DNA of 64,000 nucleotides from Anaerolineae bacterium. GTDB taxonomy: Bacteria > Chloroflexota > Anaerolineae > Aggregatilineales > UBA3940. The notes under the pieces are model-generated. The model saw nothing but the letters and a program-made list of their open reading frames with translations. It was not told the DNA's origin and did not search any database. The stretch covers positions 124,001 through 188,000 of the forward strand of contig JAFGOY010000033.1 of NCBI GenBank assembly GCA_016926255.1, read 5' to 3'. Below, one piece after another: positions 1 to 64,000 of the stretch. The translations under genes and the position numbers were made by a program. Numbering within the stretch: position 1 is the stretch's first letter; every line of letters starts with the position of its first letter.

Positions 1-98
1 GCTGACTTGCCTTCTGGGTAAACTGTGTTAAAACAGAAAAACGACCCGTCCGAGAAGAGCGTTTGCCGGTGCCAACCGATCAGTAGGAGTGGGAGCAC

Positions 99-1250
99 AT
101 GTCTGATGAAGATTTGCTGCTGGTAATGCCGATCAAAAGTGACGGCCTTCAGGTCATGAGTGGGCCGGGAACACAGCATGCCGTTATGACAACCGTCTAT
201 ATTGGCGACAATCTGGTTGTCATCGAGCCGAAGGACAAGGCGCTGGGTAAAATCGGGCGGCAGGATCTGTGGATAGAAATCCGCACGCGGGATGGCGTTT
301 CAGGTTTCATCAATGCGCAGTTCGTGCAGAAGGTCACCACTGCCCCGGCTGGCACCGAGCCAGAATACACGCCAATCGAAGAACCGATCACCTACATGAC
401 GTCACCGGTCGGCCATGCACTGGCCGGAATTCACGGCCCCGCCGATCCCGATGCCTGGGCCTGGGATGGGACGGCCTTCAGCATTGTCCGTGATTCGCGG
501 ATGGAAGCGGTCAAGCTGATGGGCGGCGGGGACGTGGGGGCCAATATCGTCAATCCCCTGCGTTCACTCGGCGTGAGGTTCATCCTGGCCCGGCTCTACG
601 CCAAGTTCCACGAAAACCGAACGGTTGAGAGTTTCGTCGATGAAGTGCTTCGCTCTGTCAGCCAGCTTTACGGAGCCGGAGTTCGTTACTTCGAAGTCCA
701 CAACGAGCCGAACATCCGCCAGGACGAAGGGATGTGGATCGCCTGGCAGAATGGCCGCGAGTTCGGCGATTTCTTCGTCAAGGCCCGCGTCCAGCTCAAG
801 CGCCACTTCCCCGACGCCCTGTTCGGTTGGCCCGGTGTTTCCGATGGGCCGGATGCCTCTTACCCGGATGGCACCCCGGTTCGCTATGAAGGCGCGCGTT
901 TCAGAAAAGAAGCCGACTTCGCCATGCAGAAAGCCGATTTTATCTGCATGCACACCTACTGGGGGCACTTCGGCCTGACCTATCAGGATTCGCTGAACGA
1001 TGTCAAGCGCTACGCCGATCAGTTCCCCGACAAGGAAATCTTCGTCACCGAGTTCAGCAACAACAATCCTGATGTCGACAAAGCTGACAAAGGCCGCGAG
1101 TACATCAAGTTTTACACGCAGGCTAAACGACAGCTTCCGTCGAATGTCGGTGCCCTGTTCTCGTTTGTGCTCTCGTCCTCTTACGGGTACCCGCACGAAA
1201 CCTGGCGCGATAGTCCGATCCCCTGGGTGGTCGGGCAGCGTACTGGCTAA
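99..1250 (+). CDS. SH3b domain plus clan-A glycosidase-like protein
   Basis: Residues about 10-80 form a bacterial SH3 (SH3b) domain with the usual SGPG turn and a DGVSGF segment. Residues about 110-380 look like a GH39/GH5-type TIM barrel: HNEPN places a candidate acid/base at Glu203 and FVTEF a candidate nucleophile at Glu318. SH3b domains normally bind cell-wall material, and the barrel would hydrolyse a glycan, but the substrate cannot be read. There is no signal peptide, although an in-frame TAG at 84-86 closes the frame upstream. The ATG at 99 follows AGGAG (85-89). The protein may act inside the cell or leave by a non-Sec route. The following genes at 1373 and 1661 may share its cell-envelope role. 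Confidence 0.7.
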   Translation: MSDEDLLLVMPIKSDGLQVMSGPGTQHAVMTTVYIGDNLVVIEPKDKALGKIGRQDLWIEIRTRDGVSGFINAQFVQKVTTAPAGTEPEYTPIEEPITYMTSPVGHALAGIHGPADPDAWAWDGTAFSIVRDSRMEAVKLMGGGDVGANIVNPLRSLGVRFILARLYAKFHENRTVESFVDEVLRSVSQLYGAGVRYFEVHNEPNIRQDEGMWIAWQNGREFGDFFVKARVQLKRHFPDALFGWPGVSDGPDASYPDGTPVRYEGARFRKEADFAMQKADFICMHTYWGHFGLTYQDSLNDVKRYADQFPDKEIFVTEFSNNNPDVDKADKGREYIKFYTQAKRQLPSNVGALFSFVLSSSYGYPHETWRDSPIPWVVGQRTG

Positions 1251-1271
1251 ATTCTGATATTCAGATGTATG

Positions 1272-1305
1272 AAAGCGGTTCGCCGAGTGCGGGCCGCTTT
1301 TGTTG
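1272..1305 (+). terminator. stem-loop terminator after the SH3b/glycosidase gene
   Basis: Arms AAAGCGG (1272-1278) and CCGCTTT (1294-1300) pair across a 15-nt loop and are followed by a T-rich stretch, about 20 nt after the stop codon. Confidence 0.5.
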
Positions 1306-1330
1306 TCTCTTCATCGCGGCCTGCTATACT
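1303..1330 (+). promoter_or_regulatory. candidate sigma-70 promoter
   Basis: TTGTCT (1303-1308), 16-nt spacer, TATACT (1325-1330). It lies 43 nt upstream of the ATG at 1373 and just after the terminator stem, as expected for a new transcription unit. Confidence 0.4.
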
Positions 1331-1372
1331 ATGTCACTCGATAATCCTATTGAATTCGATTGTGAGTAGAAA

Positions 1373-1624
1373 ATGTCAGGTGAGGAATCGGCAAAAGATC
1401 GGAAAACCGGCTGGCTCGACAACCTGATCATCACCAAGCGCATGCTTGGCATCGCCTTGATCGCGCTGGGTATGGTGATTGTAATCGGGACGTTTGCTGT
1501 CGATCTGTTTGGAGTCGGCAAGTGGGGCGGGATCGGCCCGTCGCAGCGATTGGCGATTGCCGGGGGAGTTCTGATTGCGCTGGTTGGTGTGACACTCATC
1601 CCGCTCGGTGATCGCCCTGCCTGA
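1373..1624 (+). CDS. small membrane protein, function unknown
   Basis: An 83-residue protein with a charged N-terminus (residues 1-20) and two hydrophobic helices, about 24-45 and 56-76, separated by a Gly-rich GVGKWGGIG turn. This is the pattern of a two-pass inner-membrane protein. No family is recognised. Codon use matches the neighbours, the gene has its own candidate promoter and it lies 36 nt upstream of the glycosyltransferase-like gene, so co-transcription is likely. A structural or accessory role beside that enzyme is only an inference. Confidence 0.6.
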   Translation: MSGEESAKDRKTGWLDNLIITKRMLGIALIALGMVIVIGTFAVDLFGVGKWGGIGPSQRLAIAGGVLIALVGVTLIPLGDRPA

Positions 1625-1660
1625 CGCCCGCCGAATCAACAGAAAGTTCACTCCCAGCTT

Positions 1661-3295
1661 ATGAGTATTTCAGCCGGAAACGCGAAACCTAACCCACTCG
1701 ATCTGATCCTCCTCTGGCTTGGCCGCATCCTGATGGGCCTCGCCGTGCTTGCGCTCGTTTTCCTGTTTGTCGTCTTTGTGATTCTGGCTATCAACCTGAT
1801 CCAGTTCCCTTTTGATTACGATCAGGGCGAGGGCTTCGAGCTGTGGAACGCGGTGCTGTTCAGCCAGGGGCGCTGGATTTATACCGACAACGAGGTCTAC
1901 CCCTTTTATTCATCGCTCTACGGCCCGGTCTACCCGCTTCTGATGACTCCACTGGTCGCGCTGTTCGGCCCCCATATCGCCGTTGGCCGGGCACTGACCT
2001 TCGCCGTGACGCTGATCTGCGGTGGCGTGATCTACAGCATCGTCTATCGTGAAACCCACGACCGGTTGATGGCGGTGATCGCCGCCCTGCTGTTCTTTGC
2101 TTCGAACTTCGTCTATCAGATCGGGGCGCTGTGCCGCCAGCACATGACGATGGTGATGTTCGATCTGCTCGGTGTGGCGCTGATCGCCCGCGCCGTCGAA
2201 GAATCCGACAATCGCCGCGCTCATCGTTACATCGTCCTGTCTCTGCTCTGCCTGATGCTGGCCGGTTTCACGAAACCTCTAGCGCTGGCGGCGGTTCTGG
2301 CCGTATTCGCGTTTTTGTTCCTCCGGCGGCCAAAATGGGCGATTTTATACGGCATTGGCTTTGGGCTTGTGGTTGGCCTCGTTTTCTGGCTGCTCAACGT
2401 AGCGACCGGTGGGTACTGGGTCACCAACATGATCACCGCCAACACCAATCCCTTCGTCACTGGGCAGGCGGAACTGTTCTACCGGCAGTGGTTCAGCCTC
2501 CACCCGGTGATCACCATTTTGGGGTTCGGCTATGTGCTTTACACCATCTACCTCGATAGGATCAGCGTCTACAGCCTGTATTATCTCGCGGCGGTTGCCT
2601 TTGGAGCCTTAAGCGGCAAATGGGGGGCGGGCCTGTCATATTTCGTCGATGCGATTGTCGCCGCCTGCATTGGGACGGGAATCGGGCTGGCGGTTTTGCG
2701 CCGCTGGCTGCAATCCCGGCCTCGCAAGCGCCGACCAGATCAGCCCTGCTGGAAGTCGATCGGGCTGACTGCCTACGGAATCGTCGTCCCGATCCTGCTG
2801 CTTGTGCAGTTCCGGGCGAATCTCCATATGCCGCTCGATCTGCCCCTGACACGGCCCGTCGCCGCGCTGCTCAACATTCCCTCCGAATCGCCCAACCGCT
2901 TCCGCCAGGACTATTTCGATACGGTGGGCTATACCCAGTTGGGTCACCTGACCACCGACGCCGATATCGAGGCGGGTTACCAGATCGTCGAATGGGTGGA
3001 AAGCACCCCCGGCCCGGCCTGGACGGAGGAGGCGATGCTTTCGCTCCTTGCCGGGAAAGATGAAGTTGTCACCGATCCGTTGGTGCTCTACAATCTGTAT
3101 CAGAATGGCAACCTCGACGTGAGCGAGATGATCCGCATGATCGACGCGCAGGAATTTGGTATCGTGGTCTATCGCGCCCGCTTCTACCCGATCCCGGTCT
3201 TGCAGGCCATCGAAGAAAACTACGGGCTGGTCGACCAGATCGAGATGAACGGCTTTGTCTACGATATTCTGCTGCCCCGCACCGATGTCGACTGA
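1661..3295 (+). CDS. GT39-like (PMT/ArnT-type) membrane glycosyltransferase
   Basis: A 544-residue polytopic protein. After TM1 (residues about 15-45) comes a periplasmic loop with YDQGEGFE; Asp-Glu pairs at this site are the catalytic signature region of ArnT/PMT-type (GT-C fold) enzymes, which transfer sugars from polyprenyl-phosphate donors. About nine further hydrophobic helices follow up to residue 390, then a soluble C-terminal domain of some 150 residues. ETHDR and LCRQHM segments in the first half also suit this family. The acceptor cannot be told; lipids or extracellular protein are typical. The gene ends in a clear terminator at 3320. Confidence 0.65.
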   Translation: MSISAGNAKPNPLDLILLWLGRILMGLAVLALVFLFVVFVILAINLIQFPFDYDQGEGFELWNAVLFSQGRWIYTDNEVYPFYSSLYGPVYPLLMTPLVALFGPHIAVGRALTFAVTLICGGVIYSIVYRETHDRLMAVIAALLFFASNFVYQIGALCRQHMTMVMFDLLGVALIARAVEESDNRRAHRYIVLSLLCLMLAGFTKPLALAAVLAVFAFLFLRRPKWAILYGIGFGLVVGLVFWLLNVATGGYWVTNMITANTNPFVTGQAELFYRQWFSLHPVITILGFGYVLYTIYLDRISVYSLYYLAAVAFGALSGKWGAGLSYFVDAIVAACIGTGIGLAVLRRWLQSRPRKRRPDQPCWKSIGLTAYGIVVPILLLVQFRANLHMPLDLPLTRPVAALLNIPSESPNRFRQDYFDTVGYTQLGHLTTDADIEAGYQIVEWVESTPGPAWTEEAMLSLLAGKDEVVTDPLVLYNLYQNGNLDVSEMIRMIDAQEFGIVVYRARFYPIPVLQAIEENYGLVDQIEMNGFVYDILLPRTDVD

Positions 3296-3319
3296 TCGAT
3301 CAATCTTGTGATAAACGGC

Positions 3320-3350
3320 AAACCCCGACCATTTTGCCGGGGTTTTGTGT
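3320..3350 (+). terminator. intrinsic terminator
   Basis: AAACCCCG (3320-3327) pairs with CGGGGTTT (3338-3345) and runs into a T-rich tail, 25 nt after the stop codon of the glycosyltransferase gene and just before the convergent tRNA. Confidence 0.75.
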
Positions 3351-3355
3351 TCCTG

Positions 3356-3429
3356 TGGGCGGTACAAGACTCGAACTTGTGACCCCCTCCTTGTAAGGGA
3401 GGTGCTCTATCCAACTGAGCTAACCGCCC
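3356..3429 (-). tRNA. tRNA-Val (anticodon TAC)
   Basis: On the minus strand, acceptor arms GGGCGGT and ACCGCCC pair fully. The D-loop reads AGCTCAGTTGG and the T-arm GTTCGAGTC. The anticodon loop CTTACAA sits on a 5-bp stem, giving TAC, which reads GTA (valine). The CCA end is not encoded. The 74-nt length is normal. Confidence 0.95.
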
Positions 3430-3482
3430 GAATACGGGGGATTATAGCCACCGGGGGTAGGGAGTGTCAACTGTAGTTGATA

Positions 3483-3935
3483 TTACGGTTCAAATGGCTG
3501 CTCAAATGGATTTTCATCAGAGTCATGGAAGAACAACTGTATGTCCATGACCGAGCATTCGTAACCCATTGTGCCCTCGTTGTCGTAGGTGCCAAGTATC
3601 CGAACGGCTCTAACATACTTGTCTAAAGCAGCTTCGTACTGCTCTTCTTCTTGCAGTGATTTCGCTTTTTTATAGGGGATCATGGCAATCGACCAACGAA
3701 TTTGGCCTTCTAGGGACATTCCGACTGCTTGAATGTATTGCCGTGCTGCAAGGGAAATCGCTCCCTTTTGAAAGCTTTCCTTCGCTACTTCAGCTTTGTA
3801 GTTGACGTCAACAAAACGATCAAAGCCCTGATGTGCGAGAACTAGCAATACAGACAGGATGATCACGACCAAAGCGATTACTACTAATATCAACCATAAA
3901 CTTGGTTTATCTTGACTGCCTTGTTTGGTCGTCAT
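3483..3935 (-). CDS. single-pass membrane protein, function unknown
   Basis: A 150-residue protein. One strongly hydrophobic helix covers residues about 13-35, followed by a soluble, helical domain rich in Gln, Glu and Ala with TPR-like spacing (AARQYIQAV, YEAALDKYVRAV). The acidic C-terminus ends in two near-repeats, ENPFEQPFE. It starts 9 nt after the dcd stop codon and is probably its operon partner. Base composition is more AT-rich than the neighbours, which could mean later arrival. No family is recognised. Confidence 0.6.
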   Translation of the reverse strand: MTTKQGSQDKPSLWLILVVIALVVIILSVLLVLAHQGFDRFVDVNYKAEVAKESFQKGAISLAARQYIQAVGMSLEGQIRWSIAMIPYKKAKSLQEEEQYEAALDKYVRAVRILGTYDNEGTMGYECSVMDIQLFFHDSDENPFEQPFEP

Positions 3936-3944
3936 ATCCGCTTC

Positions 3945-4499
3945 TTAGATGCGGGGCAGCACAACGCCCTTCTGATCCTGGTACTTGCCATCCCGATCCG
4001 CGTAACTCGTCAGGCATTCCTCGTCACCTTCGAAGAACAAGACCTGTGCGATCCCCTCGTTCGCATAGACTTTCGCCGGGAGCGGAGTCACGTTGCTGAT
4101 CTCCAGTGTGATGATCCCCTCCCAACCGGCTTCGAGCACCGTCGTAGGAATCAATACGCCCGCCCGGATGTAAGTCGATTTGCACAGCACGATCCCGCTG
4201 ACGTTGCGCGGCATCCTGACCCGTTCCACCGACCGGGCCAGTACGAAAGAGTTCGGCGGGATGACACATATATCGCCTGTATAGTCGACGTAGGCGCTCG
4301 GATCGAAGTTTTTCGGATCGACGATGGTCGAGTGGACATTCGTAAAGACCTTGAACTCGTTCGCCACGCGGATATCGTAGCCGTAGGACGACAATCCATA
4401 CGAGATCACGCCGTTGCGTGTCTGCCCCTCGACGAACGGCTCAAGCAAGCCGTGATTCTGCGCCATCTCTTTGATCCAGGTATCAGCTTTCAGCCCCAT
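3945..4499 (-). CDS. dcd: dCTP deaminase
   Basis: Dcd deaminates dCTP to dUTP, feeding dTMP synthesis; some family members also dephosphorylate to dUMP. At 184 residues the length is normal. Recognisable segments are the Dcd start (residues 1-15), SYDIR-like [23 protein letters not shown], the catalytic-region [16 protein letters not shown] with the conserved Glu that activates water, and the C-terminal [13 protein letters not shown]. Trimer-forming C-terminal residues are present. It follows argS by 35 nt on the same strand. Whether it is mono- or bifunctional cannot be decided here. Confidence 0.92.
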
Positions 4500-4534
4500 A
4501 AGGTGGTTTCTCCGGTTTGTTGTTGAAGGTATGT

Positions 4535-6262
4535 CTACATCTGATCGGGGGCGCTCATTCCCATCAGTTCGAGCGTCCGCCTGATCACGATCCGCGCCGC
4601 CGCGTATAGCTTCAGGCGGGCTTTTGCCAGGTCTTCCGGTACGTCGCTGTACAGCGCCCGGATTTCTTCGTAGATCGGGTGGAACGTCCTTGCCAGTTCC
4701 TCGTGTGCCCAGAACGCGATCTTGTGTGGGGCCAGTTCGTCAACTGCCAGATCGATGATCTCCGGCAGTTCGAGCAGCTTGCGGATTAGCGCCAATTCAC
4801 GTGGATCGGCGAGCAGGCTGACATCCCCATCGTCGGCGAAGACGCCTCGTTCGGCGGCTACCCGCTCGATACTCGCACAGCGCACGTGTGCGTTCTGGAT
4901 ATAATAGACCGGGTTTTCGTTTGACTGCTTGCGTGCCAGTTCCAGGTCGAAATCCATGTGACTTTCCGGGCTGCGGGCCAGCATGAAATAGCGCACCGCG
5001 TTCGGGCCGACGTCGTTGACCAACTCGTCGAGCGTCACGAACTCGCCCTTGCGGGTGCTCATTCGCACCGTCTTGCCACCTTCGGTGATCGTCACAAATT
5101 GGTGCAGCGGCACTTTGATCTTGCTGGAGTCGTACCCCAGCGCCCCGACCATCGCCGCGACGTCTTTCGCTTCCTCGATATGATCCGTTCCCAGGATGTT
5201 GATCAACAGGTCGAACCCACGATCCAGTTTGTTGATGTGGTAGGCTGTATCGGGTAGCCGGTAGGTCGGCTCCCCGGTCGATTTGACGACCACGCAGTCC
5301 TTTTTTACGTCGCGTAACTGCCGCATTCTGATCCATGTGGCCGGTTCGCCCTGCGTCGCATCGAGTTCTTCCTGGTCAGGCCGTTCGTCCAGGTCTTCAT
5401 CCTGTTCGGGGTGAAGCGCCTCGTAGATCAGCCCCTTCTCGCGCAGCGCGTCGAGCGTTTCCCACACCGATCCGTCGTCGTAGAGCGAGTTCTCGTTGAA
5501 GAACACGTCGAACTCGATCCCGATCCGCTTCAACGAGGCTTTGATCATCACGAAGATCGACGCTTCTGCATAATCCTTGAAGGTTTCCCAGTCGGCGTCG
5601 GCCAGTGAATTGCCCTGCTCCTCGATCAGTTGATCGGCGATGTCGTAGAGATAATCGCCCTGGTAGCCGTCTTCGGGGAAGTCGCTTTCCTGTCCGAGCC
5701 GTTCCAGGTAGCGCGCCTTGAGGCTTTCGCCCAGCAGCCGCATCTGCTTACCGGCGTTGTTGAAGTAATATTCCATCTCCACGTCGTAGCCCATCGCCCG
5801 GTGGAGCCGTGCCAGCGTGTCGCCCATCACGCCGCCGCGCACCCGCCCGACGGTGATCGGCCCGGTCGGATTGGCGCTGACGCATTCCACCTGCAGCCGC
5901 TTCCCAGCGTAATCGTCCATCTTTGCGAAGTCGCTGCCAGCGGCGAGAATCTCTTCGACCTGCTGTTGGAGCCAGTGATCGGCCAGCCGGAAGTTGATGA
6001 ATCCACTGGTGCGTTCAATCGCTCTGAGGTAATCTGTATCTGGGAAATGGTTGATGATCATCTCGGCGATGGTGTCTGGCTTCATCCGCGCCAGCCGTGC
6101 AAGCTGCATCGCGGCGGGGGTGGCATAATCGCCATGATCGGCCTGCTTGGGCCGGTTGATCGAGATCTCCGGTATCTCGAATGCAGGCAGATCGCCCGCA
6201 CTCTGAGCGGTCTCTATCGCTTTTGATGTTTCAATCTTCAAGGCTTGTGATATTCGGATCAC
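4535..6262 (-). CDS. argS: arginyl-tRNA synthetase with an altered HIGH motif
   Basis: A class I synthetase charging tRNA-Arg, 575 residues. The ArgS N-terminal domain (residues about 1-100, with HGDYAT) is followed by the catalytic domain starting VSANPTGP, the KMSKS-equivalent loop [13 protein letters not shown], and a C-terminal DALR anticodon-binding helix bundle. The HIGH position, normally HVGH after NPTGP-x, reads TVGR (residues 137-140), so both histidines are missing. The DNA there is unambiguous and in frame. The start is a GTG preceded by GAGGAGA. It leads an operon with dcd. The identity is secure; only activity is in question. Confidence 0.93.
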
Positions 6263-6323
6263 ACTTTTCTCCTCGTCCTGTTTCGCGGGGCCATTGTATC
6301 ACGCGGTGATGCCCGCACCAATT

Positions 6324-7094
6324 TTAAGCCTGACGCAGCACCACGTGATTCTTCAACACGCCAATTCCCTCGACCTCGACTTCGACCTCATCGCCGGGGG
6401 TGATCCGCCCCACGCCTTCGGGTGTGCCGGTCATGATGATATCGCCCGGTTCGAGCGTCATCACCCGTGACAGGTGGGCGATCAAATGTGGCACGTCGAA
6501 GACCATGTTGGCCGTGCTTGCGCTCTGCTTGACCTCGCCGTTCAATCGCAGCGAAACCACCACGTCGAACGGGTCGAGATCGGTGTTGATCCACGGCCCT
6601 AACGGGCAAAAGGTGTCGAAGCCTTTGGCCCGCGTCCACTGCCCGTCAGCTTTCTGATAATCCCGCTCGGTCACGTCGTTGGCGCAGGTATAGCCCAGTA
6701 CATGGTCGAGCGCGTTTTCCACCTTGACGAATCGACCCCGCCGTCCGATCACGACCACCAGTTCCGCCTCATAATCGACGCGCCCCATTTCCGGCAGAAT
6801 CTCGATCTCGTCGCCGGGATTGATCACCGCACTGGGCGGCTTCATGAATACCAGTGGCTCCGCCGGGACATCTCCGCCAAACTCGGCGGCATGGGCGGCG
6901 TAGTTCTTTCCGATTGCCAGTATCTTCCCCGGCATGACCGGCGCCAGCAGCCTGACCTCGTCAAGCGTCCCGATCAATTCACCCTGCCGGGCGGATTGGG
7001 GATCGAATGGATCGCCGATGTATTCAAACACCTTTTCATCGGTGACGATACCGTATCCGGCTTCCTGCTCACTTTCATAGCGGGCGATCAACAT
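6324..7094 (-). CDS. fumarylacetoacetate hydrolase (FAH) family protein
   Basis: A 256-residue cytosolic enzyme of the FAH fold, whose members hydrolyse or isomerise acyl-pyruvates and related 2-keto acids in catabolic pathways. The FAH core begins near residue 57 (ILAIGKNYAAHAAEFG). Metal-binding acidic residues are seen in MGRVDYEAELVVVIG and in the NDVTERDYQ segment, and the family ending IIMTGTPEGVG is present. The ATG follows AGGAGAG. The gene stands alone between argS and a methyltransferase, so context does not reveal the substrate. 5-oxopent-3-ene-1,2,5-tricarboxylate decarboxylase and acylpyruvase are the usual annotations. Confidence 0.88.
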   Translation of the reverse strand: MLIARYESEQEAGYGIVTDEKVFEYIGDPFDPQSARQGELIGTLDEVRLLAPVMPGKILAIGKNYAAHAAEFGGDVPAEPLVFMKPPSAVINPGDEIEILPEMGRVDYEAELVVVIGRRGRFVKVENALDHVLGYTCANDVTERDYQKADGQWTRAKGFDTFCPLGPWINTDLDPFDVVVSLRLNGEVKQSASTANMVFDVPHLIAHLSRVMTLEPGDIIMTGTPEGVGRITPGDEVEVEVEGIGVLKNHVVLRQA

Positions 7095-7141
7095 ATGAAT
7101 CTCTCCTGATGATTAATCGAAGCAAAATGTCTCTTTGCGTT

Positions 7142-7996
7142 TTAGCGTGTTTTTACCCTGTGCATGTCGATGATACCATCTGAAACGGCGTAGATTGCGC
7201 CGCAGGCGTCGCAAATGAGTTCTTTGGGTGATTTATCCCACCCAATCGATTCGCACGCTGGGCAGGCCAGCACCTCTTCAAGATGCGATGCCGCTGGTTC
7301 GGCATACCCCTCGCGGATTCCCCACACGAGATCGTATTCCACCTGCCACGAAAGGATATTGATATTGACGATACCCAACTCCGTCAGCAGTGCTTCGAAT
7401 GCCTCCTTCGAATGAGTTTTCCCTGGCATCGCGGCGGCGTTCCATCCTCGCCTGCGCGTTGTGATCAGGCAGCCGCCCGGCCTGAGAACACGAATCGTTT
7501 CGGCTAACTGCGCTTCCGGATCGGGGGTGAATTCCAGCATCTCCAGGCAGCAGACGGCGTCGAAAACACCGTCGGGGAATGGGAGGCTGATCGCGTTCCG
7601 CCAGATCAGGTTGATTCGATCCCGGTAGGGTTCCACTTTCTCGCTGGCGAAGGTCAGCATCCGCCGCGAATCATCCAGCCCCACGATCCGGCCCTGGAAT
7701 ACCGGTTGTTCGAACAGCGTGATCGGCAGCCGGGCAGTTCCGGTCGCAACATCCAGGACGAGTGCTGTCGATTGCGTACTCAGTATCGCGCTCAACGGCT
7801 CGCCGAGGAAAACCTGTTCCGCTTCAGGGCTGAACTGCTTGATCGAATCGTATTCATGTGCCGTGATGTCATACAACCAAGTGACCATCCACTGTCCCAG
7901 GTATGCCCCTTCGGTAATGACGAGGTGGTAGATACCCAGTGCTGCCACTGCCGCGATAATCGTAATGATCAGGCCGATCCAACCAATTGTGTTCAT
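7142..7996 (-). CDS. membrane-anchored SAM methyltransferase with zinc-ribbon tail
   Basis: Three parts are visible in 284 residues: an N-terminal membrane helix (about 5-28); a class I methyltransferase domain (about 70-190) with SAM-binding motif I VLDVATGTARLP, motif II acidic VGLDDS and a post-motif LRPGG; and a C-terminal ribbon with CPAC at about 237 and CDAC at about 259, ending in the YAVSDGIIDM pattern of Trm112-like ribbons. Trm112-like ribbons bind and stabilise methyltransferases in trans; here the ribbon is fused. The substrate is unknown; anchoring suggests a lipid or quinone-like target. It is transcribed away from the lipoprotein gene at 8199. Confidence 0.72.
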   Translation of the reverse strand: MNTIGWIGLIITIIAAVAALGIYHLVITEGAYLGQWMVTWLYDITAHEYDSIKQFSPEAEQVFLGEPLSAILSTQSTALVLDVATGTARLPITLFEQPVFQGRIVGLDDSRRMLTFASEKVEPYRDRINLIWRNAISLPFPDGVFDAVCCLEMLEFTPDPEAQLAETIRVLRPGGCLITTRRRGWNAAAMPGKTHSKEAFEALLTELGIVNINILSWQVEYDLVWGIREGYAEPAASHLEEVLACPACESIGWDKSPKELICDACGAIYAVSDGIIDMHRVKTR

Positions 7997-8125
7997 GCTG
8001 CTTCAACGGAACCTTGTTTTTACTACTCCGGTGGACAAGTGTATCGGTTGGGCTGAACATCCGCAACCGGAGTCAAAATCAGTTTCCCGAGACAGGAATG
8101 ACCGGCAGTTGACCTTGCTAAAGTA

Positions 8126-8155
8126 TTGGCGGCCTGCTCTCAACCTTGCTACAAT
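8126..8155 (+). promoter_or_regulatory. candidate sigma-70 promoter for the lipoprotein gene
   Basis: TTGGCG (8126-8131), 18-nt spacer, TACAAT (8150-8155), 44 nt upstream of the chosen ATG. Confidence 0.4.
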
Positions 8156-8198
8156 CCCTCCGCCTTGAATGATGAGGCAGAATGGAGAAAGTTCATCT

Positions 8199-8939
8199 AT
8201 GAGAACCTGGTCACGTTGGATTTTGCTGCTAATCGGCGTCATGTTGATCGCTTTGTTATCGGCATGCGGTGGGAGGGAGCCATCCACCCCATTACCAACT
8301 CAGACGCCAATCTACGTTGTCGTTACCGACACGCCTGTCATCACCTCCTCAGAATCAGAGGAAGAGAGTGATCCCGAAGAAGCAGGAAATCTATCCACCT
8401 CGGAACCGCAGCCATCCGAGATCGTCGATCTCCCGGCCCCGTTTATGTGCAAGGCCGAAGTTGTTGAGCAGACCTACGAGAATGGTTTTATGTTCTGGAT
8501 CGGTGCGTCGACCGACGAACGCTGCACGACCAACCACACTTACGAACCCGGCTCAGGTGAAATCTGGGTGGTCGTCTTTGATGAAGACTCGAACGTCGGG
8601 GATTGGTTGATCTTTGTCGATGATTGGGACGAAGATACCGACATCGAATTCGATCCGGATTTAGAGCCGCCTGATGACGATCTCATTCAGCCGACGCGCG
8701 GCTTTGGGAAAGTCTGGCGTGAAGGGTTGACCGAAGATCGTCAGGAGGAACTCGGCTGGGCCAATGCCCCTGAATTCCAGTTTTCGACGACGTACCGCTA
8801 CGATCCCGGTGGGTATCTGGATGAGGATGGCGAATTTGTGTCCCGCCCCGGCGTTCACCGGATTGAAGCGCTGGGTGGCGAGCAGTTCTTCTTCGACGAG
8901 ATCAGCCAGATGGTGTTCTATATCCCGCCTGAAGAATAA
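8199..8939 (+). CDS. predicted lipoprotein, function unknown
   Basis: The start at 8199 is chosen over the in-frame ATG at 8169 because GGAGAAAG lies just upstream and the resulting protein begins with a classical lipoprotein signal: Arg, a hydrophobic helix, then the lipobox LLSACGG. After the lipidated Cys comes a Thr/Pro/Ser/Glu-rich linker of about 50 residues, then a roughly 170-residue acidic domain with one Cys pair (FMCKAEV and ERCTTNH) that could form a disulfide outside the membrane. No family is recognised. It is monocistronic, with its own candidate promoter and terminator. Confidence 0.72.
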   Translation: MRTWSRWILLLIGVMLIALLSACGGREPSTPLPTQTPIYVVVTDTPVITSSESEEESDPEEAGNLSTSEPQPSEIVDLPAPFMCKAEVVEQTYENGFMFWIGASTDERCTTNHTYEPGSGEIWVVVFDEDSNVGDWLIFVDDWDEDTDIEFDPDLEPPDDDLIQPTRGFGKVWREGLTEDRQEELGWANAPEFQFSTTYRYDPGGYLDEDGEFVSRPGVHRIEALGGEQFFFDEISQMVFYIPPEE

Positions 8940-8958
8940 TCACTTCGATAGACAGCGT

Positions 8959-8989
8959 AAAACCCCAGGTTGAAAAGCCTGGGGTTTTT
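8959..8989. terminator. bidirectional terminator
   Basis: AAAACCCCAGG (8959-8969) and CCTGGGGTTTT (8978-8988) form a strong stem with A/T tails on both sides. It sits between the convergent lipoprotein and AMMECR1 genes and can serve both; the AMMECR1 stop codon directly abuts it. Confidence 0.8.
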
Positions 8990-8991
8990 GT

Positions 8992-9579
8992 TTATTCTGA
9001 AAATTCTTCTACCTGGTAGACTTCCGCTTCGATCCCCGGCTTTTTCCACGCGTTACGGTCAAGACCCATTTTCTGGCTTAACATCTCCAGAAAGAGCACC
9101 GGCTCAGGAATGCGCTCCCATACCTGCGGGAGGAATGTGGCTCTGTGCGGCCCTCGGTACAGGGTGACACCGTCGATTCCCGGTCTGATCAGGCTGGGTA
9201 GTTCCGCCGGATCGAGGATGCTCAGCTTCCGGGGTGGGGTGAGGATCGATATCTCGATCTCTATATTGTCCAGTTCGCTGGGCTGGACCGGTTCGAAGCG
9301 TGGATCGAACATCGCCGACTGTGATGCGGTTTTGACGATCTCTTCGGCCAGGGGCGACCGCGCGACCAGCACGCCGGTGCAGCCTCGAAGCGCCTTTGTA
9401 TCGCGTTTTCTCAGCGTTACGAAGCAGGCTCCAGCCGCTTTTAGATTATCGGGCATTTCCTCCAGTTTGAATCGAGGGGGTGCCTGCCTGTTGACCGCAG
9501 CCGTGATCGATTGCCGTGCCAGTTGAAGCCCCAGGCGCTTTTCCTGTTCTGTGAGGGGGGAAGGTTGCGTATGGCTCAT
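8992..9579 (-). CDS. amrA: AMMECR1-domain protein (AmmeMemoRadiSam protein A)
   Basis: A 195-residue single AMMECR1 domain. The hallmark LRGCTG (LRGCIG in most members) lies at about residues 64-69, followed by FDPRF, ISILTPP and a late FLPQVWE segment. The biochemical activity of the family is not established. In many bacteria and archaea it is encoded beside a MEMO-type dioxygenase-like protein and a radical SAM protein, neither of which is adjacent here. The gene has its own strong candidate promoter at 9624-9652, so it is transcribed separately from the run upstream. Confidence 0.88.
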   Translation of the reverse strand: MSHTQPSPLTEQEKRLGLQLARQSITAAVNRQAPPRFKLEEMPDNLKAAGACFVTLRKRDTKALRGCTGVLVARSPLAEEIVKTASQSAMFDPRFEPVQPSELDNIEIEISILTPPRKLSILDPAELPSLIRPGIDGVTLYRGPHRATFLPQVWERIPEPVLFLEMLSQKMGLDRNAWKKPGIEAEVYQVEEFSE

Positions 9580-9623
9580 TTTTTTTGGGTAAACCTGTCA
9601 CCAAGTTAAGCTGATTGAATCCG

Positions 9624-9652
9624 TATATATTGCACATATATGGTAAGGTCAA
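9624..9652 (-). promoter_or_regulatory. sigma-70 promoter for the AMMECR1 gene
   Basis: Read on the minus strand: TTGACC, exactly 17 nt, TATATA. The -10 box is 45 nt upstream of the ATG at 9579. The match is close to consensus. Confidence 0.55.
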
Positions 9653-9676
9653 ATGGGGAAAAACGGAAGGGCCAGT

Positions 9677-10588
9677 CTACGAATTGTAGAAGGCAAGGAT
9701 ACGTTCGGCGAAATCAGTGAGGTCGATCAGCCCGTCGGTGAAGGCATGGCGGCCTTCTCCGATCACGAACGTGGGCACCGGGTTCCGGGTGTGGCCGCGA
9801 ACGGAAAGGTCTTCAATGTTGCCGTGATCGCTGGTGATGACGATCAGGCCCGTTTTGTCGTCCCAGTTGTCAAGTAATCCCTGGATCACCCGGTCGAAAT
9901 TTCGCAGCTGCTCACCGATTTCTTTCCGGCTCCCCCGGTGGCCGTAGTAGTCGGTTGGCCAGTGATCGAAGAATGCGAAATCGTGTTCCGCCGCGAGTTC
10001 CGCCAGTCGCTTACCGGCTTCGTATGGCTCATATATCGGCGTGTCTGAATAGCCGAGGTGCGTGCGCCAGTTCTCCCCGGTGAAATCGGGTGAGAGCGCC
10101 CTGCCCGAATACAGTGCAGTCGCCCCGCGCATTTCGACGCCTGCAACTTGCAGCGCAAGCTGGTTTGAGGACAGCAGCCGTTTGCCTGAGCGAACGCTTT
10201 CGAAGAAACCGGGTGGGTAAGCGTTGAGGAATCCCGCGTTGATGCCGCGTGCCGTCAGCTTCTTGACCACGCTCTCCCGCCGGATGATCGTACCGATCTG
10301 GGCGGTCGGTTTTGGTCCGTAATGCTCCTCGATGATAAGCGGGACGTTGATCCCGGTCATGATCGCTGCCTGCCCGGTGGCGCTTTGCGGCGTTCCGGCG
10401 ACGCCCAGGCAAGCATCGGTCGGCACGAATATCGACCGTTCCCCATCGATACGCGGTAAGTCTTTGTGCCAGCGCTCGCCGCCAGTCAATGAAGTGAGCG
10501 CCGGGAAGTCTGCGCTGAGAAATGGGTTGCGGTCGGGGTCGTTTTCACCTAACCCGACGCCGTCGAGGAAGAGGAAGAAGATTCGCAC
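9677..10588 (-). CDS. alkaline-phosphatase-fold metalloenzyme
   Basis: A 303-residue cytosolic protein of the alkaline phosphatase/phosphoglycerate mutase superfamily. Metal-ligand segments are visible: FLDGVGLGENDP at the N-terminus, the nucleophile region TGQAAIMTGIN (a Ser or Thr normally binds metal here), FFDHWPTDYYGH and the closing ITSDHGNIEDLSVRGHT with Asp, His and His ligands. The family includes phosphopentomutase and phosphoglycerate mutase, but the protein is shorter and matches the uncharacterised metalloenzyme group better. GTG start. It is the last gene of the minus-strand run that includes murJ, 8 nt after the preceding gene. Confidence 0.75.
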   Translation of the reverse strand: MRIFFLFLDGVGLGENDPDRNPFLSADFPALTSLTGGERWHKDLPRIDGERSIFVPTDACLGVAGTPQSATGQAAIMTGINVPLIIEEHYGPKPTAQIGTIIRRESVVKKLTARGINAGFLNAYPPGFFESVRSGKRLLSSNQLALQVAGVEMRGATALYSGRALSPDFTGENWRTHLGYSDTPIYEPYEAGKRLAELAAEHDFAFFDHWPTDYYGHRGSRKEIGEQLRNFDRVIQGLLDNWDDKTGLIVITSDHGNIEDLSVRGHTRNPVPTFVIGEGRHAFTDGLIDLTDFAERILAFYNS

Positions 10589-10596
10589 GTGTAATT

Positions 10597-11181
10597 CTAC
10601 TTTCGAGTAAAGCGATACCAGCCTGATTGCCGCCCTCCGGCGGTATCGATACCGAGTGCCTTGTGATTCAGGCCGAACTCGGGTGTAAACAGGTCGATGA
10701 TCTGCTCTGGCGTATACCCGAACTCGTCCGGCGCGGTGGGGGAGAAGCTGTAAAGCATGAACGTTCCCCCTGGGCGCATGATCCGTTTGAGCATCGCAGC
10801 ATAGTCTCGACTCTCCTGCGCCGAAAGGCTGTGAAAACAGCCGATATCGACGGCGAGATCGAAGGAGCGATCATCGAGGCGGCAGCTTTCTTTGATCACG
10901 TCACCGCGCCGGAACGTTGTTTTCCCCTCGACCCTTTCCCGCCGGGCTTTTCGCCTCGCTTCGCGGATCGCCCGCCCCACAAGGTCGATGCCGGTTGCCT
11001 GCCAGCCGTTTCGGGCGAGATAGATCGACGTTGTCCCTGTTCCACATCCCAGGTCGATGGCCTGGCCTGCCGGGATTTGCTCACCCTCGATCAATTCGAT
11101 GATTTCGGGCGGCACGATCCCTGTATCCCAGGGCGTATCTGCCGTGAGGTAGCGAATCCAGTATAGAATCTGTTTGAGCAT
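10597..11181 (-). CDS. class I SAM-dependent methyltransferase
   Basis: A 194-residue soluble methyltransferase. Motif I is AIDLGCGTGTTSIYLA (about residues 39-54), the acidic strand-2 residue is in ATGIDLVGRAI, and motif IV/V segments are DLAVDIGCFHSL and MRPGGTFMLYSFSP. The compact size and WDTG-x-PPE start resemble TehB/thiopurine-methyltransferase-like proteins that methylate small thiols or oxyanions, but the substrate cannot be deduced. It lies between murJ (59 nt) and the metalloenzyme gene (8 nt) on the same strand. Confidence 0.82.
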   Translation of the reverse strand: MLKQILYWIRYLTADTPWDTGIVPPEIIELIEGEQIPAGQAIDLGCGTGTTSIYLARNGWQATGIDLVGRAIREARRKARRERVEGKTTFRRGDVIKESCRLDDRSFDLAVDIGCFHSLSAQESRDYAAMLKRIMRPGGTFMLYSFSPTAPDEFGYTPEQIIDLFTPEFGLNHKALGIDTAGGRQSGWYRFTRK

Positions 11182-11239
11182 ATTGCCAGCCGCAGTCCCA
11201 TTATACGTAATAATGCGAGTTTGAACAGTGACGAATGTC

Positions 11240-12832
11240 TTAGTCTGTGCGTTTGGAAAATACCCCGGCGATCACGGTGGCTGGGATGGTTCGAATATCG
11301 TCGATCCCCAGCAGCAGCGCCGCTCCGAAATACACCGCCAGTCCGATCATCCCGCCGCCCACTACCGCGACAAACGGGTCAGGCGATACCAGCCAGAGGT
11401 ATAGAATCACGGTTATGCCCATCAGCACACTTGCCGCCAGCGCCCGCAGCGTATCCAGCCCGATCTGTCTGCCGTCAAGCAGATTCCACCGTAAATGGAT
11501 GATGATCAATCCAATCGTCGCCTCGATCCCCACCGCGATGCCGTTCGCCAGTGCCAGCCCGCCGTGTGACAGCCGCTTCGGTGACGAGAGCCAGATCGCC
11601 AGGATGACGTTGAGCGTTGTCGTGAAGAACGAAACGATCAACGGGGTCAGCGTGTCTTTCTGGGCGGCAAACGCCCTGACCACCACTTCTAGCACCGACT
11701 GGCTGATCAAAGCCACAACGTAAAACTGGAGGGCATAGAAGACCAGTTCGGTGCTTTGCGCAGTGAATTCACCCCGTTCGAACAGCAGTTGGATGATCGG
11801 CCTGCCCAGCACGAGCAGTCCGGCGGCTGCCGGGAGCGCCAGCACCAGCACCGCCCGCAGCGAACCGCTCAATGCCCTGCGCTGCGATTTGGTATCCTCG
11901 CCAGCGGCGATCTGCGCCAGTGTCGGAAAAACGGCGATCCCGATTGCTGTCCCGATCAATGTCCAGGGCATGTTCATCAACTGGTAGCCGTAGCGCAGCG
12001 CGGCGATCCGCCCCGTGCCCATGCCCGATCCGAGATTGGAATTGATCCAGTCTATGCTCGCCCGTGCCATCAACAGGTCGATTGCACGTGGAAGCATCAA
12101 TATGCCTACTTTTTGCAGTGCCGGGTTTTTCCATCCCAGGCCTGGCGACCATCTGACTCTGTAGATCAACAGCCCCGGAACCTGAACCAGCAGATGCATC
12201 AGCGCGCCAATCACCGCGCCCCAGGCCAGCCCGTGAACCCCCATCGCAGGGGACAACACCACCGCTCCAAAGATGATCCCGCCGGTGTACAGCACCGGGG
12301 CGATCGCCGGAAGTAGAAAGTGCTGGTGAGTCTGAAGCGTACCGGTGATCAAACTGCTTACCGAAAAGATCAGCGTTGAGATCAGCAGGATGCGCATCAA
12401 TTGCACGGTCAACCGCTGCGTTTCCGGATCGAAGTTCGGGCCGATCCCCCACCACGAACGGACAAACAGCGGAGCCAGCAGCACCACGACCAGCGAAGCC
12501 GCCGCCGTCAGCAGGAAGACGTTGTTGACCACCTGACTGAATAAACGGTTCGCGTCGGCGTTTTCCGCCTGCTTGATCTTCTCTGAGTAGATCGGGATGA
12601 AGGCGAAGGCCAGCGCCCCGCCGGAGAGCATCATCACCAGCAGTTCGGGGATTCCGTTGGCCGCGCCGTATGCATCGAGCGCCGCACTGGTTCCAAACCG
12701 GCTGGCGATGATTGGCTGGCGGATCAACCCCGCGACGAGCGCCACCGCCATCCCGCCCATAACGATCAGCGTCGAGCGGGTAACGCTGGCGGTGCGTTGA
12801 CTGTTTACCGGGGCCTGCTGTTGATTTTCCAT
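11240..12832 (-). CDS. murJ: lipid II flippase MurJ
   Basis: A 530-residue MOP-superfamily protein with about 14 membrane helices, normal for MurJ (MviN). It flips lipid-linked peptidoglycan precursor across the inner membrane. Recognisable segments include SVTRSTLIVMGG and GLIRQPIIASRFGTSAALDAYGAA at the N-terminus, the LMMLSGGALAFAFIPIYSE stretch, and RYGYQLMNMPWTLIGTAIGIAVFPTLA in the middle. The start ATG follows AAAGGTAG. It is 27 nt downstream of the first C39-like gene and probably co-transcribed with both, linking those proteins to envelope work by context. Confidence 0.9.
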   Translation of the reverse strand: MENQQQAPVNSQRTASVTRSTLIVMGGMAVALVAGLIRQPIIASRFGTSAALDAYGAANGIPELLVMMLSGGALAFAFIPIYSEKIKQAENADANRLFSQVVNNVFLLTAAASLVVVLLAPLFVRSWWGIGPNFDPETQRLTVQLMRILLISTLIFSVSSLITGTLQTHQHFLLPAIAPVLYTGGIIFGAVVLSPAMGVHGLAWGAVIGALMHLLVQVPGLLIYRVRWSPGLGWKNPALQKVGILMLPRAIDLLMARASIDWINSNLGSGMGTGRIAALRYGYQLMNMPWTLIGTAIGIAVFPTLAQIAAGEDTKSQRRALSGSLRAVLVLALPAAAGLLVLGRPIIQLLFERGEFTAQSTELVFYALQFYVVALISQSVLEVVVRAFAAQKDTLTPLIVSFFTTTLNVILAIWLSSPKRLSHGGLALANGIAVGIEATIGLIIIHLRWNLLDGRQIGLDTLRALAASVLMGITVILYLWLVSPDPFVAVVGGGMIGLAVYFGAALLLGIDDIRTIPATVIAGVFSKRTD

Positions 12833-12859
12833 TGTCGATCTACCTTTGGGGGAGGGGGA

Positions 12860-14233
12860 TCATTGTTCGGCCAGCGCGATTTCCGCCAGTTCAAAATGCG
12901 GGTTCAGCGTGGATGCTTTCTCGTAGCATTCGATAGCCTCGTCGTGATAGCCCATTGCTTCGAGTGCCCGGCCTTTGTAGTAGTAGGCTTCTTCCGAGTA
13001 CTCGTTATTGGCGAGTACGGTATCGGCCAGCGTGATCACATCGTTTAGCCGATCACCGCCCACGTTGAGATAGGCTTCGTAGGGGCCAAACTGGTACCAC
13101 AGCATCCGCCAGGGTGTCCCTTTGCTGCGGGCGATGTCGAATGCCGATGCAGCGTTGGCCGAATCGCCCAGTGCGACGAGCGAACTGCCGATGTTGAACC
13201 ATGCGTAAGGATTGTCCGGGTCGGCCTGCGCTTCTATCTGGGCTGTTGCGAGCGCCCCGGTATACATCGTTTGCGTGTCGATGTCCTGCCCGATGATCGC
13301 CGCGACTTCGGCATACTGATCGGGTGGGTAGACGACGAGGTACGTCCGGTTGAAATGCTGCCACATCCGGTTGATGTAGTCGTAAGGTTCCTGCTGGCCC
13401 GGCCCCAGGTAGGAGTCCATCGTCCAGAAAGTGCGGTCGGTTTTCGAGTAACCGTAGATCAGCAGGTAATGGCCCATCCAGCCCAACCGGTCGGGTTCGG
13501 GGTCGAATCCCTTCTCGATCATCACCGGGTAGCCAGCGTCGATCAGTCGCTGGATCAGATCGAGATCGCCATCGACTCGCACGATCATGTTATAGCCGAG
13601 TGATTCGACGTAAGCTTGCAGTTCGTCGGGCCTGACGTTGCGATCCTCGATATTCGGCTTGACGAACTGCTGGATGTCCTCCTGAGTCACGCCCAGTTCC
13701 CAGTAGCTGAGATACGTGGCAAGCGTCGCCGGGCCGCAGTTGTTCCACATCTGGTAATTGTGATCGAACGGTTGCAGCATGACACTGTCAGGTTCGTTCA
13801 GCGCTGCCTCTGTATCCTCCTCAGAGGGGATAGGGGGCAGTTCCTCGGCTTCAAATGCAGGCGTAAGGATTTCGTCTGATGGGCTGATCGAAGGCACATC
13901 GACGCTGATTGTCGGGAGCGGGGTTGTTTGCGGCTGCTCAATGGCAGATAGCTGTTCGAGTAGTGCTGCTTCGGCGCTGGCATCAGCCGGAACTGCGGTC
14001 GGCAGCGTTTCGAATGGATCGGTATCAAACACCATTTCGTAGAGTGGTTCAGGCAGATAGGCGGCAGCATATCGGTCGGGGATGAATGTCCGTATAGCAA
14101 AGCGCAGCCAGAGCGGAGCCGATATCGCCAGTGTCAGAAAGAGCAGCGACCCGCCAATGATCAGCCAGGGCCCCAGTTTCCTCCGGTTGATCGGCCTTTT
14201 GCGGTAGGTCTTGTCATCCTTAAGAAACGACAC
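12860..14233 (-). CDS. membrane-anchored C39-like peptidase with TPR domain (paralogue 1)
   Basis: Order in 457 residues: a basic N-terminus, one membrane helix (about 22-44), a FIPDRYAAAYLPEPL motif, a Pro/Glu/Ser-rich linker to about 150, a papain-like C39 domain with Cys166 in NNCGPAT, His255 in GHYLLI and Asp273 in TMDSY, and C-terminal TPR-type repeats (about 330-457, ending in YHDEAIECYEKAS). All three catalytic residues are present. Family members such as ABC-transporter leaders cut at double-Gly sites, but no transporter is fused or adjacent, so the target is unknown. The start is GTG. It shares architecture with the gene at 14240. Confidence 0.75.
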   Translation of the reverse strand: MSFLKDDKTYRKRPINRRKLGPWLIIGGSLLFLTLAISAPLWLRFAIRTFIPDRYAAAYLPEPLYEMVFDTDPFETLPTAVPADASAEAALLEQLSAIEQPQTTPLPTISVDVPSISPSDEILTPAFEAEELPPIPSEEDTEAALNEPDSVMLQPFDHNYQMWNNCGPATLATYLSYWELGVTQEDIQQFVKPNIEDRNVRPDELQAYVESLGYNMIVRVDGDLDLIQRLIDAGYPVMIEKGFDPEPDRLGWMGHYLLIYGYSKTDRTFWTMDSYLGPGQQEPYDYINRMWQHFNRTYLVVYPPDQYAEVAAIIGQDIDTQTMYTGALATAQIEAQADPDNPYAWFNIGSSLVALGDSANAASAFDIARSKGTPWRMLWYQFGPYEAYLNVGGDRLNDVITLADTVLANNEYSEEAYYYKGRALEAMGYHDEAIECYEKASTLNPHFELAEIALAEQ

Positions 14234-14239
14234 TGGACG

Positions 14240-15727
14240 TTATTCCTGTTGGGCGTTGAGGGCTAGGTAGGCTTCTCTGGCCGGTTTGAAGTTCTCGTTG
14301 TAATACAATGCCAGATCGAGCGACTTCAACGCGTCTTCGATTTTACCCTGTTCTCGCTGAGCCAGTCCCAGGTAATAATACGGTTCCTCGGAGCCGATCT
14401 TGGCGATCACCGCGTTTGCCATGTCGACGACGGCGTCGTAGCGGCCAACATGCATGTAGGCTTCGAAGGGGGCGAACTGGTACCAGGTAAAGCGCCAGGG
14501 GAGTCCCAGCCGCCGCGCCTCGTCGAAGGCGACTGCTGCGTCCTCGTAGCGCTCAAGCCCGACCAGGTTCGTCCCCAGGTTGAACCAGGCGAACGCATCA
14601 TTCCGGTTGATGTTGATCTCTGCCTGGGCCGTCTCGATGGCGTTGAGATACATAGTCTCGTCGTCCATGTTCTCGCCGATGATCGAGGCGACCGCGATGG
14701 CCTGATCGGGCCGGTAGGCGATCAGATAGCGCCGGTTGAACTGCCGCCAGTAATGGTCGAGGGCTTCGTAGCTGTAGAACCAGTTCGGGCGGCGGTAGGT
14801 ATCCATCGCAATGAACCCCTGGTCCCTATCAGAATAACCGACCAGCGTCAGGTAGTGGGAAGTCCAGCCGATTGTTTCCGGTTCGGGGTCGTAGCCCGTC
14901 TCGATCAGCACCGGGTATCCGGCCAGAAGGAACCGCTTGATTGTATCGAAGCTCCCGCCCTCGCGGATGATCATGTGATAGCCGAGGCTTTCGGCCAGGG
15001 CGGCCATCTCGTCAGGTCTGACGTTGGGGTCTTTGGGGTTTGGTTTCAGGGTGGCGGCGGCCTCTTCCATTGTCATTTCTGTGCCCCAATAGCTGATCAT
15101 CGTTGCAAACGAGGCCGGACCGCAGTTGTTGCTTCCTGTCTGCTGATGGAACGTGAACCCGGTCAGCAGTGTATCGGCGTGGCTGAGATCAGCTTGATGT
15201 TCCAGGTCAACTGCACTCGTACTGATCGCCATCGCCGCAGCCGGTGTGACTGTCGGTGTCGGGATACCCGGCACCGGCGTGGGCTGGATGTAACCCTCAG
15301 CCGGAGCAGCGACAGCCGTAGCACTCTCTTCTTCCGGTGAGAGAGTCGGGGTGGGGGTCGGCGCAACAGAGGTCAGCAGGCTTTGAGCTAGTGCCTCGTC
15401 GTACGCTTCGGGCGTGGGCACCTGCTCGTCGAGATTGATGCGAAAGATGGTTTTTTGTAGTCTGGGTGGGGCATAGGCCATGATATACCGGTCAGGAACG
15501 AACCACCGGATCGCTGGTAGCCAGGCCGGGGCCGAGATCAGGATCGCCGCAGCAGCCGACAGCGCAACAATGATCTGCCACGATTGGATGCCGCGATTCA
15601 CTTTCGATCGGGAAATCTGGCTCGACAGGCTTGGGTATCGATTCCCGCGCTGTGTACGAGCCTTCTTTCTTTGGACTGACCGTGTATTTCGAAGTCGAGG
15701 AAGCTGCCTGCGACTTTTGAAAACCAT
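14240..15727 (-). CDS. membrane-anchored C39-like peptidase with TPR domain (paralogue 2)
   Basis: Same architecture as the next gene downstream: a very basic N-terminus (about 50 residues rich in Arg/Lys), one membrane helix, FVPDRYIMAYAPPRL directly after it, a Thr/Pro linker, a C39-like domain with Cys in NNCGPAS, His in TSHYLTL and Asp in AMDTYRR, then TPR repeats. The catalytic Cys, His and Asp are about residues 202, 291 and 309. I place the start at the ATG at 15727, because a TTG eight codons further up is the only earlier option. Only 6 nt separate it from paralogue 1. Function unknown; a paired envelope protease is the simplest reading. Confidence 0.75.
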   Translation of the reverse strand: MVFKSRRQLPRLRNTRSVQRKKARTQRGNRYPSLSSQISRSKVNRGIQSWQIIVALSAAAAILISAPAWLPAIRWFVPDRYIMAYAPPRLQKTIFRINLDEQVPTPEAYDEALAQSLLTSVAPTPTPTLSPEEESATAVAAPAEGYIQPTPVPGIPTPTVTPAAAMAISTSAVDLEHQADLSHADTLLTGFTFHQQTGSNNCGPASFATMISYWGTEMTMEEAAATLKPNPKDPNVRPDEMAALAESLGYHMIIREGGSFDTIKRFLLAGYPVLIETGYDPEPETIGWTSHYLTLVGYSDRDQGFIAMDTYRRPNWFYSYEALDHYWRQFNRRYLIAYRPDQAIAVASIIGENMDDETMYLNAIETAQAEININRNDAFAWFNLGTNLVGLERYEDAAVAFDEARRLGLPWRFTWYQFAPFEAYMHVGRYDAVVDMANAVIAKIGSEEPYYYLGLAQREQGKIEDALKSLDLALYYNENFKPAREAYLALNAQQE

Positions 15728-15909
15728 TTTATTCAGATTCCCTGCCACCAATTACACCGCCGGAATAATACTATGCCATCAACCCACCGGCAGGGCTTCT
15801 CTTTCGCAATTTGTGAGTATAACGTGCTGAGTGCTGCGCTTACAAACTCAAACGTGCCCGTCGACAATTCAGTTTAGCGCGCCGATTTGTGCATTGATCC
15901 GTGTTAAGC

Positions 15910-17295
15910 CTACGATTCGGCTATGATCTTAAACGTCGCAGTGAAGTGCCGCAGCAGTTCTGGCTGCGTGACGATCTCTATCCCTCTCAGGGTCGATTTC
16001 CTGGCTGCGATATCGGCCATCACTGCGATTACGTAGTCGAAATGGCTGCGTGTGTAGACGCGCCTTGGTATCGCCAGCCGGACGAGTTCGAGCGGCGGGT
16101 GCTTGATCTCGCCCGTGTCCGGGTCTGGGTAAGCAAAGGCAACGCTTCCCAGTTCCACTGTCCGGATTCCCCCGGCGATGTACATCTCAATCGAGAGTGC
16201 CTGCCCCGGAAATTGATCGGCGGGGATATGCGGCAGGAAACTGCCCGCGTCGATATAGATGGCATGGCCGCCCGGCGGCTCGACAATCGGGATACCGGCT
16301 TCGATCAGCGACTCACCGAAATAGGCCGTCTGTGCGAGCCGGTAGTCGAGGTAGCGTTCATCCAATCCTTCCCATAGGCCGCGTGCCAGCGCTTCAAGAT
16401 CGCGCCCGGCCAGCCCGCCGTAGGTCGGGAAGCCTTCTCGCAGGATCAATTCCTGCTGCACCGACTCGAACAGGTTGTCGTCGTTCATGCACAGGAACCC
16501 GCCGATGTTGACCAGCCCGTCTTTTTTGGCGCTCATCGTGCAGCCGTCGGCATAGCTGAACATCTCCTGGGCGATCTCCAGCGGTGTCCTGTTGGCGTAT
16601 CCTTCCTCGCGCAGTTTGATGAAATAAGCGTTCTCGGCATACCGGCAGGCGTCGATGAAGAACGGGATACTGTACTCGTGATAAACCTCTGAAACCGCTT
16701 TGATGTTCGCCATCGAAACTGGCTGACCGCCGCCCGCGTTGTTGGTGATCGTGATCATCCCAAAGGGGATATTTTCCTTGCCTGTCGCTTCGATGAACTG
16801 GCGCAGTTTTTCGATATCCAGATTCCCCTTGAACGGGTGCCGCGATTTCGGGTCGTTACCTTCGTCAATCAGCAGGTCAATTGGCCTGCCGCCCACCGCG
16901 CGGATATTCGCCCCGGTGGTGTCGAAATGCATGTTACTGGGAATCGATTCGCCGGATTCGAGCAGCACATTGCACAGGATGTTTTCTGCCGCCCGGCCCT
17001 GGTGGGTGGGCACGAAGTGCCTGAACCCGAAGATCGTGCTGATGACCTCTTTTAAGTTGTAGAAACTTTTCGCCCCGGCATACGACTCGTCGCCTAGCAT
17101 GATCCCGGCCCACTGGTTGTCGCTCATCGCCGCTGTACCGCTGTCGGTCAGCAGATCGATCATCACATCCTCGGCGCGAAGCTTGAACAGATTGTACCCG
17201 GCTTTTTCGAGTAACTGTTCACGTTCTTCTTTTGTGGTTTGCCGTGTGGATTCGATGGCTTTGATCCGGAAAGGTTCGATGGGGTAGATGGGCAT
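15910..17295 (-). CDS. tnaA: tryptophanase (beta-eliminating PLP lyase)
   Basis: Splits L-tryptophan to indole, pyruvate and ammonia, with pyridoxal phosphate. The 461-residue protein matches the tryptophanase/tyrosine phenol-lyase family throughout (SDNQWAGIMLGDE, PTHQGRAAEN, FSYADGCTMSAKKDG with PLP-Lys258). Three positions separate the two enzymes: Asp125 in FDTT (Thr in tyrosine phenol-lyase), Leu382 in VELGS (Arg in tyrosine phenol-lyase, Ile in E. coli TnaA) and His450 in LRHFTA (Phe in tyrosine phenol-lyase). All three support tryptophanase. No Trp-containing TnaC-like leader is visible upstream and no transporter gene adjoins. SD GGAG precedes the ATG. Confidence 0.88.
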   Translation of the reverse strand: MPIYPIEPFRIKAIESTRQTTKEEREQLLEKAGYNLFKLRAEDVMIDLLTDSGTAAMSDNQWAGIMLGDESYAGAKSFYNLKEVISTIFGFRHFVPTHQGRAAENILCNVLLESGESIPSNMHFDTTGANIRAVGGRPIDLLIDEGNDPKSRHPFKGNLDIEKLRQFIEATGKENIPFGMITITNNAGGGQPVSMANIKAVSEVYHEYSIPFFIDACRYAENAYFIKLREEGYANRTPLEIAQEMFSYADGCTMSAKKDGLVNIGGFLCMNDDNLFESVQQELILREGFPTYGGLAGRDLEALARGLWEGLDERYLDYRLAQTAYFGESLIEAGIPIVEPPGGHAIYIDAGSFLPHIPADQFPGQALSIEMYIAGGIRTVELGSVAFAYPDPDTGEIKHPPLELVRLAIPRRVYTRSHFDYVIAVMADIAARKSTLRGIEIVTQPELLRHFTATFKIIAES

Positions 17296-17417
17296 TTCTT
17301 AGCTCCATAAAGGTGATTAGTTCGACTATCAGGTGATACGATGGTCGAGTTGATAGACTACTTGACGACACACTCAGCATACACGATACAGGCAATGTTA
17401 CCTAGTGACAGTATACA

Positions 17418-17446
17418 TTGACAATCGTCACAAACCGACTTAAAAT
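17418..17446 (+). promoter_or_regulatory. sigma-70 promoter for the EF-G2 gene
   Basis: Perfect TTGACA (17418-17423), 17-nt spacer, TAAAAT (17441-17446). This is the best promoter match in the window and gives a leader of about 100 nt before the ATG at 17557. Confidence 0.7.
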
Positions 17447-17495
17447 CCACCTGCTTTCGGAAAATTTAAAGAAGACCATCGAAAGAGCCATATGT

Positions 17496-17528
17496 ATTAC
17501 GGTGATTGCCGTAATGCAGATTTTTTTC
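17496..17528 (+). promoter_or_regulatory. terminator-like hairpin in the EF-G2 leader (possible attenuator)
   Basis: ATTACGG (17496-17502) pairs perfectly with CCGTAAT (17509-17515) around a 6-nt loop; after five bases a run of T follows (17521-17527). It lies downstream of the promoter and 13 nt before the Shine-Dalgarno TGGAGGG. Such a position allows transcription attenuation, though the 5-nt gap before the T tract weakens it as a terminator. Confidence 0.35.
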
Positions 17529-17556
17529 TATCCCCACTGCTGGAGGGCTACCCGTT

Positions 17557-19620
17557 ATGAAAGTTTATCCGACAAAATCACTGCGTAACATTGCGCTTAT
17601 GTCGCATCAGGGAGCAGGTAAGACCTCATTGGTCGAAGCCATGCTGTTTAATACCGGTGCAATTAACCGCCTGGGTGATGTGCAGGAAGGTTCGACCGTA
17701 GCCGACTTTGACGAGGAAGAAATTCGGCGCGGTCTATCACTCAGCACGGCGCTGGTCGCAGTTGAGACGCATGACCTCAAGCTGAATATCCTCGATACGC
17801 CGGGATACGTTGACTTTCAGGGAGAAGTGAAGAACGCGCTGCGTATTAGTGACCTGGCACTGCTGGTCATTGATGTCAGCTCCGGCGTCGAGGTTGGTTC
17901 GGAGTTGTATTGGAGCTACGCTGACGAATTCAACCTGCCGCGTGCTGTCGTGATCAACAAGATGGATCGCGAAAACATTCAACCCGATGCGGTTCTTCAG
18001 CAGTTGGGCGAAATATTTGATGCCCGCTTTGTGCGGCTCCAGCTTCCGATCATGGAAGCTGGCAATTTCGCTGGCGTGGTCGACCTGCTCTCGATGAAGG
18101 CATTTATCGGTGCGGAATCGAAGCCACAGGATATCCCGGCTGCGCTGGCTGATCAGGCGGAAGAAGCCCGCTTTGAACTGGTCGAAGCGGCAGCCGAATC
18201 GGATGATACTCTGCTGGAGAAATATTTCGATACCGGCGAACTCACCGACGAAGAAGTTTTGCAGGGTGTTATAGCTGGCGTGAAGACTCAAAGCTTCGTC
18301 CCGGTAATGTATTCGGCGGGCAAGGCCAATGTTGGAGTCTCCGCCCTGGTCGATCTGCTTGCGCGGATATCCCCGGCCCCGGACGAACGGCCCGTAGCCA
18401 TCAAGGGTGAGCAAAACGGTGAGGAAATCGAATTGCCGGCAGCCGATGGCGGCCCGCTTGTCGTCTATGTTTTCAAAACAACCGCCGACCCCTTCGTCGG
18501 ACGGTTGACCTATTTCCGTGTCGTGTCCGGAACGCTTAAAGCAGACAGTCGCTACTTCAACCACAACAAAGGCGAAGAGGAGCGCGTTGGTTCTCTGTTG
18601 GTGCTGCGAGGCAAAGAGCAGATCACGCTCGATACCATGCATGCCGGTGATGTCGGTGCGGTGGCAAAGCTGAACCATACGGTCACCGGGGACACATTAG
18701 GTGACAAAGGCAAGGCCGTTACCCTGCCAGAGTTGGAATTCCCCCAGCCGATCTATGGCGTGGCTGTTACTCCAGCGACCCAGGCCGACTCGGCCAAGAT
18801 GGGGCCGACGCTGACCCGTCTCTGCGATGAGGACCCGACCCTGGTCTGGCGGCAGGACCCGGCCACCAGGGAAGCCGTTCTGGAAGGTATGGGTGATGTT
18901 CACGTGGATGTGGCGATCAAGCGTGCCGCCCAGTTGGGCGCAAACCTCGAAACCGCTATCCCGAAGGTGCCCTATAAAGAAACCGTCACAAAAACCTTCG
19001 CAACCCAGTACCGGCACAAGAAACAGTCCGGTGGGGCCGGGCAGTTTGCCGAAGTTCACCTGCGTGTCGAACCCCTGGAAACAGGTGCAGGGTTTGAGTT
19101 TGCGAACGAGGTCTTTGGCGGCGCAATCTCCGGTTCCTATATTCCCTCCATCGAGAAGGGGATCAAAGGTGTGATGCAGACCGGCGTCATCGCCGGGTAT
19201 CCGGTTGTCGATGTCAAGGCCGTCGTATTCGACGGAAAGGAACACCCGGTTGACTCCAAAGACATCGCCTTCCAGATTGCCGGTCGCGAGGTCTTCAAGC
19301 TGGCGTTTAAAGGCGCGAGTCCCGTCCTTCTTGAGCCGATTGTCAACATTCACATCACCGTGCCCGATTCGAATATGGGTGATGTCATTGGCGACCTGAG
19401 TTCACGGCGTGGTCAGGTACAGGGAACCGATTCCTTGGTCGGCAAGGCAATCGTCCACGCGACCGTTCCGCTGGCCGAAGTGCAGCGCTACAGCAACGAC
19501 CTGCGTTCCTTCACCCAGGGTCGCGGTGTATACACGATGGAACTCTCGCATTTCCAGCCAGTGCCTTCGCATATCGCTGAAGAGATCATCGCGAAATCCC
19601 AGAAAGAGGAAGAAGAATAA
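17557..19620 (+). CDS. elongation factor G-like GTPase (EF-G2 type)
   Basis: A 687-residue translational GTPase with all five EF-G domains. The P-loop SHQGAGKTS (residues 16-24) differs from the AHIDAGKT of canonical EF-G and is typical of the EF-G2-like branch. DTPG, NKMD and the switch I RRGLSLS are visible, and the domain IV/V region (GGAGQFAEVHLRVEP, ELSHF) is complete. Canonical EF-G drives translocation; EF-G2 paralogues are less well understood, with ribosome recycling or slow GTPase roles reported for some. No rpsL/rpsG/tuf genes surround it, as expected for the paralogue. It has its own promoter and a leader hairpin. Confidence 0.85.
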   Translation: MKVYPTKSLRNIALMSHQGAGKTSLVEAMLFNTGAINRLGDVQEGSTVADFDEEEIRRGLSLSTALVAVETHDLKLNILDTPGYVDFQGEVKNALRISDLALLVIDVSSGVEVGSELYWSYADEFNLPRAVVINKMDRENIQPDAVLQQLGEIFDARFVRLQLPIMEAGNFAGVVDLLSMKAFIGAESKPQDIPAALADQAEEARFELVEAAAESDDTLLEKYFDTGELTDEEVLQGVIAGVKTQSFVPVMYSAGKANVGVSALVDLLARISPAPDERPVAIKGEQNGEEIELPAADGGPLVVYVFKTTADPFVGRLTYFRVVSGTLKADSRYFNHNKGEEERVGSLLVLRGKEQITLDTMHAGDVGAVAKLNHTVTGDTLGDKGKAVTLPELEFPQPIYGVAVTPATQADSAKMGPTLTRLCDEDPTLVWRQDPATREAVLEGMGDVHVDVAIKRAAQLGANLETAIPKVPYKETVTKTFATQYRHKKQSGGAGQFAEVHLRVEPLETGAGFEFANEVFGGAISGSYIPSIEKGIKGVMQTGVIAGYPVVDVKAVVFDGKEHPVDSKDIAFQIAGREVFKLAFKGASPVLLEPIVNIHITVPDSNMGDVIGDLSSRRGQVQGTDSLVGKAIVHATVPLAEVQRYSNDLRSFTQGRGVYTMELSHFQPVPSHIAEEIIAKSQKEEEE

Positions 19621-19649
19621 CCCGGTTTTTAGGTCTTCCAGCAGGAATC

Positions 19650-19676
19650 AAAAGCCACCCGGCGGGGTGGCTTTTA
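19650..19676. terminator. bidirectional terminator
   Basis: AAAAGCCACCC (19650-19660) pairs with GGGTGGCTTTT (19665-19675), 30 nt after the EF-G2 stop codon and 27 nt before the convergent TPR gene's stop codon. A/T tails on both sides suit both directions. Confidence 0.8.
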
Positions 19677-19702
19677 TGATCCTCTGTCAAACCAATATTA
19701 GG

Positions 19703-20239
19703 CTATCCACCCATCAGCCGCTGGCGCAGTTTCAGCAGGGCGCGGGTGCGTTTCTGAGCGCCTGTCGGTTTCTCGATATTGAGCAGACCGGCTTCGTAGC
19801 TTGCCAGTCCAATCGCCCGATCACCTCTGCGGAATTGAAGCAGTCCCAGCGCCATCTGTGTTTCGCCGAGCAGGTTTTTCTCGCCCAACTCCTCGAATAT
19901 CTCGATGGCCTGCCGGTAGGCTTTGATCGCCGCTTCGGTGTCTCCCCGGCTGCTGAACAGGGGTGCCAGGTTTCCCAGAGCCTGGGCCTCGCGTCCTTTA
20001 TCCCCGGCTTTATTGAATATCTCCCTGGCCTGTTCCAGCTTTTCGGTGGCGGTGTCGAGATTCCCATCCATCCGGTAAACGACACCCAGATTGTTCAACA
20101 TCTCCCCGGCGTTGATCGCGTCCCCTGCTGCCTGGTATGCTTCATAAGCGGCTTCGAATTTTTCGAGCGCCTCGATATAAGCGCCTTCATGGAATAGACG
20201 CTGGCCTTCCTTGCTTAAGTTTTCTGCCTGGTTGGTCAT
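19703..20239 (-). CDS. TPR-repeat protein
   Basis: A 178-residue all-helical protein built of about four tetratricopeptide repeats (residues 5-150), with typical signatures such as GEMLNNLGVVYRMDGNLDTA and GREAQALGNLAPLFSSRGDTEA. The C-terminus is basic. TPRs mediate protein contacts; no catalytic part is present and no signal peptide is seen. GAGAGG precedes the ATG. It begins 18 nt after the double-XRE protein on the same strand, so the two are probably one transcript and could form a regulator with its partner, which is an inference. Confidence 0.75.
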   Translation of the reverse strand: MTNQAENLSKEGQRLFHEGAYIEALEKFEAAYEAYQAAGDAINAGEMLNNLGVVYRMDGNLDTATEKLEQAREIFNKAGDKGREAQALGNLAPLFSSRGDTEAAIKAYRQAIEIFEELGEKNLLGETQMALGLLQFRRGDRAIGLASYEAGLLNIEKPTGAQKRTRALLKLRQRLMGG

Positions 20240-20257
20240 CTTACCTCTCGATGAAAA

Positions 20258-21007
20258 TTATAATGTGATGTCAAGAATACTCTCGGCGATTGTCCTGAGT
20301 TTCCCGACTTCCATTTCGCTGAGTTCCATCGCCAACTCGAGATAGCTGCGATTGATTGGTCTCAGAATGAATGATCTCATGTCGGCTGGAAGTTGGGCAA
20401 ACGCGTCGTAGTCACTGCGACTTTGAAGCCACTCCCCTACCGGCCCATGCGCATCGATCAGTCCGTCCAGACTGGCCCTGAATGAAAGTGTGAGTCTTTC
20501 GAGCTGGCTCAATGTGAGCGAAGTAAGCCCGGCTTCGGTTTGCTCGATCAGTTCGGCGCTGATGCCGGTCTCTTCGGCGGCCTGTTCCACCGGAATCCCC
20601 GCCTCTTCTCGCAGTTGGCGCAGCCTGACTCCGATGATCCGCTGCCGGAGCAGCATGATCTCCGGCACACGTTCCTGAACGGCTTTCTCCTGGCGGATCA
20701 CTGCCAGTGTATCGCCGCTCCATAACTGGGAGATCGGTACATTGAACAGAAACGCCAGCACCTCTAACTGGGGGAGGGTGGGGGAGGCTTCGCCTTCCTC
20801 AAATTCAAGATACTCATCGACGGTAACACCCAGGTATTCGGCGCATTTCTCCGGTGTTCTGCCCGCCGCGTTTCGCGCATCGGTGAGCAGCGTTCCCACT
20901 ATTCGGCCTTTTATTACCGAGCGTTCGAGATCGGCCTCTTTTTCTGACAGCTTCCCCTCTGAGATTTTCTCTCTGAGGCGTCGGATATCTTCTAGTTTTC
21001 GCCCCAT
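20258..21007 (-). CDS. regulator-like protein with two XRE-type helix-turn-helix domains
   Basis: 249 residues with a charged N-terminus (residues 1-35) and two Cro/C1-type HTH domains: the first at about 36-95 (AGRTPEKCAEYLGVTVDEY and SPTLPQLEVLAFLFNVP), the second at about 120-180 (AGIPVEQAAEETGISAELI and LTLSQLERLTLSF). The C-terminal 65 residues are helical and end in a short hydrophobic stretch. Two HTHs in one chain can bind a direct repeat as a monomer. No ligand domain is recognised. It leads the TPR gene. Confidence 0.75.
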   Translation of the reverse strand: MGRKLEDIRRLREKISEGKLSEKEADLERSVIKGRIVGTLLTDARNAAGRTPEKCAEYLGVTVDEYLEFEEGEASPTLPQLEVLAFLFNVPISQLWSGDTLAVIRQEKAVQERVPEIMLLRQRIIGVRLRQLREEAGIPVEQAAEETGISAELIEQTEAGLTSLTLSQLERLTLSFRASLDGLIDAHGPVGEWLQSRSDYDAFAQLPADMRSFILRPINRSYLELAMELSEMEVGKLRTIAESILDITL

Positions 21008-21193
21008 GTCAGTTGCCTGCTTTCTGGATTAATCTACCTGTGTTTGTACCAACTGCCTCGTCGGCATTATAGATGTCATCCTACCTGGAGTCAACTGGGG
21101 TGATCAGGAAAAACAGGATCAGGAAGGGGCGAAGACAATCCCTGATCGACCTCGTGGCGATCTGGCAGCGTGTCCTGGAATCCTGGGCCGGTC

Positions 21194-21222
21194 TTGCTGA
21201 TAAAGTTGTAATATTGTAAATA
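21194..21222 (+). promoter_or_regulatory. candidate promoter for the FHA gene
   Basis: TTGCTG (21194-21199), 17-nt spacer, TAAATA (21217-21222), about 100 nt upstream of the favoured start at 21324. The -10 match is modest. Confidence 0.3.
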
Positions 21223-21323
21223 TAGGGTATGTGATTGGTTGATTTATTGACGTGTTTCGCGATATTATAGGGGCGTATTCAAAAGAGGGAATGGCGTACG
21301 CTCCACATAGAGAGGTCAGTATA

Positions 21324-21878
21324 GTGGTCACTAAACCACTCGAACCAAGACAACCGCTGCCTATCGATGAAGACCCACAAATAAGTGCAGCCCGTGAGGT
21401 TCCGATTCCGCACGATACGGAGCCATCGCCGCCGCCGCCAGATATCACACCTGAACAGTCTGGCCCCGCCTGGCGGGTATTGTTCAATATCACCGGGCCA
21501 CAGCCGACGCAGGTCGGGTTGGACATCTGGCGTGTCACCGTCCTGGGGCGTGCCGACCCGATGAGCGCTTTCCGGCCCGATATGGATTATGCACCCTATG
21601 GCGCGATGCGTCATGGCGTGTCACGCAGGCATGCGCTGGTCCGCCCCGGTGAACAGGCCCTTTATCTTATCGATCAGAACAGCACAAATGGAACGTGGGT
21701 GAACGGACAGCGGTTGATGCCGGGGCGCGAATTCCGTCTTTCCGATAACGACATCATCGAATTGGGGGCGCTGCGAATGGTTTTACGTGTCGTCCAGTCC
21801 CCGCAGGATGCTGATGTCTCTCAACCGGCAAATGAGCGCCCGATGCGGGGCAGGCGATTCCGGTTTCTCGGCGGTTGA
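21324..21878 (+). CDS. FHA-domain protein
   Basis: A forkhead-associated (FHA) domain covers about the C-terminal 110 residues, with the core signature GVSRRHALV, the later NSTNGTWVNG and the closing LRMVLRV. FHA domains bind phosphothreonine peptides made by Ser/Thr kinases. The N-terminus is a Pro-rich linker. The GTG at 21324 has AGAGAGG 8 nt upstream and is preferred; the open frame continues back to a GTG at 21252 and an ATG at 21291, both with poor ribosome sites. No kinase is adjacent. The gene ends 23 nt before a strong bidirectional terminator. Confidence 0.78.
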   Translation: MVTKPLEPRQPLPIDEDPQISAAREVPIPHDTEPSPPPPDITPEQSGPAWRVLFNITGPQPTQVGLDIWRVTVLGRADPMSAFRPDMDYAPYGAMRHGVSRRHALVRPGEQALYLIDQNSTNGTWVNGQRLMPGREFRLSDNDIIELGALRMVLRVVQSPQDADVSQPANERPMRGRRFRFLGG

Positions 21879-21901
21879 TCTGGCCGATTATCTGTTGATA
21901 C

Positions 21902-21931
21902 AAAAACAGGCCGCACACGCAGCCTGTTTTT
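21902..21931. terminator. bidirectional terminator
   Basis: AAAAACAGGC (21902-21911) and GCCTGTTTTT (21922-21931) form a stem between the FHA gene and the convergent response-regulator gene; T-runs flank it in both directions. Confidence 0.8.
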
Positions 21932-21964
21932 GTTTTGCACCAATCTGAAAGAACAAAATGACCA

Positions 21965-22657
21965 TCAATCCGATGGCAGCGTGTAACCAACCCCCGGAAC
22001 GGTCACAATGTAGCGCGGCTGCCTGGGGTCTTCTTCGAGTTTCTGCCGCAGGCGCGAGATATTGACGCGCAAGATCGCCAGGTCGTTCCGGTATTCGTCG
22101 CCCCATACACGGCTCAACAGGTCACCGTGCGTCAATACATGCCCCGAATTCTGAATCAGCACCCGCAGTAGATCGTATTCGGTTGGTGTCAGGTGGACGA
22201 TCTCGTCGTTGACCGTCACACGCCGTCTCTGGAAATCGACGTGCAGACTGTAACGCTGGAACTCGATCATGTCGCTGGGTTGGGGTGACCACCTGACCCG
22301 GCGCAGCACCGCTTCGATCCGTGCCTTCAATTCCTGCGTGCCGAACGGTTTGGTCAGGTAATCATCGGCGCCGAGTTCCAATCCCTTGACCTTGTCCGAT
22401 TCGTTGTCCCTGGCGGTCAGAATGATGATCGGCACCGTCGAATAGGAACGCAGTTCTTCGAGAATCTGGAATCCGTCGACATCGGGCAGCCCTAAATCAA
22501 GGATGATGAGGTCGGGAAGACTGCTGCTGATCACCATTTTTGCCTCGTTGCCGGTGAGCGCCGTCAGGATGTTATACCCCGCCAGGCTCAACGAAGCTTC
22601 GACAAATTTGATGATTTTAGGTTCATCGTCGATGATTAGAATGTCAGTATCGCTCAT
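21965..22657 (-). CDS. OmpR/PhoB-family response regulator
   Basis: 230 residues: a receiver domain (about 3-120) with acidic pocket Asp10-Asp11, phosphoacceptor Asp54 in IILDLGLPD and KPF lysine, then an OmpR-type winged helix (about 130-228) with the closing RYIVTVPGVGYTL. It binds DNA when phosphorylated, with the kinase encoded just upstream as partner. The start at 22657 has AAGGGAGA 6 nt upstream and lies 1 nt after the kinase stop codon, which implies translational coupling. An ORF that starts earlier, inside the kinase gene, is rejected for this reason. The sequence most resembles KdpE, but no kdp genes adjoin. Confidence 0.9.
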   Translation of the reverse strand: MSDTDILIIDDEPKIIKFVEASLSLAGYNILTALTGNEAKMVISSSLPDLIILDLGLPDVDGFQILEELRSYSTVPIIILTARDNESDKVKGLELGADDYLTKPFGTQELKARIEAVLRRVRWSPQPSDMIEFQRYSLHVDFQRRRVTVNDEIVHLTPTEYDLLRVLIQNSGHVLTHGDLLSRVWGDEYRNDLAILRVNISRLRQKLEEDPRQPRYIVTVPGVGYTLPSD

Positions 22658-22658
22658 G

Positions 22659-24407
22659 TCAATCTCCCTTAGCCAATACATCTGGTGTGGCAATTGGTAA
22701 GCAAAATGTGAAGGTAGACCCTTCATCCACTTGACTCTCTACCCAAATTTTCCCCTGATGGGCTTCGACCAGACCCCGGCATATTGCCAGGCCAAGACCA
22801 ATACCTTTGCGTACCGAATCTGCGCTGGGATTGGTGGTACTGCGTGGTATCTGGTAGAACCGTTCAAAAATGTGGTCGATATGCGCCGCCGGTATTCCCT
22901 GCCCGTAATCTCTCACCGATACGGTGAGGGCATCGTTTTCTTCTCTAAGGATGACGTCAATCGGCGTGCCTTTTGCCGAGTATTTCGCCGCGTTGTCAAG
23001 CAGATTCGCCACGATCTGCTCGATCCTTCTGGGGTCGACATAGGCAATTGGGAGATGGCGTGGGGAATCGAAATTGATCTCTCTATCCGACATTCTGAGC
23101 CTGGCTGCACTGATCACGCTCGACATTACGTCGACCAGGTTGACCGGGTCTCTCCGGATGTGGAGAACCCCGGCTTCGATCCGGTTCATTTCTAGCAGGT
23201 TATTGATCAGTTCGGTGAGCTTGTCAGTTTCCTCTTCGATATCTGTCAGGTGTTCACGAAGTTTGGCTGGTTCGAGTTTTTCGAGATGTTCCAGGATCAG
23301 GGATGTATTTCCCTTTATCGTAGCCAGCGGTGTTCTGAGTTCATGCGAGACGGTCGAAAGCAGCAGCGTTTTGACTTTGTCGGCTTCTTTAGCTTTTTCG
23401 AGTGCAACTGATAGTTCATCGATGGCCTCGGCCAGTTCCCGTGTCCGCAGTTCGACCTGCTGCTCGAGCTGCTCGGCGTGGAGGCTGACCTGTTCATAAA
23501 GGTTAAGCTTGACGATTGCCACCGCCAGTTGGTTCGATATGGTCGCCAGGAGATTGAGATCGTCCTCGGTTGGGTATGTTTTTTCCGGGTTTCCAACCTG
23601 GAAAACGCCCAGCAGTTCGCCGGATTCGGCGACCATCGGTATGCTGACCTGTGTGATCGGTATCCCAGGGCCTGGTTCCAGGTAACTGTACGCAGGATGT
23701 TCCCGGATGTCTTCTGTAATGATGATCTGCTGTGTTTTCGCCGCCTGACCGGCTAACCCGTTGCCGAGTTTTAACTTTTCTGATCGGCGGATAAGGTCTT
23801 CGTCGATCCCGCTGGAACAAACGAGTTTCAGTATTTCTTCATCGCTGTCCCACAGGTAGACTGCCCCCATCCCCCAGTTAATACCCCTGATGACGTCTTC
23901 GACCAGCAGTGTTGACAGCTCTTCCAGGTCGTAGCTGCGGTTGATGGCTGCCGCCGCCATGTTCAGCAGCGAGAATCGGTCGGTACGTTTCGCGAGGTCA
24001 ACCAGCGCATTCTGATAGGCCGACAATAACTCGTTAATTTCGACGATCAGTTCCCAGAGTTCGTCACGACTGTCTGTTTCCAGGCTGATGTGAAGTTTGC
24101 TATGGGTAACCTGGTCCCTGATCGATTCCTTCAGGTTAGTGAGCTGCCTGGCAAACTCGCGCGTGTAAGCCCATGAAAATAAAATAGTAGCCAGAACCAT
24201 CAATGCCGCGAAGCTGGTGAGCGTAATGACAACTGTTTTTGCCATCTGGCTGCTGCCAAATTTGTAGAGAAAAGCAATCGTGGCGATGAATATCGTGAAC
24301 TGCCCGATGACGCAGGCAATCAGGAATCGGCGACCAATCGGCCACGATCTCGCTGCGGCTTTTATCTGCCTGTCAATTCTGTTGATTAGACCTCTGGTAT
24401 TTTTCAC
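22659..24407 (-). CDS. sensor histidine kinase with GAF domain
   Basis: 582 residues. Two membrane helices (about 27-48 and 66-88) with a short periplasmic loop, a helical linker, a GAF domain (about 165-310), a coiled coil (about 310-350), a HisKA domain with His365 in STVSHELRTP, and an HATPase domain with the N-box NLLDNAAKY and G-boxes DYGQGIP and GIGLGL. The tiny periplasmic loop suggests the signal is sensed in the membrane or by the GAF domain in the cytoplasm. The start is GTG. It is directly coupled to the response regulator that follows. Confidence 0.9.
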   Translation of the reverse strand: MKNTRGLINRIDRQIKAAARSWPIGRRFLIACVIGQFTIFIATIAFLYKFGSSQMAKTVVITLTSFAALMVLATILFSWAYTREFARQLTNLKESIRDQVTHSKLHISLETDSRDELWELIVEINELLSAYQNALVDLAKRTDRFSLLNMAAAAINRSYDLEELSTLLVEDVIRGINWGMGAVYLWDSDEEILKLVCSSGIDEDLIRRSEKLKLGNGLAGQAAKTQQIIITEDIREHPAYSYLEPGPGIPITQVSIPMVAESGELLGVFQVGNPEKTYPTEDDLNLLATISNQLAVAIVKLNLYEQVSLHAEQLEQQVELRTRELAEAIDELSVALEKAKEADKVKTLLLSTVSHELRTPLATIKGNTSLILEHLEKLEPAKLREHLTDIEEETDKLTELINNLLEMNRIEAGVLHIRRDPVNLVDVMSSVISAARLRMSDREINFDSPRHLPIAYVDPRRIEQIVANLLDNAAKYSAKGTPIDVILREENDALTVSVRDYGQGIPAAHIDHIFERFYQIPRSTTNPSADSVRKGIGLGLAICRGLVEAHQGKIWVESQVDEGSTFTFCLPIATPDVLAKGD

Positions 24408-24635
24408 GTTTTCCGGATTTAATTTGCAACTCTGGCGATAATTAAGTAAGTGTCTTTATTATTGGCATTTCGGGGTAGGTTCGCAAATCGAGCGAGATTA
24501 CAGGCCAGATATCGGCGAAAAACGGCTCCCCCGGCAGCAGGCTCTTTACAGACTGGAACGAACGTGTATACTGAACGGAGAAATTATAGTGGCGATCATA
24601 ATATATTCAGATTCCGGGCGTATGGATAACGACTT

Positions 24636-25319
24636 ATGAGCATTCCATTGTGGACTATTGAGCTGCATGCTCACTCGAATTATTCGAAAGATGGTGTGGT
24701 TCGCCTTGACGAACTGCAAGACCTCTGCCGGGCAAAAGGCATAGACAAACTTGCAATCACCGACCACGACCGCGTTGACGGGGCGCTCACTGCGGCGCGA
24801 CTGTATCCCATGCTGGTTATCCCCGGTCTTGAAGTCAAAACCACCAGAGGCGAAATCCTCGCCTGGTATATTTCCGAAGATGTCCCGGCGGGCCTGTCAC
24901 CGCAGGAAACGATATCGCGCCTGCGGGATCAGGAAGCCCTGATCGGGATTCCCCATCCCTTTGATCGCTATCGTTCCGGGGCCTGGGAGCTCGATGATCT
25001 TCTCGAAATTGTCGATCTTGTCGATATCATCGAGGTGTTTAACTCGCGCTGTATTCATCAGGCCGATAACGATAAAGCACTGGCGTTCGCCGAAGAACAC
25101 GGCAAGTTGATGACCTGCGGCAGTGATGCACACATGCGTTCGGAGTTTGGGCAGTCGGTGATGCAGTCCGAACCTTTCGCTAATTCTGCCGAGGGCCTGA
25201 AAGCAGCGATTGAATCGGCCACCCGCCGGGAGAAGCTCAGCAGCCTGACCGTCCATCTCTGGACAAAATTCGTCAAGATGGCAAAACCGTTCATCAAGTC
25301 TCTCAACCCTACCGTCTGA
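24636..25319 (+). CDS. PHP-domain metal-dependent phosphoesterase
   Basis: 227 residues of the PHP superfamily. Metal ligands are seen in order: HAHSNYSKDG near the N-terminus, ITDHD, the Glu in PGLEVKT, the His in GIPHPFDR and SDAH near residue 166. Family members hydrolyse phosphate esters from nucleotides, histidinol phosphate or DNA ends; this compact stand-alone form is usually an uncharacterised phosphoesterase. It is 8 nt upstream of the PrsW-like gene and co-directional, so the two probably share a transcript. The biological substrate is unknown. Confidence 0.82.
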   Translation: MSIPLWTIELHAHSNYSKDGVVRLDELQDLCRAKGIDKLAITDHDRVDGALTAARLYPMLVIPGLEVKTTRGEILAWYISEDVPAGLSPQETISRLRDQEALIGIPHPFDRYRSGAWELDDLLEIVDLVDIIEVFNSRCIHQADNDKALAFAEEHGKLMTCGSDAHMRSEFGQSVMQSEPFANSAEGLKAAIESATRREKLSSLTVHLWTKFVKMAKPFIKSLNPTV

Positions 25320-25327
25320 GGCGTCAT

Positions 25328-26311
25328 ATGGGCGCGTTCCTGATTGCCGTTGCCGCTGGTATCATCCCGATGTTGGTTTACCCGGTGGCGCTCTATTTCC
25401 TGGATCGCTACGAAAAAGAACCACTGCCCCTGCTCCTGGCTGTTTTTCTCTGGGGATTTGTTCCCGCCGCAGTGCTCTCACTCATCTCGCAGTTGATCAT
25501 TGGGATTCCGCTGCTCATGCTCGACGAAACGGGCCTGCTGGCCGATCAGGTGCTGGCGGTAGCCGTCGCGCCGGTATCCGAAGAATGCTTCAAGGCGATT
25601 GCCGTCCTCGCGGTTTACCTGATCTGGCGGCGTGAGTTCGACGGTGTTCTGGATGGAGTCGTATACGGCGGGCTGGTCGGGTTCGGGTTTGCGGCAATAG
25701 AGAATGTGCTCTACTTCCTTGAAGTCGATGCCGCCGTCATCGTGATGAGGACGATTGTGTTTGGTTTGAATCATGCCTTTTATACCAGCCTGACCGGGAT
25801 CGGCTTCGGGATTGCTCGCCATTCACGGAAAGGATTTGTCCGGTTCTTTGCGCCGGTAGCCGGGTTGATCATGGCGATTGCGGCGCATGCCGTACACAAC
25901 ACTACGGTGACCTTTGCCGAGACTGCGCCCGCTCTTTGCTGTTTTGGCCTTCTCGCCGATTACGGCGGGATCGCGTTTGTCCTTGGGGTGGTTGTTTTGA
26001 CTGCCAGGCAGGAGCGTCAGTGGATCACCGAGCAGCTTCAGGGCGAAATCGAATCCGGCACATTGACTCAGCCGCAGTACGATATCGTCGTGTCACCGGC
26101 CCGCCGGTTTGCTATCCGAATGAACACCCTGTTTTCCGGCGGGGTCAAATCCTGGTGGGGATTGGGACAGTACTTTCAGGTGTTGACCAAACTGGCCTAC
26201 AAGAAATATGCCCGCCAGCGTCGTGGAGACAAAGGTGCAGCCCAGGCAGAGATCGATGATCTGCGGGCAAAGTCCGCCGCGCTGTCTGAATCATTCCCCG
26301 ATCTTGCATAA
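25328..26311 (+). CDS. PrsW-family intramembrane protease
   Basis: A polytopic 327-residue protein with about eight helices. The family signature is clear: YEKEP near residue 30, Glu85-Glu86 in SEECFKA, the second active-site Glu in AAIEN (about residue 125), and conserved His in LNHAFYT and AHAVHN. PrsW of Bacillus subtilis performs site-1 cleavage of an anti-sigma factor; the substrate here is not evident, because no anti-sigma gene adjoins. The C-terminal 80 residues are soluble and basic. The PHP gene precedes it by 8 nt and the DM13 gene converges 17 nt away. Confidence 0.85.
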   Translation: MGAFLIAVAAGIIPMLVYPVALYFLDRYEKEPLPLLLAVFLWGFVPAAVLSLISQLIIGIPLLMLDETGLLADQVLAVAVAPVSEECFKAIAVLAVYLIWRREFDGVLDGVVYGGLVGFGFAAIENVLYFLEVDAAVIVMRTIVFGLNHAFYTSLTGIGFGIARHSRKGFVRFFAPVAGLIMAIAAHAVHNTTVTFAETAPALCCFGLLADYGGIAFVLGVVVLTARQERQWITEQLQGEIESGTLTQPQYDIVVSPARRFAIRMNTLFSGGVKSWWGLGQYFQVLTKLAYKKYARQRRGDKGAAQAEIDDLRAKSAALSESFPDLA

Positions 26312-26328
26312 CCGTTCAGAGTAGGGGG

Positions 26329-26961
26329 CTATTGCCCTCTCACATCTTCCAGTGTCGCTGAAGTATAGACGACATTCAGCGACATGCTGTAGATCACCAC
26401 GCTGTTGTACTTGTCGATGCTCTCCGTTTCAGGAATCTCGTAGTTTTGCGCGCCCAGCGCATTTTGCAGCGCTCCCAGGTCAAGATAGTCGGGGAGCAGT
26501 GCCTCGGTGCTTGTCCGGGGCATTTCGTGCTGAGAGAGGATCACCCGCAGGTCTGGCCCGTTTGTCACATTGAATGGATCGAGGCGCAGGACGTACTGCT
26601 GTTCGCTGATCTTGTAGATCGACGCTGTCCCCTCGCCTCGGTGCATCGAGTCGACAATCGTGAAATCCCCGTGCAGGACAACGTAGGGATCGATGCCCAC
26701 GACATCCTCTTCGAACTCCAGCTCTTCTAGGATTTCCGCGACGATTGGGTCGAGTGTCGGCTCCGGCGTCAGTGTCAGGATGACGTCGACTGTTGGCGTG
26801 GCGGTGAACAACTCCGACTCTGCCGACAGGGTGGCAGTAGGAGTCGGGGTTGGGTCTTCATCCTCGCGTTCAAGCAGGGGAGTCAGCCACAGGTTGCTGC
26901 TCAGGATACACATGACGAGCAGTGCCACCATGCCGACCGCTATCCAGCGTTGGGTATTCAT
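26329..26961 (-). CDS. membrane-anchored DM13-domain protein
   Basis: 210 residues: an N-terminal membrane helix (about 8-26) that could be a signal anchor, a Thr/Pro/Glu-rich linker, then a DM13 domain (about 95-205). The DM13 pattern is complete: HGDFTIVDSMHRGEGTAS, LDPFNVTNGPDLRVIL, the LGALQNALGAQNY segment and SVVIYSMSLNVVYTSATL. DM13 domains occur with redox or electron-transfer proteins in eukaryotes and bacteria, but their bacterial role is unsettled. Its ATG overlaps the stop codon of the carboxylate-amine ligase gene by four bases, so the two are translationally coupled. Confidence 0.82.
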   Translation of the reverse strand: MNTQRWIAVGMVALLVMCILSSNLWLTPLLEREDEDPTPTPTATLSAESELFTATPTVDVILTLTPEPTLDPIVAEILEELEFEEDVVGIDPYVVLHGDFTIVDSMHRGEGTASIYKISEQQYVLRLDPFNVTNGPDLRVILSQHEMPRTSTEALLPDYLDLGALQNALGAQNYEIPETESIDKYNSVVIYSMSLNVVYTSATLEDVRGQ

Positions 26962-28121
26962 TCTTTGCTGCCTCGTGTTTCTCTCACCAACTGGTCGACG
27001 ACCGCGATCAGGGCTTCGTGAGTCTCCGCGCCGTCAGAAACAGCCTGCTGGTACGTCCTGATCTGGCGGTCGGCGCTGCTGCCATCCCTGACGATTGTCC
27101 GCGCATACTCGACCGCTTCTCTGCTGCACAGGTCGTCGACTACATCGTCGACGAACGTCAGCAGTTGCTCGATTGCCTCGCCGAAGGTGATCTCCGCCTC
27201 TTTGTCGAAGTTGATCAGTTTGCCACTCACGCCGTAGCGCACCGCCCGCCATTTATTCTCTTTGATCAGGTCGCGCCGGTAGATGCGCCAGGTCAGGTTG
27301 TTTTCGTAGAGTTTGAGCAGCTTGGCGACAATCGCCTGGAACAGCGCGGCGATGCAGATCACTTCGTCAAGCGTCGTCGCTGAGTCGCAGACGCGAAATT
27401 CGAGGGTGCTGTAACGTGGGTGTGGGCGAATATCCCACCAGATTCGGGTCGCGTCGGCCATCTCTGTCACACCCTGTCCAAGCGCTCCGACTTTCGCCAG
27501 CAGCCGGATCACCTTTTCGTATTCGTCCCACGAACGGAACTCCATCGGCAGACCGGTGCGGGGCATCGATTCGAAAACGATGCTCCGGTAGCTCTTCAAC
27601 CCGGTGTTCGATCCCATCCAGAACGGCGAACTGCTCGACAGTGCCAGCAGGTGCGGCAGGAAATAGCGGGCCTGGTTCATCACGGTGAGCATCAATTCCC
27701 GGTTGGCCGGGTCGGGGCCAAACCCGATGTGAACATGCGTGCCGAAGATCAGCAGGCTCCTGACCACCTGCTGCATGTCATCGAGGAATTCGATATACCG
27801 TTCGCTCTCCGAGATCACCTGGCTTTGCCAGTGCGAGAATGGGTGTGTGCCTGCCGCCGCGAGCAGTAGCCCTTCTTTGTCCGCGATCTCCGTCATTTTT
27901 GCCCTGAGATCGCGGATATCTTCCCGCGCTTCATCGACGTTGTTGCAGATTCTCGTACCGACTTCAACCTGCGATTTCATGAACTCAGTCTTGATCCGGT
28001 CACCCAGAATCCGGTTGTGATCCAGGAACTGCTGCACATAGGAAGTCAGTTCCCGTGTTTCCGGATCGATGATCTGGTACTCTTCTTCGATGCCTATGTC
28101 GAGCGGAATGGTTTCGATCAT
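26958..28121 (-). CDS. carboxylate-amine ligase (YbdK/GCS2 family)
   Basis: 387 residues matching the type 2 glutamate-cysteine ligase family across their length: GIEEEYQIIDP at the start, SQVEVGTRI, GTHVHIGF, and the later WWDIRPHPRYSTLEFRVCDS. The family forms an amide from a carboxylate and an amine with ATP, and E. coli YbdK shows weak glutamate-cysteine ligase activity. The true substrates are unknown. It is transcribed from the 28.2 kb promoter region and coupled to the DM13 gene through a 4-nt ATGA overlap, which points to one shared process. Confidence 0.85.
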   Translation of the reverse strand: MIETIPLDIGIEEEYQIIDPETRELTSYVQQFLDHNRILGDRIKTEFMKSQVEVGTRICNNVDEAREDIRDLRAKMTEIADKEGLLLAAAGTHPFSHWQSQVISESERYIEFLDDMQQVVRSLLIFGTHVHIGFGPDPANRELMLTVMNQARYFLPHLLALSSSSPFWMGSNTGLKSYRSIVFESMPRTGLPMEFRSWDEYEKVIRLLAKVGALGQGVTEMADATRIWWDIRPHPRYSTLEFRVCDSATTLDEVICIAALFQAIVAKLLKLYENNLTWRIYRRDLIKENKWRAVRYGVSGKLINFDKEAEITFGEAIEQLLTFVDDVVDDLCSREAVEYARTIVRDGSSADRQIRTYQQAVSDGAETHEALIAVVDQLVRETRGSKE

Positions 28122-28221
28122 AGCTGTCTCTCACTTTTCCGGCTGTCGCCATCCGCTATTCTACACAATTATTGGCCGTTCATACACTACCGGTTTGTGG
28201 CGATTCCCATCTTTGTCTTTC

Positions 28222-28250
28222 TCGACAGTCCACAGGGCTGGTGATACAAT
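28222..28250 (+). promoter_or_regulatory. candidate sigma-70 promoter for the receiver gene
   Basis: TCGACA (28222-28227), 17-nt spacer, TACAAT (28245-28250), 33 nt upstream of the ATG at 28283. Confidence 0.45.
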
Positions 28251-28282
28251 CCAACTGCCCTGCCTGATGGGAGTATCATCAC

Positions 28283-28720
28283 ATGCCCTATACGATTCTA
28301 TGTGTCGAAGACGAGCCTCGTATCGTCGAACTGCTTCAAGCGGTGCTGGAACATCCCGATATTCATCTCCTGGCGGCTTACAACTGTGAAGATGGCCTGA
28401 AACGGACGCGCCAGCAGAAGCCCGATCTGCTCATCCTTGACGTGATCATGCCCGACAACGACGGCTGGTGGGTCTATATGCATGTTCGCGCTGATGGGGA
28501 ACTGCGTGAAACGCCGATCATTATGCTGACCGGGATACTCCATCGCTACAAGATCATCAAAGAATTTGCCAATAGCCCTATTGATGCCTATATCACCAAA
28601 CCGTTCGACGCTGGCGCCATCCGGAAAACTGTTCAGGAAATGCTGGGATGTACCCTCTGGTCTTCTCAAACCGGTCTGCCTGTCCGTTCGGAATCCGCCG
28701 GTAAAGCGCGGCTGGCCTGA
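28283..28720 (+). CDS. single-domain response regulator
   Basis: 145 residues with a receiver fold only: acidic pocket Glu9-Asp10-Glu11, phosphoacceptor Asp53 in LLILDVIMPD, conserved Thr in IIMLTGIL and Lys in ITKPF. The basic C-terminus (about 20 residues) shows no DNA-binding domain. Such lone receivers relay phosphate or bind partners directly. GGGAG precedes the ATG. No histidine kinase adjoins; the nearest ones in the window are at 22.6 and 51 kb. Confidence 0.9.
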   Translation: MPYTILCVEDEPRIVELLQAVLEHPDIHLLAAYNCEDGLKRTRQQKPDLLILDVIMPDNDGWWVYMHVRADGELRETPIIMLTGILHRYKIIKEFANSPIDAYITKPFDAGAIRKTVQEMLGCTLWSSQTGLPVRSESAGKARLA

Positions 28721-28738
28721 ATTGAAAGTTTCATATTT

Positions 28739-29434
28739 ATGACTGACAACGAACAAACCCCGGTGCTCACCTTCCGGCTTGATCACAATCATCTTGGCGT
28801 GCGGGTTGCCACGCTTGCCGCACTGTTTGTCGGTGCCTGCCTTTCGATTTCGCTGCTGCCGGTCCTGCTGCGTAATGTCGCCGTTCCCTGGAAGACGATC
28901 GGGCTGCTCGTGATTGGCCTAGGCGTATCGATTGGCCTCGCCTGGTTCGCCGAACGTTATTTGCGGAAGGTGTGGCCCAGTGGCCGGGAATTGATCGGCG
29001 GGATGGAAGGGCTGGTTCTGCGCAAGAAGAGTGGCGAGTCCGTCGAAATTGCCTGGGACGGTGAGCCAGAGATCAAGACCTGGCATTTTACCATCGACAG
29101 CCGCCGGGCTTCCGTGCCAAAGGGCTGGCACTGCACATCGCTTCAACTGGCCCAGTCCGATCGACTGATCACCGTTTATGCGTTCATGGCCCCCGCTGAT
29201 TTCGAGATGCTCCCGGCCAATAAACTGTTCGAAGAACTCATCTCGCGCCGCGAAACGAATGGGCAGAAGCAGGCAAAACAAGCCATCGATGAAGGCCCGC
29301 AGGCAGAGTTGTGGAAAGCCGAGCGGAATCGCTGGCAGGGCGGTGCCGAGATGCAGCCCGCCGATTTTGCGTCGCTGATCCATCTGATTGGCAGGAAGGC
29401 ACCGTCCTGGCTTTCAGGAGCGCGGTCAGAATGA
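28739..29434 (+). CDS. two-pass membrane protein, function unknown
   Basis: 231 residues. After a short polar N-terminus come two membrane helices (about 20-42 and 48-68), then a cytosolic-type domain rich in charged residues with a repeated WK/WH-type core (IAWDGEPEIKTWHFTIDS) and a C-terminal GGAEMQPADFASLIH segment. No family is recognised. It begins 18 nt after the receiver gene, and its final codon overlaps the proposed ATG of the next gene (ATGA at 29431), so it sits in the middle of an operon. Confidence 0.6.
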   Translation: MTDNEQTPVLTFRLDHNHLGVRVATLAALFVGACLSISLLPVLLRNVAVPWKTIGLLVIGLGVSIGLAWFAERYLRKVWPSGRELIGGMEGLVLRKKSGESVEIAWDGEPEIKTWHFTIDSRRASVPKGWHCTSLQLAQSDRLITVYAFMAPADFEMLPANKLFEELISRRETNGQKQAKQAIDEGPQAELWKAERNRWQGGAEMQPADFASLIHLIGRKAPSWLSGARSE

Positions 29435-31128
29435 GGCTGTATCCCAATATAGGGCAAACAGTGCCGAAAGAAAGCTTGAATCATTCAGTTTATCTCTTGT
29501 CCCTGGTTCATATTCATCAGGACTCAAATCCCCTCGCCCTGAGGGAGAGGGGATTTAGGGGTGAGGGCAGAACGCAGCGCATATTATCCCTGTGGTTAAA
29601 GTTGTTAGTTGTACTGTTGATTGGCATCGTCGTCTTTCAACCCTTCCCCGCCCCTGTTAAGGCTCAACCCGGTCATCCCCCCGATCTCCGCTTTGGGGTG
29701 ATCGAGCCGCAGCATGCGCCTGATCAGGCCGCCGAACTGGGCGCGGCCTGGGGGCGGGCGCGTTTCCACTGGGCGTTGATCCAGCCCGATGGCCCCGATC
29801 AATGGCAGGTAGACGAACTGACCTCCGACGAACTGGCCGGTGAGATTGATGCAGGGCGTGAAGTCGTCGGCCTGCTGATTGGCATCCCCGAATGGGCAAA
29901 GGACGACGCCGGGCTGCCGCAGGGTCTATATCTGGCTCCAGGTGATCCCGGCAACCTGTGGGCGAATTTCGTCCGCGAAGCAGTGACGCGCTATGCCGGG
30001 CAGATCAACCACTGGATCATCTGGAACGAACCCGATGTCTGGGACGTCTCCCATCCTGCTTACACCTGGCCCGGCGATGTCGATGACTATGTCCACCTGC
30101 TGAAAGTCGCCTATCTGGTCGCCAACGAAGCTAACCCCGATTCTGTGATCCACCTTGCTGCGATGAGCCACTGGTGGGACGTGGAATATGGCCGCGAACT
30201 GTATTTCCCTCGACTGCTCGACGCCATCCTTGCCGACCCTGATGCGGCGCAGAACGATTATTTTTACGATGCCGCTACGCTTCAACTCTATTTCAATCCG
30301 GCCACTGTCTACGAGATCATCGAGGAGTATCGGGGTTACCAGTCCGAGTGTGGGCTGGATAAACCGATCTGGTTGCTGGAAACCAACGCCGCCCCAACCA
30401 CCGACCCCGCCTGGCCGGTCGCTGACCCTAACCTGAACGTCACTCTTCTCGAACAGGCTGCCTACATGCCGCAGGGATTGGCACTGGCCCTTGCCGCCGG
30501 TGCCGACCGTGTGGCGATCTACAAGCTGATCGACACCCCCGGCGATGTCGTGGCGAACCCGGAGCCGTTTGGCCTCGTTCGCGCCGATCATTCCCCGCGC
30601 CCGGCATTCAAGACCGCCCAGGTCGCGATTGATCTGCTCTCCGCCGCCGACTGCCTGACCTGGAACGAGCGTCATATCGTCTCTCAGGTTGTCGTCGAGA
30701 AAAGTGATCAGGTCGTCCGGCTGCTGTGGTCAAGAGTCCCGGTCGCGCAATCGGTCGAAATCCCGGCGCTTGCCGAATCCGCCGAACTGGTCGATATGTG
30801 GGGGAACCGGCAGGAGATCGAGGCCGAGAATGGTCACTATCACCTGACGCTCTACGCCGGGGAGTGTCTGCAAACAACCGGTGACTACTGCATGATCGGC
30901 GGCCCGCCAGTTTACATTGTCGAAAATGTGGACGCCGCCGATCTCCCTCTCGATCCGGGTTCGCTGCCGTTGATCAGTTCATACGAACCGCTCGACAAGA
31001 TCGAAGCGCCGCTGTGCCGGGTGGTTCCGGTTATTGTCTATATTGTGATCGGCGCGCTTGTCATCGGCGCAGGAATGGTCATAAAATCAATCCGTAAAAA
31101 GGACTCTATCGAGTCGGTATCTGAATAG
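29431..31128 (+). CDS. secreted glycosidase-like protein with C-terminal membrane anchor
   Basis: 565 residues from the ATG at 29431, which overlaps the previous stop codon. A first 50-residue segment precedes the hydrophobic signal (about 50-77, ending in VKAQ) and is partly translated from an interspersed repeat (29526-29556), so the true start may lie further in. The domain behind it resembles GH39-type barrels: candidate acid/base Glu200 in IIWNEPDVWD and nucleophile Glu317 in IWLLETN. A C-terminal helix followed by RKK completes a type I-like anchor. The catalytic pair is present, but the substrate is unknown. Confidence 0.68.
   Translation: MRLYPNIGQTVPKESLNHSVYLLSLVHIHQDSNPLALRERGFRGEGRTQRILSLWLKLLVVLLIGIVVFQPFPAPVKAQPGHPPDLRFGVIEPQHAPDQAAELGAAWGRARFHWALIQPDGPDQWQVDELTSDELAGEIDAGREVVGLLIGIPEWAKDDAGLPQGLYLAPGDPGNLWANFVREAVTRYAGQINHWIIWNEPDVWDVSHPAYTWPGDVDDYVHLLKVAYLVANEANPDSVIHLAAMSHWWDVEYGRELYFPRLLDAILADPDAAQNDYFYDAATLQLYFNPATVYEIIEEYRGYQSECGLDKPIWLLETNAAPTTDPAWPVADPNLNVTLLEQAAYMPQGLALALAAGADRVAIYKLIDTPGDVVANPEPFGLVRADHSPRPAFKTAQVAIDLLSAADCLTWNERHIVSQVVVEKSDQVVRLLWSRVPVAQSVEIPALAESAELVDMWGNRQEIEAENGHYHLTLYAGECLQTTGDYCMIGGPPVYIVENVDAADLPLDPGSLPLISSYEPLDKIEAPLCRVVPVIVYIVIGALVIGAGMVIKSIRKKDSIESVSE
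29526..29574 (+). repeat. GC-rich palindromic repeat
   Basis: AAATCCCCTC (29526-29535) and GAGGGGATTT (29547-29556) form a perfect 10-bp stem; the loop adds a further CCCT/AGGG pairing. The following bases, about 29557-29572, are G-rich (the AGGGGTGAGGG tail). This tail-and-stem form is common in many bacterial genomes as an interspersed element. Here it lies inside the apparent leader of the next coding region. Confidence 0.55.
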
Positions 31129-31189
31129 ATTTGCAATTATTAAGTGTGGTCGTTGAGTCTATGTGTTTTTACCGCCAGGAGGTGCGCGC

Positions 31190-32077
31190 ATGCCGGATGT
31201 AAAAATCTTTTGGGATCCACAGGGCATTTCCGTTGACTCGCTGGGCAGTAAAGCCTTTATCCGGGCAACCGATGGCGATACGCCGTATGTATCGATGTCG
31301 ATCCGGATGTTGAGCATCGATGCGCCGGAAGTGCATTATCCGGGGAATACAAAACCGTCAAAGAGCGATGAAGACCTGGCGACGCTCGCTTACTGGCTCG
31401 AACAGGGCAAAGCGCCGGTCGACGACGATCTGTCTGCTTATCTGCATCCCAGACTGGCGACCGGTAAGGCCGGAACTGAGCATGAGAAGCAGGGCGAGCA
31501 GGCAACGGCGGTATTCAAGCAGATGCTCGACCAGATGCTCACCAAAGAAAGCGGATCGAAGCGTAGTCTCTATATCCGCACCGCCGACGAAGCCTTCGAT
31601 AGCTACGGGCGTCTGCTTGCCTATATCGCGCCGAACTATTCTGCCGCCGAGCGGGCCGAGCTTTCCGTATGGGAGCGCTCGACCTTTAATCTGTTGATGG
31701 TGCGCGCCGGTTGGGCTGCAACCATGATTATCTATCCCAGTCTGCCCAAGTACAGCGACCTGGTCATGCTGCGCGATTCGGCGCGTGAGGCATACCTGGC
31801 AGGGCGGGGGATATGGAGCAATCCGCTCACCCTGACCGGCTACGAGTTCCGGATGGCGATCAAGCTGTTCGGTGTGACCAAGCGGCTGGTTGATGGCGAG
31901 CAGTTGTCGGACTACCAGCGTAACTCCTGGATCGAACGCTACTGCGTCGACCTGACGACCCGCGAGATATACTATCCCCAGCGGTATGTGCGTGTGGCCC
32001 CGTACAATCGCCTGTTTATCTGGCCGGACGATGTCTCTGAAGCAGTCAGTACGATGAACCTGTCGCCCGGCGATTAG
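31190..32077 (+). CDS. thermonuclease (SNase)-like protein without a signal peptide
   Basis: From the ATG at 31190, preceded by CAGGAGG, the protein has 295 residues. The nuclease fold is recognisable: DGDT near residue 28, Arg39 in SIRMLSIDAPE, catalytic Asp44 and Glu47, and Arg141 in DSYGRLLAYI. These correspond to the staphylococcal Arg35, Asp40, Glu43 and Arg87, so the active site is intact. Two oddities stand out: the span between Glu47 and Arg141 is about 95 residues rather than about 44, and there is no export signal. A C-terminal extension of about 100 residues is unassigned. It follows the glycosidase-like gene on the same strand. Confidence 0.75.
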   Translation: MPDVKIFWDPQGISVDSLGSKAFIRATDGDTPYVSMSIRMLSIDAPEVHYPGNTKPSKSDEDLATLAYWLEQGKAPVDDDLSAYLHPRLATGKAGTEHEKQGEQATAVFKQMLDQMLTKESGSKRSLYIRTADEAFDSYGRLLAYIAPNYSAAERAELSVWERSTFNLLMVRAGWAATMIIYPSLPKYSDLVMLRDSAREAYLAGRGIWSNPLTLTGYEFRMAIKLFGVTKRLVDGEQLSDYQRNSWIERYCVDLTTREIYYPQRYVRVAPYNRLFIWPDDVSEAVSTMNLSPGD

Positions 32078-32087
32078 GGAGGAATCG

Positions 32088-32576
32088 ATGCGTATCGCGG
32101 TGTGTTCTGATATTCATGACAACATCTGGAAGCTGGAAGCGGCCCTGCCGGGCATGAATGATGCCAACGCCCTGGTTTTTTGCGGCGACTTCTGCGCGCC
32201 CTTCACCCTGACCCAGTTGGCACGCGGCTTCGAAGGCCCGGTGCATGCCGTTTTTGGCAACAACGACGGCGATCAATGGCTGCTGCTGAAGATGGCCGGG
32301 GAAGCGGGGAATATCACCCTGCATGGGCAGTTGGCCGAACTGGAACTCGGCGGGCTGTCGATTGCTGTCAGCCACTATCCTGAGATTGCACGCGGGCTGG
32401 CTTCGAGCGGCCTGTACGATATCGTCTGCTATGGCCATGATCACACCCTGCACGAAGAACGAATCGGTGATACGCTACTGCTCAATCCCGGCGAAATCAT
32501 GGGACGGGATGGGCGGAGCACGTATGTGATCATCGATTCTGATGACCTGTCGGTGGAAGTCTATGACGTCGCCTGA
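32088..32576 (+). CDS. metallophosphoesterase (YfcE/MJ0936-type)
   Basis: 162 residues, a small calcineurin-like phosphoesterase. Ligand motifs run in order: SDIHDN (residues about 6-11), GDFC, GNNDGD, and the late SHYPEI and YGHDHT. The last strand pair ends in NPGE, as in MJ0936/YfcE phosphodiesterases. It is likely a cytosolic Mn-dependent phosphodiesterase on a cyclic or nucleotide-type substrate. It starts 10 nt after the nuclease gene, preceded by GGGAGG, and overlaps the next gene by 14 nt. Confidence 0.88.
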   Translation: MRIAVCSDIHDNIWKLEAALPGMNDANALVFCGDFCAPFTLTQLARGFEGPVHAVFGNNDGDQWLLLKMAGEAGNITLHGQLAELELGGLSIAVSHYPEIARGLASSGLYDIVCYGHDHTLHEERIGDTLLLNPGEIMGRDGRSTYVIIDSDDLSVEVYDVA

Positions 32577-32832
32577 CCCGGATGTCAAGGGCATCCTCGG
32601 ACAGGCGCTGGTTAAAGGTTGCCTCGCCGGGATCGGTGTAGCGTTGGGGTTTCTGGTGATTGGGGGGCTGATCTACGGCCTGTTGAGCCTGTTCGATATT
32701 TCTGAGAACATTCGCCTGTTCTTCGCCGTTGCCGGTGGCCCGATCATTGGGACGGTGGCTCTGTTTATTGTTGTGCGGGTTCTGAATCTTCGTTCCCGCC
32801 AGTTCGGTGATCGAGACGATGGAACAGCTTAG
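32563..32832 (+). CDS. two-pass membrane protein, function unknown
   Basis: 89 residues from the ATG at 32563, which has GGAAG upstream; an earlier ATG at 32542 is inside the previous gene. Two hydrophobic helices, about 16-38 and 51-72, are separated by FDISENIR, and the tail is basic. No family is recognised. It overlaps both neighbours by a few bases and lies in a tight operon with the phosphoesterase and the RNA methyltransferase. Confidence 0.6.
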   Translation: MTSPDPDVKGILGQALVKGCLAGIGVALGFLVIGGLIYGLLSLFDISENIRLFFAVAGGPIIGTVALFIVVRVLNLRSRQFGDRDDGTA

Positions 32833-33355
32833 AGGGACGCCGCTCAAGCGATTTCTACGCGACTACCGGCGTGGGCATCCCCAGCCGGTCAATTTGGTTC
32901 TGGTGCTTCAGAGCGTCGCCTACCCGGTCAATGTCGGATCGTTTTTTCGTATCGTCGATGCCGTCGGCGTGAGCAAGATGTTTTTGTGTGGCATCACGCC
33001 GGTTCCTCCCAACAAGACAATCTCGAAAGTGGGCCGCAATCGCGATCATGATGTTGACTGGTATTATGAGGAACGGGTTGAAGATATTCTTCCCGTTCTG
33101 CGTCAGGAAGGCTACCACATCTGTGCCCTGGAGATCACCGATACCGCCGTGCCGTATTTCGAAGTCAGCTACCCCGACCGGCTGTGCCTGGTCGTCGGCA
33201 ACGAGGATCACGGAGTCACTCGCGGGGCGCTTGCCCTCTGTGATTCGTCAGTCTTTGTCCCGATGTACGGCAAGGGCAAATCGCTGAATGTGCATGTCAG
33301 CGCGGGAGTCGTGCTCTACCATGTCATCCATCAGGCGATAGAGCGGCGGGGGTAG
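32819..33355 (+). CDS. SpoU/TrmH-family RNA methyltransferase
   Basis: 178 residues. The SPOUT knot is evident: PVNVGSFFRIVDAVGV (motif 1), LVVGNEDHGVTRGAL (motif 2) and the closing IPMYGKGKSLNVHVSAGVVLYHV-like segment VPMYGKGKSLNV (motif 3). Members 2'-O-methylate tRNA or rRNA with SAM. The length and the PVNVGSFFR start fit the TrmL/YibK-like branch rather than TrmH. A GTG at 32807 in the same frame is an alternative start. It ends an operon and is followed by an intergenic repeat cluster. Confidence 0.88.
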   Translation: MEQLRGTPLKRFLRDYRRGHPQPVNLVLVLQSVAYPVNVGSFFRIVDAVGVSKMFLCGITPVPPNKTISKVGRNRDHDVDWYYEERVEDILPVLRQEGYHICALEITDTAVPYFEVSYPDRLCLVVGNEDHGVTRGALALCDSSVFVPMYGKGKSLNVHVSAGVVLYHVIHQAIERRG

Positions 33356-33364
33356 GGCGAGGAA

Positions 33365-33400
33365 CCTATCCGTAAATCCGCTTCGCGGCATTCGGATAGG
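33365..33400 (-). repeat. interspersed palindromic repeat, copy A
   Basis: CCTATCCG and CGGATAGG arms enclose a core that on the minus strand reads AATGCCGCGAAGCGGATTTA; the inner CCGC-GAA-GCGG adds a second pairing stage. It starts 10 nt after the RNA methyltransferase stop codon. See copies at 35390, 41017 and 58102. Confidence 0.7.
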
Positions 33401-33483
33401 TAAATGAGATTACAAACCCATCCATCCCGTAAGGTTCTTGCTGTTTGACGAAATCAAGCCTCCTTCAAAAATAGAGTTATGTC

Positions 33484-33526
33484 GCCCCTCTTGCTAAGGG
33501 GGCAGATTCTCGCTTGAGCGAGAATC
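33484..33526 (+). repeat. double-hairpin intergenic element
   Basis: GCCCC (33484-33488) pairs with GGGGC (33499-33503); directly after, GATTCTCGC (33505-33513) pairs perfectly with GCGAGAATC (33518-33526) around a TTGA loop. It sits between the RNA methyltransferase and nnr in the same 246-nt gap as copy A. G-rich bases follow it, as in many mobile palindromic elements. Confidence 0.5.
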
Positions 33527-33601
33527 AGGGGGGTGATCATTGAGCTGGAATGATCAGCAAAAATATTTCAACAACGTTTTACCCGTATTCAGGAGTAAGC
33601 C

Positions 33602-35296
33602 ATGATAAAGGTCGTGACCGTTCAACAAATGCGCGATATCGAAGCCGCTACTGACGCGGCTGGCGTTTCGTATGACGAAATGATGCAGCATGCTGGGAGA
33701 ACTGTCGCTGAGATTGTTTTGCAGACGCTTGGCGACGATCCAGACGAGGGGCGCGTTGTCGTGCTGGTCGGGCCGGGCAACAATGGCGGCGATGGGCTTG
33801 TCGCCGCCCGCATCCTGAAAGAGACAACCGCAGCCGAGATCAGTTGCTACCTCCTTACCCATCGCAGCGATGACGATCCTGTCTATCGTGATGCGGTCGA
33901 TGCCGGGGTGTTCATTGCCGTGATGGAAGATGATCAGCGCAGCAGGGTGCTTCGCAATCTGGTCGAAAGCGCCGATGTCGTCGTCGATGCATTGCTGGGC
34001 ACCGGTGCGCGTCTCCCGATGGAGGGCGACCTGCAGAAGCTGCTGAAAACCGTCTCAGGCTCGCTGGAACGGGTTTCTAAGCGTGATAAGGACAAAGACA
34101 GCCTTGTATGGCCTGCCATGCCTCTTCCTCGTTCAGACAGCCGCCCGGCGGTGATCGCCGTCGATTGTCCCTCTGGCCTCGACTGCGATACCGGCGAACT
34201 CGATCCTGCTGCCATCCCCGCCGATATCACCGTCACTTTTGCCGCCGCGAAGACCGGGCAGATGCTTTTCCCCGGTGCCGAAGCGGTCGGCGAACTGGTC
34301 GTGGCCCCTATCGGCACGCCGGATAATCTCGCCGAACTGGACGCCGTGCCGCTCGATCTGGTGACCGGGGACGATGTCACACCGCTGCTGCCGCGCCGCC
34401 TGCGTGACAGCCACAAGGGGACGTTTGGTCGGGCGCTGATCGCCGCCGGGTCGATCAACTATACCGGTGCTGTCTCGCTGGCCGGTGAAGCCGCCTACCG
34501 GGTCGGGACCGGGCTGGTGACCCTTTCGGTGCCCCAGCCGATCTACCCGATTCTCGCTGCCCAACTCCGCGAGGTGACCTGGCTGCTTCTGCCGCACGAT
34601 ATGGGTGTGATCAGTCGGGATGCCATTGAGGTGATCGCGGAGGAACTCGGCAGCATTGACGCGTTGTGCATCGGCCCCGGCCTGGGTAGAGAGGAATCAA
34701 CCGCCGAGTTCATTCGCGGCATTTTCCAGGGAGAGCGCCAGGCGAAGAAGGGGAATATCGGGTTCGTTTCGCCTGATCGCTCCGGCGGCGGGCAGCGCCT
34801 CGAAATCCCCTGCCCGCTGGTGATCGACGCTGACGGGTTAAACCTGCTGGCTGGAATCGATCAGTGGTGGACGCTGCTCCCGGCTAACTCGATTCTGACT
34901 CCCCATCCCGGCGAGATGTCGCGATTAACCGGCCTCGAACGCGCTGCGATCCAGGCCGACCGGGCATCAATTGCGCGTGAGAGGGCCGCCGAATGGAACT
35001 GTGTGGTCGTGTTGAAGGGCGCGTTTACGGTCATTGCCGAACCCGGTGGGCGGGTGGTGATGCTGCCCTTTGCCATCGACGCACTGGCGACGGCGGGTAC
35101 GGGTGATGTGCTGGCAGGCTGCATTACCGGCTTTGCCGCGCAGGGATTGAATCCCTTCGATGCGGCAGTTGCCGGGGCATACGTTCACGGGTTGGCCGGG
35201 CAGATTGCTGCCTCGGAAATGGCATCGGCCAGTGTGCTTGCTTCCGATGTGCTGGCGGCGGTTCCGCTTGCGCTGGAAATCCTATCTCCGATATAA
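33602..35296 (+). CDS. nnr: bifunctional NAD(P)H-hydrate repair enzyme
   Basis: 564 residues with two domains. The N-terminal epimerase (about 1-235) interconverts R- and S-forms of hydrated NAD(P)H and carries GPGNNGGDGLVAARIL and VVDALLGTG. The C-terminal dehydratase (about 255-560), a ribokinase-fold enzyme, uses ADP or ATP to regenerate NAD(P)H and carries the GTFGRALIAAGS start, TPHPGEMSRLTG and DALATAGTGDVLAG. This repairs damaged cofactors. The domain order and length are the bacterial norm. SD-like AGGAG precedes the ATG. The intergenic gap upstream is filled with repeat elements. Confidence 0.94.
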   Translation: MIKVVTVQQMRDIEAATDAAGVSYDEMMQHAGRTVAEIVLQTLGDDPDEGRVVVLVGPGNNGGDGLVAARILKETTAAEISCYLLTHRSDDDPVYRDAVDAGVFIAVMEDDQRSRVLRNLVESADVVVDALLGTGARLPMEGDLQKLLKTVSGSLERVSKRDKDKDSLVWPAMPLPRSDSRPAVIAVDCPSGLDCDTGELDPAAIPADITVTFAAAKTGQMLFPGAEAVGELVVAPIGTPDNLAELDAVPLDLVTGDDVTPLLPRRLRDSHKGTFGRALIAAGSINYTGAVSLAGEAAYRVGTGLVTLSVPQPIYPILAAQLREVTWLLLPHDMGVISRDAIEVIAEELGSIDALCIGPGLGREESTAEFIRGIFQGERQAKKGNIGFVSPDRSGGGQRLEIPCPLVIDADGLNLLAGIDQWWTLLPANSILTPHPGEMSRLTGLERAAIQADRASIARERAAEWNCVVVLKGAFTVIAEPGGRVVMLPFAIDALATAGTGDVLAGCITGFAAQGLNPFDAAVAGAYVHGLAGQIAASEMASASVLASDVLAAVPLALEILSPI

Positions 35297-35303
35297 GCGA
35301 AAA

Positions 35304-35325
35304 CCGGGTGCAGAAAAGCACCCGG
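35304..35325 (+). terminator. stem-loop after nnr
   Basis: CCGGGTGC (35304-35311) and GCACCCGG (35318-35325) form an 8-bp stem 8 nt after the nnr stop codon. The following bases are not T-rich, so it is only a possible terminator or mRNA end stabiliser. Confidence 0.4.
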
Positions 35326-35358
35326 CACGATTATCCTGCCAAAGCTTACAATCAATCC

Positions 35359-35386
35359 AAAAATCGCTTTGGATGATTCGATTTTT
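35359..35386 (-). terminator. terminator for the YtxH-like gene
   Basis: On the minus strand AAAAATCG pairs with CGATTTTT across a 12-nt loop, ending in a T run. It lies 58 nt beyond the stop codon of the YtxH-like gene and just before repeat copy B. Confidence 0.5.
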
Positions 35387-35389
35387 GAT

Positions 35390-35423
35390 CTATCCGAAAT
35401 GAACGAGGTGAATTTACGGATAG
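35390..35423 (+). repeat. interspersed palindromic repeat, copy B
   Basis: CTATCCG and CGGATAG arms enclose AAATGAACGAGGTGAATTTA, matching copy C at 41017 with few changes. It lies between the convergent nnr and YtxH-like genes. Confidence 0.7.
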
Positions 35424-35443
35424 ATAGTTGCGGTTAGGCGTTC

Positions 35444-35791
35444 TTACTCTGCTGATACTTCGGCTGCAGCTTTTTCGCCCTCACCTTTTTGCATCGACTC
35501 GACTGCGCTCTTGATCCGCGTGCTTGCTTCGCGGAGACTTTCTGCCGCTTTGCGCTGAAGTTCCTCGCTCTGCTTGCGGACGTCCTGCAATGTTGCGTCG
35601 GTCTGTTCCTTGATCTTCTTGAACTCCTCGTCGGCCCGGTCGCGCAGTTCGATCCCCTTTTCCCCGATCTGTTTCCGTGTTTCCTCACCTGATTGTGGGG
35701 CCAGAAGCAGGGCGGTTACCGCGCCGATTAACCCGCCAATGAAGAATCCAGAGAAGAATGCGCCAATTTCTCCACCACCGTTGTCTGACAT
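35444..35791 (-). CDS. YtxH-like membrane-anchored protein
   Basis: 115 residues: a Gly-rich helix (about 10-32) with the family start FFSGFFIGGLIGAVTALLLAP, then a long charged, coiled-coil-like domain rich in Glu, Lys and Ala. This is the YtxH pattern. In Bacillus the gene is paired with ytxG and is stress-induced; a similar order is seen here, 6 nt after the gene at 35798. The C-terminal part is likely cytosolic. Function unknown. Confidence 0.75.
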   Translation of the reverse strand: MSDNGGGEIGAFFSGFFIGGLIGAVTALLLAPQSGEETRKQIGEKGIELRDRADEEFKKIKEQTDATLQDVRKQSEELQRKAAESLREASTRIKSAVESMQKGEGEKAAAEVSAE

Positions 35792-35797
35792 GATATG

Positions 35798-36397
35798 CTA
35801 GTCTCCTTTACTATCAATTTGTCCATTATTAATACTGTCAATAGAGCCTTTTTCAATGCTTTCCCCGGTTACTGCTGTTGGTTCTTTGTGCTGAGCCAGC
35901 GGTTCTTCGGTATTTTCCTCGCTTACCGGCATTGAAGCCGCCGAAAAAGCTATCTCAGTAACCTTGCGGATCGCGTCAATATCTTTCATCGTTTTACCGA
36001 TGGCCTGCATGGTACTGCTGGCCTTCATGACCGGTTCGGTCAGGTTTTTACTGAGAAACGCTGCCGTTCCGCGTACGGTGTTAACGGTGTCTTGCGTAGA
36101 GGTGATAATCGGCTGGATTTCGTTGTTGAGCAGGTTGATAAATCTGGCTGTCTGGATGAGGAATACGGTTATTGCTGTGGCGATGATGACGAGTTCCAGC
36201 GCCATGACGATGATCAGAAAATCGCGGATAACCTCAACCGCCGCCGATGTCTGGTCTGCGAAAACCGCCAGCAGAACGCCCCCAACGACGACGATGATGG
36301 TAATGACCACTATTCCAATGCCGATACCGATGAACAACGCCTGGGCATCCTGTTGATCGCCGGATTGGTTTTTTTGTTCGTTCTGTTCTGTGCTCAT
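35798..36397 (-). CDS. DUF948/YtxG-like membrane protein
   Basis: 199 residues. A polar N-terminus, two membrane helices (about 22-46 and 56-80), and a helical domain with NEIQPIITSTQDTVNTVRGTAAFL, in keeping with the DUF948 (YtxG-like) pattern of a helix followed by a repeated coiled region. The C-terminus is Glu-rich. It is directly upstream of the YtxH-like gene, as in Bacillus, which supports the assignment more than the weak sequence alone. A candidate promoter with extended -10 lies at 36488. Confidence 0.6.
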   Translation of the reverse strand: MSTEQNEQKNQSGDQQDAQALFIGIGIGIVVITIIVVVGGVLLAVFADQTSAAVEVIRDFLIIVMALELVIIATAITVFLIQTARFINLLNNEIQPIITSTQDTVNTVRGTAAFLSKNLTEPVMKASSTMQAIGKTMKDIDAIRKVTEIAFSAASMPVSEENTEEPLAQHKEPTAVTGESIEKGSIDSINNGQIDSKGD

Positions 36398-36487
36398 GTC
36401 GTTGGTTCAATTCCCTACGCTGATCAGCCGTGCTGGCTATACATCAAATCTGGCAACCTGGTATGCTCAGTCCCGTACACTGATCTG

Positions 36488-36496
36488 ATTATAGCA
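36488..36496 (-). promoter_or_regulatory. candidate extended -10 promoter (ytxG-like gene)
   Basis: Minus strand TGCTATAAT: perfect TATAAT preceded by the TGn extension, about 91 nt upstream of the ATG at 36397. The -35 region is only a T-rich run. Confidence 0.4.
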
Positions 36497-36528
36497 TATG
36501 GTACCTGTAGAAAAAACCGTACTCGAAA

Positions 36529-36807
36529 TCACTCGTCTTTTTCTACCGTTTTTCTTGACGATAGCAGGACGGTCGTTGCCAGTGCGATCACCGATCCGAA
36601 TGTTGCGGGGAGTAGGTTTGCCGGGCCAATCGCCAGGATTTTGATATTCATCACCACGCCAACGCCCTGTCCGATGGCGAATCCCACACACGAAGCGATG
36701 ATATACACTACCAGCTGGCGTCCCGGCCCCCCGGTGATCAGGTGAGCAAGGGCACCGTACAGAATGGCTAGCAGCAGGCTGAAAGTTGTTGAGGGTATCG
36801 AAGACAC
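36529..36807 (-). CDS. small polytopic membrane protein, function unknown
   Basis: 92 residues with three hydrophobic helices (about 7-25, 30-52 and 60-80) and a Gly-rich motif VGFAIGQGVGVVM in the second. The arrangement loosely resembles GlsB/YeaQ-like transmembrane proteins, but no clear signature is present. It begins 40 nt after the preceding methyltransferase gene. Role unknown. Confidence 0.5.
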   Translation of the reverse strand: MSSIPSTTFSLLLAILYGALAHLITGGPGRQLVVYIIASCVGFAIGQGVGVVMNIKILAIGPANLLPATFGSVIALATTVLLSSRKTVEKDE

Positions 36808-36847
36808 GAGTTCTCCTCCACACTGCGTGGGTTAGCAATAACAACCC

Positions 36848-37549
36848 TTAGCGATCTTTGCGTCCTTTGCGGTCGTTTTCCTGTTCCTGCGATGCGGCCT
36901 GCTTTGTTGCAATGAACAGCAGCACCTGGCTGCGATCCAGGTTTTCGGTCACCAGCCGGAGAGTGAAACCCGCCTTTTTGATCTGATCCTCGATGTCGCC
37001 GGGCCAGGGGCCTCTCTGCCCGGTGATCCGGTACAGCCATTCAAGTGCTTCGGCAGAGGGCCGCTTTGAGGTGAGTATACCATTGAAGACGACGATCAGC
37101 CGTCCGTCTGGCGTGAGCACCCGGCGAATCTCGTGCAGTGTCTTAGGGTGGACGATGAATTCTGTCGGGAAGGTGCTGACCACCGTGCTGACCGACTCCG
37201 GGGGCAGGGGGATCGATTTCGCATCAGCCCGCACCAGCAGTGGATTGACGCCAGATTTCTTCAGCCGTCTCCGGGCAATCCGGCCCATATAGGGCGAGCG
37301 ATCAAGGCCAATGGTCATGTACCCGGCCTCGATCAGATCGTGATGAAAGACGGCTGTCCCGTGAGCCAGTTCGAGAATGGGTTCACCCGGCGCAGCGTCG
37401 ATGTGCTTGAGCGCGGTCTTTTGCCAGTCATGCCATTGGCCCAGCGACACGATCCGGCTGACCAGATCATACGTCCAGGCCAGTTCGTTGTACAGCAGCC
37501 GGAACCCAAACCGGATCAATCCCCACCAGATGCTTGACAGTGTTTTCAT
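36848..37549 (-). CDS. class I SAM-dependent methyltransferase with variant motif I
   Basis: 233 residues. After an N-terminal basic/aromatic segment (residues 1-50), motif I reads ILELAHGTAVFH, where ELGCGTG is usual: the Gly-x-Gly is present only as HGT. Motif II is TIGLDRSPYM, and the motif IV region runs through VSTFPTEFIVHP. The C-terminal tail is highly charged. The N-terminus YNELAWTYDLVS resembles ubiquinone/menaquinone-type methyltransferases that precede the SAM fold. It is 4 nt after the YdjC-like deacetylase gene on the same strand, so the two are co-transcribed. Confidence 0.75.
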   Translation of the reverse strand: MKTLSSIWWGLIRFGFRLLYNELAWTYDLVSRIVSLGQWHDWQKTALKHIDAAPGEPILELAHGTAVFHHDLIEAGYMTIGLDRSPYMGRIARRRLKKSGVNPLLVRADAKSIPLPPESVSTVVSTFPTEFIVHPKTLHEIRRVLTPDGRLIVVFNGILTSKRPSAEALEWLYRITGQRGPWPGDIEDQIKKAGFTLRLVTENLDRSQVLLFIATKQAASQEQENDRKGRKDR

Positions 37550-37553
37550 GGGG

Positions 37554-38405
37554 CTATGTTATATCGCTGAAATTGATAAGCTGCACAAACGACGAGTTGA
37601 TCACTTCCCTGGTGCTGGGGTGAACCAGCGCAGCCAGTTCGTCGCCCCGGCGTTCGTTGTATGACGATGCACTTCGTAGTTCGTCGTCAACCTCTGCCGG
37701 GTGGCACATCAATTCGCTGATCCCTTCCTCCAGATCGAGGATGATCAGCAGCAGATTGCCGAGTGTCGCGCCGTCTCCGTAGAAACCGCCGATGAAGTGA
37801 TCGGGTGTGGAAACCCCTCCGCCGTTCAGGATCGCACTTAGTTCATCGATGAGATGCGGCATCTTCTCCTTACCATGAATCCTTGAATAACTCCCCGCGA
37901 GATCGCCGTTGAGGATGTCCTTTCGCGCGGCAGCGTTGCGAATCGGGCAGCCAGACTCACGTGCCAGTTCGATGAATAATGTCGCTGTTTGCAGGCTTCT
38001 TGTGGAGATGTAGTGGTGATTGTCAAGGTGATCGGGCGGCTGGCCCATGATTGCCTCAAACCGGTCGATTTGCGCCGTCAATTCTTGTTTCACCTGTGCG
38101 AGTTCAACTGATGCCAGCCTGTCGATCAACACGTCTGCGTCGAGAAATTCGCCGGTTGGTGTGATCAGGTCGGGAATCTCTTCGGGTGGGCTGACCGGTT
38201 TCCCGGCGGTGAGGTTCAGGTGAAGGCCAATGCCGAGGTTGGGCGCTTCCTGCTGCACCAGCCTGAGCGACTGTTCCGCGTACGGCATATTGATCATCAC
38301 ACTGGTCGAGGTGACGATCCCTTCCCGGTGTGCCTTGATGATCCCGTGCGAAACACCCGGTGTGAGTCCAAAATCATCGGCGTTGACGATCAATCGGCGG
38401 AGCAT
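37554..38405 (-). CDS. YdjC/HpnK-family carbohydrate deacetylase
   Basis: 283 residues matching the YdjC family, metal-dependent deacetylases of N-acetyl sugars. Ligand and substrate motifs appear in order: VNADDFGLTPGVSHGI (metal Asp), GLHLNLTAGKPV, PPDHLDNHHYI (metal His pair) and the later HPAEVDDELR. The closest named members deacetylate chitin oligosaccharides or hopanoid precursors; which applies is unknown. It starts 4 nt upstream of the methyltransferase gene and is separated from the AAA+ gene by a terminator. Confidence 0.85.
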   Translation of the reverse strand: MLRRLIVNADDFGLTPGVSHGIIKAHREGIVTSTSVMINMPYAEQSLRLVQQEAPNLGIGLHLNLTAGKPVSPPEEIPDLITPTGEFLDADVLIDRLASVELAQVKQELTAQIDRFEAIMGQPPDHLDNHHYISTRSLQTATLFIELARESGCPIRNAAARKDILNGDLAGSYSRIHGKEKMPHLIDELSAILNGGGVSTPDHFIGGFYGDGATLGNLLLIILDLEEGISELMCHPAEVDDELRSASSYNERRGDELAALVHPSTREVINSSFVQLINFSDIT

Positions 38406-38436
38406 GGAAAACCTCGCAGTTGGATACAGGCAGACA

Positions 38437-38475
38437 ACAAAAAAGGGCAGGCCAGTGTTCTGACCTGCCCGGAAA
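38437..38475 (-). terminator. terminator for the AAA+ ATPase gene
   Basis: On the minus strand GGGCAGGTCAGAAC and the matching GGCCTGCCC arm form a strong stem followed by TTTTTTGT. It lies 8 nt past the ATPase stop codon, so the YdjC operon is a separate unit. Confidence 0.75.
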
Positions 38476-38482
38476 ATTGATA

Positions 38483-39886
38483 CTAAAGCTCGACGAAATA
38501 CGCCTCGCAGGCGCGGTCGATCAGGTCTTTAGTCATTTTGAACGGGACTTCGAGATAACCGGCGATGTCCTTCATCTGGTCGATCAGGTCGCGGGGCTGG
38601 CTGCCACGCAGCGGCCTGTCGAGTTTGATGTACCATTCCTGCAGGAGATAGGCCAGCATCTGGTCGTCATAGGGCAGGCCCCTTCTTCCGGCCATCATCT
38701 TGAAGATTTCCCGGTATTCCTCGAACGTCGGGTCGATGATCTCGATCTTGTGACGGATGCGGCGCAGGAACGCCTCGTCGACCAGGTCGCTGGGTTCGAG
38801 GTTGGTCGAGAATACGATCAGCACGTCGAACGGTACTTCGATCTTCCGCCCGTTGGCGAGTGTCAGGAAGTCTACCCGCTTTTCGAGTGGGACGATCCAG
38901 CGGTTCAGCAGGTCACGCGGGCGCACCTGCTGGCGGCCAAAGTCGTCGATCAGCAGCATGCCGCCGTTCGATTTCGCCTGGAACGGGGCTTCGTAGTACT
39001 TGTTGATCGGGTCGTAGACGAGGTCGAGTGTTTCGAGCGTCAGTTCGCCGCCGACCATGATCATCGGGCGCTTGATTTTGATCCAGCGCGGGTCGGGTCG
39101 CTGTGCACCTGAGCCGGTTCCGGAGTAAGTCTCATCCTCGACCGCCTCGTGGTTGACGCTGTCGTACATCCGGACAATCTGCCCATCCACGTCGATGGCA
39201 TAGGGGATGTACATCGTTGCGCCCAGAACTACCCGTCCAACCGATTCGCTGATGGTCGTTTTACCGTTGCCGGGAGGCCCGTACAGGAAGATCGACCTGC
39301 CAGAGTTGACTGCCGGGCCGACCTTTTCCATCACATGCTGGCTGACAATCAGGTGCGAGAGTGCGTTATCCATGATTTCTTTGGTGACGACGACTCGTTT
39401 GTGCTGTTCAAGCACCGATTTGCAGTACACGTCGAGCGATACCGGGGCGGCACCGGCATACTGGGATCGTTCGAGCGCTTCGCGTGCTTTGGCGATCCCC
39501 GCGCCGGTGATCATGAACTGGTATGCGCCTTCGCCAAAACCGCCGCTGCCCCTGACTTCCACAAAGCGTTCTCGCTTGAGGAATTCCATCACCTCGTCAA
39601 TCACTCCGGCGAAAGGCAGGGCGACTGCTTCGGCGACTCCATACCCCGACTTAAGTCCACTGAAATACAGAACTTTAAGCACCAGCTCCGATAAATAGAA
39701 GATATTCAGCCCGGTATCACTGATGCTCTTGATCGGGGGCGGCATCCAGTGTTCGCCGGTACCGATCCCATAGCGATCTTCCTGGTCCTGAGCAACCTGC
39801 TGGGCAAGTTGCTCCTGGGTGGTTTTTCGTTGTGCGGCCTGCTGCTGTGCAATTTGGGCCGCCGAGGGCTTGATATTACTGCTCAT
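38483..39886 (-). CDS. AAA+ ATPase, function unknown
   Basis: 467 residues. A Gln-rich N-terminal tail (about 1-35) precedes a helical domain (about 60-170) and a AAA+ core with Walker A GPPGNGKT (about 203), Walker B LLIDDFG (about 315), sensor I IVFSTN and an arginine-finger candidate in EAFLRRIRHK. The core resembles MoxR/AAA-type chaperones that remodel a partner, but has no linked VWA protein. No membrane helix is present. In this window it stands alone between the YdjC operon and the MBL gene, so its partner is not visible. Confidence 0.72.
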   Translation of the reverse strand: MSSNIKPSAAQIAQQQAAQRKTTQEQLAQQVAQDQEDRYGIGTGEHWMPPPIKSISDTGLNIFYLSELVLKVLYFSGLKSGYGVAEAVALPFAGVIDEVMEFLKRERFVEVRGSGGFGEGAYQFMITGAGIAKAREALERSQYAGAAPVSLDVYCKSVLEQHKRVVVTKEIMDNALSHLIVSQHVMEKVGPAVNSGRSIFLYGPPGNGKTTISESVGRVVLGATMYIPYAIDVDGQIVRMYDSVNHEAVEDETYSGTGSGAQRPDPRWIKIKRPMIMVGGELTLETLDLVYDPINKYYEAPFQAKSNGGMLLIDDFGRQQVRPRDLLNRWIVPLEKRVDFLTLANGRKIEVPFDVLIVFSTNLEPSDLVDEAFLRRIRHKIEIIDPTFEEYREIFKMMAGRRGLPYDDQMLAYLLQEWYIKLDRPLRGSQPRDLIDQMKDIAGYLEVPFKMTKDLIDRACEAYFVEL

Positions 39887-40245
39887 TGATCACTTCCCTT
39901 GCCGATAGCGTGACGGTTCTGTCTTTCGATAATGTCAGTGAGTCCAGCCTGCTGAAAATGATTAATCCGCCGATGACGCAGGTCGTTCCTGATGCGATTA
40001 TATCATTGCCCAAAGAAGCGATACAAGCTTGAAACAGCCGGTTCAAAGGTTTGTAAGGTTAAAGAAATCTAATCATTGAGCCAACAGACAGTAGGGATTC
40101 CGTAGGGTTTGCTTGGTATACATGCGATAGAATGATAAATGTGATAAGCGGATACTGGTATAAAGTGTGGGCCTGTGCCCGCATTTTCATGTATAGGCTT
40201 TGAAACGTTCGGGGTGAGCGAGGAATTCCCTCGCAGGAGACAGGT
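39887..40245. other. intergenic region, no gene
   Basis: Divergent 359-nt region between the AAA+ and MBL genes. No credible protein is seen on either strand. It holds TGTGGGC/GCCCGCA (40166-40172 with 40177-40183) followed by TTTT, an extended -10-like TGGTATAAA (40157-40165) and a hairpin GCGAGG/CCTCGC (40218-40223 with 40229-40234) that touches the AGGAG ribosome site of the MBL gene. Confidence 0.5.
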
Positions 40246-40905
40246 ATGATAGATCGCATTCACTGGCTGGGGCACGCCAGCTTCAGAATTAATGGGCCGC
40301 CTCATTCGGATGGACCTGTGATTTATATCGACCCTTGGCGTTTACCCCCGCGTTCTCCTAAAGCGGATATCATCCTGGTCAGCCATGACCATCACGATCA
40401 TTGTTCCCCTGAAGATATCGAGCAGATCACAAAGAAACAGACGGTGATCATTGCCAGCCGCCGCGCTGCCGACGTGATCGGCGGCGATGTTCACGCCATG
40501 CGTCCCTGGCAGGTCGCTGCGAAGCTGCCAAAAGGTGTTTCGGTCAGAACCGTGCCGGCCTACACACTGGATCATGCCTATCATGATCAGGCCTATGAGG
40601 GCCTGGGGTTTGTCGTTTCGTGGCAGCGAAAGGATATCTATTTCGCGGGCGATACCGATCTGATTCCCGAAATGGCTCATATCTGCTGTGATATCGCCCT
40701 GCTGCCGGTGGGCGGCGCTTATACGATGGGCGACGAAGATGCGGTTGAAGCGGTCAAACTGCTCAAGCCGAGCATCGCCGTTCCTATGCATTTTGGCCGG
40801 GAGATTCCCGGCAGCCGCGACAACGGCCATCGATTTGTCCAGATGGTCAACGGTGGGGCGCGGGCGGTCGAACTGCCAATCGAGAACGAAAAAGTATTCG
40901 TATAA
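40246..40905 (+). CDS. MBL-fold metal-dependent hydrolase (UlaG-like)
   Basis: 219 residues with the metallo-beta-lactamase fold of the UlaG/RomA-like group. The HxHxDH motif appears as SHDHHDH (about residues 47-53), with later metal ligands in HAYHD and GDTD, and the C-terminal MHFGRE. This group hydrolyses small phosphodiesters, lactones or similar esters. The ATG follows AGGAG after a hairpin that touches the ribosome site. Terminator at 40928. The substrate is unknown. Confidence 0.85.
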   Translation: MIDRIHWLGHASFRINGPPHSDGPVIYIDPWRLPPRSPKADIILVSHDHHDHCSPEDIEQITKKQTVIIASRRAADVIGGDVHAMRPWQVAAKLPKGVSVRTVPAYTLDHAYHDQAYEGLGFVVSWQRKDIYFAGDTDLIPEMAHICCDIALLPVGGAYTMGDEDAVEAVKLLKPSIAVPMHFGREIPGSRDNGHRFVQMVNGGARAVELPIENEKVFV

Positions 40906-40927
40906 CTCATGCAATAACGAGAAACAA

Positions 40928-40961
40928 AAAAGCCGGGATGCGGTTAAACATCCCGGCTTTT
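40928..40961. terminator. bidirectional terminator
   Basis: AAAAGCCGGGATG (40928-40940) pairs with CATCCCGGCTTTT (40949-40961). It is 23 nt after the MBL stop codon, before repeat copy C and the convergent clpX gene. Confidence 0.8.
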
Positions 40962-41016
40962 GGTTTGGAAGGTCTGCATTCTATCCGGAAATTGCTTCGG
41001 CAGGTGCGTTTTTGTA

Positions 41017-41052
41017 CCTATCCGAAATAAACGAAGTGAATTTACGGATAGG
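41017..41052 (+). repeat. interspersed palindromic repeat, copy C
   Basis: CCTATCCG and CGGATAGG arms enclose AAATAAACGAAGTGAATTTA; AAAT and ATTT extend the stem to about 12 bp with one bulge. The flanks are also shared with copy D: both have a GGCAGG and a CGTTTT stretch about 20-35 nt to the left. It lies between the MBL gene and clpX. Confidence 0.75.
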
Positions 41053-41055
41053 TTG

Positions 41056-42339
41056 TCAGGCTACTTTCTCTTCATCCGTCCAATGGAGCGGTTTCTCGTT
41101 CTCGGAGAGAATCAGCGGGCGGCTTTCCCCGTTGATCGCCTCTCTGTTGACCACCACCGTCTTGATATCGTCCCTCGATGGAATTTCAAACATCACGTCG
41201 AGCAAGCTCTGTTCGATGATCGAACGCAGCCCTCGTGCGCCGGTTTCGCGTGCCATAGCCAGCTTTGCGGCTTCTTGTAAGGCGTCGTCGGTAAAGACCA
41301 GTTCGACGTTGTCCAGGCCGAACATGGCTTTATACTGGCGAACCAGCGCGTTCTTGGGCTGGATCAGCACCTTGATCAGTGAGTCCTCGTCGAGCGGGTC
41401 GACGGCCACTGAAACCGGCAGACGCCCGACCAGTTCGGGGATCATGCCAAAATCGATCAGGTCTTCCGGTGAGACTCTATGGAGTAGTTCGGCGGCAGAA
41501 TAGTCCTGCCGGTCGGACGTGCCGTAGAACCCCATCGATCCTTTCGATCCAACTCGCTTCCCGATGATCTCGTCCAGGCCGAAGAACGTCCCTCCACAGA
41601 TAAAGAGGATATTCGTCGTGTCGAGCTGGATGAACTCCTGGTGCGGGTGTTTCCTGCCACCCTGCGGCGGCACATTGGCAACCGTCCCCTCAATGATTTT
41701 CAACAGCGCCTGCTGTACACCTTCGCCGCTCACATCGCGGGTCAGCGATGGGTTATCGCCGCTTTTTCGGGCTGTTTTGTCGATCTCGTCGATATAGATG
41801 ATCCCATGCTGTGCCCGCTTGATGTCAAAGTCAGCAGCCTGGATCAACCGGAGCAGAATATTTTCGACATCCTCTCCGACATAGCCAGCCTCGGTCAGTG
41901 CGGTTGCATCGGTGATGCAGAAAGGCACGTCCAGAGTGCGTGCGAGTGTCTGGGCAAGCAGCGTTTTGCCGACTCCTGTCGGCCCGACGATGAGGATGTT
42001 GCTTTTGTCAAGCTCCACGTCATCCAGGTGACCACCGGCCCGGACTCGTTTGTAGTGGTTGTATACGGCAACTGAAAGAACCCGTTTCGCGCGATCTTGC
42101 CCGATCACGTATTCGTTCAGATGCTCGAATATCTTGTGCGGCGAAGGGAGCGGCTTGTTTGCCCCCGCATCATCGGTGAACTGTGTTGTCATTTCCTCCT
42201 GTTCGAGGATTTCACAGCACAGATCGACGCATTCATCACAGATAAACACGCCCTCTGGCCCGGAGATCAGCCGTCGGACTTCGCCCTGCGGGCGGCGGCA
42301 GAATGAACAGTATTGTGGACCTGCTTGACCGGTATGCAT
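41056..42339 (-). CDS. clpX: ATP-dependent protease ATPase subunit ClpX
   Basis: 427 residues. The N-terminal zinc finger (CSFCRRP and CDECVDLCC) is intact, followed by the AAA+ core with Walker A GPTGVGKT, Walker B IIYIDEID and the GYVGEDVE pore loop. ClpX unfolds proteins and feeds them to ClpP. Its GTG/ATG start lies 8 nt after the clpP stop, giving the operon order tig-clpP-clpX. The stop codon abuts repeat copy C. Confidence 0.96.
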
Positions 42340-42347
42340 ATGGCAGC

Positions 42348-42971
42348 CTAGCTTTCTTTGTTGGGTGGTTCCAATACGCCATCGATCAGGCCGTAATCGA
42401 CAGCCTGTTCAGCCGTTAGGAAGATATCGCGGTCGGTGTCTTCAGCGATTTTTTCGACTGTCTGTCCGGTATGAGCAGAGAGGATGTGGTTAAGCCGTTC
42501 TCTCAGCCGCAGGATTTCTTTCGCCTGGATTTCGATATCCGAAGCCTGTCCCTGTGCCCCGCCCAGCGGCTGGTGCAGGTGGATGGTGGCATTGGGTAAG
42601 GCATAGCGGCGGCCCGGCGCACCGGCGGTAAGTAGGACGGTGCCGAAACTGGCGGTGAATCCTACTGCTACCGTGCTGATCGGGGCATTGATCTGCTGCA
42701 TCGTATCGTAGATTCCCAGCCCGGCGTAAATCTGCCCTCCGGGTGAATTGACGAACATCTGGATTTCTTTATCCGGGTCTTCGCGGTCGAGGAAAAGCAG
42801 TTGGGCGACGACAATATTTGAAATCTGGTCTGAAATCGGGGTGCCGACAAATATAATGCGTTCTTTCAACAGCAGCGAGTAGATATCATAGGCTCGCTCA
42901 CCACGGCCAGTCGTTTCAACTACCATGGGTACAAGGTTGTTCGGAATAGATAGGGTCATATCCTGACGCAC
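42348..42971 (-). CDS. clpP: ATP-dependent Clp protease proteolytic subunit ClpP
   Basis: 207 residues, the barrel-shaped serine protease partner of ClpX. The catalytic Ser lies in [10 protein letters not shown], His in IHLHQPLGG and Asp in [19 protein letters not shown]. All three are conserved. Two-thirds of the chain follows the E. coli enzyme closely; the central [11 protein letters not shown] is typical. It lies 25 nt after tig and 8 nt before clpX. Confidence 0.96.
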
Positions 42972-42996
42972 TCCTTTCGCAAGTGTCCGTCCTTGA

Positions 42997-44577
42997 CTAT
43001 ATCTCAGACTGGTCGGGATTGTCTGTTAGACTCTCATCAGTATTTTTGTCGTCTTCACTTTCGGTGCTTTCTTCTTCTGGCATTTCTTCTGCTTCAACTT
43101 CGGGTTCTTCTACTTCCGGCGATGCTTCAGCCTCGATCTCAGGTTCCTCGACGGCTTCCACTGTGTCTACCGGTGCTTCTTCTTCCACCGGTTCTTCTTC
43201 CGGCTCTTCGGCGCCGATCTCAGGGGCTTCCCCCTTCGCGATCAGCACCAGCCGGTCAATGGCCTTGTCGACAATCAGCCGGTTGGAGATATTCCGCTTC
43301 GACTCAGGTGTGGAGAGAATCTGCTGCGCGACTGCTGCCTGGGCACCAAAGGACAGGCTCGCGTTTTTGATCTCCTCGGTGATGTCTTTGTCGCGGATCG
43401 AAAGCTTTTCAACTTCGACGAGTTTGCCCAGGATGAGCATTTGCTTGACCTGCTGCTCGGCCTGTTCTTCTAGGTCTTCCCGCATCTGGTTCTCGTCGAT
43501 ATTCCGGATGCGCAGATACTCTTCGAGATTCAGCCCCTGCTGTCGCAGTTCCTGATCGTAGCGTTCCATCATATGATCGATCTGGTCTTCGACCATAACC
43601 GGGGGATGCTTGATCTCCACAACTGATTCGAGGAGGTGTTCAAATATCTCGGCGACATAACGGTCGCGGGCAGCATCTTCTGCATGTTTTTCAAGCTGAG
43701 AGCGCACATCCGCGCGCATCGCCGCCAGGTCTTCATAATCTTCGTCGACATCTTTGGCGAACTCGTCATTCAGCTCGGGCATATTCTGTACATAGACCGT
43801 GTCGCAGGTCACCTCGAAGTGAACCGTCTTGCCCCGGAGCGCCTCCGGCATCTCCTCGTCGTCTTCTTCGAAGCTCATATCGAAGCTGCGCGATTCGCCT
43901 GCTTCCATCCCGGCTACCTTCTCCGAGAAACCGGGGACGGGGTAGGTTGTCTCTTCGTCGATCTTTACCCTGACGCCTTTTCGATTCACCCACGTTGAGG
44001 GCATTTCTTCGTCGTTTTCTTTGTCGTCTTCTGCTTCGTTGTTTTCCTGCTCTTCGTCTCGAACCAGCGTCCCGACAATGTCCATCATGACGACGTCGCC
44101 CATCTGGATTGCCCGTTCAACCGGGTCGAGTGTGGCCGCTTGCTCGCGCCAGCCTTCAATCGTCTCCTCGACCATTTCGTCGGTGACTTCTTCGGTCTCG
44201 AACGGGAGCCGGACTTCACGATAGTCGTTTAGCTCTACTTCGGGGATGAGCGGTATGGTGAATGTCAGTACGACCGGGTCGCGTGTAACGTCATCGAGTG
44301 AACCGGGCGCGTAGGGTTCGATCTCGCTCTCTTTCAGTGCCTCGACATACACCGATTGCCCAAGCGTTTCGATAGCTTCCTCGAAGATCATTTCTTCGCC
44401 GTAGTGCTGGGCGATGACCCGGTAAGGAACTTTTCCCTTCCGGAAGCCGGGAATATTGACGTGCTTGCTGATCCGGCGTGCGGCGGCCTGCATTTCCTGC
44501 TGAACGAGTTCTGGTTCAACTTCTACGACCAGTTTGATCTGGTGGTTATCTAAGAGTTCGGTTTCGACTTTTGACAC
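42997..44577 (-). CDS. tig: trigger factor with acidic insertion and tail
   Basis: Ribosome-associated chaperone and prolyl isomerase. The ribosome-binding GFRKGKVP loop is near residue 45. The GTG at 44577 has AAGGA 7 nt upstream and is preferred to a TTG five codons earlier. The length, 526 residues, exceeds the usual 430 or so for two reasons: an acidic loop in the PPIase domain (residues about 173-192, Glu/Asp/Asn-rich) and a C-terminal tail of about 78 residues made almost only of Glu, Pro, Val and Ala. The PPIase and C-terminal helical parts are otherwise complete. It heads the clpP-clpX operon. Confidence 0.92.
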
Positions 44578-44609
44578 AGTTATTTCCTTCAAATGGTTAC
44601 AATTTTTCG

Positions 44610-44618
44610 ATTATATCA
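44610..44618 (-). promoter_or_regulatory. candidate extended -10 promoter for tig-clpP-clpX
   Basis: Minus strand TGATATAAT: perfect TATAAT preceded by TGn, 33 nt upstream of the chosen tig start. The -35 match is weak, as is common with extended -10 promoters. Confidence 0.45.
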
Positions 44619-44680
44619 TGGGCAGATTTGCGGTGCCATCGACCTGCCTGCTTGCAGATCGCTGCCCCGGTTCTGCACAA

Positions 44681-44711
44681 AGAACGAGGCTCTAGCCTAG
44701 AGCCTCGTTGT
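44681..44711 (-). terminator. terminator after tRNA-Leu
   Basis: On the minus strand AACGAGGCTCTAG pairs with the matching CTAGAGCCTCGTT in a nearly loopless 13-bp stem followed by CTTTG. It starts 8 nt after the tRNA 3' end. Confidence 0.75.
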
Positions 44712-44718
44712 CACTGGA

Positions 44719-44800
44719 TGGGGAAGGCGGGACTCGAACCCGCACGCCTTGCGGCACATGATCCTAAGTCATGCTCGTCTGCCAGTTCCGACACTCCCCC
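44719..44800 (-). tRNA. tRNA-Leu (anticodon TAG)
   Basis: Minus strand: GGGGGAG pairs with CTTCCCC (one G-T), D-arm GGAACTGGCAG, long variable arm of the class II type, T-arm GGTTCGAGTC. The anticodon loop CTTAGGA on a CATGA/TCATG stem gives TAG (reads CTA, leucine). No CCA is encoded. Length 82 nt. Confidence 0.95.
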
Positions 44801-44903
44801 AGGGCGCGGATAGTATAGCTTACCTGGAACGCCAGATGCAACAGTAATGTAATATGCGAGGGCTTTAGCCCAATGCTTCAGCGCCGGGGATACGCTCCAA
44901 TCC

Positions 44904-46349
44904 CTATGGGAACTCATATCGTACCCACTGCATCGGGTCGACACGTACACCGTTGACGCGCATCTCCCAGTGCAGGTGGGCGGCGGTCGAAAGCCCCGTG
45001 CTGCCCACCGTCCCGATCCGCTGCCCGGCGGTCACAAATTCGCCGGGTTCGACCAGCATGTTCGATTGGTGCCAGTAGCCGGTATAGACCCCCCACCCGT
45101 GATCGATGATCACCACCTGTCCGCGAACCGGCAAAATAATGGCATCGACCACCACCCCCGCTGCCGGGGCGTAGACCGGCGTGCCGGATGGCGCGGCAAG
45201 GTCGGCGCCGGAGTGATAAGAATCATAGCTGCCGCCGTTGTATGATCGCACGGTACCAAACCCCGATGTAAAGGCCCCGGGAGCCGGGAGCCGGAATATC
45301 CCATCCCAGTGCTTTTCAGGCGTATAACCGGTCATCGCTTCATCGAGGTAAGCCAGCTCTGCATCGACTGCTTCTTGATCGGTCAATACTGAATATACCT
45401 CGTCCGTTACGTTGATGACCTCGTAGCTGTAGTTGCCCTCGGTAACCAGGACATCGCGTGTGATGGTATCACTTATCCCGTCCCCGGTCGTGACGATCAC
45501 CGTCAGCGGATAGTGTCCCGGAGCAACAAACCGGTCGGTCGGGATCAGCGCCGTGTAGTGATTCGCCGATTCGGACGCCGCCGGTATATCGATCCCCATA
45601 AACGTAACCTGAATATTGGCGGCCTGATCGATTTCGATATGCAGCGCCGCCGTCCGACCCCGCTCCAGGGGTAGGGGGGAAAGGCTCACGGATAGGATGT
45701 TCGCAGCTTCGACCTGATGGGTTGGCTCGTCGACTGGGAGCCTGATCAGCGAATGCCGGGGCAGCATCACCGGGTTGTATTCCTGATTCTGGCTCAGTAT
45801 AGCCTGGATGCTGAGTTCGCTGGCGATGGCGCTGCGCCAGATGCTGCTGCGTTCTGGCGCGATGATCTGCTGCGGGCTGTTCAATGCGTCATCCGGCAGC
45901 CGTAGTTCCTGCCCGGAGAAGATCAGCGCCGGGTTGACGATGTGATTGATCCTGGCAAGTTCGTCGAGCGATGCGGAGGTGGCAGCGGCGATCTCGGTCA
46001 GTGTTTCTCCGAAGTTCACGACTATAGTCTCGTCGGGTGCGTGGAATCGTTCGTACTGGCCGAGCGGTACAACGAGGTGCTGTCCGACGGCGATGTCGTC
46101 ATAGCCGCTCATCGAATTGGCGCTTTTCAAGGCGTATACGGTGCTGCCATACCGTTCGGCGATAGATTCCAGTGTTTCACCGGCCTGCACCACGTGGATG
46201 GTCGCCCCGGTTTGATCGCCGTTCTGTTGATCTGGTGGCGCAGCCAGGGTCGGCACGGTGACCAGCATACTGGTGATCAGAATGGCCGCCAGGGTGAAAA
46301 TGCGCAGTGGGTTGTATTTATGAAGGGGATTCAAAAGCCAGTCTATCAC
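44904..46349 (-). CDS. LysM-domain M23 peptidase
   Basis: The frame opens at a TTG (46388); a GTG at 46349 gives a proper signal-anchor start (IDWLL to LAAPPDQ), so I use it. After the N-terminal helix come two LysM domains (about 50-95 and 110-155, GETLESIAERYG and GETLTEIAAATS), a beta-rich spacer (about 190-320) and an M23 LytM-type domain (about 360-475) with zinc ligands in YHSGADL and HLHWEMR. Such enzymes cut peptidoglycan cross-links or act as wall-hydrolase activators. Both His pairs are intact. The GTG start overlaps the end of the DUF192 gene by 32 nt. Confidence 0.88.
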   Translation of the reverse strand: MIDWLLNPLHKYNPLRIFTLAAILITSMLVTVPTLAAPPDQQNGDQTGATIHVVQAGETLESIAERYGSTVYALKSANSMSGYDDIAVGQHLVVPLGQYERFHAPDETIVVNFGETLTEIAAATSASLDELARINHIVNPALIFSGQELRLPDDALNSPQQIIAPERSSIWRSAIASELSIQAILSQNQEYNPVMLPRHSLIRLPVDEPTHQVEAANILSVSLSPLPLERGRTAALHIEIDQAANIQVTFMGIDIPAASESANHYTALIPTDRFVAPGHYPLTVIVTTGDGISDTITRDVLVTEGNYSYEVINVTDEVYSVLTDQEAVDAELAYLDEAMTGYTPEKHWDGIFRLPAPGAFTSGFGTVRSYNGGSYDSYHSGADLAAPSGTPVYAPAAGVVVDAIILPVRGQVVIIDHGWGVYTGYWHQSNMLVEPGEFVTAGQRIGTVGSTGLSTAAHLHWEMRVNGVRVDPMQWVRYEFP

Positions 46350-46692
46350 CGATCTCAACTCGTTCCAGCAGGTCGGGCGATGCCTCAAGCGTATACTGTG
46401 CGGGTTTTGAAGGTGCGTAGTACAGTCGCCAGGGAAGCGCTTCGATCTTGTCTACTACCTCGAAATCGGTGTTCAACCAGATCGTTGCGATAGGGAAGGC
46501 CATGAACAGCATATGGATCGCGGTTGCCATTTTGCTTTCGCCGGTTTCGACAAGTATCAGCCCCTCGCCCGGTTCAAGCCGCCGCCTGAACATCAGCCCG
46601 CGCAGCTTGCAGAAATAGCTGCTGCACCAGCGTGCGTTGTCGAGTAATACCTCACCCGTCGATTGTTTGATCAGCCGTCCTGTTTTGTTCAT
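46318..46692 (-). CDS. DUF192 protein
   Basis: 124 residues from the ATG at 46692; an earlier start is possible but extends into the terminator of the next gene. The DUF192 core is clear: ARWCSSYFCKLRGLMFRR, GEGLILVETG and FPIATIWLNTDFEVV, ending in the YYAPSKPAQYTLEA segment. The family is of unknown biochemical function and is widespread in membrane-associated or exported form. No signal peptide is seen here. Its last 32 nt overlap the M23 peptidase start. Confidence 0.8.
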   Translation of the reverse strand: MNKTGRLIKQSTGEVLLDNARWCSSYFCKLRGLMFRRRLEPGEGLILVETGESKMATAIHMLFMAFPIATIWLNTDFEVVDKIEALPWRLYYAPSKPAQYTLEASPDLLERVEIGDRLAFESPS

Positions 46693-46714
46693 CGTATATC
46701 GATCTCGACTCAGT

Positions 46715-46740
46715 AAAAAAGAAAGGGCGCAATGCGCCCC
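46715..46740 (-). terminator. terminator for the receiver gene
   Basis: Minus strand GGGCGC pairs with GCGCCC, followed by TTTCTTTTTT. It lies about 38 nt past the stop of the response regulator at 46778. Confidence 0.7.
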
Positions 46741-46777
46741 CAAATATCGAAACTGCCCTCGTTATCGGCGGTTGCTA

Positions 46778-47191
46778 TCAGTCGCTGCTTTCCGATTTGG
46801 ATTCGTCGCCGAGAACGCGCTCGATGCTCTTGATCAATTCTGCCGGGCTGAATGGCTTGGTGATGTAATCCTGAACCTTTGCGATATGCAGTCCCAGCAC
46901 CTTGTCGATGTTTTGAGCTTTTGCGGTGATGACGATGACCGGGATTTCTTGCATATACTCATCAGCCTTCATCTGCTGGTAGACGTCCCAACCATTCATA
47001 TCTGGCATCATCAGGTCCAGCAGTACCAGGTCTGGTTTGAGCTTCTGGATCGATTCCAGTCCTTCCCTACCGCCGAGCGCTCCAACTACCTCAAATCCTC
47101 TGTTTTTGAGGATTAGGGTAACCAGATCGATCATCGCAGGTTCATCTTCGATGCATACCACAACACGCTGTTTGTCTGGCTGCTCGGACAT
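46778..47191 (-). CDS. single-domain response regulator
   Basis: 137 residues with a receiver fold: acidic Glu15-Asp16-Glu17, phosphoacceptor Asp59 in LVLLDLMMPD, conserved Thr in VIVITAK and Lys in ITKPFSP. The C-terminus is short and Ser/Asp-rich, without an output domain. Expressed from a candidate promoter at 47261 and ended by its own terminator, so it is monocistronic. No histidine kinase adjoins. Confidence 0.9.
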   Translation of the reverse strand: MSEQPDKQRVVVCIEDEPAMIDLVTLILKNRGFEVVGALGGREGLESIQKLKPDLVLLDLMMPDMNGWDVYQQMKADEYMQEIPVIVITAKAQNIDKVLGLHIAKVQDYITKPFSPAELIKSIERVLGDESKSESSD

Positions 47192-47260
47192 AGTTCCCCC
47201 GATTACGGAAAAGTGTCTTCAATTAACAATTGAGAATGTGTAAGCCGGTCAATCACCAGT

Positions 47261-47290
47261 ATTGTACTTCAATTGAATTGTAATATACAA
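47261..47290 (-). promoter_or_regulatory. candidate promoter for the receiver gene
   Basis: On the minus strand TTGTAT, 18-nt spacer, TACAAT; 70 nt upstream of the ATG at 47191. Confidence 0.4.
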
Positions 47291-47377
47291 GTTTGCTCGA
47301 TAAATATCAGCCCGCTCATTTCGAGGTTGGCGCACCGGTCAATGATGGGATTCACATTCTCCAAAACTCTATCATGA

Positions 47378-50176
47378 TTATTCTTTTAGTTCAAGCCACC
47401 TGACAGCGGCCTCCGGCAGACTTGCCATGCTCTTGCGGAGCACCGTACAGCGCGGCAGCGAATCAAGAATCATTGCGCCATACCGTTTGCTGAGTATTCT
47501 GCGGTCGAAAATGGCGACCACGCCCCGGTCGTCCTTGCGCCTGATCAGCCGCCCGAACCCCTGCCGGAAGCGGAGGATCGTTTCAGGCAGCGCGTACTGG
47601 TGGAATGGATCGTCGAACAGTTCGCTGCGGGCGGCGAAAATCGGTTCGCTGGGCACGCTGAACGGCAGCCGGACGATCACCAGGATGCTCAGATCGGTTC
47701 CGGGCACGTCTACCCCTTCCCAGAACGACCGGGTGCCCATCAGCACCGCTTTTTCGCTGTGCACGAAGCCTTCCAACAACTGCGACCGGCTCGACCCGGC
47801 GCTCTGATCGTAAATCGCAATCCCATCCCGTGAAAGCGGCTCGCCGATGGCATTCGCAGTCGCTCTCAGTTGGGCGTAGCTGGTGAAAAGCACCATTGTC
47901 TGCCCCTGGGTCGCCCGGCACAGTTCGATCAACCCGTTCTCGACCGCTTTCTGATAGGCGTTTTTGTCTGTTGGTTCGGGGATGTCGTTGACGAGGTACA
48001 GCAGCGTGTTCGACTTGTAATCGAACGGCGAATCAATCACGACCTCATCGGCGTCTTCGGCTGCAAGGCGCTCTCGGATATAGGCGAAATTGCCCTCGGT
48101 TCGCATCGTTGCGCTGGTCATGACCAGCGTCTCTTTTTTCATCCACAGGTGATCCCTCACCAGCGGGCCGACGTCGAGCGGCGCGGCTTGAACTGACATC
48201 TGCCCACCATCCGGGCGGATCGCCGCCCAGTAGACGGTGTTGCCGTCGGGTTCGGCAACCAGTTCATGAAGCCTTAGGTGCAGTTCCGTCAAACGCCGGG
48301 CGGTGGCACTTGCCCCGGCGATGGTGTCCTCGAAGTCGGGAATATCGAATTCCTGAAGCTCGGAAAGCCCCTGAACCAGCTTCTGCATCGCGTAGGCAAT
48401 CGTGTCGGTGAATTTCGAGAGGTTATCCCAGGCAATTTCCACGTCGGCCCAGGCGGGCTGATGGCGCATCGCATTGATCAGGCGTATCTGCTGCGTATAT
48501 TCGTTCCGCCGGATGGCGACGTGGTTCTCTATGAAGTTCCACAGCGTCGAGAAGAATCGGTCGACATGCACGTTCATCGTGCTGGCAGCATTGACGATCA
48601 CGTCGACGTAATCGTGCAGGGTTTGATAATAGCCCGCCGGGATCACGTCTCTTGTCTGGCTGAGAAGTTCGCCCAGCAGCCCAGTCTTTCCCGTTCCCAG
48701 ATCGGCGATCAGCCGCGCGATATGATCCGGGTCGGTTCTGAATGACAGGCTGTTAGTTACCGCCCCTTCAAGCTGGTGCGCCTCGTCGATGATCAGGTGC
48801 CGGTAGTCAGGCAGAACCCGTCCCTCTGTGGCAATATCCGAAAGCAGCAGCGAGTGATTGACGATCAGGATATGGGCGGCTTCGGCCTGCTGTCGGGCAT
48901 GGAAGAATGGGCAGGTGCCCAGCATCTGGATCGAGCAGCGTTCGGCGGTGCAGCCTTCATCTTCCGCGCTCAGCCGCCGCCATACGCTCGATTCGGCGGG
49001 GCCTCGAAGGGTAATATCGCTGCGGTTGCCGGTTCGAACTTCGAGCATCCAGACCAGCAGTTTTGCCAGCATGTGCATCTCTGCCGGGGAAGTCGGGCCG
49101 CGCCGCCGGAGGACTGCCAGCCTGCGCGGGCACAGGTAGTTGCCTCGCCCCTTGAGGATCGCCGCCCGGAACGGCAGATCGAGGAGTTCCATCAGCATCG
49201 GGATATCTTTTTGATCTAACTGTTCCTGGAGGTTGATCGTATTCGTGCTGATCACGACCCGGTCGTCGTTCTCAACCGCGTATTTGATCGCCGGAACCAG
49301 ATACGCAATCGACTTTCCGACACCGGTCGGTGCTTCGATCAGCAGGTGCCGCCCGTCCGAAAAAGCCCGCGCGACCTGTTTCAGCATTTCAACCTGCTGT
49401 GGCCGGTATTCGTAGGCGTCGAAAGACCGGTCGAACAGGCCCTCCGGCTCCAGCAGGGCCGCCAGTTGATCAGCATCAAGTCGCTGTGGGGAATCGGCTG
49501 GCCGCAGTCGCTTGTAACCCGCTTCGGCTTCCTCGAATACCAGCGCAAACCCACCCGATGAGGCTTCCCCCGCTGACGGGTTCTCTTTGTATCGTTCTTC
49601 CATTGCCGCTTCGAATGCCAGCGCGCCATCCCAGTGCATGTTCCGGCTGTGCCGGGCGATCTCGGCCAGCGTTTCCAGGGGGAGGGTCAATATTCTTGCC
49701 CATAGTTCTCGATACAGGGCGATGGTCATATGCACGTCGTTGAGGGCGCGGTGTGCGCCTTCCGTGTCGATGTCGAGATGGGATGAGAGTGAAAACAGAG
49801 AATAGCGTGCGGCTGAGGGCATCATCACCGAAGCGAGAGAATAGGTATCGAGCAGCGGATTGGCAAGGTTCAGCCCGGCACTCCGAATGAAAGCCGCATC
49901 GAAGCTGATGTTATGCCCGATGACCGGGTGGTGGCCGATGAACTGTTCGAGTTTCGGCAAGACGGTTCGGATCGATGGTGCGTCGGCGACATCCGCATCG
50001 AATATTCCGGTTATTTGAGAGATGTTCTGCGGAATGGGACACTTCGGGTCGACGAATGTCTGCCACTCGTCGATGATTTTGTCGTCATGAAATTTGACGG
50101 CGGCAATCTCGATAATTCGATCGTACGCAGGGTCTAAGCCGGTCGTTTCCAGGTCAACTGCGACGAGTGTGTCGCG
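47378..50176 (-). CDS. dinG: DinG-type helicase with N-terminal exonuclease domain
   Basis: 932 residues from the GTG at 50176, which follows GAGAAAGG; an earlier TTG is not favoured. The N-terminal 3'-5' exonuclease (about 1-165) has the DEDDh start AVDLETTG (Asp9, Glu11). The XPD/DinG-type helicase follows: Walker A IEAPTGVGKS, DEAH as IIDEAHQ, and motif V/VI GFGRLIRRKDDRG. Four Cys (NYLC, GCTAERC, GTCPFF) fit the iron-sulfur site of the family. Such enzymes unwind forked or R-loop DNA. The exonuclease fusion is a common bacterial form. Confidence 0.9.
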   Translation of the reverse strand, partial: RDTLVAVDLETTGLDPAYDRIIEIAAVKFHDDKIIDEWQTFVDPKCPIPQNISQITGIFDADVADAPSIRTVLPKLEQFIGHHPVIGHNISFDAAFIRSAGLNLANPLLDTYSLASVMMPSAARYSLFSLSSHLDIDTEGAHRALNDVHMTIALYRELWARILTLPLETLAEIARHSRNMHWDGALAFEAAMEERYKENPSAGEASSGGFALVFEEAEAGYKRLRPADSPQRLDADQLAALLEPEGLFDRSFDAYEYRPQQVEMLKQVARAFSDGRHLLIEAPTGVGKSIAYLVPAIKYAVENDDRVVISTNTINLQEQLDQKDIPMLMELLDLPFRAAILKGRGNYLCPRRLAVLRRRGPTSPAEMHMLAKLLVWMLEVRTGNRSDITLRGPAESSVWRRLSAEDEGCTAERCSIQMLGTCPFFHARQQAEAAHILIVNHSLLLSDIATEGRVLPDYRHLIIDEAHQLEGAVTNSLSFRTDPDHIARLIADLGTGKTGLLGELLSQTRDVIPAGYYQTLHDYVDVIVNAASTMNVHVDRFFSTLWNFIENHVAIRRNEYTQQIRLINAMRHQPAWADVEIAWDNLSKFTDTIAYAMQKLVQGLSELQEFDIPDFEDTIAGASATARRLTELHLRLHELVAEPDGNTVYWAAIRPDGGQMSVQAAPLDVGPLVRDHLWMKKETLVMTSATMRTEGNFAYIRERLAAEDADEVVIDSPFDYKSNTLLYLVNDIPEPTDKNAYQKAVENGLIELCRATQGQTMVLFTSYAQLRATANAIGEPLSRDGIAIYDQSAGSSRSQLLEGFVHSEKAVLMGTRSFWEGVDVPGTDLSILVIVRLPFSVPSEPIFAARSELFDDPFHQYALPETILRFRQGFGRLIRRKDDRGVVAIFDRRILSKRYGAMILDSLPRCTVLRKSMASLPEAAVRWLELKE

Positions 50177-50278
50177 CACGGAAGAGCCTTTCTCGTAAAG
50201 CGGGTTTAAAGGAATGTACAATCGTAACGAAGCAGTCCGGTAGATGCAAACCGATCCGGGCAGCGATCTCCGGGATGT

Positions 50279-50791
50279 TTACCGGGTCGACTGCCAGTTG
50301 ATATGGCAGTGTTCTTCCAGCGCAACCAGCAGTTCCTCGTAGCCTTCGATTGCCTCCGGTGTAACGATGATCGTCTGTCGGAAGCCCTGTCCATATACGA
50401 GGCCGGGCAGTCGGTTCAGGGGAGACAGCCCTTCATGGACGCTGATGCTGGCGACCTCGATATGGGTATCCGTGTCTCCTGATTCGTGTGTGAACACCAG
50501 CACCCGGTTGACGGCGTCCCAGGGGACGAATCGTGTTGGCAACAGCAGACGGTTGATGAGCAGGCCGTACTCCGTCACCGAGATTTCACAGACCGAGACT
50601 AACGCACTGATCGCGACATAGACCAGGAAAAGCAGTGCAAGAAACTCAACGACCCGCACCCTGGGTGTAATCACCCAGCCGCACAACAAGACGACCCCTA
50701 TCATAACCACCGGGAGCCACAACCGGATACGCGGCCTGGTGAATCGGTGAGTTGATAAAGTTTTTCCGACCAGTTCCGTACGAGTTTTCAC
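50279..50791 (-). CDS. two-pass membrane protein, function unknown
   Basis: 170 residues from a GTG start. Basic N-terminus (about 1-22), two adjacent membrane helices (about 24-43 and 48-70), then a beta-rich domain with the ITEYGLLINRLLLPTRFVPWDAVNRV pattern seen in PH-like (bPH_2/YdbT-type) domains of membrane proteins. A cluster of Glu near the C-terminus may bind metal, without any certainty. No neighbour gives a role. The helix pair followed by a beta domain suggests a PH-type membrane sensor. Confidence 0.55.
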   Translation of the reverse strand: MKTRTELVGKTLSTHRFTRPRIRLWLPVVMIGVVLLCGWVITPRVRVVEFLALLFLVYVAISALVSVCEISVTEYGLLINRLLLPTRFVPWDAVNRVLVFTHESGDTDTHIEVASISVHEGLSPLNRLPGLVYGQGFRQTIIVTPEAIEGYEELLVALEEHCHINWQSTR

Positions 50792-50832
50792 TGTTTATTT
50801 ATGATCGTCTTGCTTGAATAGCTGTCTCTTGT

Positions 50833-50862
50833 TTGCAGTTTGAACGACTCGTCCTGTATTAT
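50833..50862 (+). promoter_or_regulatory. candidate promoter for the REC-kinase gene
   Basis: TTGCAG (50833-50838), 18-nt spacer, TATTAT (50857-50862), about 100 nt upstream of the ATG at 50962. Confidence 0.4.
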
Positions 50863-50961
50863 GCTATGTGATGAAATGTATATCTCAAAATTCGGATCAA
50901 TGCTATGGATTTCCCCAAAACAGGGTCGGTTGTCCGTAGTTTATTGTGAGAACAACTGTCA

Positions 50962-52167
50962 ATGGATAATCAGTTTCAGGAATCTCCTGTTGAAATGCCT
51001 CTGCTGAAACCAGCCGAGGACTGTTCTATTTTGATTGTCGACGACGACGAACGTATCCTCGACGTTTTTACGACGATCTTATCGCGGCATGGGTACCGGG
51101 TCTATTCGACGCAGAATGGAAAACCTGCGCTCGAACTGATCGGTGAGGTACACCCGGACGTGATCGTCCTGGATGTGGTTCTGCCCGACATCGACGGCAT
51201 TGAAGTCTGTCGGAGGGTGAAAGAGAACCCTTCGACCCGGTTTGTCCCGGTGATCCTCATCACCGGCCTGGATACGCGAAGCCGCCGCCTCGAAGGGTTG
51301 AACGTTCGTGCAGACGATTTCCTCAACAAGCCGATTGATCCCCTTGAACTGACCGCGCGTGTCCGGTCGTCCCTGAGAACCAAGCTGCTCTATGACGAAG
51401 TCGAGGCCAGCCGCCGTGACCTGGAAAGACGGGTCGACGAGCGCACCCAGGAACTTAGCCGGGCAAACCGGCGTCTTGAGGAGCTTGGGCAGGTCAAGAG
51501 CAAAGTGCTTTCGGTGGTTGCCCACGAACTGCGGACGCCCATTCACCAGGTGAAGCTGGCCGTAAACCTTGCCTTGCAGGAAGACATCGATCATGATGAA
51601 AAGCGGGAATTAGCCAGGAACATCCAGTCCGCATTTACCGGTCTTGAATATCGTCTGGACGAGATCGAGCAGTTGAGCGATCCCACCGATTTGAAGTGTA
51701 CCGACAGCTCGATCAATGCAGTGATCACCGCTGCCATCGTCCAGGTGCAGAAGCTTTCTGGCATTGACGAGGAATTGATCCAGCTCAACCTCGAAAGCCA
51801 CCTGCCGCCGGTATATGTCGATCCCAAACGGATCACGCGGGCTGTGGCTCATCTCATTGACAACGCCAATAAGTTTGGGGAAGGCAAGCCGATCTCGATT
51901 TCCACCTATTCGGATCGGACATATGTATGTGTCTGTATCGAAGATCACGGAACCGGCATTTCGGAGGAGGTCAAACCGAACCTGTTTTCACCGCTTGAAT
52001 CCGGTGATAATAGTGACACCCGTCGCTACGGTGGGATGGGGATCGGGTTGGCGTTTGCCAAGGCAATATTCGATGCACACGAGATCGCCTTTTCGATAGA
52101 TAGTCTGGAAGGGGAAGGAACGACGGCGATGATCTACATCCCCATCCAGCATACCGGCTTCGAGTGA
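50962..52167 (+). CDS. receiver-first histidine kinase (REC-HisKA-HATPase)
   Basis: 401 residues. The order is reversed from a classic hybrid: receiver domain first (about 23-140, phosphoacceptor Asp71 in IVLDVVLPD), a coiled-coil linker, HisKA with His188 in SVVAHELRTP, and HATPase with N-box HLIDNANKFG and G-boxes DHGTGIS and GMGIGLAF. There are no membrane helices, so it is cytosolic. Such proteins integrate an upstream phosphate signal and pass it on. Its stop codon and that of the convergent HAD-DinB gene abut with no spacer. Confidence 0.9.
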   Translation: MDNQFQESPVEMPLLKPAEDCSILIVDDDERILDVFTTILSRHGYRVYSTQNGKPALELIGEVHPDVIVLDVVLPDIDGIEVCRRVKENPSTRFVPVILITGLDTRSRRLEGLNVRADDFLNKPIDPLELTARVRSSLRTKLLYDEVEASRRDLERRVDERTQELSRANRRLEELGQVKSKVLSVVAHELRTPIHQVKLAVNLALQEDIDHDEKRELARNIQSAFTGLEYRLDEIEQLSDPTDLKCTDSSINAVITAAIVQVQKLSGIDEELIQLNLESHLPPVYVDPKRITRAVAHLIDNANKFGEGKPISISTYSDRTYVCVCIEDHGTGISEEVKPNLFSPLESGDNSDTRRYGGMGIGLAFAKAIFDAHEIAFSIDSLEGEGTTAMIYIPIQHTGFE

Positions 52168-53388
52168 TCAGGATCGCGCTGCCGCTTTCCCTGCGACCTT
52201 CTTCAATGTGTCGGGAAGCTGGCACAGGTGAATCCGGTCATGTTTGACCATGAACCTGACCAGTTCCTCAAGCGAGGTCGGCCCGAAAACCGAATCGCGG
52301 GCCGGGCTCTGCCAATCCTCCGCTGACAGACTCCTCAAATATTCGATGGTTTGCCTGCGTGCCTCGGCGAACTCGTTCAGTGCTTCGGAGAAGGTTACCC
52401 CGCAGTATGTTTCGTAATTTGCCCAGGGATCGAGGTTCGAGGTCAGGAAGGGATCATCTTCTTCGACCACTGTTTGCAATCGTTCCTGATCCCACGCTTC
52501 ATGGTCCCGCAGATGGCAGATGATATCCCGCGCCGACCACTCCTTTGATTTTGGGCAGCGGCAAATGGTATTTTCGTCGTGTGTTCCCGCCATCGTATCG
52601 AATACCGCCGGGTGTGCGGCTAGTAACGCCAGCAGCGAATCAATCGACTCGTCCTGCTCGTCGAGCGTTTGCAGCCACCCATCGTGGGTCAGTTCGGTGA
52701 ATTGAGAATAAGAGCCGCAGCCGTCCAGCCTAACCGTTTCGTCGGGTGGGGGATCGCCATTTTCGGTGACCCAGTATGTGTGCAGCCCTGCCGCCGCCGC
52801 CCCGATCATGTCGTCATCCCACGAATCGCCGACCATGATTGCCTCGGATGGCTTGACGCCCAGCCCGGCGGCGATCTCAGCATAATACTCGGCGTGCGGT
52901 TTCCCGAAGTGCATCGTTTCGAGCGACGTTACCGTTTCGAACCTGTAATCAGGTTGAAATACCTCTCCCCATGCCATCCGCTGGCCCGTCGCCATCATTG
53001 GCAGGCCGGGGTTGGTCGCAACCACCACCTGATAGCCACCATCGAACAGCATTTGCAGCAGTGCCGGGGTTTCAGGTCTTGGCCCAACGAAGGATTTTAG
53101 CGCCGGGTAGCACTTCAGATAGAACTCGTTGAAGTGATCGATCATCGCCTCTCTTGGGTGCTGTACCATCTGGCTGAAATGGTCGAAGAAGCGAGTCTCC
53201 AGTGTTTTTGTGGGGTTGTACTCGTCGAGAATGTGGTAAAAGGTTTGCAGCATCTGGTCGACAAACACCTGGGGATCGGCCAGCTTTGCAGAAAACACGC
53301 CCAGTTCGGAAAGATAGGCGGAGTATATGGCGCTGGTATGAGTAGTTATCAACGTGTCGTCGAGGTCGAGCAGCACCGCCTTGATCAT
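52168..53388 (-). CDS. HAD-family hydrolase fused to a DinB-like domain
   Basis: 406 residues from the ATG at 53388, preceded by GGAGGACG. The first 210 residues form a HAD hydrolase: Asp8 and Asp10 in LLDLDDTL, and VGDSWDDD for motif IV. The C-terminal part (about 235-400) is a DinB-type four-helix bundle with CHLRDHEAWDQERL and the HDRIHL histidines that bind metal in many DinB-like proteins. DinB-like proteins are thiol- or metal-dependent enzymes. The fusion is uncommon. An ATGA overlap joins it to the gene at 53385; it ends against the convergent kinase gene. Confidence 0.78.
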   Translation of the reverse strand: MIKAVLLDLDDTLITTHTSAIYSAYLSELGVFSAKLADPQVFVDQMLQTFYHILDEYNPTKTLETRFFDHFSQMVQHPREAMIDHFNEFYLKCYPALKSFVGPRPETPALLQMLFDGGYQVVVATNPGLPMMATGQRMAWGEVFQPDYRFETVTSLETMHFGKPHAEYYAEIAAGLGVKPSEAIMVGDSWDDDMIGAAAAGLHTYWVTENGDPPPDETVRLDGCGSYSQFTELTHDGWLQTLDEQDESIDSLLALLAAHPAVFDTMAGTHDENTICRCPKSKEWSARDIICHLRDHEAWDQERLQTVVEEDDPFLTSNLDPWANYETYCGVTFSEALNEFAEARRQTIEYLRSLSAEDWQSPARDSVFGPTSLEELVRFMVKHDRIHLCQLPDTLKKVAGKAAARS

Positions 53389-53735
53389 TGATCGTCCTCC
53401 GGGGACAGGAAATCGGATAGCTGGGGTTTCTCGGCCCGGCATTGTTCGCAGCCCACATAGGGATCGTCTATCCGCATATCGTGCTTTCTACACCATGCCG
53501 TGACCTCGACCTTACGCCCCAGTCCGATGAACCCGGCTGTCACCCGCGCTTTCAGGTCTAGGTGTTCGCTGGCATTAGCCCATAAGATCGCCGGTACGGG
53601 GCAGTGCTCGCAGTCGTTTGGCTTCCAGTGCTGCGTTTTCGCCGACTGCTTGATCAGCCTGCATTCCTGTACGTTCCTGCCGCGATGGAAATCCTCATAA
53701 TAGTACCGGCATTCTTTCCCGGCAGGCGTTATCAT
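53385..53735 (-). CDS. cysteine-rich protein, function unknown
   Basis: 116 residues with seven cysteines at about 9, 25, 42, 45, 82, 95 and 98, including two CxxC motifs (CEHC and CEQC). The spacing suggests two zinc-binding sites. There is no membrane helix. The gene is coupled to the HAD-DinB gene by an ATGA overlap, so the two proteins may work together. No recognised family. Confidence 0.6.
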   Translation of the reverse strand: MITPAGKECRYYYEDFHRGRNVQECRLIKQSAKTQHWKPNDCEHCPVPAILWANASEHLDLKARVTAGFIGLGRKVEVTAWCRKHDMRIDDPYVGCEQCRAEKPQLSDFLSPEDDQ

Positions 53736-53760
53736 GCGATTTCTCCATTCATCGAACCGA

Positions 53761-53791
53761 ACGCCCCTGTGTGACCTTGCAGGGGCGTTTT
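53761..53791. terminator. stem-loop between efp and the Cys-rich gene
   Basis: ACGCCCCTG (53761-53769) pairs with CAGGGGCGT (53780-53788). The T-tail is best on the plus strand, where no gene ends; on the minus strand it may still end efp transcripts. Confidence 0.4.
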
Positions 53792-53831
53792 GATCCTTCG
53801 CAAAAACACATTTTAGCGATGGGGGTGCCGC

Positions 53832-54389
53832 CTAAACACGGGTAACATAATCGCCGCTGCGCGTATCGATCCGGATCACGTCGCCTACGTTGACGAACAG
53901 GGGGACGGTGACCTTCAACCCGGTAATGGTGATCACCTGTTTGGTCGCCCCTGTCGCCGTGTCACCCGCGACCGCCATCTCTGACTCGGCAACCTCCTGT
54001 TCGACCGTTGCCGGAAGCTCGAAGTCGATGATTTCGTTCTCGAATGAAGACAGCTTCAACTGCTGGTTCTCGGTCAGGTAGAGAATGTCGTCGCCGAACA
54101 CTTCCGCGCTGATCTGGGGCTGTTCGAAAGTTTCGACATTCATGAAATGCAGGAACTCGTCGTCGCTGTACAGGTATTCGACGACCGCCGTTTCAAGCCG
54201 GACATCCTGCACGCGGTCGCCTGAGTTGTAGGTGATTTCGCGGGTGGTGCCGGTGCGCAGGTTGCGTACCATTACCCGGATGGTCGCTTTTCCTCGGCCC
54301 GGTTTATGGTGGTGATATTCAATGACTTTGTATAGCTCGCTCTCTTGTGTGTATGTTACACCTCGGCGAAGCTCGTTGACGTCGATCAT
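53832..54389 (-). CDS. efp: elongation factor P
   Basis: 185 residues with three beta domains in the usual order. EF-P rescues ribosomes stalled at polyproline. The loop that reaches the peptidyl-transferase centre reads HHHKPGRGKATIR; the tip residue is Arg32, in PGRG, whereas E. coli and Bacillus have a Lys. Thermus EF-P also has Arg here, while Pseudomonas/Shewanella-type Arg is rhamnosylated by EarP. No earP is adjacent. The C-terminal VGDVIRIDTRSGDYV is canonical. Confidence 0.95.
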   Translation of the reverse strand: MIDVNELRRGVTYTQESELYKVIEYHHHKPGRGKATIRVMVRNLRTGTTREITYNSGDRVQDVRLETAVVEYLYSDDEFLHFMNVETFEQPQISAEVFGDDILYLTENQQLKLSSFENEIIDFELPATVEQEVAESEMAVAGDTATGATKQVITITGLKVTVPLFVNVGDVIRIDTRSGDYVTRV

Positions 54390-54547
54390 GCTGACATTAT
54401 CTCCAGGATATTAGTTTAAATTTGAAGTATCATCGGCGATTATAGCGTGAGGGTGTCACTGCCACCACCATAAAGGGGGCGCTCGTCGTTTGGGAATGCT
54501 GCGCCCGTCGAGTTTTAGCCCGGTGCTTCGGCGCAGGACTTCCGCAG

Positions 54548-55423
54548 TCAGCCGCCGGGCTGCCTTTCGCTCGCCTGGCTCAGTATCACGCCGCCCACCG
54601 GAGCACCGGCATCGCGCCCCAGCACCGGGCACTTGGCCTGCAGCAGCAGAAACACCTTACTCCCGGCCTCGTTCAGCGTTTCGTAGTTGGCCTGCCCTTT
54701 GGCAATGACCATATCGGCCCGGTCGAAGCGCTCGCGGAACGCCTTGCTGCATCGGCTCAAGATTGTTCCTTGTGTGTCTGAACCGGTCTCGATTATGGCC
54801 GTGGCGATCTTGTCCAGGTCTGCCTGAACAGCGTCTTCAAGTGTGGCATCGTTGAGAATTGGTCCGCTCTTGATCACGTAGGTCACCGGTTTACCATACT
54901 CCGCATTGATCGTCTCAATCAGCAGCCGGTCGAACACCGTCTCCCCGGCATTGTCGGCCAGGTAGAGGATATCCTTTGCCTGATCGAGCGTCTCCATAAA
55001 CGCCGGGCGATCATCCACTGCGTAAGGTGCAGCCAGCACCCGCTCGACCGTTCCCCAAAGGTCAAAGTCATCAGCGGCGGCAAAATCGATGATATTCCCG
55101 GCAATGCTGATCCGGATCGCCGTGTCGAGCGGATCCTCGGCTTTGGCAATCAGCGCCTGCATGTGCGGGTAAAGATCAAGCGCCTGTTCGGTGCTTCTAT
55201 GTTTGTCTTCACGATACGGATCGCCGTCTCCCGTCACTTCGGCGGCGATCTTCAGGATCAGATATGCGATTTCAGGCGGTGTCAGTGCCGGGTCTATCGA
55301 ATGCAGCACCTCAAGGGACTGGTGCATGATCGCGATCTGCTGTGCTTCACTGGCGCTGGCTTTGCGTCCTGCCGTAAGCCCGACCTTCAGCAGGCAGGGG
55401 TAGCAGTCCAGAAATGTCTTCAT
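54548..55423 (-). CDS. DUF89/ARMT1-like metal-dependent phosphatase
   Basis: 291 residues from the ATG at 55423, preceded by CGGAG. The frame runs a further 104 residues upstream, but without a ribosome site and with an atypical composition, so I reject it. The DUF89 core includes the N-terminal CYPCLL, the metal/phosphate motif LADNAGETVFDRLL (about residue 155) and IAKGQANYET. DUF89 proteins act as phosphatases for damaged or surplus sugar phosphates and related metabolites. Operon context is absent. Confidence 0.85.
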   Translation of the reverse strand: MKTFLDCYPCLLKVGLTAGRKASASEAQQIAIMHQSLEVLHSIDPALTPPEIAYLILKIAAEVTGDGDPYREDKHRSTEQALDLYPHMQALIAKAEDPLDTAIRISIAGNIIDFAAADDFDLWGTVERVLAAPYAVDDRPAFMETLDQAKDILYLADNAGETVFDRLLIETINAEYGKPVTYVIKSGPILNDATLEDAVQADLDKIATAIIETGSDTQGTILSRCSKAFRERFDRADMVIAKGQANYETLNEAGSKVFLLLQAKCPVLGRDAGAPVGGVILSQASERQPGG

Positions 55424-55735
55424 AGATATCTCCGAGAATAATGGTGACTGGTTTTGTGCCCTCGATGCCGTGATTGGCGACCGGTTGGGAGTAAAAAACG
55501 CCTGTCGCGCCGGATAATACCCGACACGCCGGCGAAAATCAATTCGCCCACTCTTCTGTGAAGTCTCTATCTGCCAGGGAACGGAACGAATGTACAGGTA
55601 GGACTTTTTAAACTGGATTGCTATTGTGAGCAGGCAAGGGTATAATGACGCCCGCTTGAAATCCCCGCATTTTACAGGGGCAACGTGGCTAAGTGTGTTT
55701 GATACATACTGTCCACAGTACGGAGGCGTGCCCAA
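55424..55735. other. divergent intergenic region, no gene
   Basis: 312 nt between the DUF89 gene (minus) and the winged-helix gene at 55736. It contains the promoter at 55618 for the plus strand, a short CCCC/GGGG stem around 55664, and the ribosome site GGAGG at 55722. Open frames that extend here are tails of the DUF89 frame with no start signal. Confidence 0.6.
55618..55646 (+). promoter_or_regulatory. sigma-70 promoter for the winged-helix gene pair
   Basis: TTGCTA (55618-55623), 17-nt spacer, perfect TATAAT (55641-55646). The leader is about 80 nt. Confidence 0.6.
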
Positions 55736-57325
55736 GTGCAGCAGCGAAAAACCCAGACCGACAAATACTGGGTTGAAGACTTCCAGTTAGTACAAGCTGA
55801 TATCGATCACCTCTACAACGTCTTATTGGAAATCGAAACCCCGCTATCTACCGATCAAATGGCTTTGATCCTTGTCCGGAACCGGGTAAGGATTGAGGCT
55901 GAGAAACGGGCATCGCAGGTTTCGCCGGGTGATATTTACCTCCCACGCAAAGAATATCAGGAAGGTGATATTATCACCCTGCCGCAGTTTTCTGATGTTC
56001 AGGCGAAGGTGAAGGCTGTTCGTCCCGGCGAAAATCCTGACTATGGCAGTTTTTCGGTGATATCGGTTGAGCTTGATTCTGGTGAAGTCGTCGAACTGGC
56101 TTCCGAGTACGAGTTAGAGCATCCCCTGAATGTTGATCCCGAAGTTGATGAGCAAGCCGAAGACAGCGAACTGGTGCCAGAGGAGATATTCATCGAGTAC
56201 GGTGGATATGTCTCCGAACGGTTGGAGGAGACTTTCTCCGATCACGACGATCTGGTCCGTCTGGCAGGCCGCTGGTTCCCAAAGTCACTGCTTGCCGATG
56301 TCAATATCGGCCATTTGAACCTGGCTGAAGCCGTCCTCGATATGCATGGCGGCGGCCCGTTGACCACTCCTGAAATCCTCGAACAGATTGGTATGATGGA
56401 TGACGTCAACCAGCGGCTCGCCGAATTTTCGATGAATTATGCCCTGCAAGAGGATAATCGCTTCGATGAGGTTGGCGCTGCCGGTCAGGTGCTCTGGTAT
56501 CTGCACCGGATGGAGCCGGACGAAGTACGTAATATCCCTGAGCGCCTGGAATACGTTTCCCTGCCGGATGATCCTGACCTGTTGACCGAAGAGATGAAGG
56601 AATTGGAACTGCAAATCGGCGATGAGCATTCCGATATTCCAGTTCGGCGTGGCCCCGCCCCACAGTCGGTGACGATCACCCTGACTTACCCGCATCGCCG
56701 TGCCGGGACTTTGCCGCTGTCGCATCAACTGCGGCGCATGTTCCCAACAGCCTATCGTGCTCCTCGGATTCGTTTCACCATTGTTGATGGCGATACCGGC
56801 GAAGAGATTCCTGCCTGGGTGGTGTTGTCAGGTGGTTATGTTTACGGACTCAAGAAATGGTTCGAAACCCACGACGTGCCTGCTGGCGGCTATCTGACCA
56901 TCGAGCGGACGAATGTCGATGGCACGGTAATGGTTAAATATGCCGGTCGCAGCCCTCGAAAAGAATGGGTGCTGACCGCCTGCGTCGAGAATGCCCGGCT
57001 GCGATTCGAAAATCGCCAGCGGAACATTGCCTGTGAATATGACGAACTGATGATGATCGATGTTGATGACGATGAAGCGGTCGACAGGTTGTGGTTGCAG
57101 GTTCGAAGTGGCAAAGTGTCATTTGAGGAACTCGTCTCATCCATCGCCCGCGAACTGGCAGCCCTGAACCCGCAGGGGAATATTCATGCCAAGACCTTAT
57201 ACAGCGCCGTGAATGTCGTCAGGCGCTGCCCGCCGGGGCCGATCTTCTCGCTGCTTGTCGCGCTTCCGCAGTTCGAACCGGTCGGCGGACCATACTGGCA
57301 GTTATCGAAAAGCGATGCCGAATAG
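55736..57325 (+). CDS. winged-helix-like protein, function unknown
   Basis: 529 residues starting at GTG, preceded by GGAGG. An N-terminal helical segment (about 15-60) resembles a winged helix. A charged, beta-rich part (about 65-125) follows, then a segment at about 190-225 (NLAEAVLDMHGGGPLTTPEILEQIG) with the hydrophobic pattern of a HARE-HTH-like winged helix. The C-terminal half includes a beta core with MIDVDDDEAV. No catalytic motif is visible. It is the first gene of a pair with the 57442 gene; together they suggest a DNA-binding role. Confidence 0.55.
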   Translation: MQQRKTQTDKYWVEDFQLVQADIDHLYNVLLEIETPLSTDQMALILVRNRVRIEAEKRASQVSPGDIYLPRKEYQEGDIITLPQFSDVQAKVKAVRPGENPDYGSFSVISVELDSGEVVELASEYELEHPLNVDPEVDEQAEDSELVPEEIFIEYGGYVSERLEETFSDHDDLVRLAGRWFPKSLLADVNIGHLNLAEAVLDMHGGGPLTTPEILEQIGMMDDVNQRLAEFSMNYALQEDNRFDEVGAAGQVLWYLHRMEPDEVRNIPERLEYVSLPDDPDLLTEEMKELELQIGDEHSDIPVRRGPAPQSVTITLTYPHRRAGTLPLSHQLRRMFPTAYRAPRIRFTIVDGDTGEEIPAWVVLSGGYVYGLKKWFETHDVPAGGYLTIERTNVDGTVMVKYAGRSPRKEWVLTACVENARLRFENRQRNIACEYDELMMIDVDDDEAVDRLWLQVRSGKVSFEELVSSIARELAALNPQGNIHAKTLYSAVNVVRRCPPGPIFSLLVALPQFEPVGGPYWQLSKSDAE

Positions 57326-57441
57326 GCCGCTCAAGATCGGGTTATTGATTCTTTATACCTTGCAAAGTGGCTTTTTATCTGCCAACCTTGGCAATGAGTC
57401 AATTGTGCATGTTTTAGCAGTATACGAAGGGATTTCGCTCT

Positions 57442-57879
57442 GTGGTTAAACCACCTGCTCCGCCACAACTGAACAAACCAACGATGTCCACTCGTTTCTT
57501 TGTTGACGAAGAGTGGTGGAAGCAGTCTGATAAAGATTTTCGCCTGGAACTGAATCGGCTCTGCGAAGAGTACGCCGGGGAGCCAATGCCTGAAAAAGCC
57601 GGTGACCCCTCCATTGACTGGGTTGACCCGCTGACCGCCCGCGTCGTCAGGGTTGATCCGTCCATGTATCACTTCCTGACGGCCTGTTGTGTACACCCCG
57701 ATTTCATCACCGAGCGTACCACGCTGATCGAGGCGGTGTTTCGCGCACTGGTCGCCGCTGCCAATGTCCCGATGACGCCCGTTGAACTGTCCGCACGTAT
57801 CGGCAGACCGGCTGATACCATCTACAAGACCCTGGCCGGGCGGAAAGTTTTCAAGGGTATCCGGCCTTATCTGGATTAG
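57442..57879 (+). CDS. small winged-helix-like protein, function unknown
   Basis: 145 residues from a GTG; AAGGGA lies upstream. The first 40 residues are Pro- and Trp-rich and polar. The C-terminal region (about 95-145) has the pattern of a helix-turn-helix: MTPVELSARIGRPADTIYKTL, followed by a basic RKVFKGIRPYL tail. It lies 116 nt downstream of the 55736 gene and shares its strand. No family recognised. A joint role with the upstream gene is likely but not proven. Confidence 0.55.
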   Translation: MVKPPAPPQLNKPTMSTRFFVDEEWWKQSDKDFRLELNRLCEEYAGEPMPEKAGDPSIDWVDPLTARVVRVDPSMYHFLTACCVHPDFITERTTLIEAVFRALVAAANVPMTPVELSARIGRPADTIYKTLAGRKVFKGIRPYLD

Positions 57880-57957
57880 TATCCCGGCACTTCTTGACGG
57901 GCTTCCTTCTGTTGGCTAGAATGCTTCATATCGAGCGATAAAATCATATCTTTGTTT

Positions 57958-58030
57958 GCCCTCGTAGCTCAGTGGATAGAGCGGCAGCCTTCTAAGCTGA
58001 TGGTCGCAGGTTCGAGTCCTGCCGGGGGCG
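57958..58030 (+). tRNA. tRNA-Arg (anticodon TCT)
   Basis: GCCCTCG pairs with CGGGGGC (one T-G), D-arm AGCTCAGTGG, T-arm GGTTCGAGTCC. The anticodon loop CTTCTAA gives TCT, which reads AGA. Discriminator G, no encoded CCA. A T-run follows at 58034. Confidence 0.93.
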
Positions 58031-58101
58031 CTGTTTTTTTAAGGGCCGTTTTCCTCTATTCACAATCTATCCCAGAATTACCCCGGCAGGGTCGTTTTGT
58101 G

Positions 58102-58137
58102 CCTGTCCGAAATGGGCTGGGCGAATTTGCGAATAGG
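58102..58137 (+). repeat. interspersed palindromic repeat, copy D
   Basis: CCTGTCCG and CGAATAGG arms (mismatched relative to the other copies) enclose AAATGGGCTGGGCGAATTTG. Similarity to copy C extends about 35 nt to the left, through GGCAGG and CGTTTT. It lies downstream of tRNA-Arg. The most diverged copy. Confidence 0.65.
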
Positions 58138-58225
58138 TTTTTAGGACTACGGTAATCTACTTTAAAATCATGGTTTGCGTATACTACTAAAACCGACCGC
58201 TGATATGATCCCACAGGGAGGAAAT

Positions 58226-59941
58226 ATGCGTATGAAGCGCGTAATACTCGGATTTGTGACCCTTGTCGTTCTTCTGACTGTATTTGCTGTTCCAACCCAA
58301 CCGGCTTTGGCCCAGTCCGGCCATCAGGTGTGGACGTTCTACATGGGCTACTGGACCGGTAACATCTCCTGGGATGCTCAGGCGAGCGTGCTCGGCGACT
58401 GGCCTTCGATGGGCAAGTATGACTCGCGTGACCCCGGCGTGGCTGCGGCCCATATCGAACAGGCGCAAAGTGCCGGGATCGATGCGTTTCTGGTGAGCTG
58501 GTACGGTACCGGTGAAACACTCACCACCACCCCGACTCTTAACAACATGCTCGACCGCGCCGCCGAACGCGGCTTTCACGTGGCAGCAGTGCTTGACTGT
58601 TTCAACCCCAATTTCCTGCGTGATCGCGGCCAGATTGTTTCTTCACTGAATTACCTGATCCATGATCGGGCTAACCATCCCGGCTATCTGCGCTACAACG
58701 GGAAGCCGGTGATCGTCTTTGCCTTCCAGGATACGCTCGGCTTTTCGACCGCCGATTGGCTGGCGATCCGCAATGAAGTCGATCCGGGTCGGAACACCAT
58801 CTGGCTTGCCGAAGGACTCAACGGGTGCTGTATGTACGGCGGCGCGATGGACGGCATGTATGCTTTCAACATCGCCTGGGCCGGTGGCAGCGCCGCCCGC
58901 TATTCGCTTGAGCAGAATTCGGTCTACGCGCAGGGCGGGTCGCTCTACGTGCCGACTGTCCACCCTGGTTGGGATGAAGACCGGATCGCTGCGCGTGATG
59001 GCCGTGCGAATCCAACCGCGCGCAAGGATCGCGCCGGTGGGCAGTTCCTGATCAACAGTTGGAACGGTGCGACCTCGGTCAACCCGGATGTGATCCTCAT
59101 TGTTAGTTGGAACGAGTTCATGGAAGGATCGTATATCGAGCCAAGTCAGGTTTATGGCACGCAGAGCCTCGATGTGCTGCGTTCGCTGATCGCCACCTGG
59201 AAAGCCGGTGCGCCTGCAAGTGCTCCTCCTGTAGTGGTCAGCCCGCCCGCCACAGGCACAGCCGGGATTGTAGCCGAAGCCACATCTTACAACCTGAACG
59301 TCCGATCAGGACCGGGCACCGAATACACTGCCGTCGGCCAGATCAGCCCCGGCACGCAGTATGCGGTAACCGGCGGCCAGGGAGATTGGCTGTCGATTAA
59401 TTACAATGGGCAGACGGGTTGGGTGGCCGGGTGGCTGGTACGACAATCTTCCGGTGCCCTGTCTTCGTCGGTGCCTTCTGCTGTCCCGGCTGCAGCCGCC
59501 GCTGGCGAGTTCGCCGAAGCCATCTCCTACAGTCTCAACGTTCGCTCTGGCCCCGGCACCGAGCACCAACCGGTCGGGCAGATCAGCCCGGGGACGAAAT
59601 ACGCCGTGCTTGGTCGTTCCGGTGACTGGGTATCCATCGACTACAATGGGCAGACGGGTTGGGTCGCTGGGTGGCTGGTGACGATCACTGGTGTGCCGGT
59701 TTCCGCTGCCCCGCAGCCGGTCATCGACTTCCGCGCCTCGCCGACTACCGTCAAGCGTGGGCAGTGTGCGACCGTTGCCTGGGATGTCGAGAACATCGAT
59801 AGGGTGTACTTCAACGGCGAGGGAGTGGTTGGTCATTCCTCGCGTGAAGTCTGCCCGTCGTCGACTTCGGCCTATTCTCTCGATGTCGTCCTGCGTGATG
59901 GCTCGACTACCCGTCGCGAGGTGACCATCACCGTTCAGTAA
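58226..59941 (+). CDS. secreted GH99-like glycosidase with two SH3b domains
   Basis: 571 residues from the ATG at 58226, preceded by GGGAGG; an earlier frame start at 58175 lacks a ribosome site. A signal peptide (about 1-28, ending PALA) is followed by a GH99/GH71-like TIM barrel (about 32-335) typical of enzymes that cleave alpha-mannan or related glycans, with FYMGYWTG, FLVSWYGTG and SWNEFMEGSYIEPS. Two SH3b domains (about 365-420 and 450-505) share a YNGQTGWVAGWLV core. A short C-terminal beta domain follows. SH3b domains would tether it to the wall. Confidence 0.75.
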   Translation: MRMKRVILGFVTLVVLLTVFAVPTQPALAQSGHQVWTFYMGYWTGNISWDAQASVLGDWPSMGKYDSRDPGVAAAHIEQAQSAGIDAFLVSWYGTGETLTTTPTLNNMLDRAAERGFHVAAVLDCFNPNFLRDRGQIVSSLNYLIHDRANHPGYLRYNGKPVIVFAFQDTLGFSTADWLAIRNEVDPGRNTIWLAEGLNGCCMYGGAMDGMYAFNIAWAGGSAARYSLEQNSVYAQGGSLYVPTVHPGWDEDRIAARDGRANPTARKDRAGGQFLINSWNGATSVNPDVILIVSWNEFMEGSYIEPSQVYGTQSLDVLRSLIATWKAGAPASAPPVVVSPPATGTAGIVAEATSYNLNVRSGPGTEYTAVGQISPGTQYAVTGGQGDWLSINYNGQTGWVAGWLVRQSSGALSSSVPSAVPAAAAAGEFAEAISYSLNVRSGPGTEHQPVGQISPGTKYAVLGRSGDWVSIDYNGQTGWVAGWLVTITGVPVSAAPQPVIDFRASPTTVKRGQCATVAWDVENIDRVYFNGEGVVGHSSREVCPSSTSAYSLDVVLRDGSTTRREVTITVQ

Positions 59942-59955
59942 GTTTCGTCTGAAAA

Positions 59956-59990
59956 TCAAAAACAGCCAGGGGATCGCCTCTGGCTGTTTT
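59956..59990. terminator. bidirectional terminator
   Basis: CAGCCAGGGG (59963-59972) pairs with GCCTCTGGCTG (59976-59986) around an ATCG loop, with A/T runs on both sides; between the GH99-like gene and the convergent smpB. Confidence 0.8.
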
Positions 59991-60013
59991 GCTTTGTGGG
60001 GGTAGGGGGATAA

Positions 60014-60487
60014 TCAATATCCCTTCGATTGTTCGCGCAGGGTGCGCCGGATTTTTCGCTCCGATTCCCGCTTGGCGATGGCCTGCCGCTTGTCGTGCTG
60101 TTTCTGGCCCTTTGCCAGCCCGATTTCGATCTTGGCCCGTCCCCGGCTCAGGTAGACACGCAGCACAACGATGGTATAACCCTTTCGCTGTACGTCCGCC
60201 GACCATTTATCGATTTCGCGGCGGTGCATCAGCAGCTTGCGCGGTCGAAGTGGATCATGGTTATCCCGGTGGGCCGGATCGTACTGTGCGATGTGCATGT
60301 TCAGCACCCACAGTTCCCCCTGCCTCTCGGCGACATACGCTTCCTGAATGCTGATATGCCCGGCCCGGATCGATTTAATTTCGGTGCCAGTCAGCACGAT
60401 GCCTGCTTCGAGCGATTCCTCGATGAAGTATTGGTGGCGAGCCTTGCGGTTCGTCGCGATTATTTTGACGTGTTCTGTTGCCATCAC
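60014..60487 (-). CDS. smpB: SsrA-binding protein SmpB
   Basis: 157 residues, the tmRNA partner for rescuing stalled ribosomes. Conserved IATNRKARHQYFIEE, LTGTEIKSIR, and the basic C-terminal tail (KRQAIAKRESERKIRRTL) that enters the decoding site are all present. It begins 1 nt after the stop codon of the first S41 peptidase gene, so is co-transcribed. The tmRNA gene itself was not found in the window. Confidence 0.95.
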   Translation of the reverse strand: MMATEHVKIIATNRKARHQYFIEESLEAGIVLTGTEIKSIRAGHISIQEAYVAERQGELWVLNMHIAQYDPAHRDNHDPLRPRKLLMHRREIDKWSADVQRKGYTIVVLRVYLSRGRAKIEIGLAKGQKQHDKRQAIAKRESERKIRRTLREQSKGY

Positions 60488-60488
60488 C

Positions 60489-61757
60489 TTATTGTTCGTT
60501 CGTTAAAAATTCGATTGCCCGTTCGAGTTGAACGTCATCCTCCGTCGGTTCCAACGGCGACTCGACTATTATATCGGGTTCGACGCCGTTACCGGTAATC
60601 GACACATCATTAGGGGTATACCAGTTCGCATAGGTCACGCGGAGCAGCGAGCCGTCCGAGAGGTTGTACTGGATTTGAACCGACCCCTTCCCGAAAGACG
60701 TCTCTCCGATCAACGTCCCCCGATCGTTATCCTTGATCGCCGCCGCGACGATCTCTGATGCGCTGGCGCTGTTCCTGTTGATCAACACGACCAGCGGAAT
60801 CGATTCGGCGAAGTCGCCGTTTGTGGCTCTGAACTCGCGTTCCTGCCCGTCGACGTCGCGCTGGATCAGGATCAGACCGTCTTGCAGGAACATATCGGCC
60901 ACGCTGACCGATTCGTCGAGGAACCCGCCGGGATTGTCGCGCAGGTCGAAGATGATCGACTCAGCACCGTTGTCCATCAGCCCCTCGACTTCTTCTCGAA
61001 GGCGGCTGCTGGCCCGTGCGTTGAACTCGTAGAGTGCCACGTAGCCGATGTTGTCGTCGAGCATGCGGCTCTCGACGATCGGTATTTCGAGTCTTGCCCG
61101 TGTAACCTCGACATCGAACGGGGCCTCGATCCCTTCCCGGTAGACTGTCAACACGACCTGGGTATCTGCCGGGCCGCGAATGAGCAGCAGCGACTCGCGC
61201 AGGTATTTCTGGCTGATGTCCACCCCATCGACGGCAATGACGATGTCACCGGCCAGCAGTCCTGCTTCTTCAGCCGGTCCCCCTTCGAAGACCCTGAAGA
61301 TGTACACACCTCCACCAGGTGCATCCTCGACGAACGCGCCGATCCCTTCATAACTGCCGGTGCTGTCCTCGTTGATGATCTGTGCTGCGTCGGGAGGAAT
61401 ATACGCGGTATACGGGTCGCCCAGCGATCCGACCAGCCCGTAGATTGCGCCCTGAACCCGTTCTTCCTCGCTTGGTATGTCGTAGTAGAACCGGTCTTCG
61501 ATGGTATCCCAGGCTTCCCAGAACACGGTCATGTCGGCCTGATCGCCTGAAAGCTGGTCGTTGTCGTTAGTCAGAAGCGGCGAGTATGAGAGTTCCTGCT
61601 CGCCACTGCTGGCCGGCGCCTGCAAGGATGTATACATCGACCCGGCGGTGAAACCAGCGGAGAAGATAACCAGGGAAACGATTACCAATCCCAGGATCAG
61701 CAGGACGGCCCGCAGTGCGGTTTTGAATTCCCCGTTATTTGATTGTATCTCAGACAT
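60489..61757 (-). CDS. S41-family (CtpA-type) peptidase, paralogue 1
   Basis: 422 residues. N-terminal membrane helix (about 14-38), helical domain, PDZ domain (about 115-195), then the S41 protease core with the catalytic Ser in SASASEIVAAA and Lys in FGKGSVQ. The enzyme degrades or processes envelope proteins outside the membrane. Its closest relative in the window is the adjacent gene at 61794. It starts 36 nt downstream of that gene and is followed by smpB. Confidence 0.9.
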   Translation of the reverse strand: MSEIQSNNGEFKTALRAVLLILGLVIVSLVIFSAGFTAGSMYTSLQAPASSGEQELSYSPLLTNDNDQLSGDQADMTVFWEAWDTIEDRFYYDIPSEEERVQGAIYGLVGSLGDPYTAYIPPDAAQIINEDSTGSYEGIGAFVEDAPGGGVYIFRVFEGGPAEEAGLLAGDIVIAVDGVDISQKYLRESLLLIRGPADTQVVLTVYREGIEAPFDVEVTRARLEIPIVESRMLDDNIGYVALYEFNARASSRLREEVEGLMDNGAESIIFDLRDNPGGFLDESVSVADMFLQDGLILIQRDVDGQEREFRATNGDFAESIPLVVLINRNSASASEIVAAAIKDNDRGTLIGETSFGKGSVQIQYNLSDGSLLRVTYANWYTPNDVSITGNGVEPDIIVESPLEPTEDDVQLERAIEFLTNEQ

Positions 61758-61793
61758 TTGTTTACCCTTAAACCTGATAACCGTCAGCGTGGT

Positions 61794-62996
61794 TTATGTA
61801 TTTTCAAGCGTCTCGCTCAGTGTCTCGACGGCGGCGTCCAGCGCGGCGTCGCTGTTCTCGGTCGGCTCGACGATGATATCGGGCGTCAACCCGATCTCCT
61901 CGATCCGTTCATGATCGGGGGTATACCATTCGGCACTTGTGACGTGCAGTTGTGAGCCGTCGCTAAGTGTATGGATATGCTGCACAGACCCTTTCCCAAA
62001 CGTCTGCGTACCGATGATCACCGCCCGTTCCCTGTCTCTGAATGCACCGGCCAGGATTTCCGAGGCGCTGGCCGTATTTTCATTGACCAGCACCGCCAGC
62101 GGCTCGTCAAGCCACGAGCCACCCACCGAGGCATTGAACACTCTTTCACTGCCGTCGTTCTGGAGTTCGTACAGGATCACACCGCCGTTCAGGAACTTAC
62201 TGGCGACGCCCACCGCCGAATTGACCAGCCCGCCGCCGTTGTTGCGCAGATCGAGCACGAGCGCCCGGCAGTTGCTGTCGCCGAGTTCTTGCAGCGCCTG
62301 TTCGATTTCCTCCGGCGTCCGTTCGGTGAACCGTGTGATCTGGATGACGCCGATCTCCGGGCTGTCTTCCACCACGTACCAGATCACCGATGGGAGCAGC
62401 ACTTCTGCCCGTTCGATCTCGAAATCGATCCGTTCGCCGTCCCGCTCGACGGTGATCGCCACAATATCGCCGATATCCCCCCGGATCGCGGCCAGGAGGT
62501 TGGTCATATCGGGATCGCTCTCGTCGACGGCTTCCCCGTCGACCGCGACGATAATATCGCCTTCTTTGAGACCGGCGATGTAGGCCGGGTTGTCGCGGTA
62601 AACCGTTGCGATGATGTATCGCCCCTGTTCGTCGCGGGTAAGCTCCGCGCCGATGCCGCCGAACCGTCCGGCCAGGCTGTCCTCGTTGACTTCTGCATTT
62701 GACGGCTCGACGAAATAGGTGTACCGGTTGCCTACCGAGGCAACCATCCCGGCGACGGCGGCATGAATCCGATCCGATTCCTCCGGTAGTTCGTACAGAT
62801 AGTCGTCTTCAAGGACAGCGTCGGCTTCGTTCAATAGTTCGAACGATGTCGGGCTGGTCTCTGGCTTGACATAGTATTGGTTGAAGAAGAAACCGGCACC
62901 AAAAGCGATGCTGAGCGTCCCACCGGTTATAACGCCTCTTAACAGCGCCTGCCAGAAAGGATGCCGTGCAAAGCTCGTTGTATTTTCTGTTTTCAT
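61794..62996 (-). CDS. S41-family (CtpA-type) peptidase, paralogue 2
   Basis: 400 residues from the ATG at 62996; the frame opens 23 codons earlier, also at an ATG (63065), with no clear ribosome site at either. N-terminal membrane helix (about 17-42), helical domain, PDZ (about 105-185), protease core with Ser in TASASEILAGAF and Lys in FGKGSVQH. The layout follows paralogue 1, so this is a tandem duplication. Likely transcribed first in the unit with paralogue 1 and smpB. Confidence 0.9.
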   Translation of the reverse strand: MKTENTTSFARHPFWQALLRGVITGGTLSIAFGAGFFFNQYYVKPETSPTSFELLNEADAVLEDDYLYELPEESDRIHAAVAGMVASVGNRYTYFVEPSNAEVNEDSLAGRFGGIGAELTRDEQGRYIIATVYRDNPAYIAGLKEGDIIVAVDGEAVDESDPDMTNLLAAIRGDIGDIVAITVERDGERIDFEIERAEVLLPSVIWYVVEDSPEIGVIQITRFTERTPEEIEQALQELGDSNCRALVLDLRNNGGGLVNSAVGVASKFLNGGVILYELQNDGSERVFNASVGGSWLDEPLAVLVNENTASASEILAGAFRDRERAVIIGTQTFGKGSVQHIHTLSDGSQLHVTSAEWYTPDHERIEEIGLTPDIIVEPTENSDAALDAAVETLSETLENT

Positions 62997-63145
62997 AGCC
63001 GTCTGACGTACCTCTGAGTCTTCGTTGTGTGGTGTTCGTAAGTTATGATCTTGGCTGTTCCCCATTCGTTTTCGGGGTGACCGGATTGTACCGTACGCCT
63101 GACGGCGTGGCTATCACCGGGATCGTTTGCTCGGCGGCGCTTGCT

Positions 63146-63174
63146 TTGTATGCCGGTTGCACACATTGTATAAT
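63146..63174 (+). promoter_or_regulatory. sigma-70 promoter for the STAS gene
   Basis: TTGTAT (63146-63151), 17-nt spacer, perfect TATAAT (63169-63174). It is about 64 nt upstream of the GTG at 63238. Confidence 0.6.
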
Positions 63175-63237
63175 CGCTTTGCTGCTGACCGGCTCTGCGG
63201 GTTTTGATTGCATTCCGGGGCAGATAAGGAGGCGCAA

Positions 63238-63582
63238 GTGACAATAGAACTATCGGTTGAACAGGCAGGGGATATTGATGTCATTGCCATCAATGGCCGC
63301 GTTGACAGCCGCACTGCTCCTGAGATGGGGGATTGTCTCTCGCATCAGATTGATCAGGGTTCCCTTTATCTGGTTATTAATTTCAGTTTGGTAGACTACA
63401 TGAGCAGTGCCGGTCTCCGGGAACTGGTATCAGCCTTGAAGCGGGTTAAAAGTGCCGGTGGCGATATCCGGCTTTGCTGCGTTCCACCTAGGGTCAACGA
63501 AGTTCTTGAACTGTCGGGACTCTCCTCTATTTTTTACGTCTTCGAAGACCAGTCTTCTGCTCTAGAGAGCTTTTTAGCTTGA
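63238..63582 (+). CDS. STAS-domain anti-anti-sigma factor-like protein
   Basis: 114 residues from GTG with AAGGAGG 7 nt upstream; an earlier in-frame ATG lacks a ribosome site. A single STAS fold with the core VIAINGRVDSRTAPEM and the phosphoacceptor region VDYMSSAGLREL, where SpoIIAA/RsbV proteins carry the target Ser. In such systems the unphosphorylated form frees a sigma factor or other partner from its kinase. The kinase-like gene follows 30 nt later. Confidence 0.88.
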   Translation: MTIELSVEQAGDIDVIAINGRVDSRTAPEMGDCLSHQIDQGSLYLVINFSLVDYMSSAGLRELVSALKRVKSAGGDIRLCCVPPRVNEVLELSGLSSIFYVFEDQSSALESFLA

Positions 63583-63612
63583 TACTGCTTAGTGCATAGG
63601 TGATTGATCCGC

Positions 63613-64000
63613 ATGGCTGACGTACGCCGCTTGGTCGTTAGTGGACGGTATGAGAATATCCCGTTGATCATTGATCTTGTCAGAGAAGCGGCAGCCGATG
63701 CCGGGTTTGACGAGCCGACGGTCTACCACTGCCAGATGTCGGTTGACGAGGCCTGCACCAATATCGTCGAGCATGCCTATGGTGGGGAAGATCGGGGGGA
63801 TATCGAAGTTACCTGTACGGTAGCAGAAAACGTCTTCAGCGTCACGCTCCTCGATCAGGGTCAACCGTTTGATCCCGAAAGCATCCCGGTTCCGGTCATT
63901 GACTCTGATATACACAGGATCAGACCGGGGGGCATTGGTTTGCACCTGATGCGTCAGCTTATGGATGAAGTGCATTTCAGCTTCTCCGGTGAAGGGAACC
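63613..64000 (+). CDS. RsbW-like ATP-binding protein (partial, runs off the right edge)
   Basis: The first 129 residues of an open frame beginning at ATG 63613 and running past the end. It shows the HATPase_c fold of serine kinases/anti-sigma factors: N-box SVDEACTNIVEHAYGG, DQGQPFDPE and GGIGLHLMRQLMDEV. This protein normally phosphorylates the STAS partner and binds a sigma factor. The STAS gene 30 nt upstream supports that reading. Further module genes may lie beyond the window. Confidence 0.85.
   Translation, partial: MADVRRLVVSGRYENIPLIIDLVREAAADAGFDEPTVYHCQMSVDEACTNIVEHAYGGEDRGDIEVTCTVAENVFSVTLLDQGQPFDPESIPVPVIDSDIHRIRPGGIGLHLMRQLMDEVHFSFSGEGN

Follow-up and report, generated by a model that had tools for sequence, protein, structure and literature searches.

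A Membrane-Anchored C39-Like/TPR Protein Paired with a MurJ Paralogue in Anaerolineae Suggests an Undescribed Cell-Wall Enzyme Module

Gene Organization of the Locus

The 64,000-nucleotide stretch of DNA analyzed here (the window) is part of a 4.6 Mb Anaerolineae genome in 82 contigs. Five genes on its minus strand lie in the order C39T (503 aa), C39T (457 aa), MurJ (530 aa), methyltransferase, and metalloenzyme-family gene. We use C39T as the name for an anchored C39-TPR protein consisting of a membrane helix, a PxRY motif, a linker, a C39-like domain, and TPRs. The genes are as follows (linked loci are those in which C39T adjoins murJ).

9677..10588, minus strand: metalloenzyme-superfamily protein (Pfam); cluster present in 12 of 30 linked loci
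10597..11181, minus strand: methyltransferase adjoining murJ (Pfam); cluster present in 5 of 30 linked loci
11240..12832, minus strand: MurJ/MviN-family flippase of the C39-linked paralogue clade (PF03023, 268.9 bits against a cut-off of 27.4; tree)
12860..14233, minus strand: C39T gene adjoining murJ, 457 aa, GTG start; membrane helix, PDRY, linker, C39-like domain, and TPR
14240..15751, minus strand: second C39T gene, upstream of the first in tandem, 503 aa from TTG

The two C39T genes were separated by 6 bases and the nearer one lay 27 bases from murJ, in agreement with a preliminary description that had placed the pair directly upstream of murJ on one strand. An in-frame ATG at 15727, where that description had ended the gene, is an alternative start of the 503 aa protein. 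The window pair was 42% identical over the alignment and made up the sole C39T-family matches in its own genome. The term "cell-wall operon," also used earlier, is right in that MurJ is present; however, the other immediate neighbors were a methyltransferase, a metalloenzyme, and AMMECR1 (Pfam), so that murJ was the sole cell-wall gene among them and the term hangs on MurJ alone in this genome. That description had also seen no transporter; in agreement, a Pfam scan of 30 window proteins detected no ABC transporter and none was fused to C39T, and a C39 bacteriocin-processing exporter at this locus was therefore rejected. A promoter and terminator scan yielded no more than roughly the level of shuffled sequence. 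Elsewhere in the window, a PrsW-family intramembrane metalloprotease (25328-26311, plus strand) and a protein that resembles glycosyl hydrolase family 99/71 and carries bacterial SH3 domains (58175-59941, plus strand, beside tRNA-Arg) were observed.

Domain Architecture and Catalytic Residues of C39T

Both window proteins matched Peptidase_C39_2 (PF13529), with 44.7 bits for the 457 aa protein and 54.4 bits for the 503 aa protein at a Pfam cut-off of 24, and all 95 C39T relatives matched it at E 0.001. TPR models also matched both, the scores in the 503 aa protein being slightly below the Pfam cut-offs. An AlphaFold model of the 457 aa protein, computed from 95 aligned window and locus proteins, had a mean pLDDT of 90.7 and a pTM of 0.85 and contained two short helices at residues 53-68 and a low-confidence linker at about 100-145. 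The following features were assigned.

14084..14185, minus strand: membrane helix, residues 17-50 of the 457 aa protein (model; hydropathy peak)
14069..14080, minus strand: PDRY juxtamembrane motif, residues 52-55 of the 457 aa protein (alignment)
13328..13786, minus strand: C39-like papain fold, residues 150-302 of the 457 aa protein (Pfam, model, fold matches)
13751-13753, 13736-13738, 13469-13471, and 13415-13417, minus strand: active site residues Q161, C166, H255, and D273, respectively, of the 457 aa protein (alignment)
12866..13324, minus strand: TPR-like helical domain, residues 304-456 of the 457 aa protein (Pfam, model)
15518..15574, minus strand: 19-residue stretch of highest hydrophobicity (60-78) in the 503 aa protein, taken as the membrane helix
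15485..15496, minus strand: PDRY motif, residues 86-89 of the 503 aa protein (alignment)
14795..15151, minus strand: C39-like domain, residues 201-319 of the 503 aa protein (Pfam); Q204, C210, H299, and D317 by alignment

The earlier view that the adjacent genes encode the same architecture was borne out by Pfam, the model, and hydropathy, as each protein has one helix, PDRY, a disordered linker, a C39-like domain, and TPRs; the catalytic Cys-His-Asp is complete, as reported there, and is joined by a Gln. PDRY is the f1-lineage version of a looser PxRY. Of the 102 rows that have residues at the site, 62 contained PxRY, and exact PDRY occurred in 10 of 136 C39T rows. The Gln-Cys-His-Asp set was complete in all 136 C39T homologues by alignment, and Q161, N164, C166, D197, N199, H255, D273, W291, G349, and Y380 were invariant in the 136 homologous ORFs. 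Retention of the four catalytic residues throughout is what a working enzyme would be expected to show. A membrane helix was detected in 134 of the 136 homologues; among these rows, 96 had a more positive charge on the N-side of the helix than on the other side, 22 had the same charge on both, and 16 had a less positive N-side, a bias that fits a C-terminus outside. The Pfam scan found no peptidoglycan-binding domain.

Distribution of C39T and of Its Pairing with MurJ

Nearly all named relatives of the window's genome were Chloroflexota metagenome-assembled genomes, most of them Anaerolineae. The relatives set comprised 61 genomes. C39T matches were present in 59 of them, and in at least 37 of the 61 a C39T gene preceded a MurJ gene in the same orientation by <1 kb (at least 36 from crossing the C39T and MurJ match lists, plus G059 from its DNA). 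By our own estimate from the counts, chance linkage would be expected in well under one genome. Nine more MurJ proteins of the linked clade (clade C, see below) were taken from genomes for which no link had been listed. Of these, one was linked, one stood at a contig end, and seven had no C39T upstream within the DNA stretch examined. In a sample of the phylum, 36 of 201 genomes contained a C39T match at 1e-30, namely the genome of the window, 19 of the 24 genomes listed from its class, and a further 16. No MurJ was found within about 1.5 kb of C39T at any of the 29 phylum-sample loci covered (L153 and L155-L182), and MurJ was directly downstream of C39T in just 14 of the 80 loci of a further set (L032, L033, L034, L043, L056, L066, L096, L099, L101, L102, L104, L106, L107, and L109). 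The paired loci include records named Thermoflexales (L043) and Ardenticatenales (L066). Universal co-occurrence was rejected in view of the seven clade C MurJ proteins and the 29 C39T loci standing alone. Judged from these sequences, the pairing is an old one, common in the order (families f1-f7), that was lost or never formed in some lineages. The C39T family is broader than its MurJ link.

The preliminary description had raised conservation of a murJ-C39-C39 triple across Chloroflexota. Although the C39T-MurJ pair was conserved as described above, the triple was present in only 6 of the 30 linked loci, namely WIN (the window), L032, L112, L113, L114, and L120 (family f6), with L115 truncated at a contig end in this count. 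In the C39T tree, the window tandem was a duplication inside its own family (13-row group, SH-aLRT 99); the tree also contained a second tandem pair, separate from this one, in genomes of the Promineifilum/Ardenticatenaceae type, as well as short forms (about 350 aa) that occur in single copy. The second pair, likewise conserved (several of L036-L060 and others, e.g., L041:9971-12793) stood without MurJ, its positions 1 and 2 forming separate clades, and was often followed by a cluster F4 gene that was histidine phosphatase-like by eye. L107 is a record named Bacteroidetes yet carries an Anaerolineae-type C39T-MurJ locus and is probably a mislabeled bin.

The Linked MurJ and Its Gene Neighborhood

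PF03023 matches were present in all 61 genomes of the relatives set. In a tree of 51 MurJ proteins, all 30 C39T-linked rows fell into one clade (C; support 100/98), which adjoins clade A (11 rows) and stands apart from clade B (10 rows). Because the linked rows all belong to one clade of three, the linked protein is a separate MurJ paralogue and not the sole MurJ. The genome of the window itself has one MurJ per clade and a fourth, unclassified PF03023 match; its members of the other two clades are located at G000:C9:143904-145256 and G000:C23:259201-260502.

A PF00905 transpeptidase cluster (two members typed) was found upstream in 8 of the 30 linked loci, and SEDS and FhaA_N/FHA (FhaA-type) clusters (one member each typed) were found in 4 each. 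Seven of the eight transpeptidase-flanked loci grouped within a single MurJ sub-clade, the MurJ piece of the eighth (L107) being too short for the tree, so this neighborhood may count as a single event. Although it belongs to one lineage, it sets the C39T-MurJ unit beside wall synthesis genes. The three SEDS and eight transpeptidase matches of the window's own genome were all on other contigs. Mycobacterial FhaA is reported to interact with the MurJ-type flippase MviN (PMC11898655), a combination of flippase and envelope regulator that the FhaA-type cluster near C39T-MurJ resembles. The two cases differ in that FhaA is proposed there to act on the pseudokinase domain of MviN, whereas the Pfam scan reported no pseudokinase domain in the window MurJ. 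At L113:1266-1814, downstream of a linked MurJ, we observed a thioredoxin-domain gene (cluster in 4 of 30 linked loci) whose product has an N-terminus that is hydrophobic by eye; a protein of this type might keep an exported cysteine enzyme reduced.

Fold Matches and Possible Functions of C39T

The C39 domain was compared with known structures using Foldseek and then VIA-align. The top PDB match was the PeiR pseudomurein endoisopeptidase (8z4h; Z 14.4, rmsd 2.1, 144 residues, 19% identity), followed by 3erv (Z 13.7), ComA (Z 13.5), PCAT1 (Z 13.3), and phytochelatin synthase (Z 12.5). The Z of PeiR against 13.7 and 13.5 for other papain-like families is a tie; since the scores are tied or nearly so, they identify the fold rather than the substrate and do not separate wall from leader peptidases. 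We know of no TPR or MurJ partner of PeiR. Although similar in fold, PeiR is an archaeal virus lysin in which, according to PMC6189367, a C39 peptidase domain is accompanied by pseudomurein-binding repeats; the bond cut by related Pei enzymes has been reported (PMC4592898). Two further papers list Peptidase_C39_2 among the catalytic domains in lysins of phages of Gram-positives (PMC8223927) and liken a mycobacteriophage endolysin domain to a B. anthracis C39-like peptidase (PMC3314691), the description also given for structure 3erv. The top BFVD match of C39T bears the name endolysin, and two PHROGs endolysin families were matched by just 2 and 1 of 95 C39T members. PDB sequence searches with C39T returned TPR proteins, and the C39-like chain was no better than E 0.86.

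We favor the reading that C39T would be an exported, membrane-tethered cysteine peptidase, or an amidase of the same fold, acting on cell-wall peptides where a specialized MurJ paralogue delivers lipid-linked precursor; this is a tentative choice that falls a little short of probable. It is preferred because the catalytic set is intact, the linked MurJ forms a separate clade, and the pairing recurs in so many of the relatives; because transpeptidase, SEDS, and FhaA-type clusters lie near some loci and wall synthesis genes occur in the same genome; and because PeiR is the top fold match, C39-like lysins and endolysins provide precedents, the BFVD match is an endolysin, and the helix shows the charge bias. 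Against it stand leader peptidases about 1 Z below PeiR, the unlinked MurJ and C39T proteins, the restriction of the transpeptidase neighborhood to one lineage, and the missing peptidoglycan-binding domain.

The main rival is that C39T is a processing protease that acts on the leader or pro-domain of exported proteins or peptides, its TPRs binding clients and its adjacency to MurJ reflecting shared envelope regulation. We consider this unlikely, though less so than the other alternatives. C39 leader peptidases score nearly as high as PeiR, most C39T homologues are not beside MurJ, and PMC10318531 calls C39_2 a transporter-associated relative of C39 leader peptidases, which fits this explanation. 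The PA2778-family model (NF033920), matched by 80 of 95 C39T relatives at E 0.001, spans the C39 domain plus the TPR start of the window proteins (residues 161-373 of the 457 aa and 197-412 of the 503 aa protein); however, their scores of 41.3 and 36.1 bits are far below the curated cut-off of 150. Of 134 rows, 40 contained GG in the linker versus 17.3 expected by shuffling, and PTPxGGxxPT, a possible C39-type cleavage site, occurred between membrane and C39 domain in 8 of 136 rows, each of them from a MurJ-linked locus (L096, L102, L122, L116, L128, L101, L106, and L129). In contrast, no GG was present between the membrane helix and the catalytic Cys of the window pair, and autocleavage, for which a test had been proposed earlier, is not supported at a double glycine in these two proteins. 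The C39 domains of the ABC exporters ComA and PCAT1 share the fold, whereas C39T is membrane-anchored with TPRs and has no exporter among the 30 scanned window proteins. A processing role would also not explain why C39T is stably paired with a single clade of MurJ.

A module for another lipid-linked polymer, in which the MurJ paralogue has switched substrate and C39T modifies the product, is distinctly unlikely. The linked MurJ does form its own clade beside two others, and the residue aligned to E. coli R24, which we take to be a position that matters there, was kept in 11 of 11 and 10 of 10 rows of the other clades versus 8 of 30 linked rows. However, the window MurJ retains the R24-aligned Arg and the residue aligned to D39, and the neighborhood in one lineage is that of peptidoglycan synthesis. 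All three clades have lost the R52 position, and R270 is missing throughout A and B, making them poor markers here. Active positions were dropped as proof of an altered substrate, since they vary in every clade and the window MurJ keeps R24.

It is quite improbable that C39T is a sortase-like transpeptidase attaching proteins or peptides to the wall precursor. Phytochelatin synthase, a transpeptidase, shares the fold and the gene adjoins a precursor flippase, but hydrolases make up most of the other fold matches. An old yet functionally idle adjacency, with C39T acting alone in the envelope, would agree with the broken links in 7 genomes and the unlinked C39T homologues and is very improbable given linkage across families f1-f7 with divergent sequences.

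The preferred wall peptidase goes beyond what the sequence, predicted fold, catalytic set, gene pairing, and MurJ clade show, in that export, a wall substrate, a partner, and coupling to MurJ are inferred; it would work as follows. The N-terminal helix would hold C39T in the membrane, and the Pro/Thr-rich linker would give the C39-like domain access to nascent or cross-linked wall. The TPR arm may bind a partner or the wall-synthesis complex, which would keep hydrolysis beside wall insertion. NlpI is a TPR protein, and MepS is papain-like and belongs to another peptidase family than C39T. The placement of C39T beside MurJ may be comparable in logic to NlpI-MepS, in which, as PMC11211486 describes, an adaptor holds a wall endopeptidase close to wall synthesis; there the two are separate proteins, whereas C39T is one polypeptide. 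A stronger version, in which the duplicated MurJ paralogue and C39T form one flippase-coupled unit and the enzyme edits or cleaves the precursor peptide as or just after it emerges, seems distinctly unlikely. If true, it would provide these bacteria with a second path of wall assembly under its own control.

The new envelope control system envisaged in the preliminary description gains from the conserved pairing, the intact site, the anchor, and the lack of a C39-type exporter among the scanned window proteins, and the part of the literature covered by our search contained no description of a C39-TPR/MurJ pair. It is partly supported, with the corrections that the conserved unit is the C39T-MurJ pair, that this MurJ represents one of three paralogue clades, and that C39T is broader than its MurJ link. 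Taken as genomic evidence, the pairing suggests an undescribed cell-wall enzyme module. To our knowledge, MurJ control is known in few bacteria, and little work has been done on the cell wall of Chloroflexota. The gene pair, the MurJ clade, and the intact enzyme offer a concrete candidate for a system in which precursor delivery is coupled to wall cleavage.
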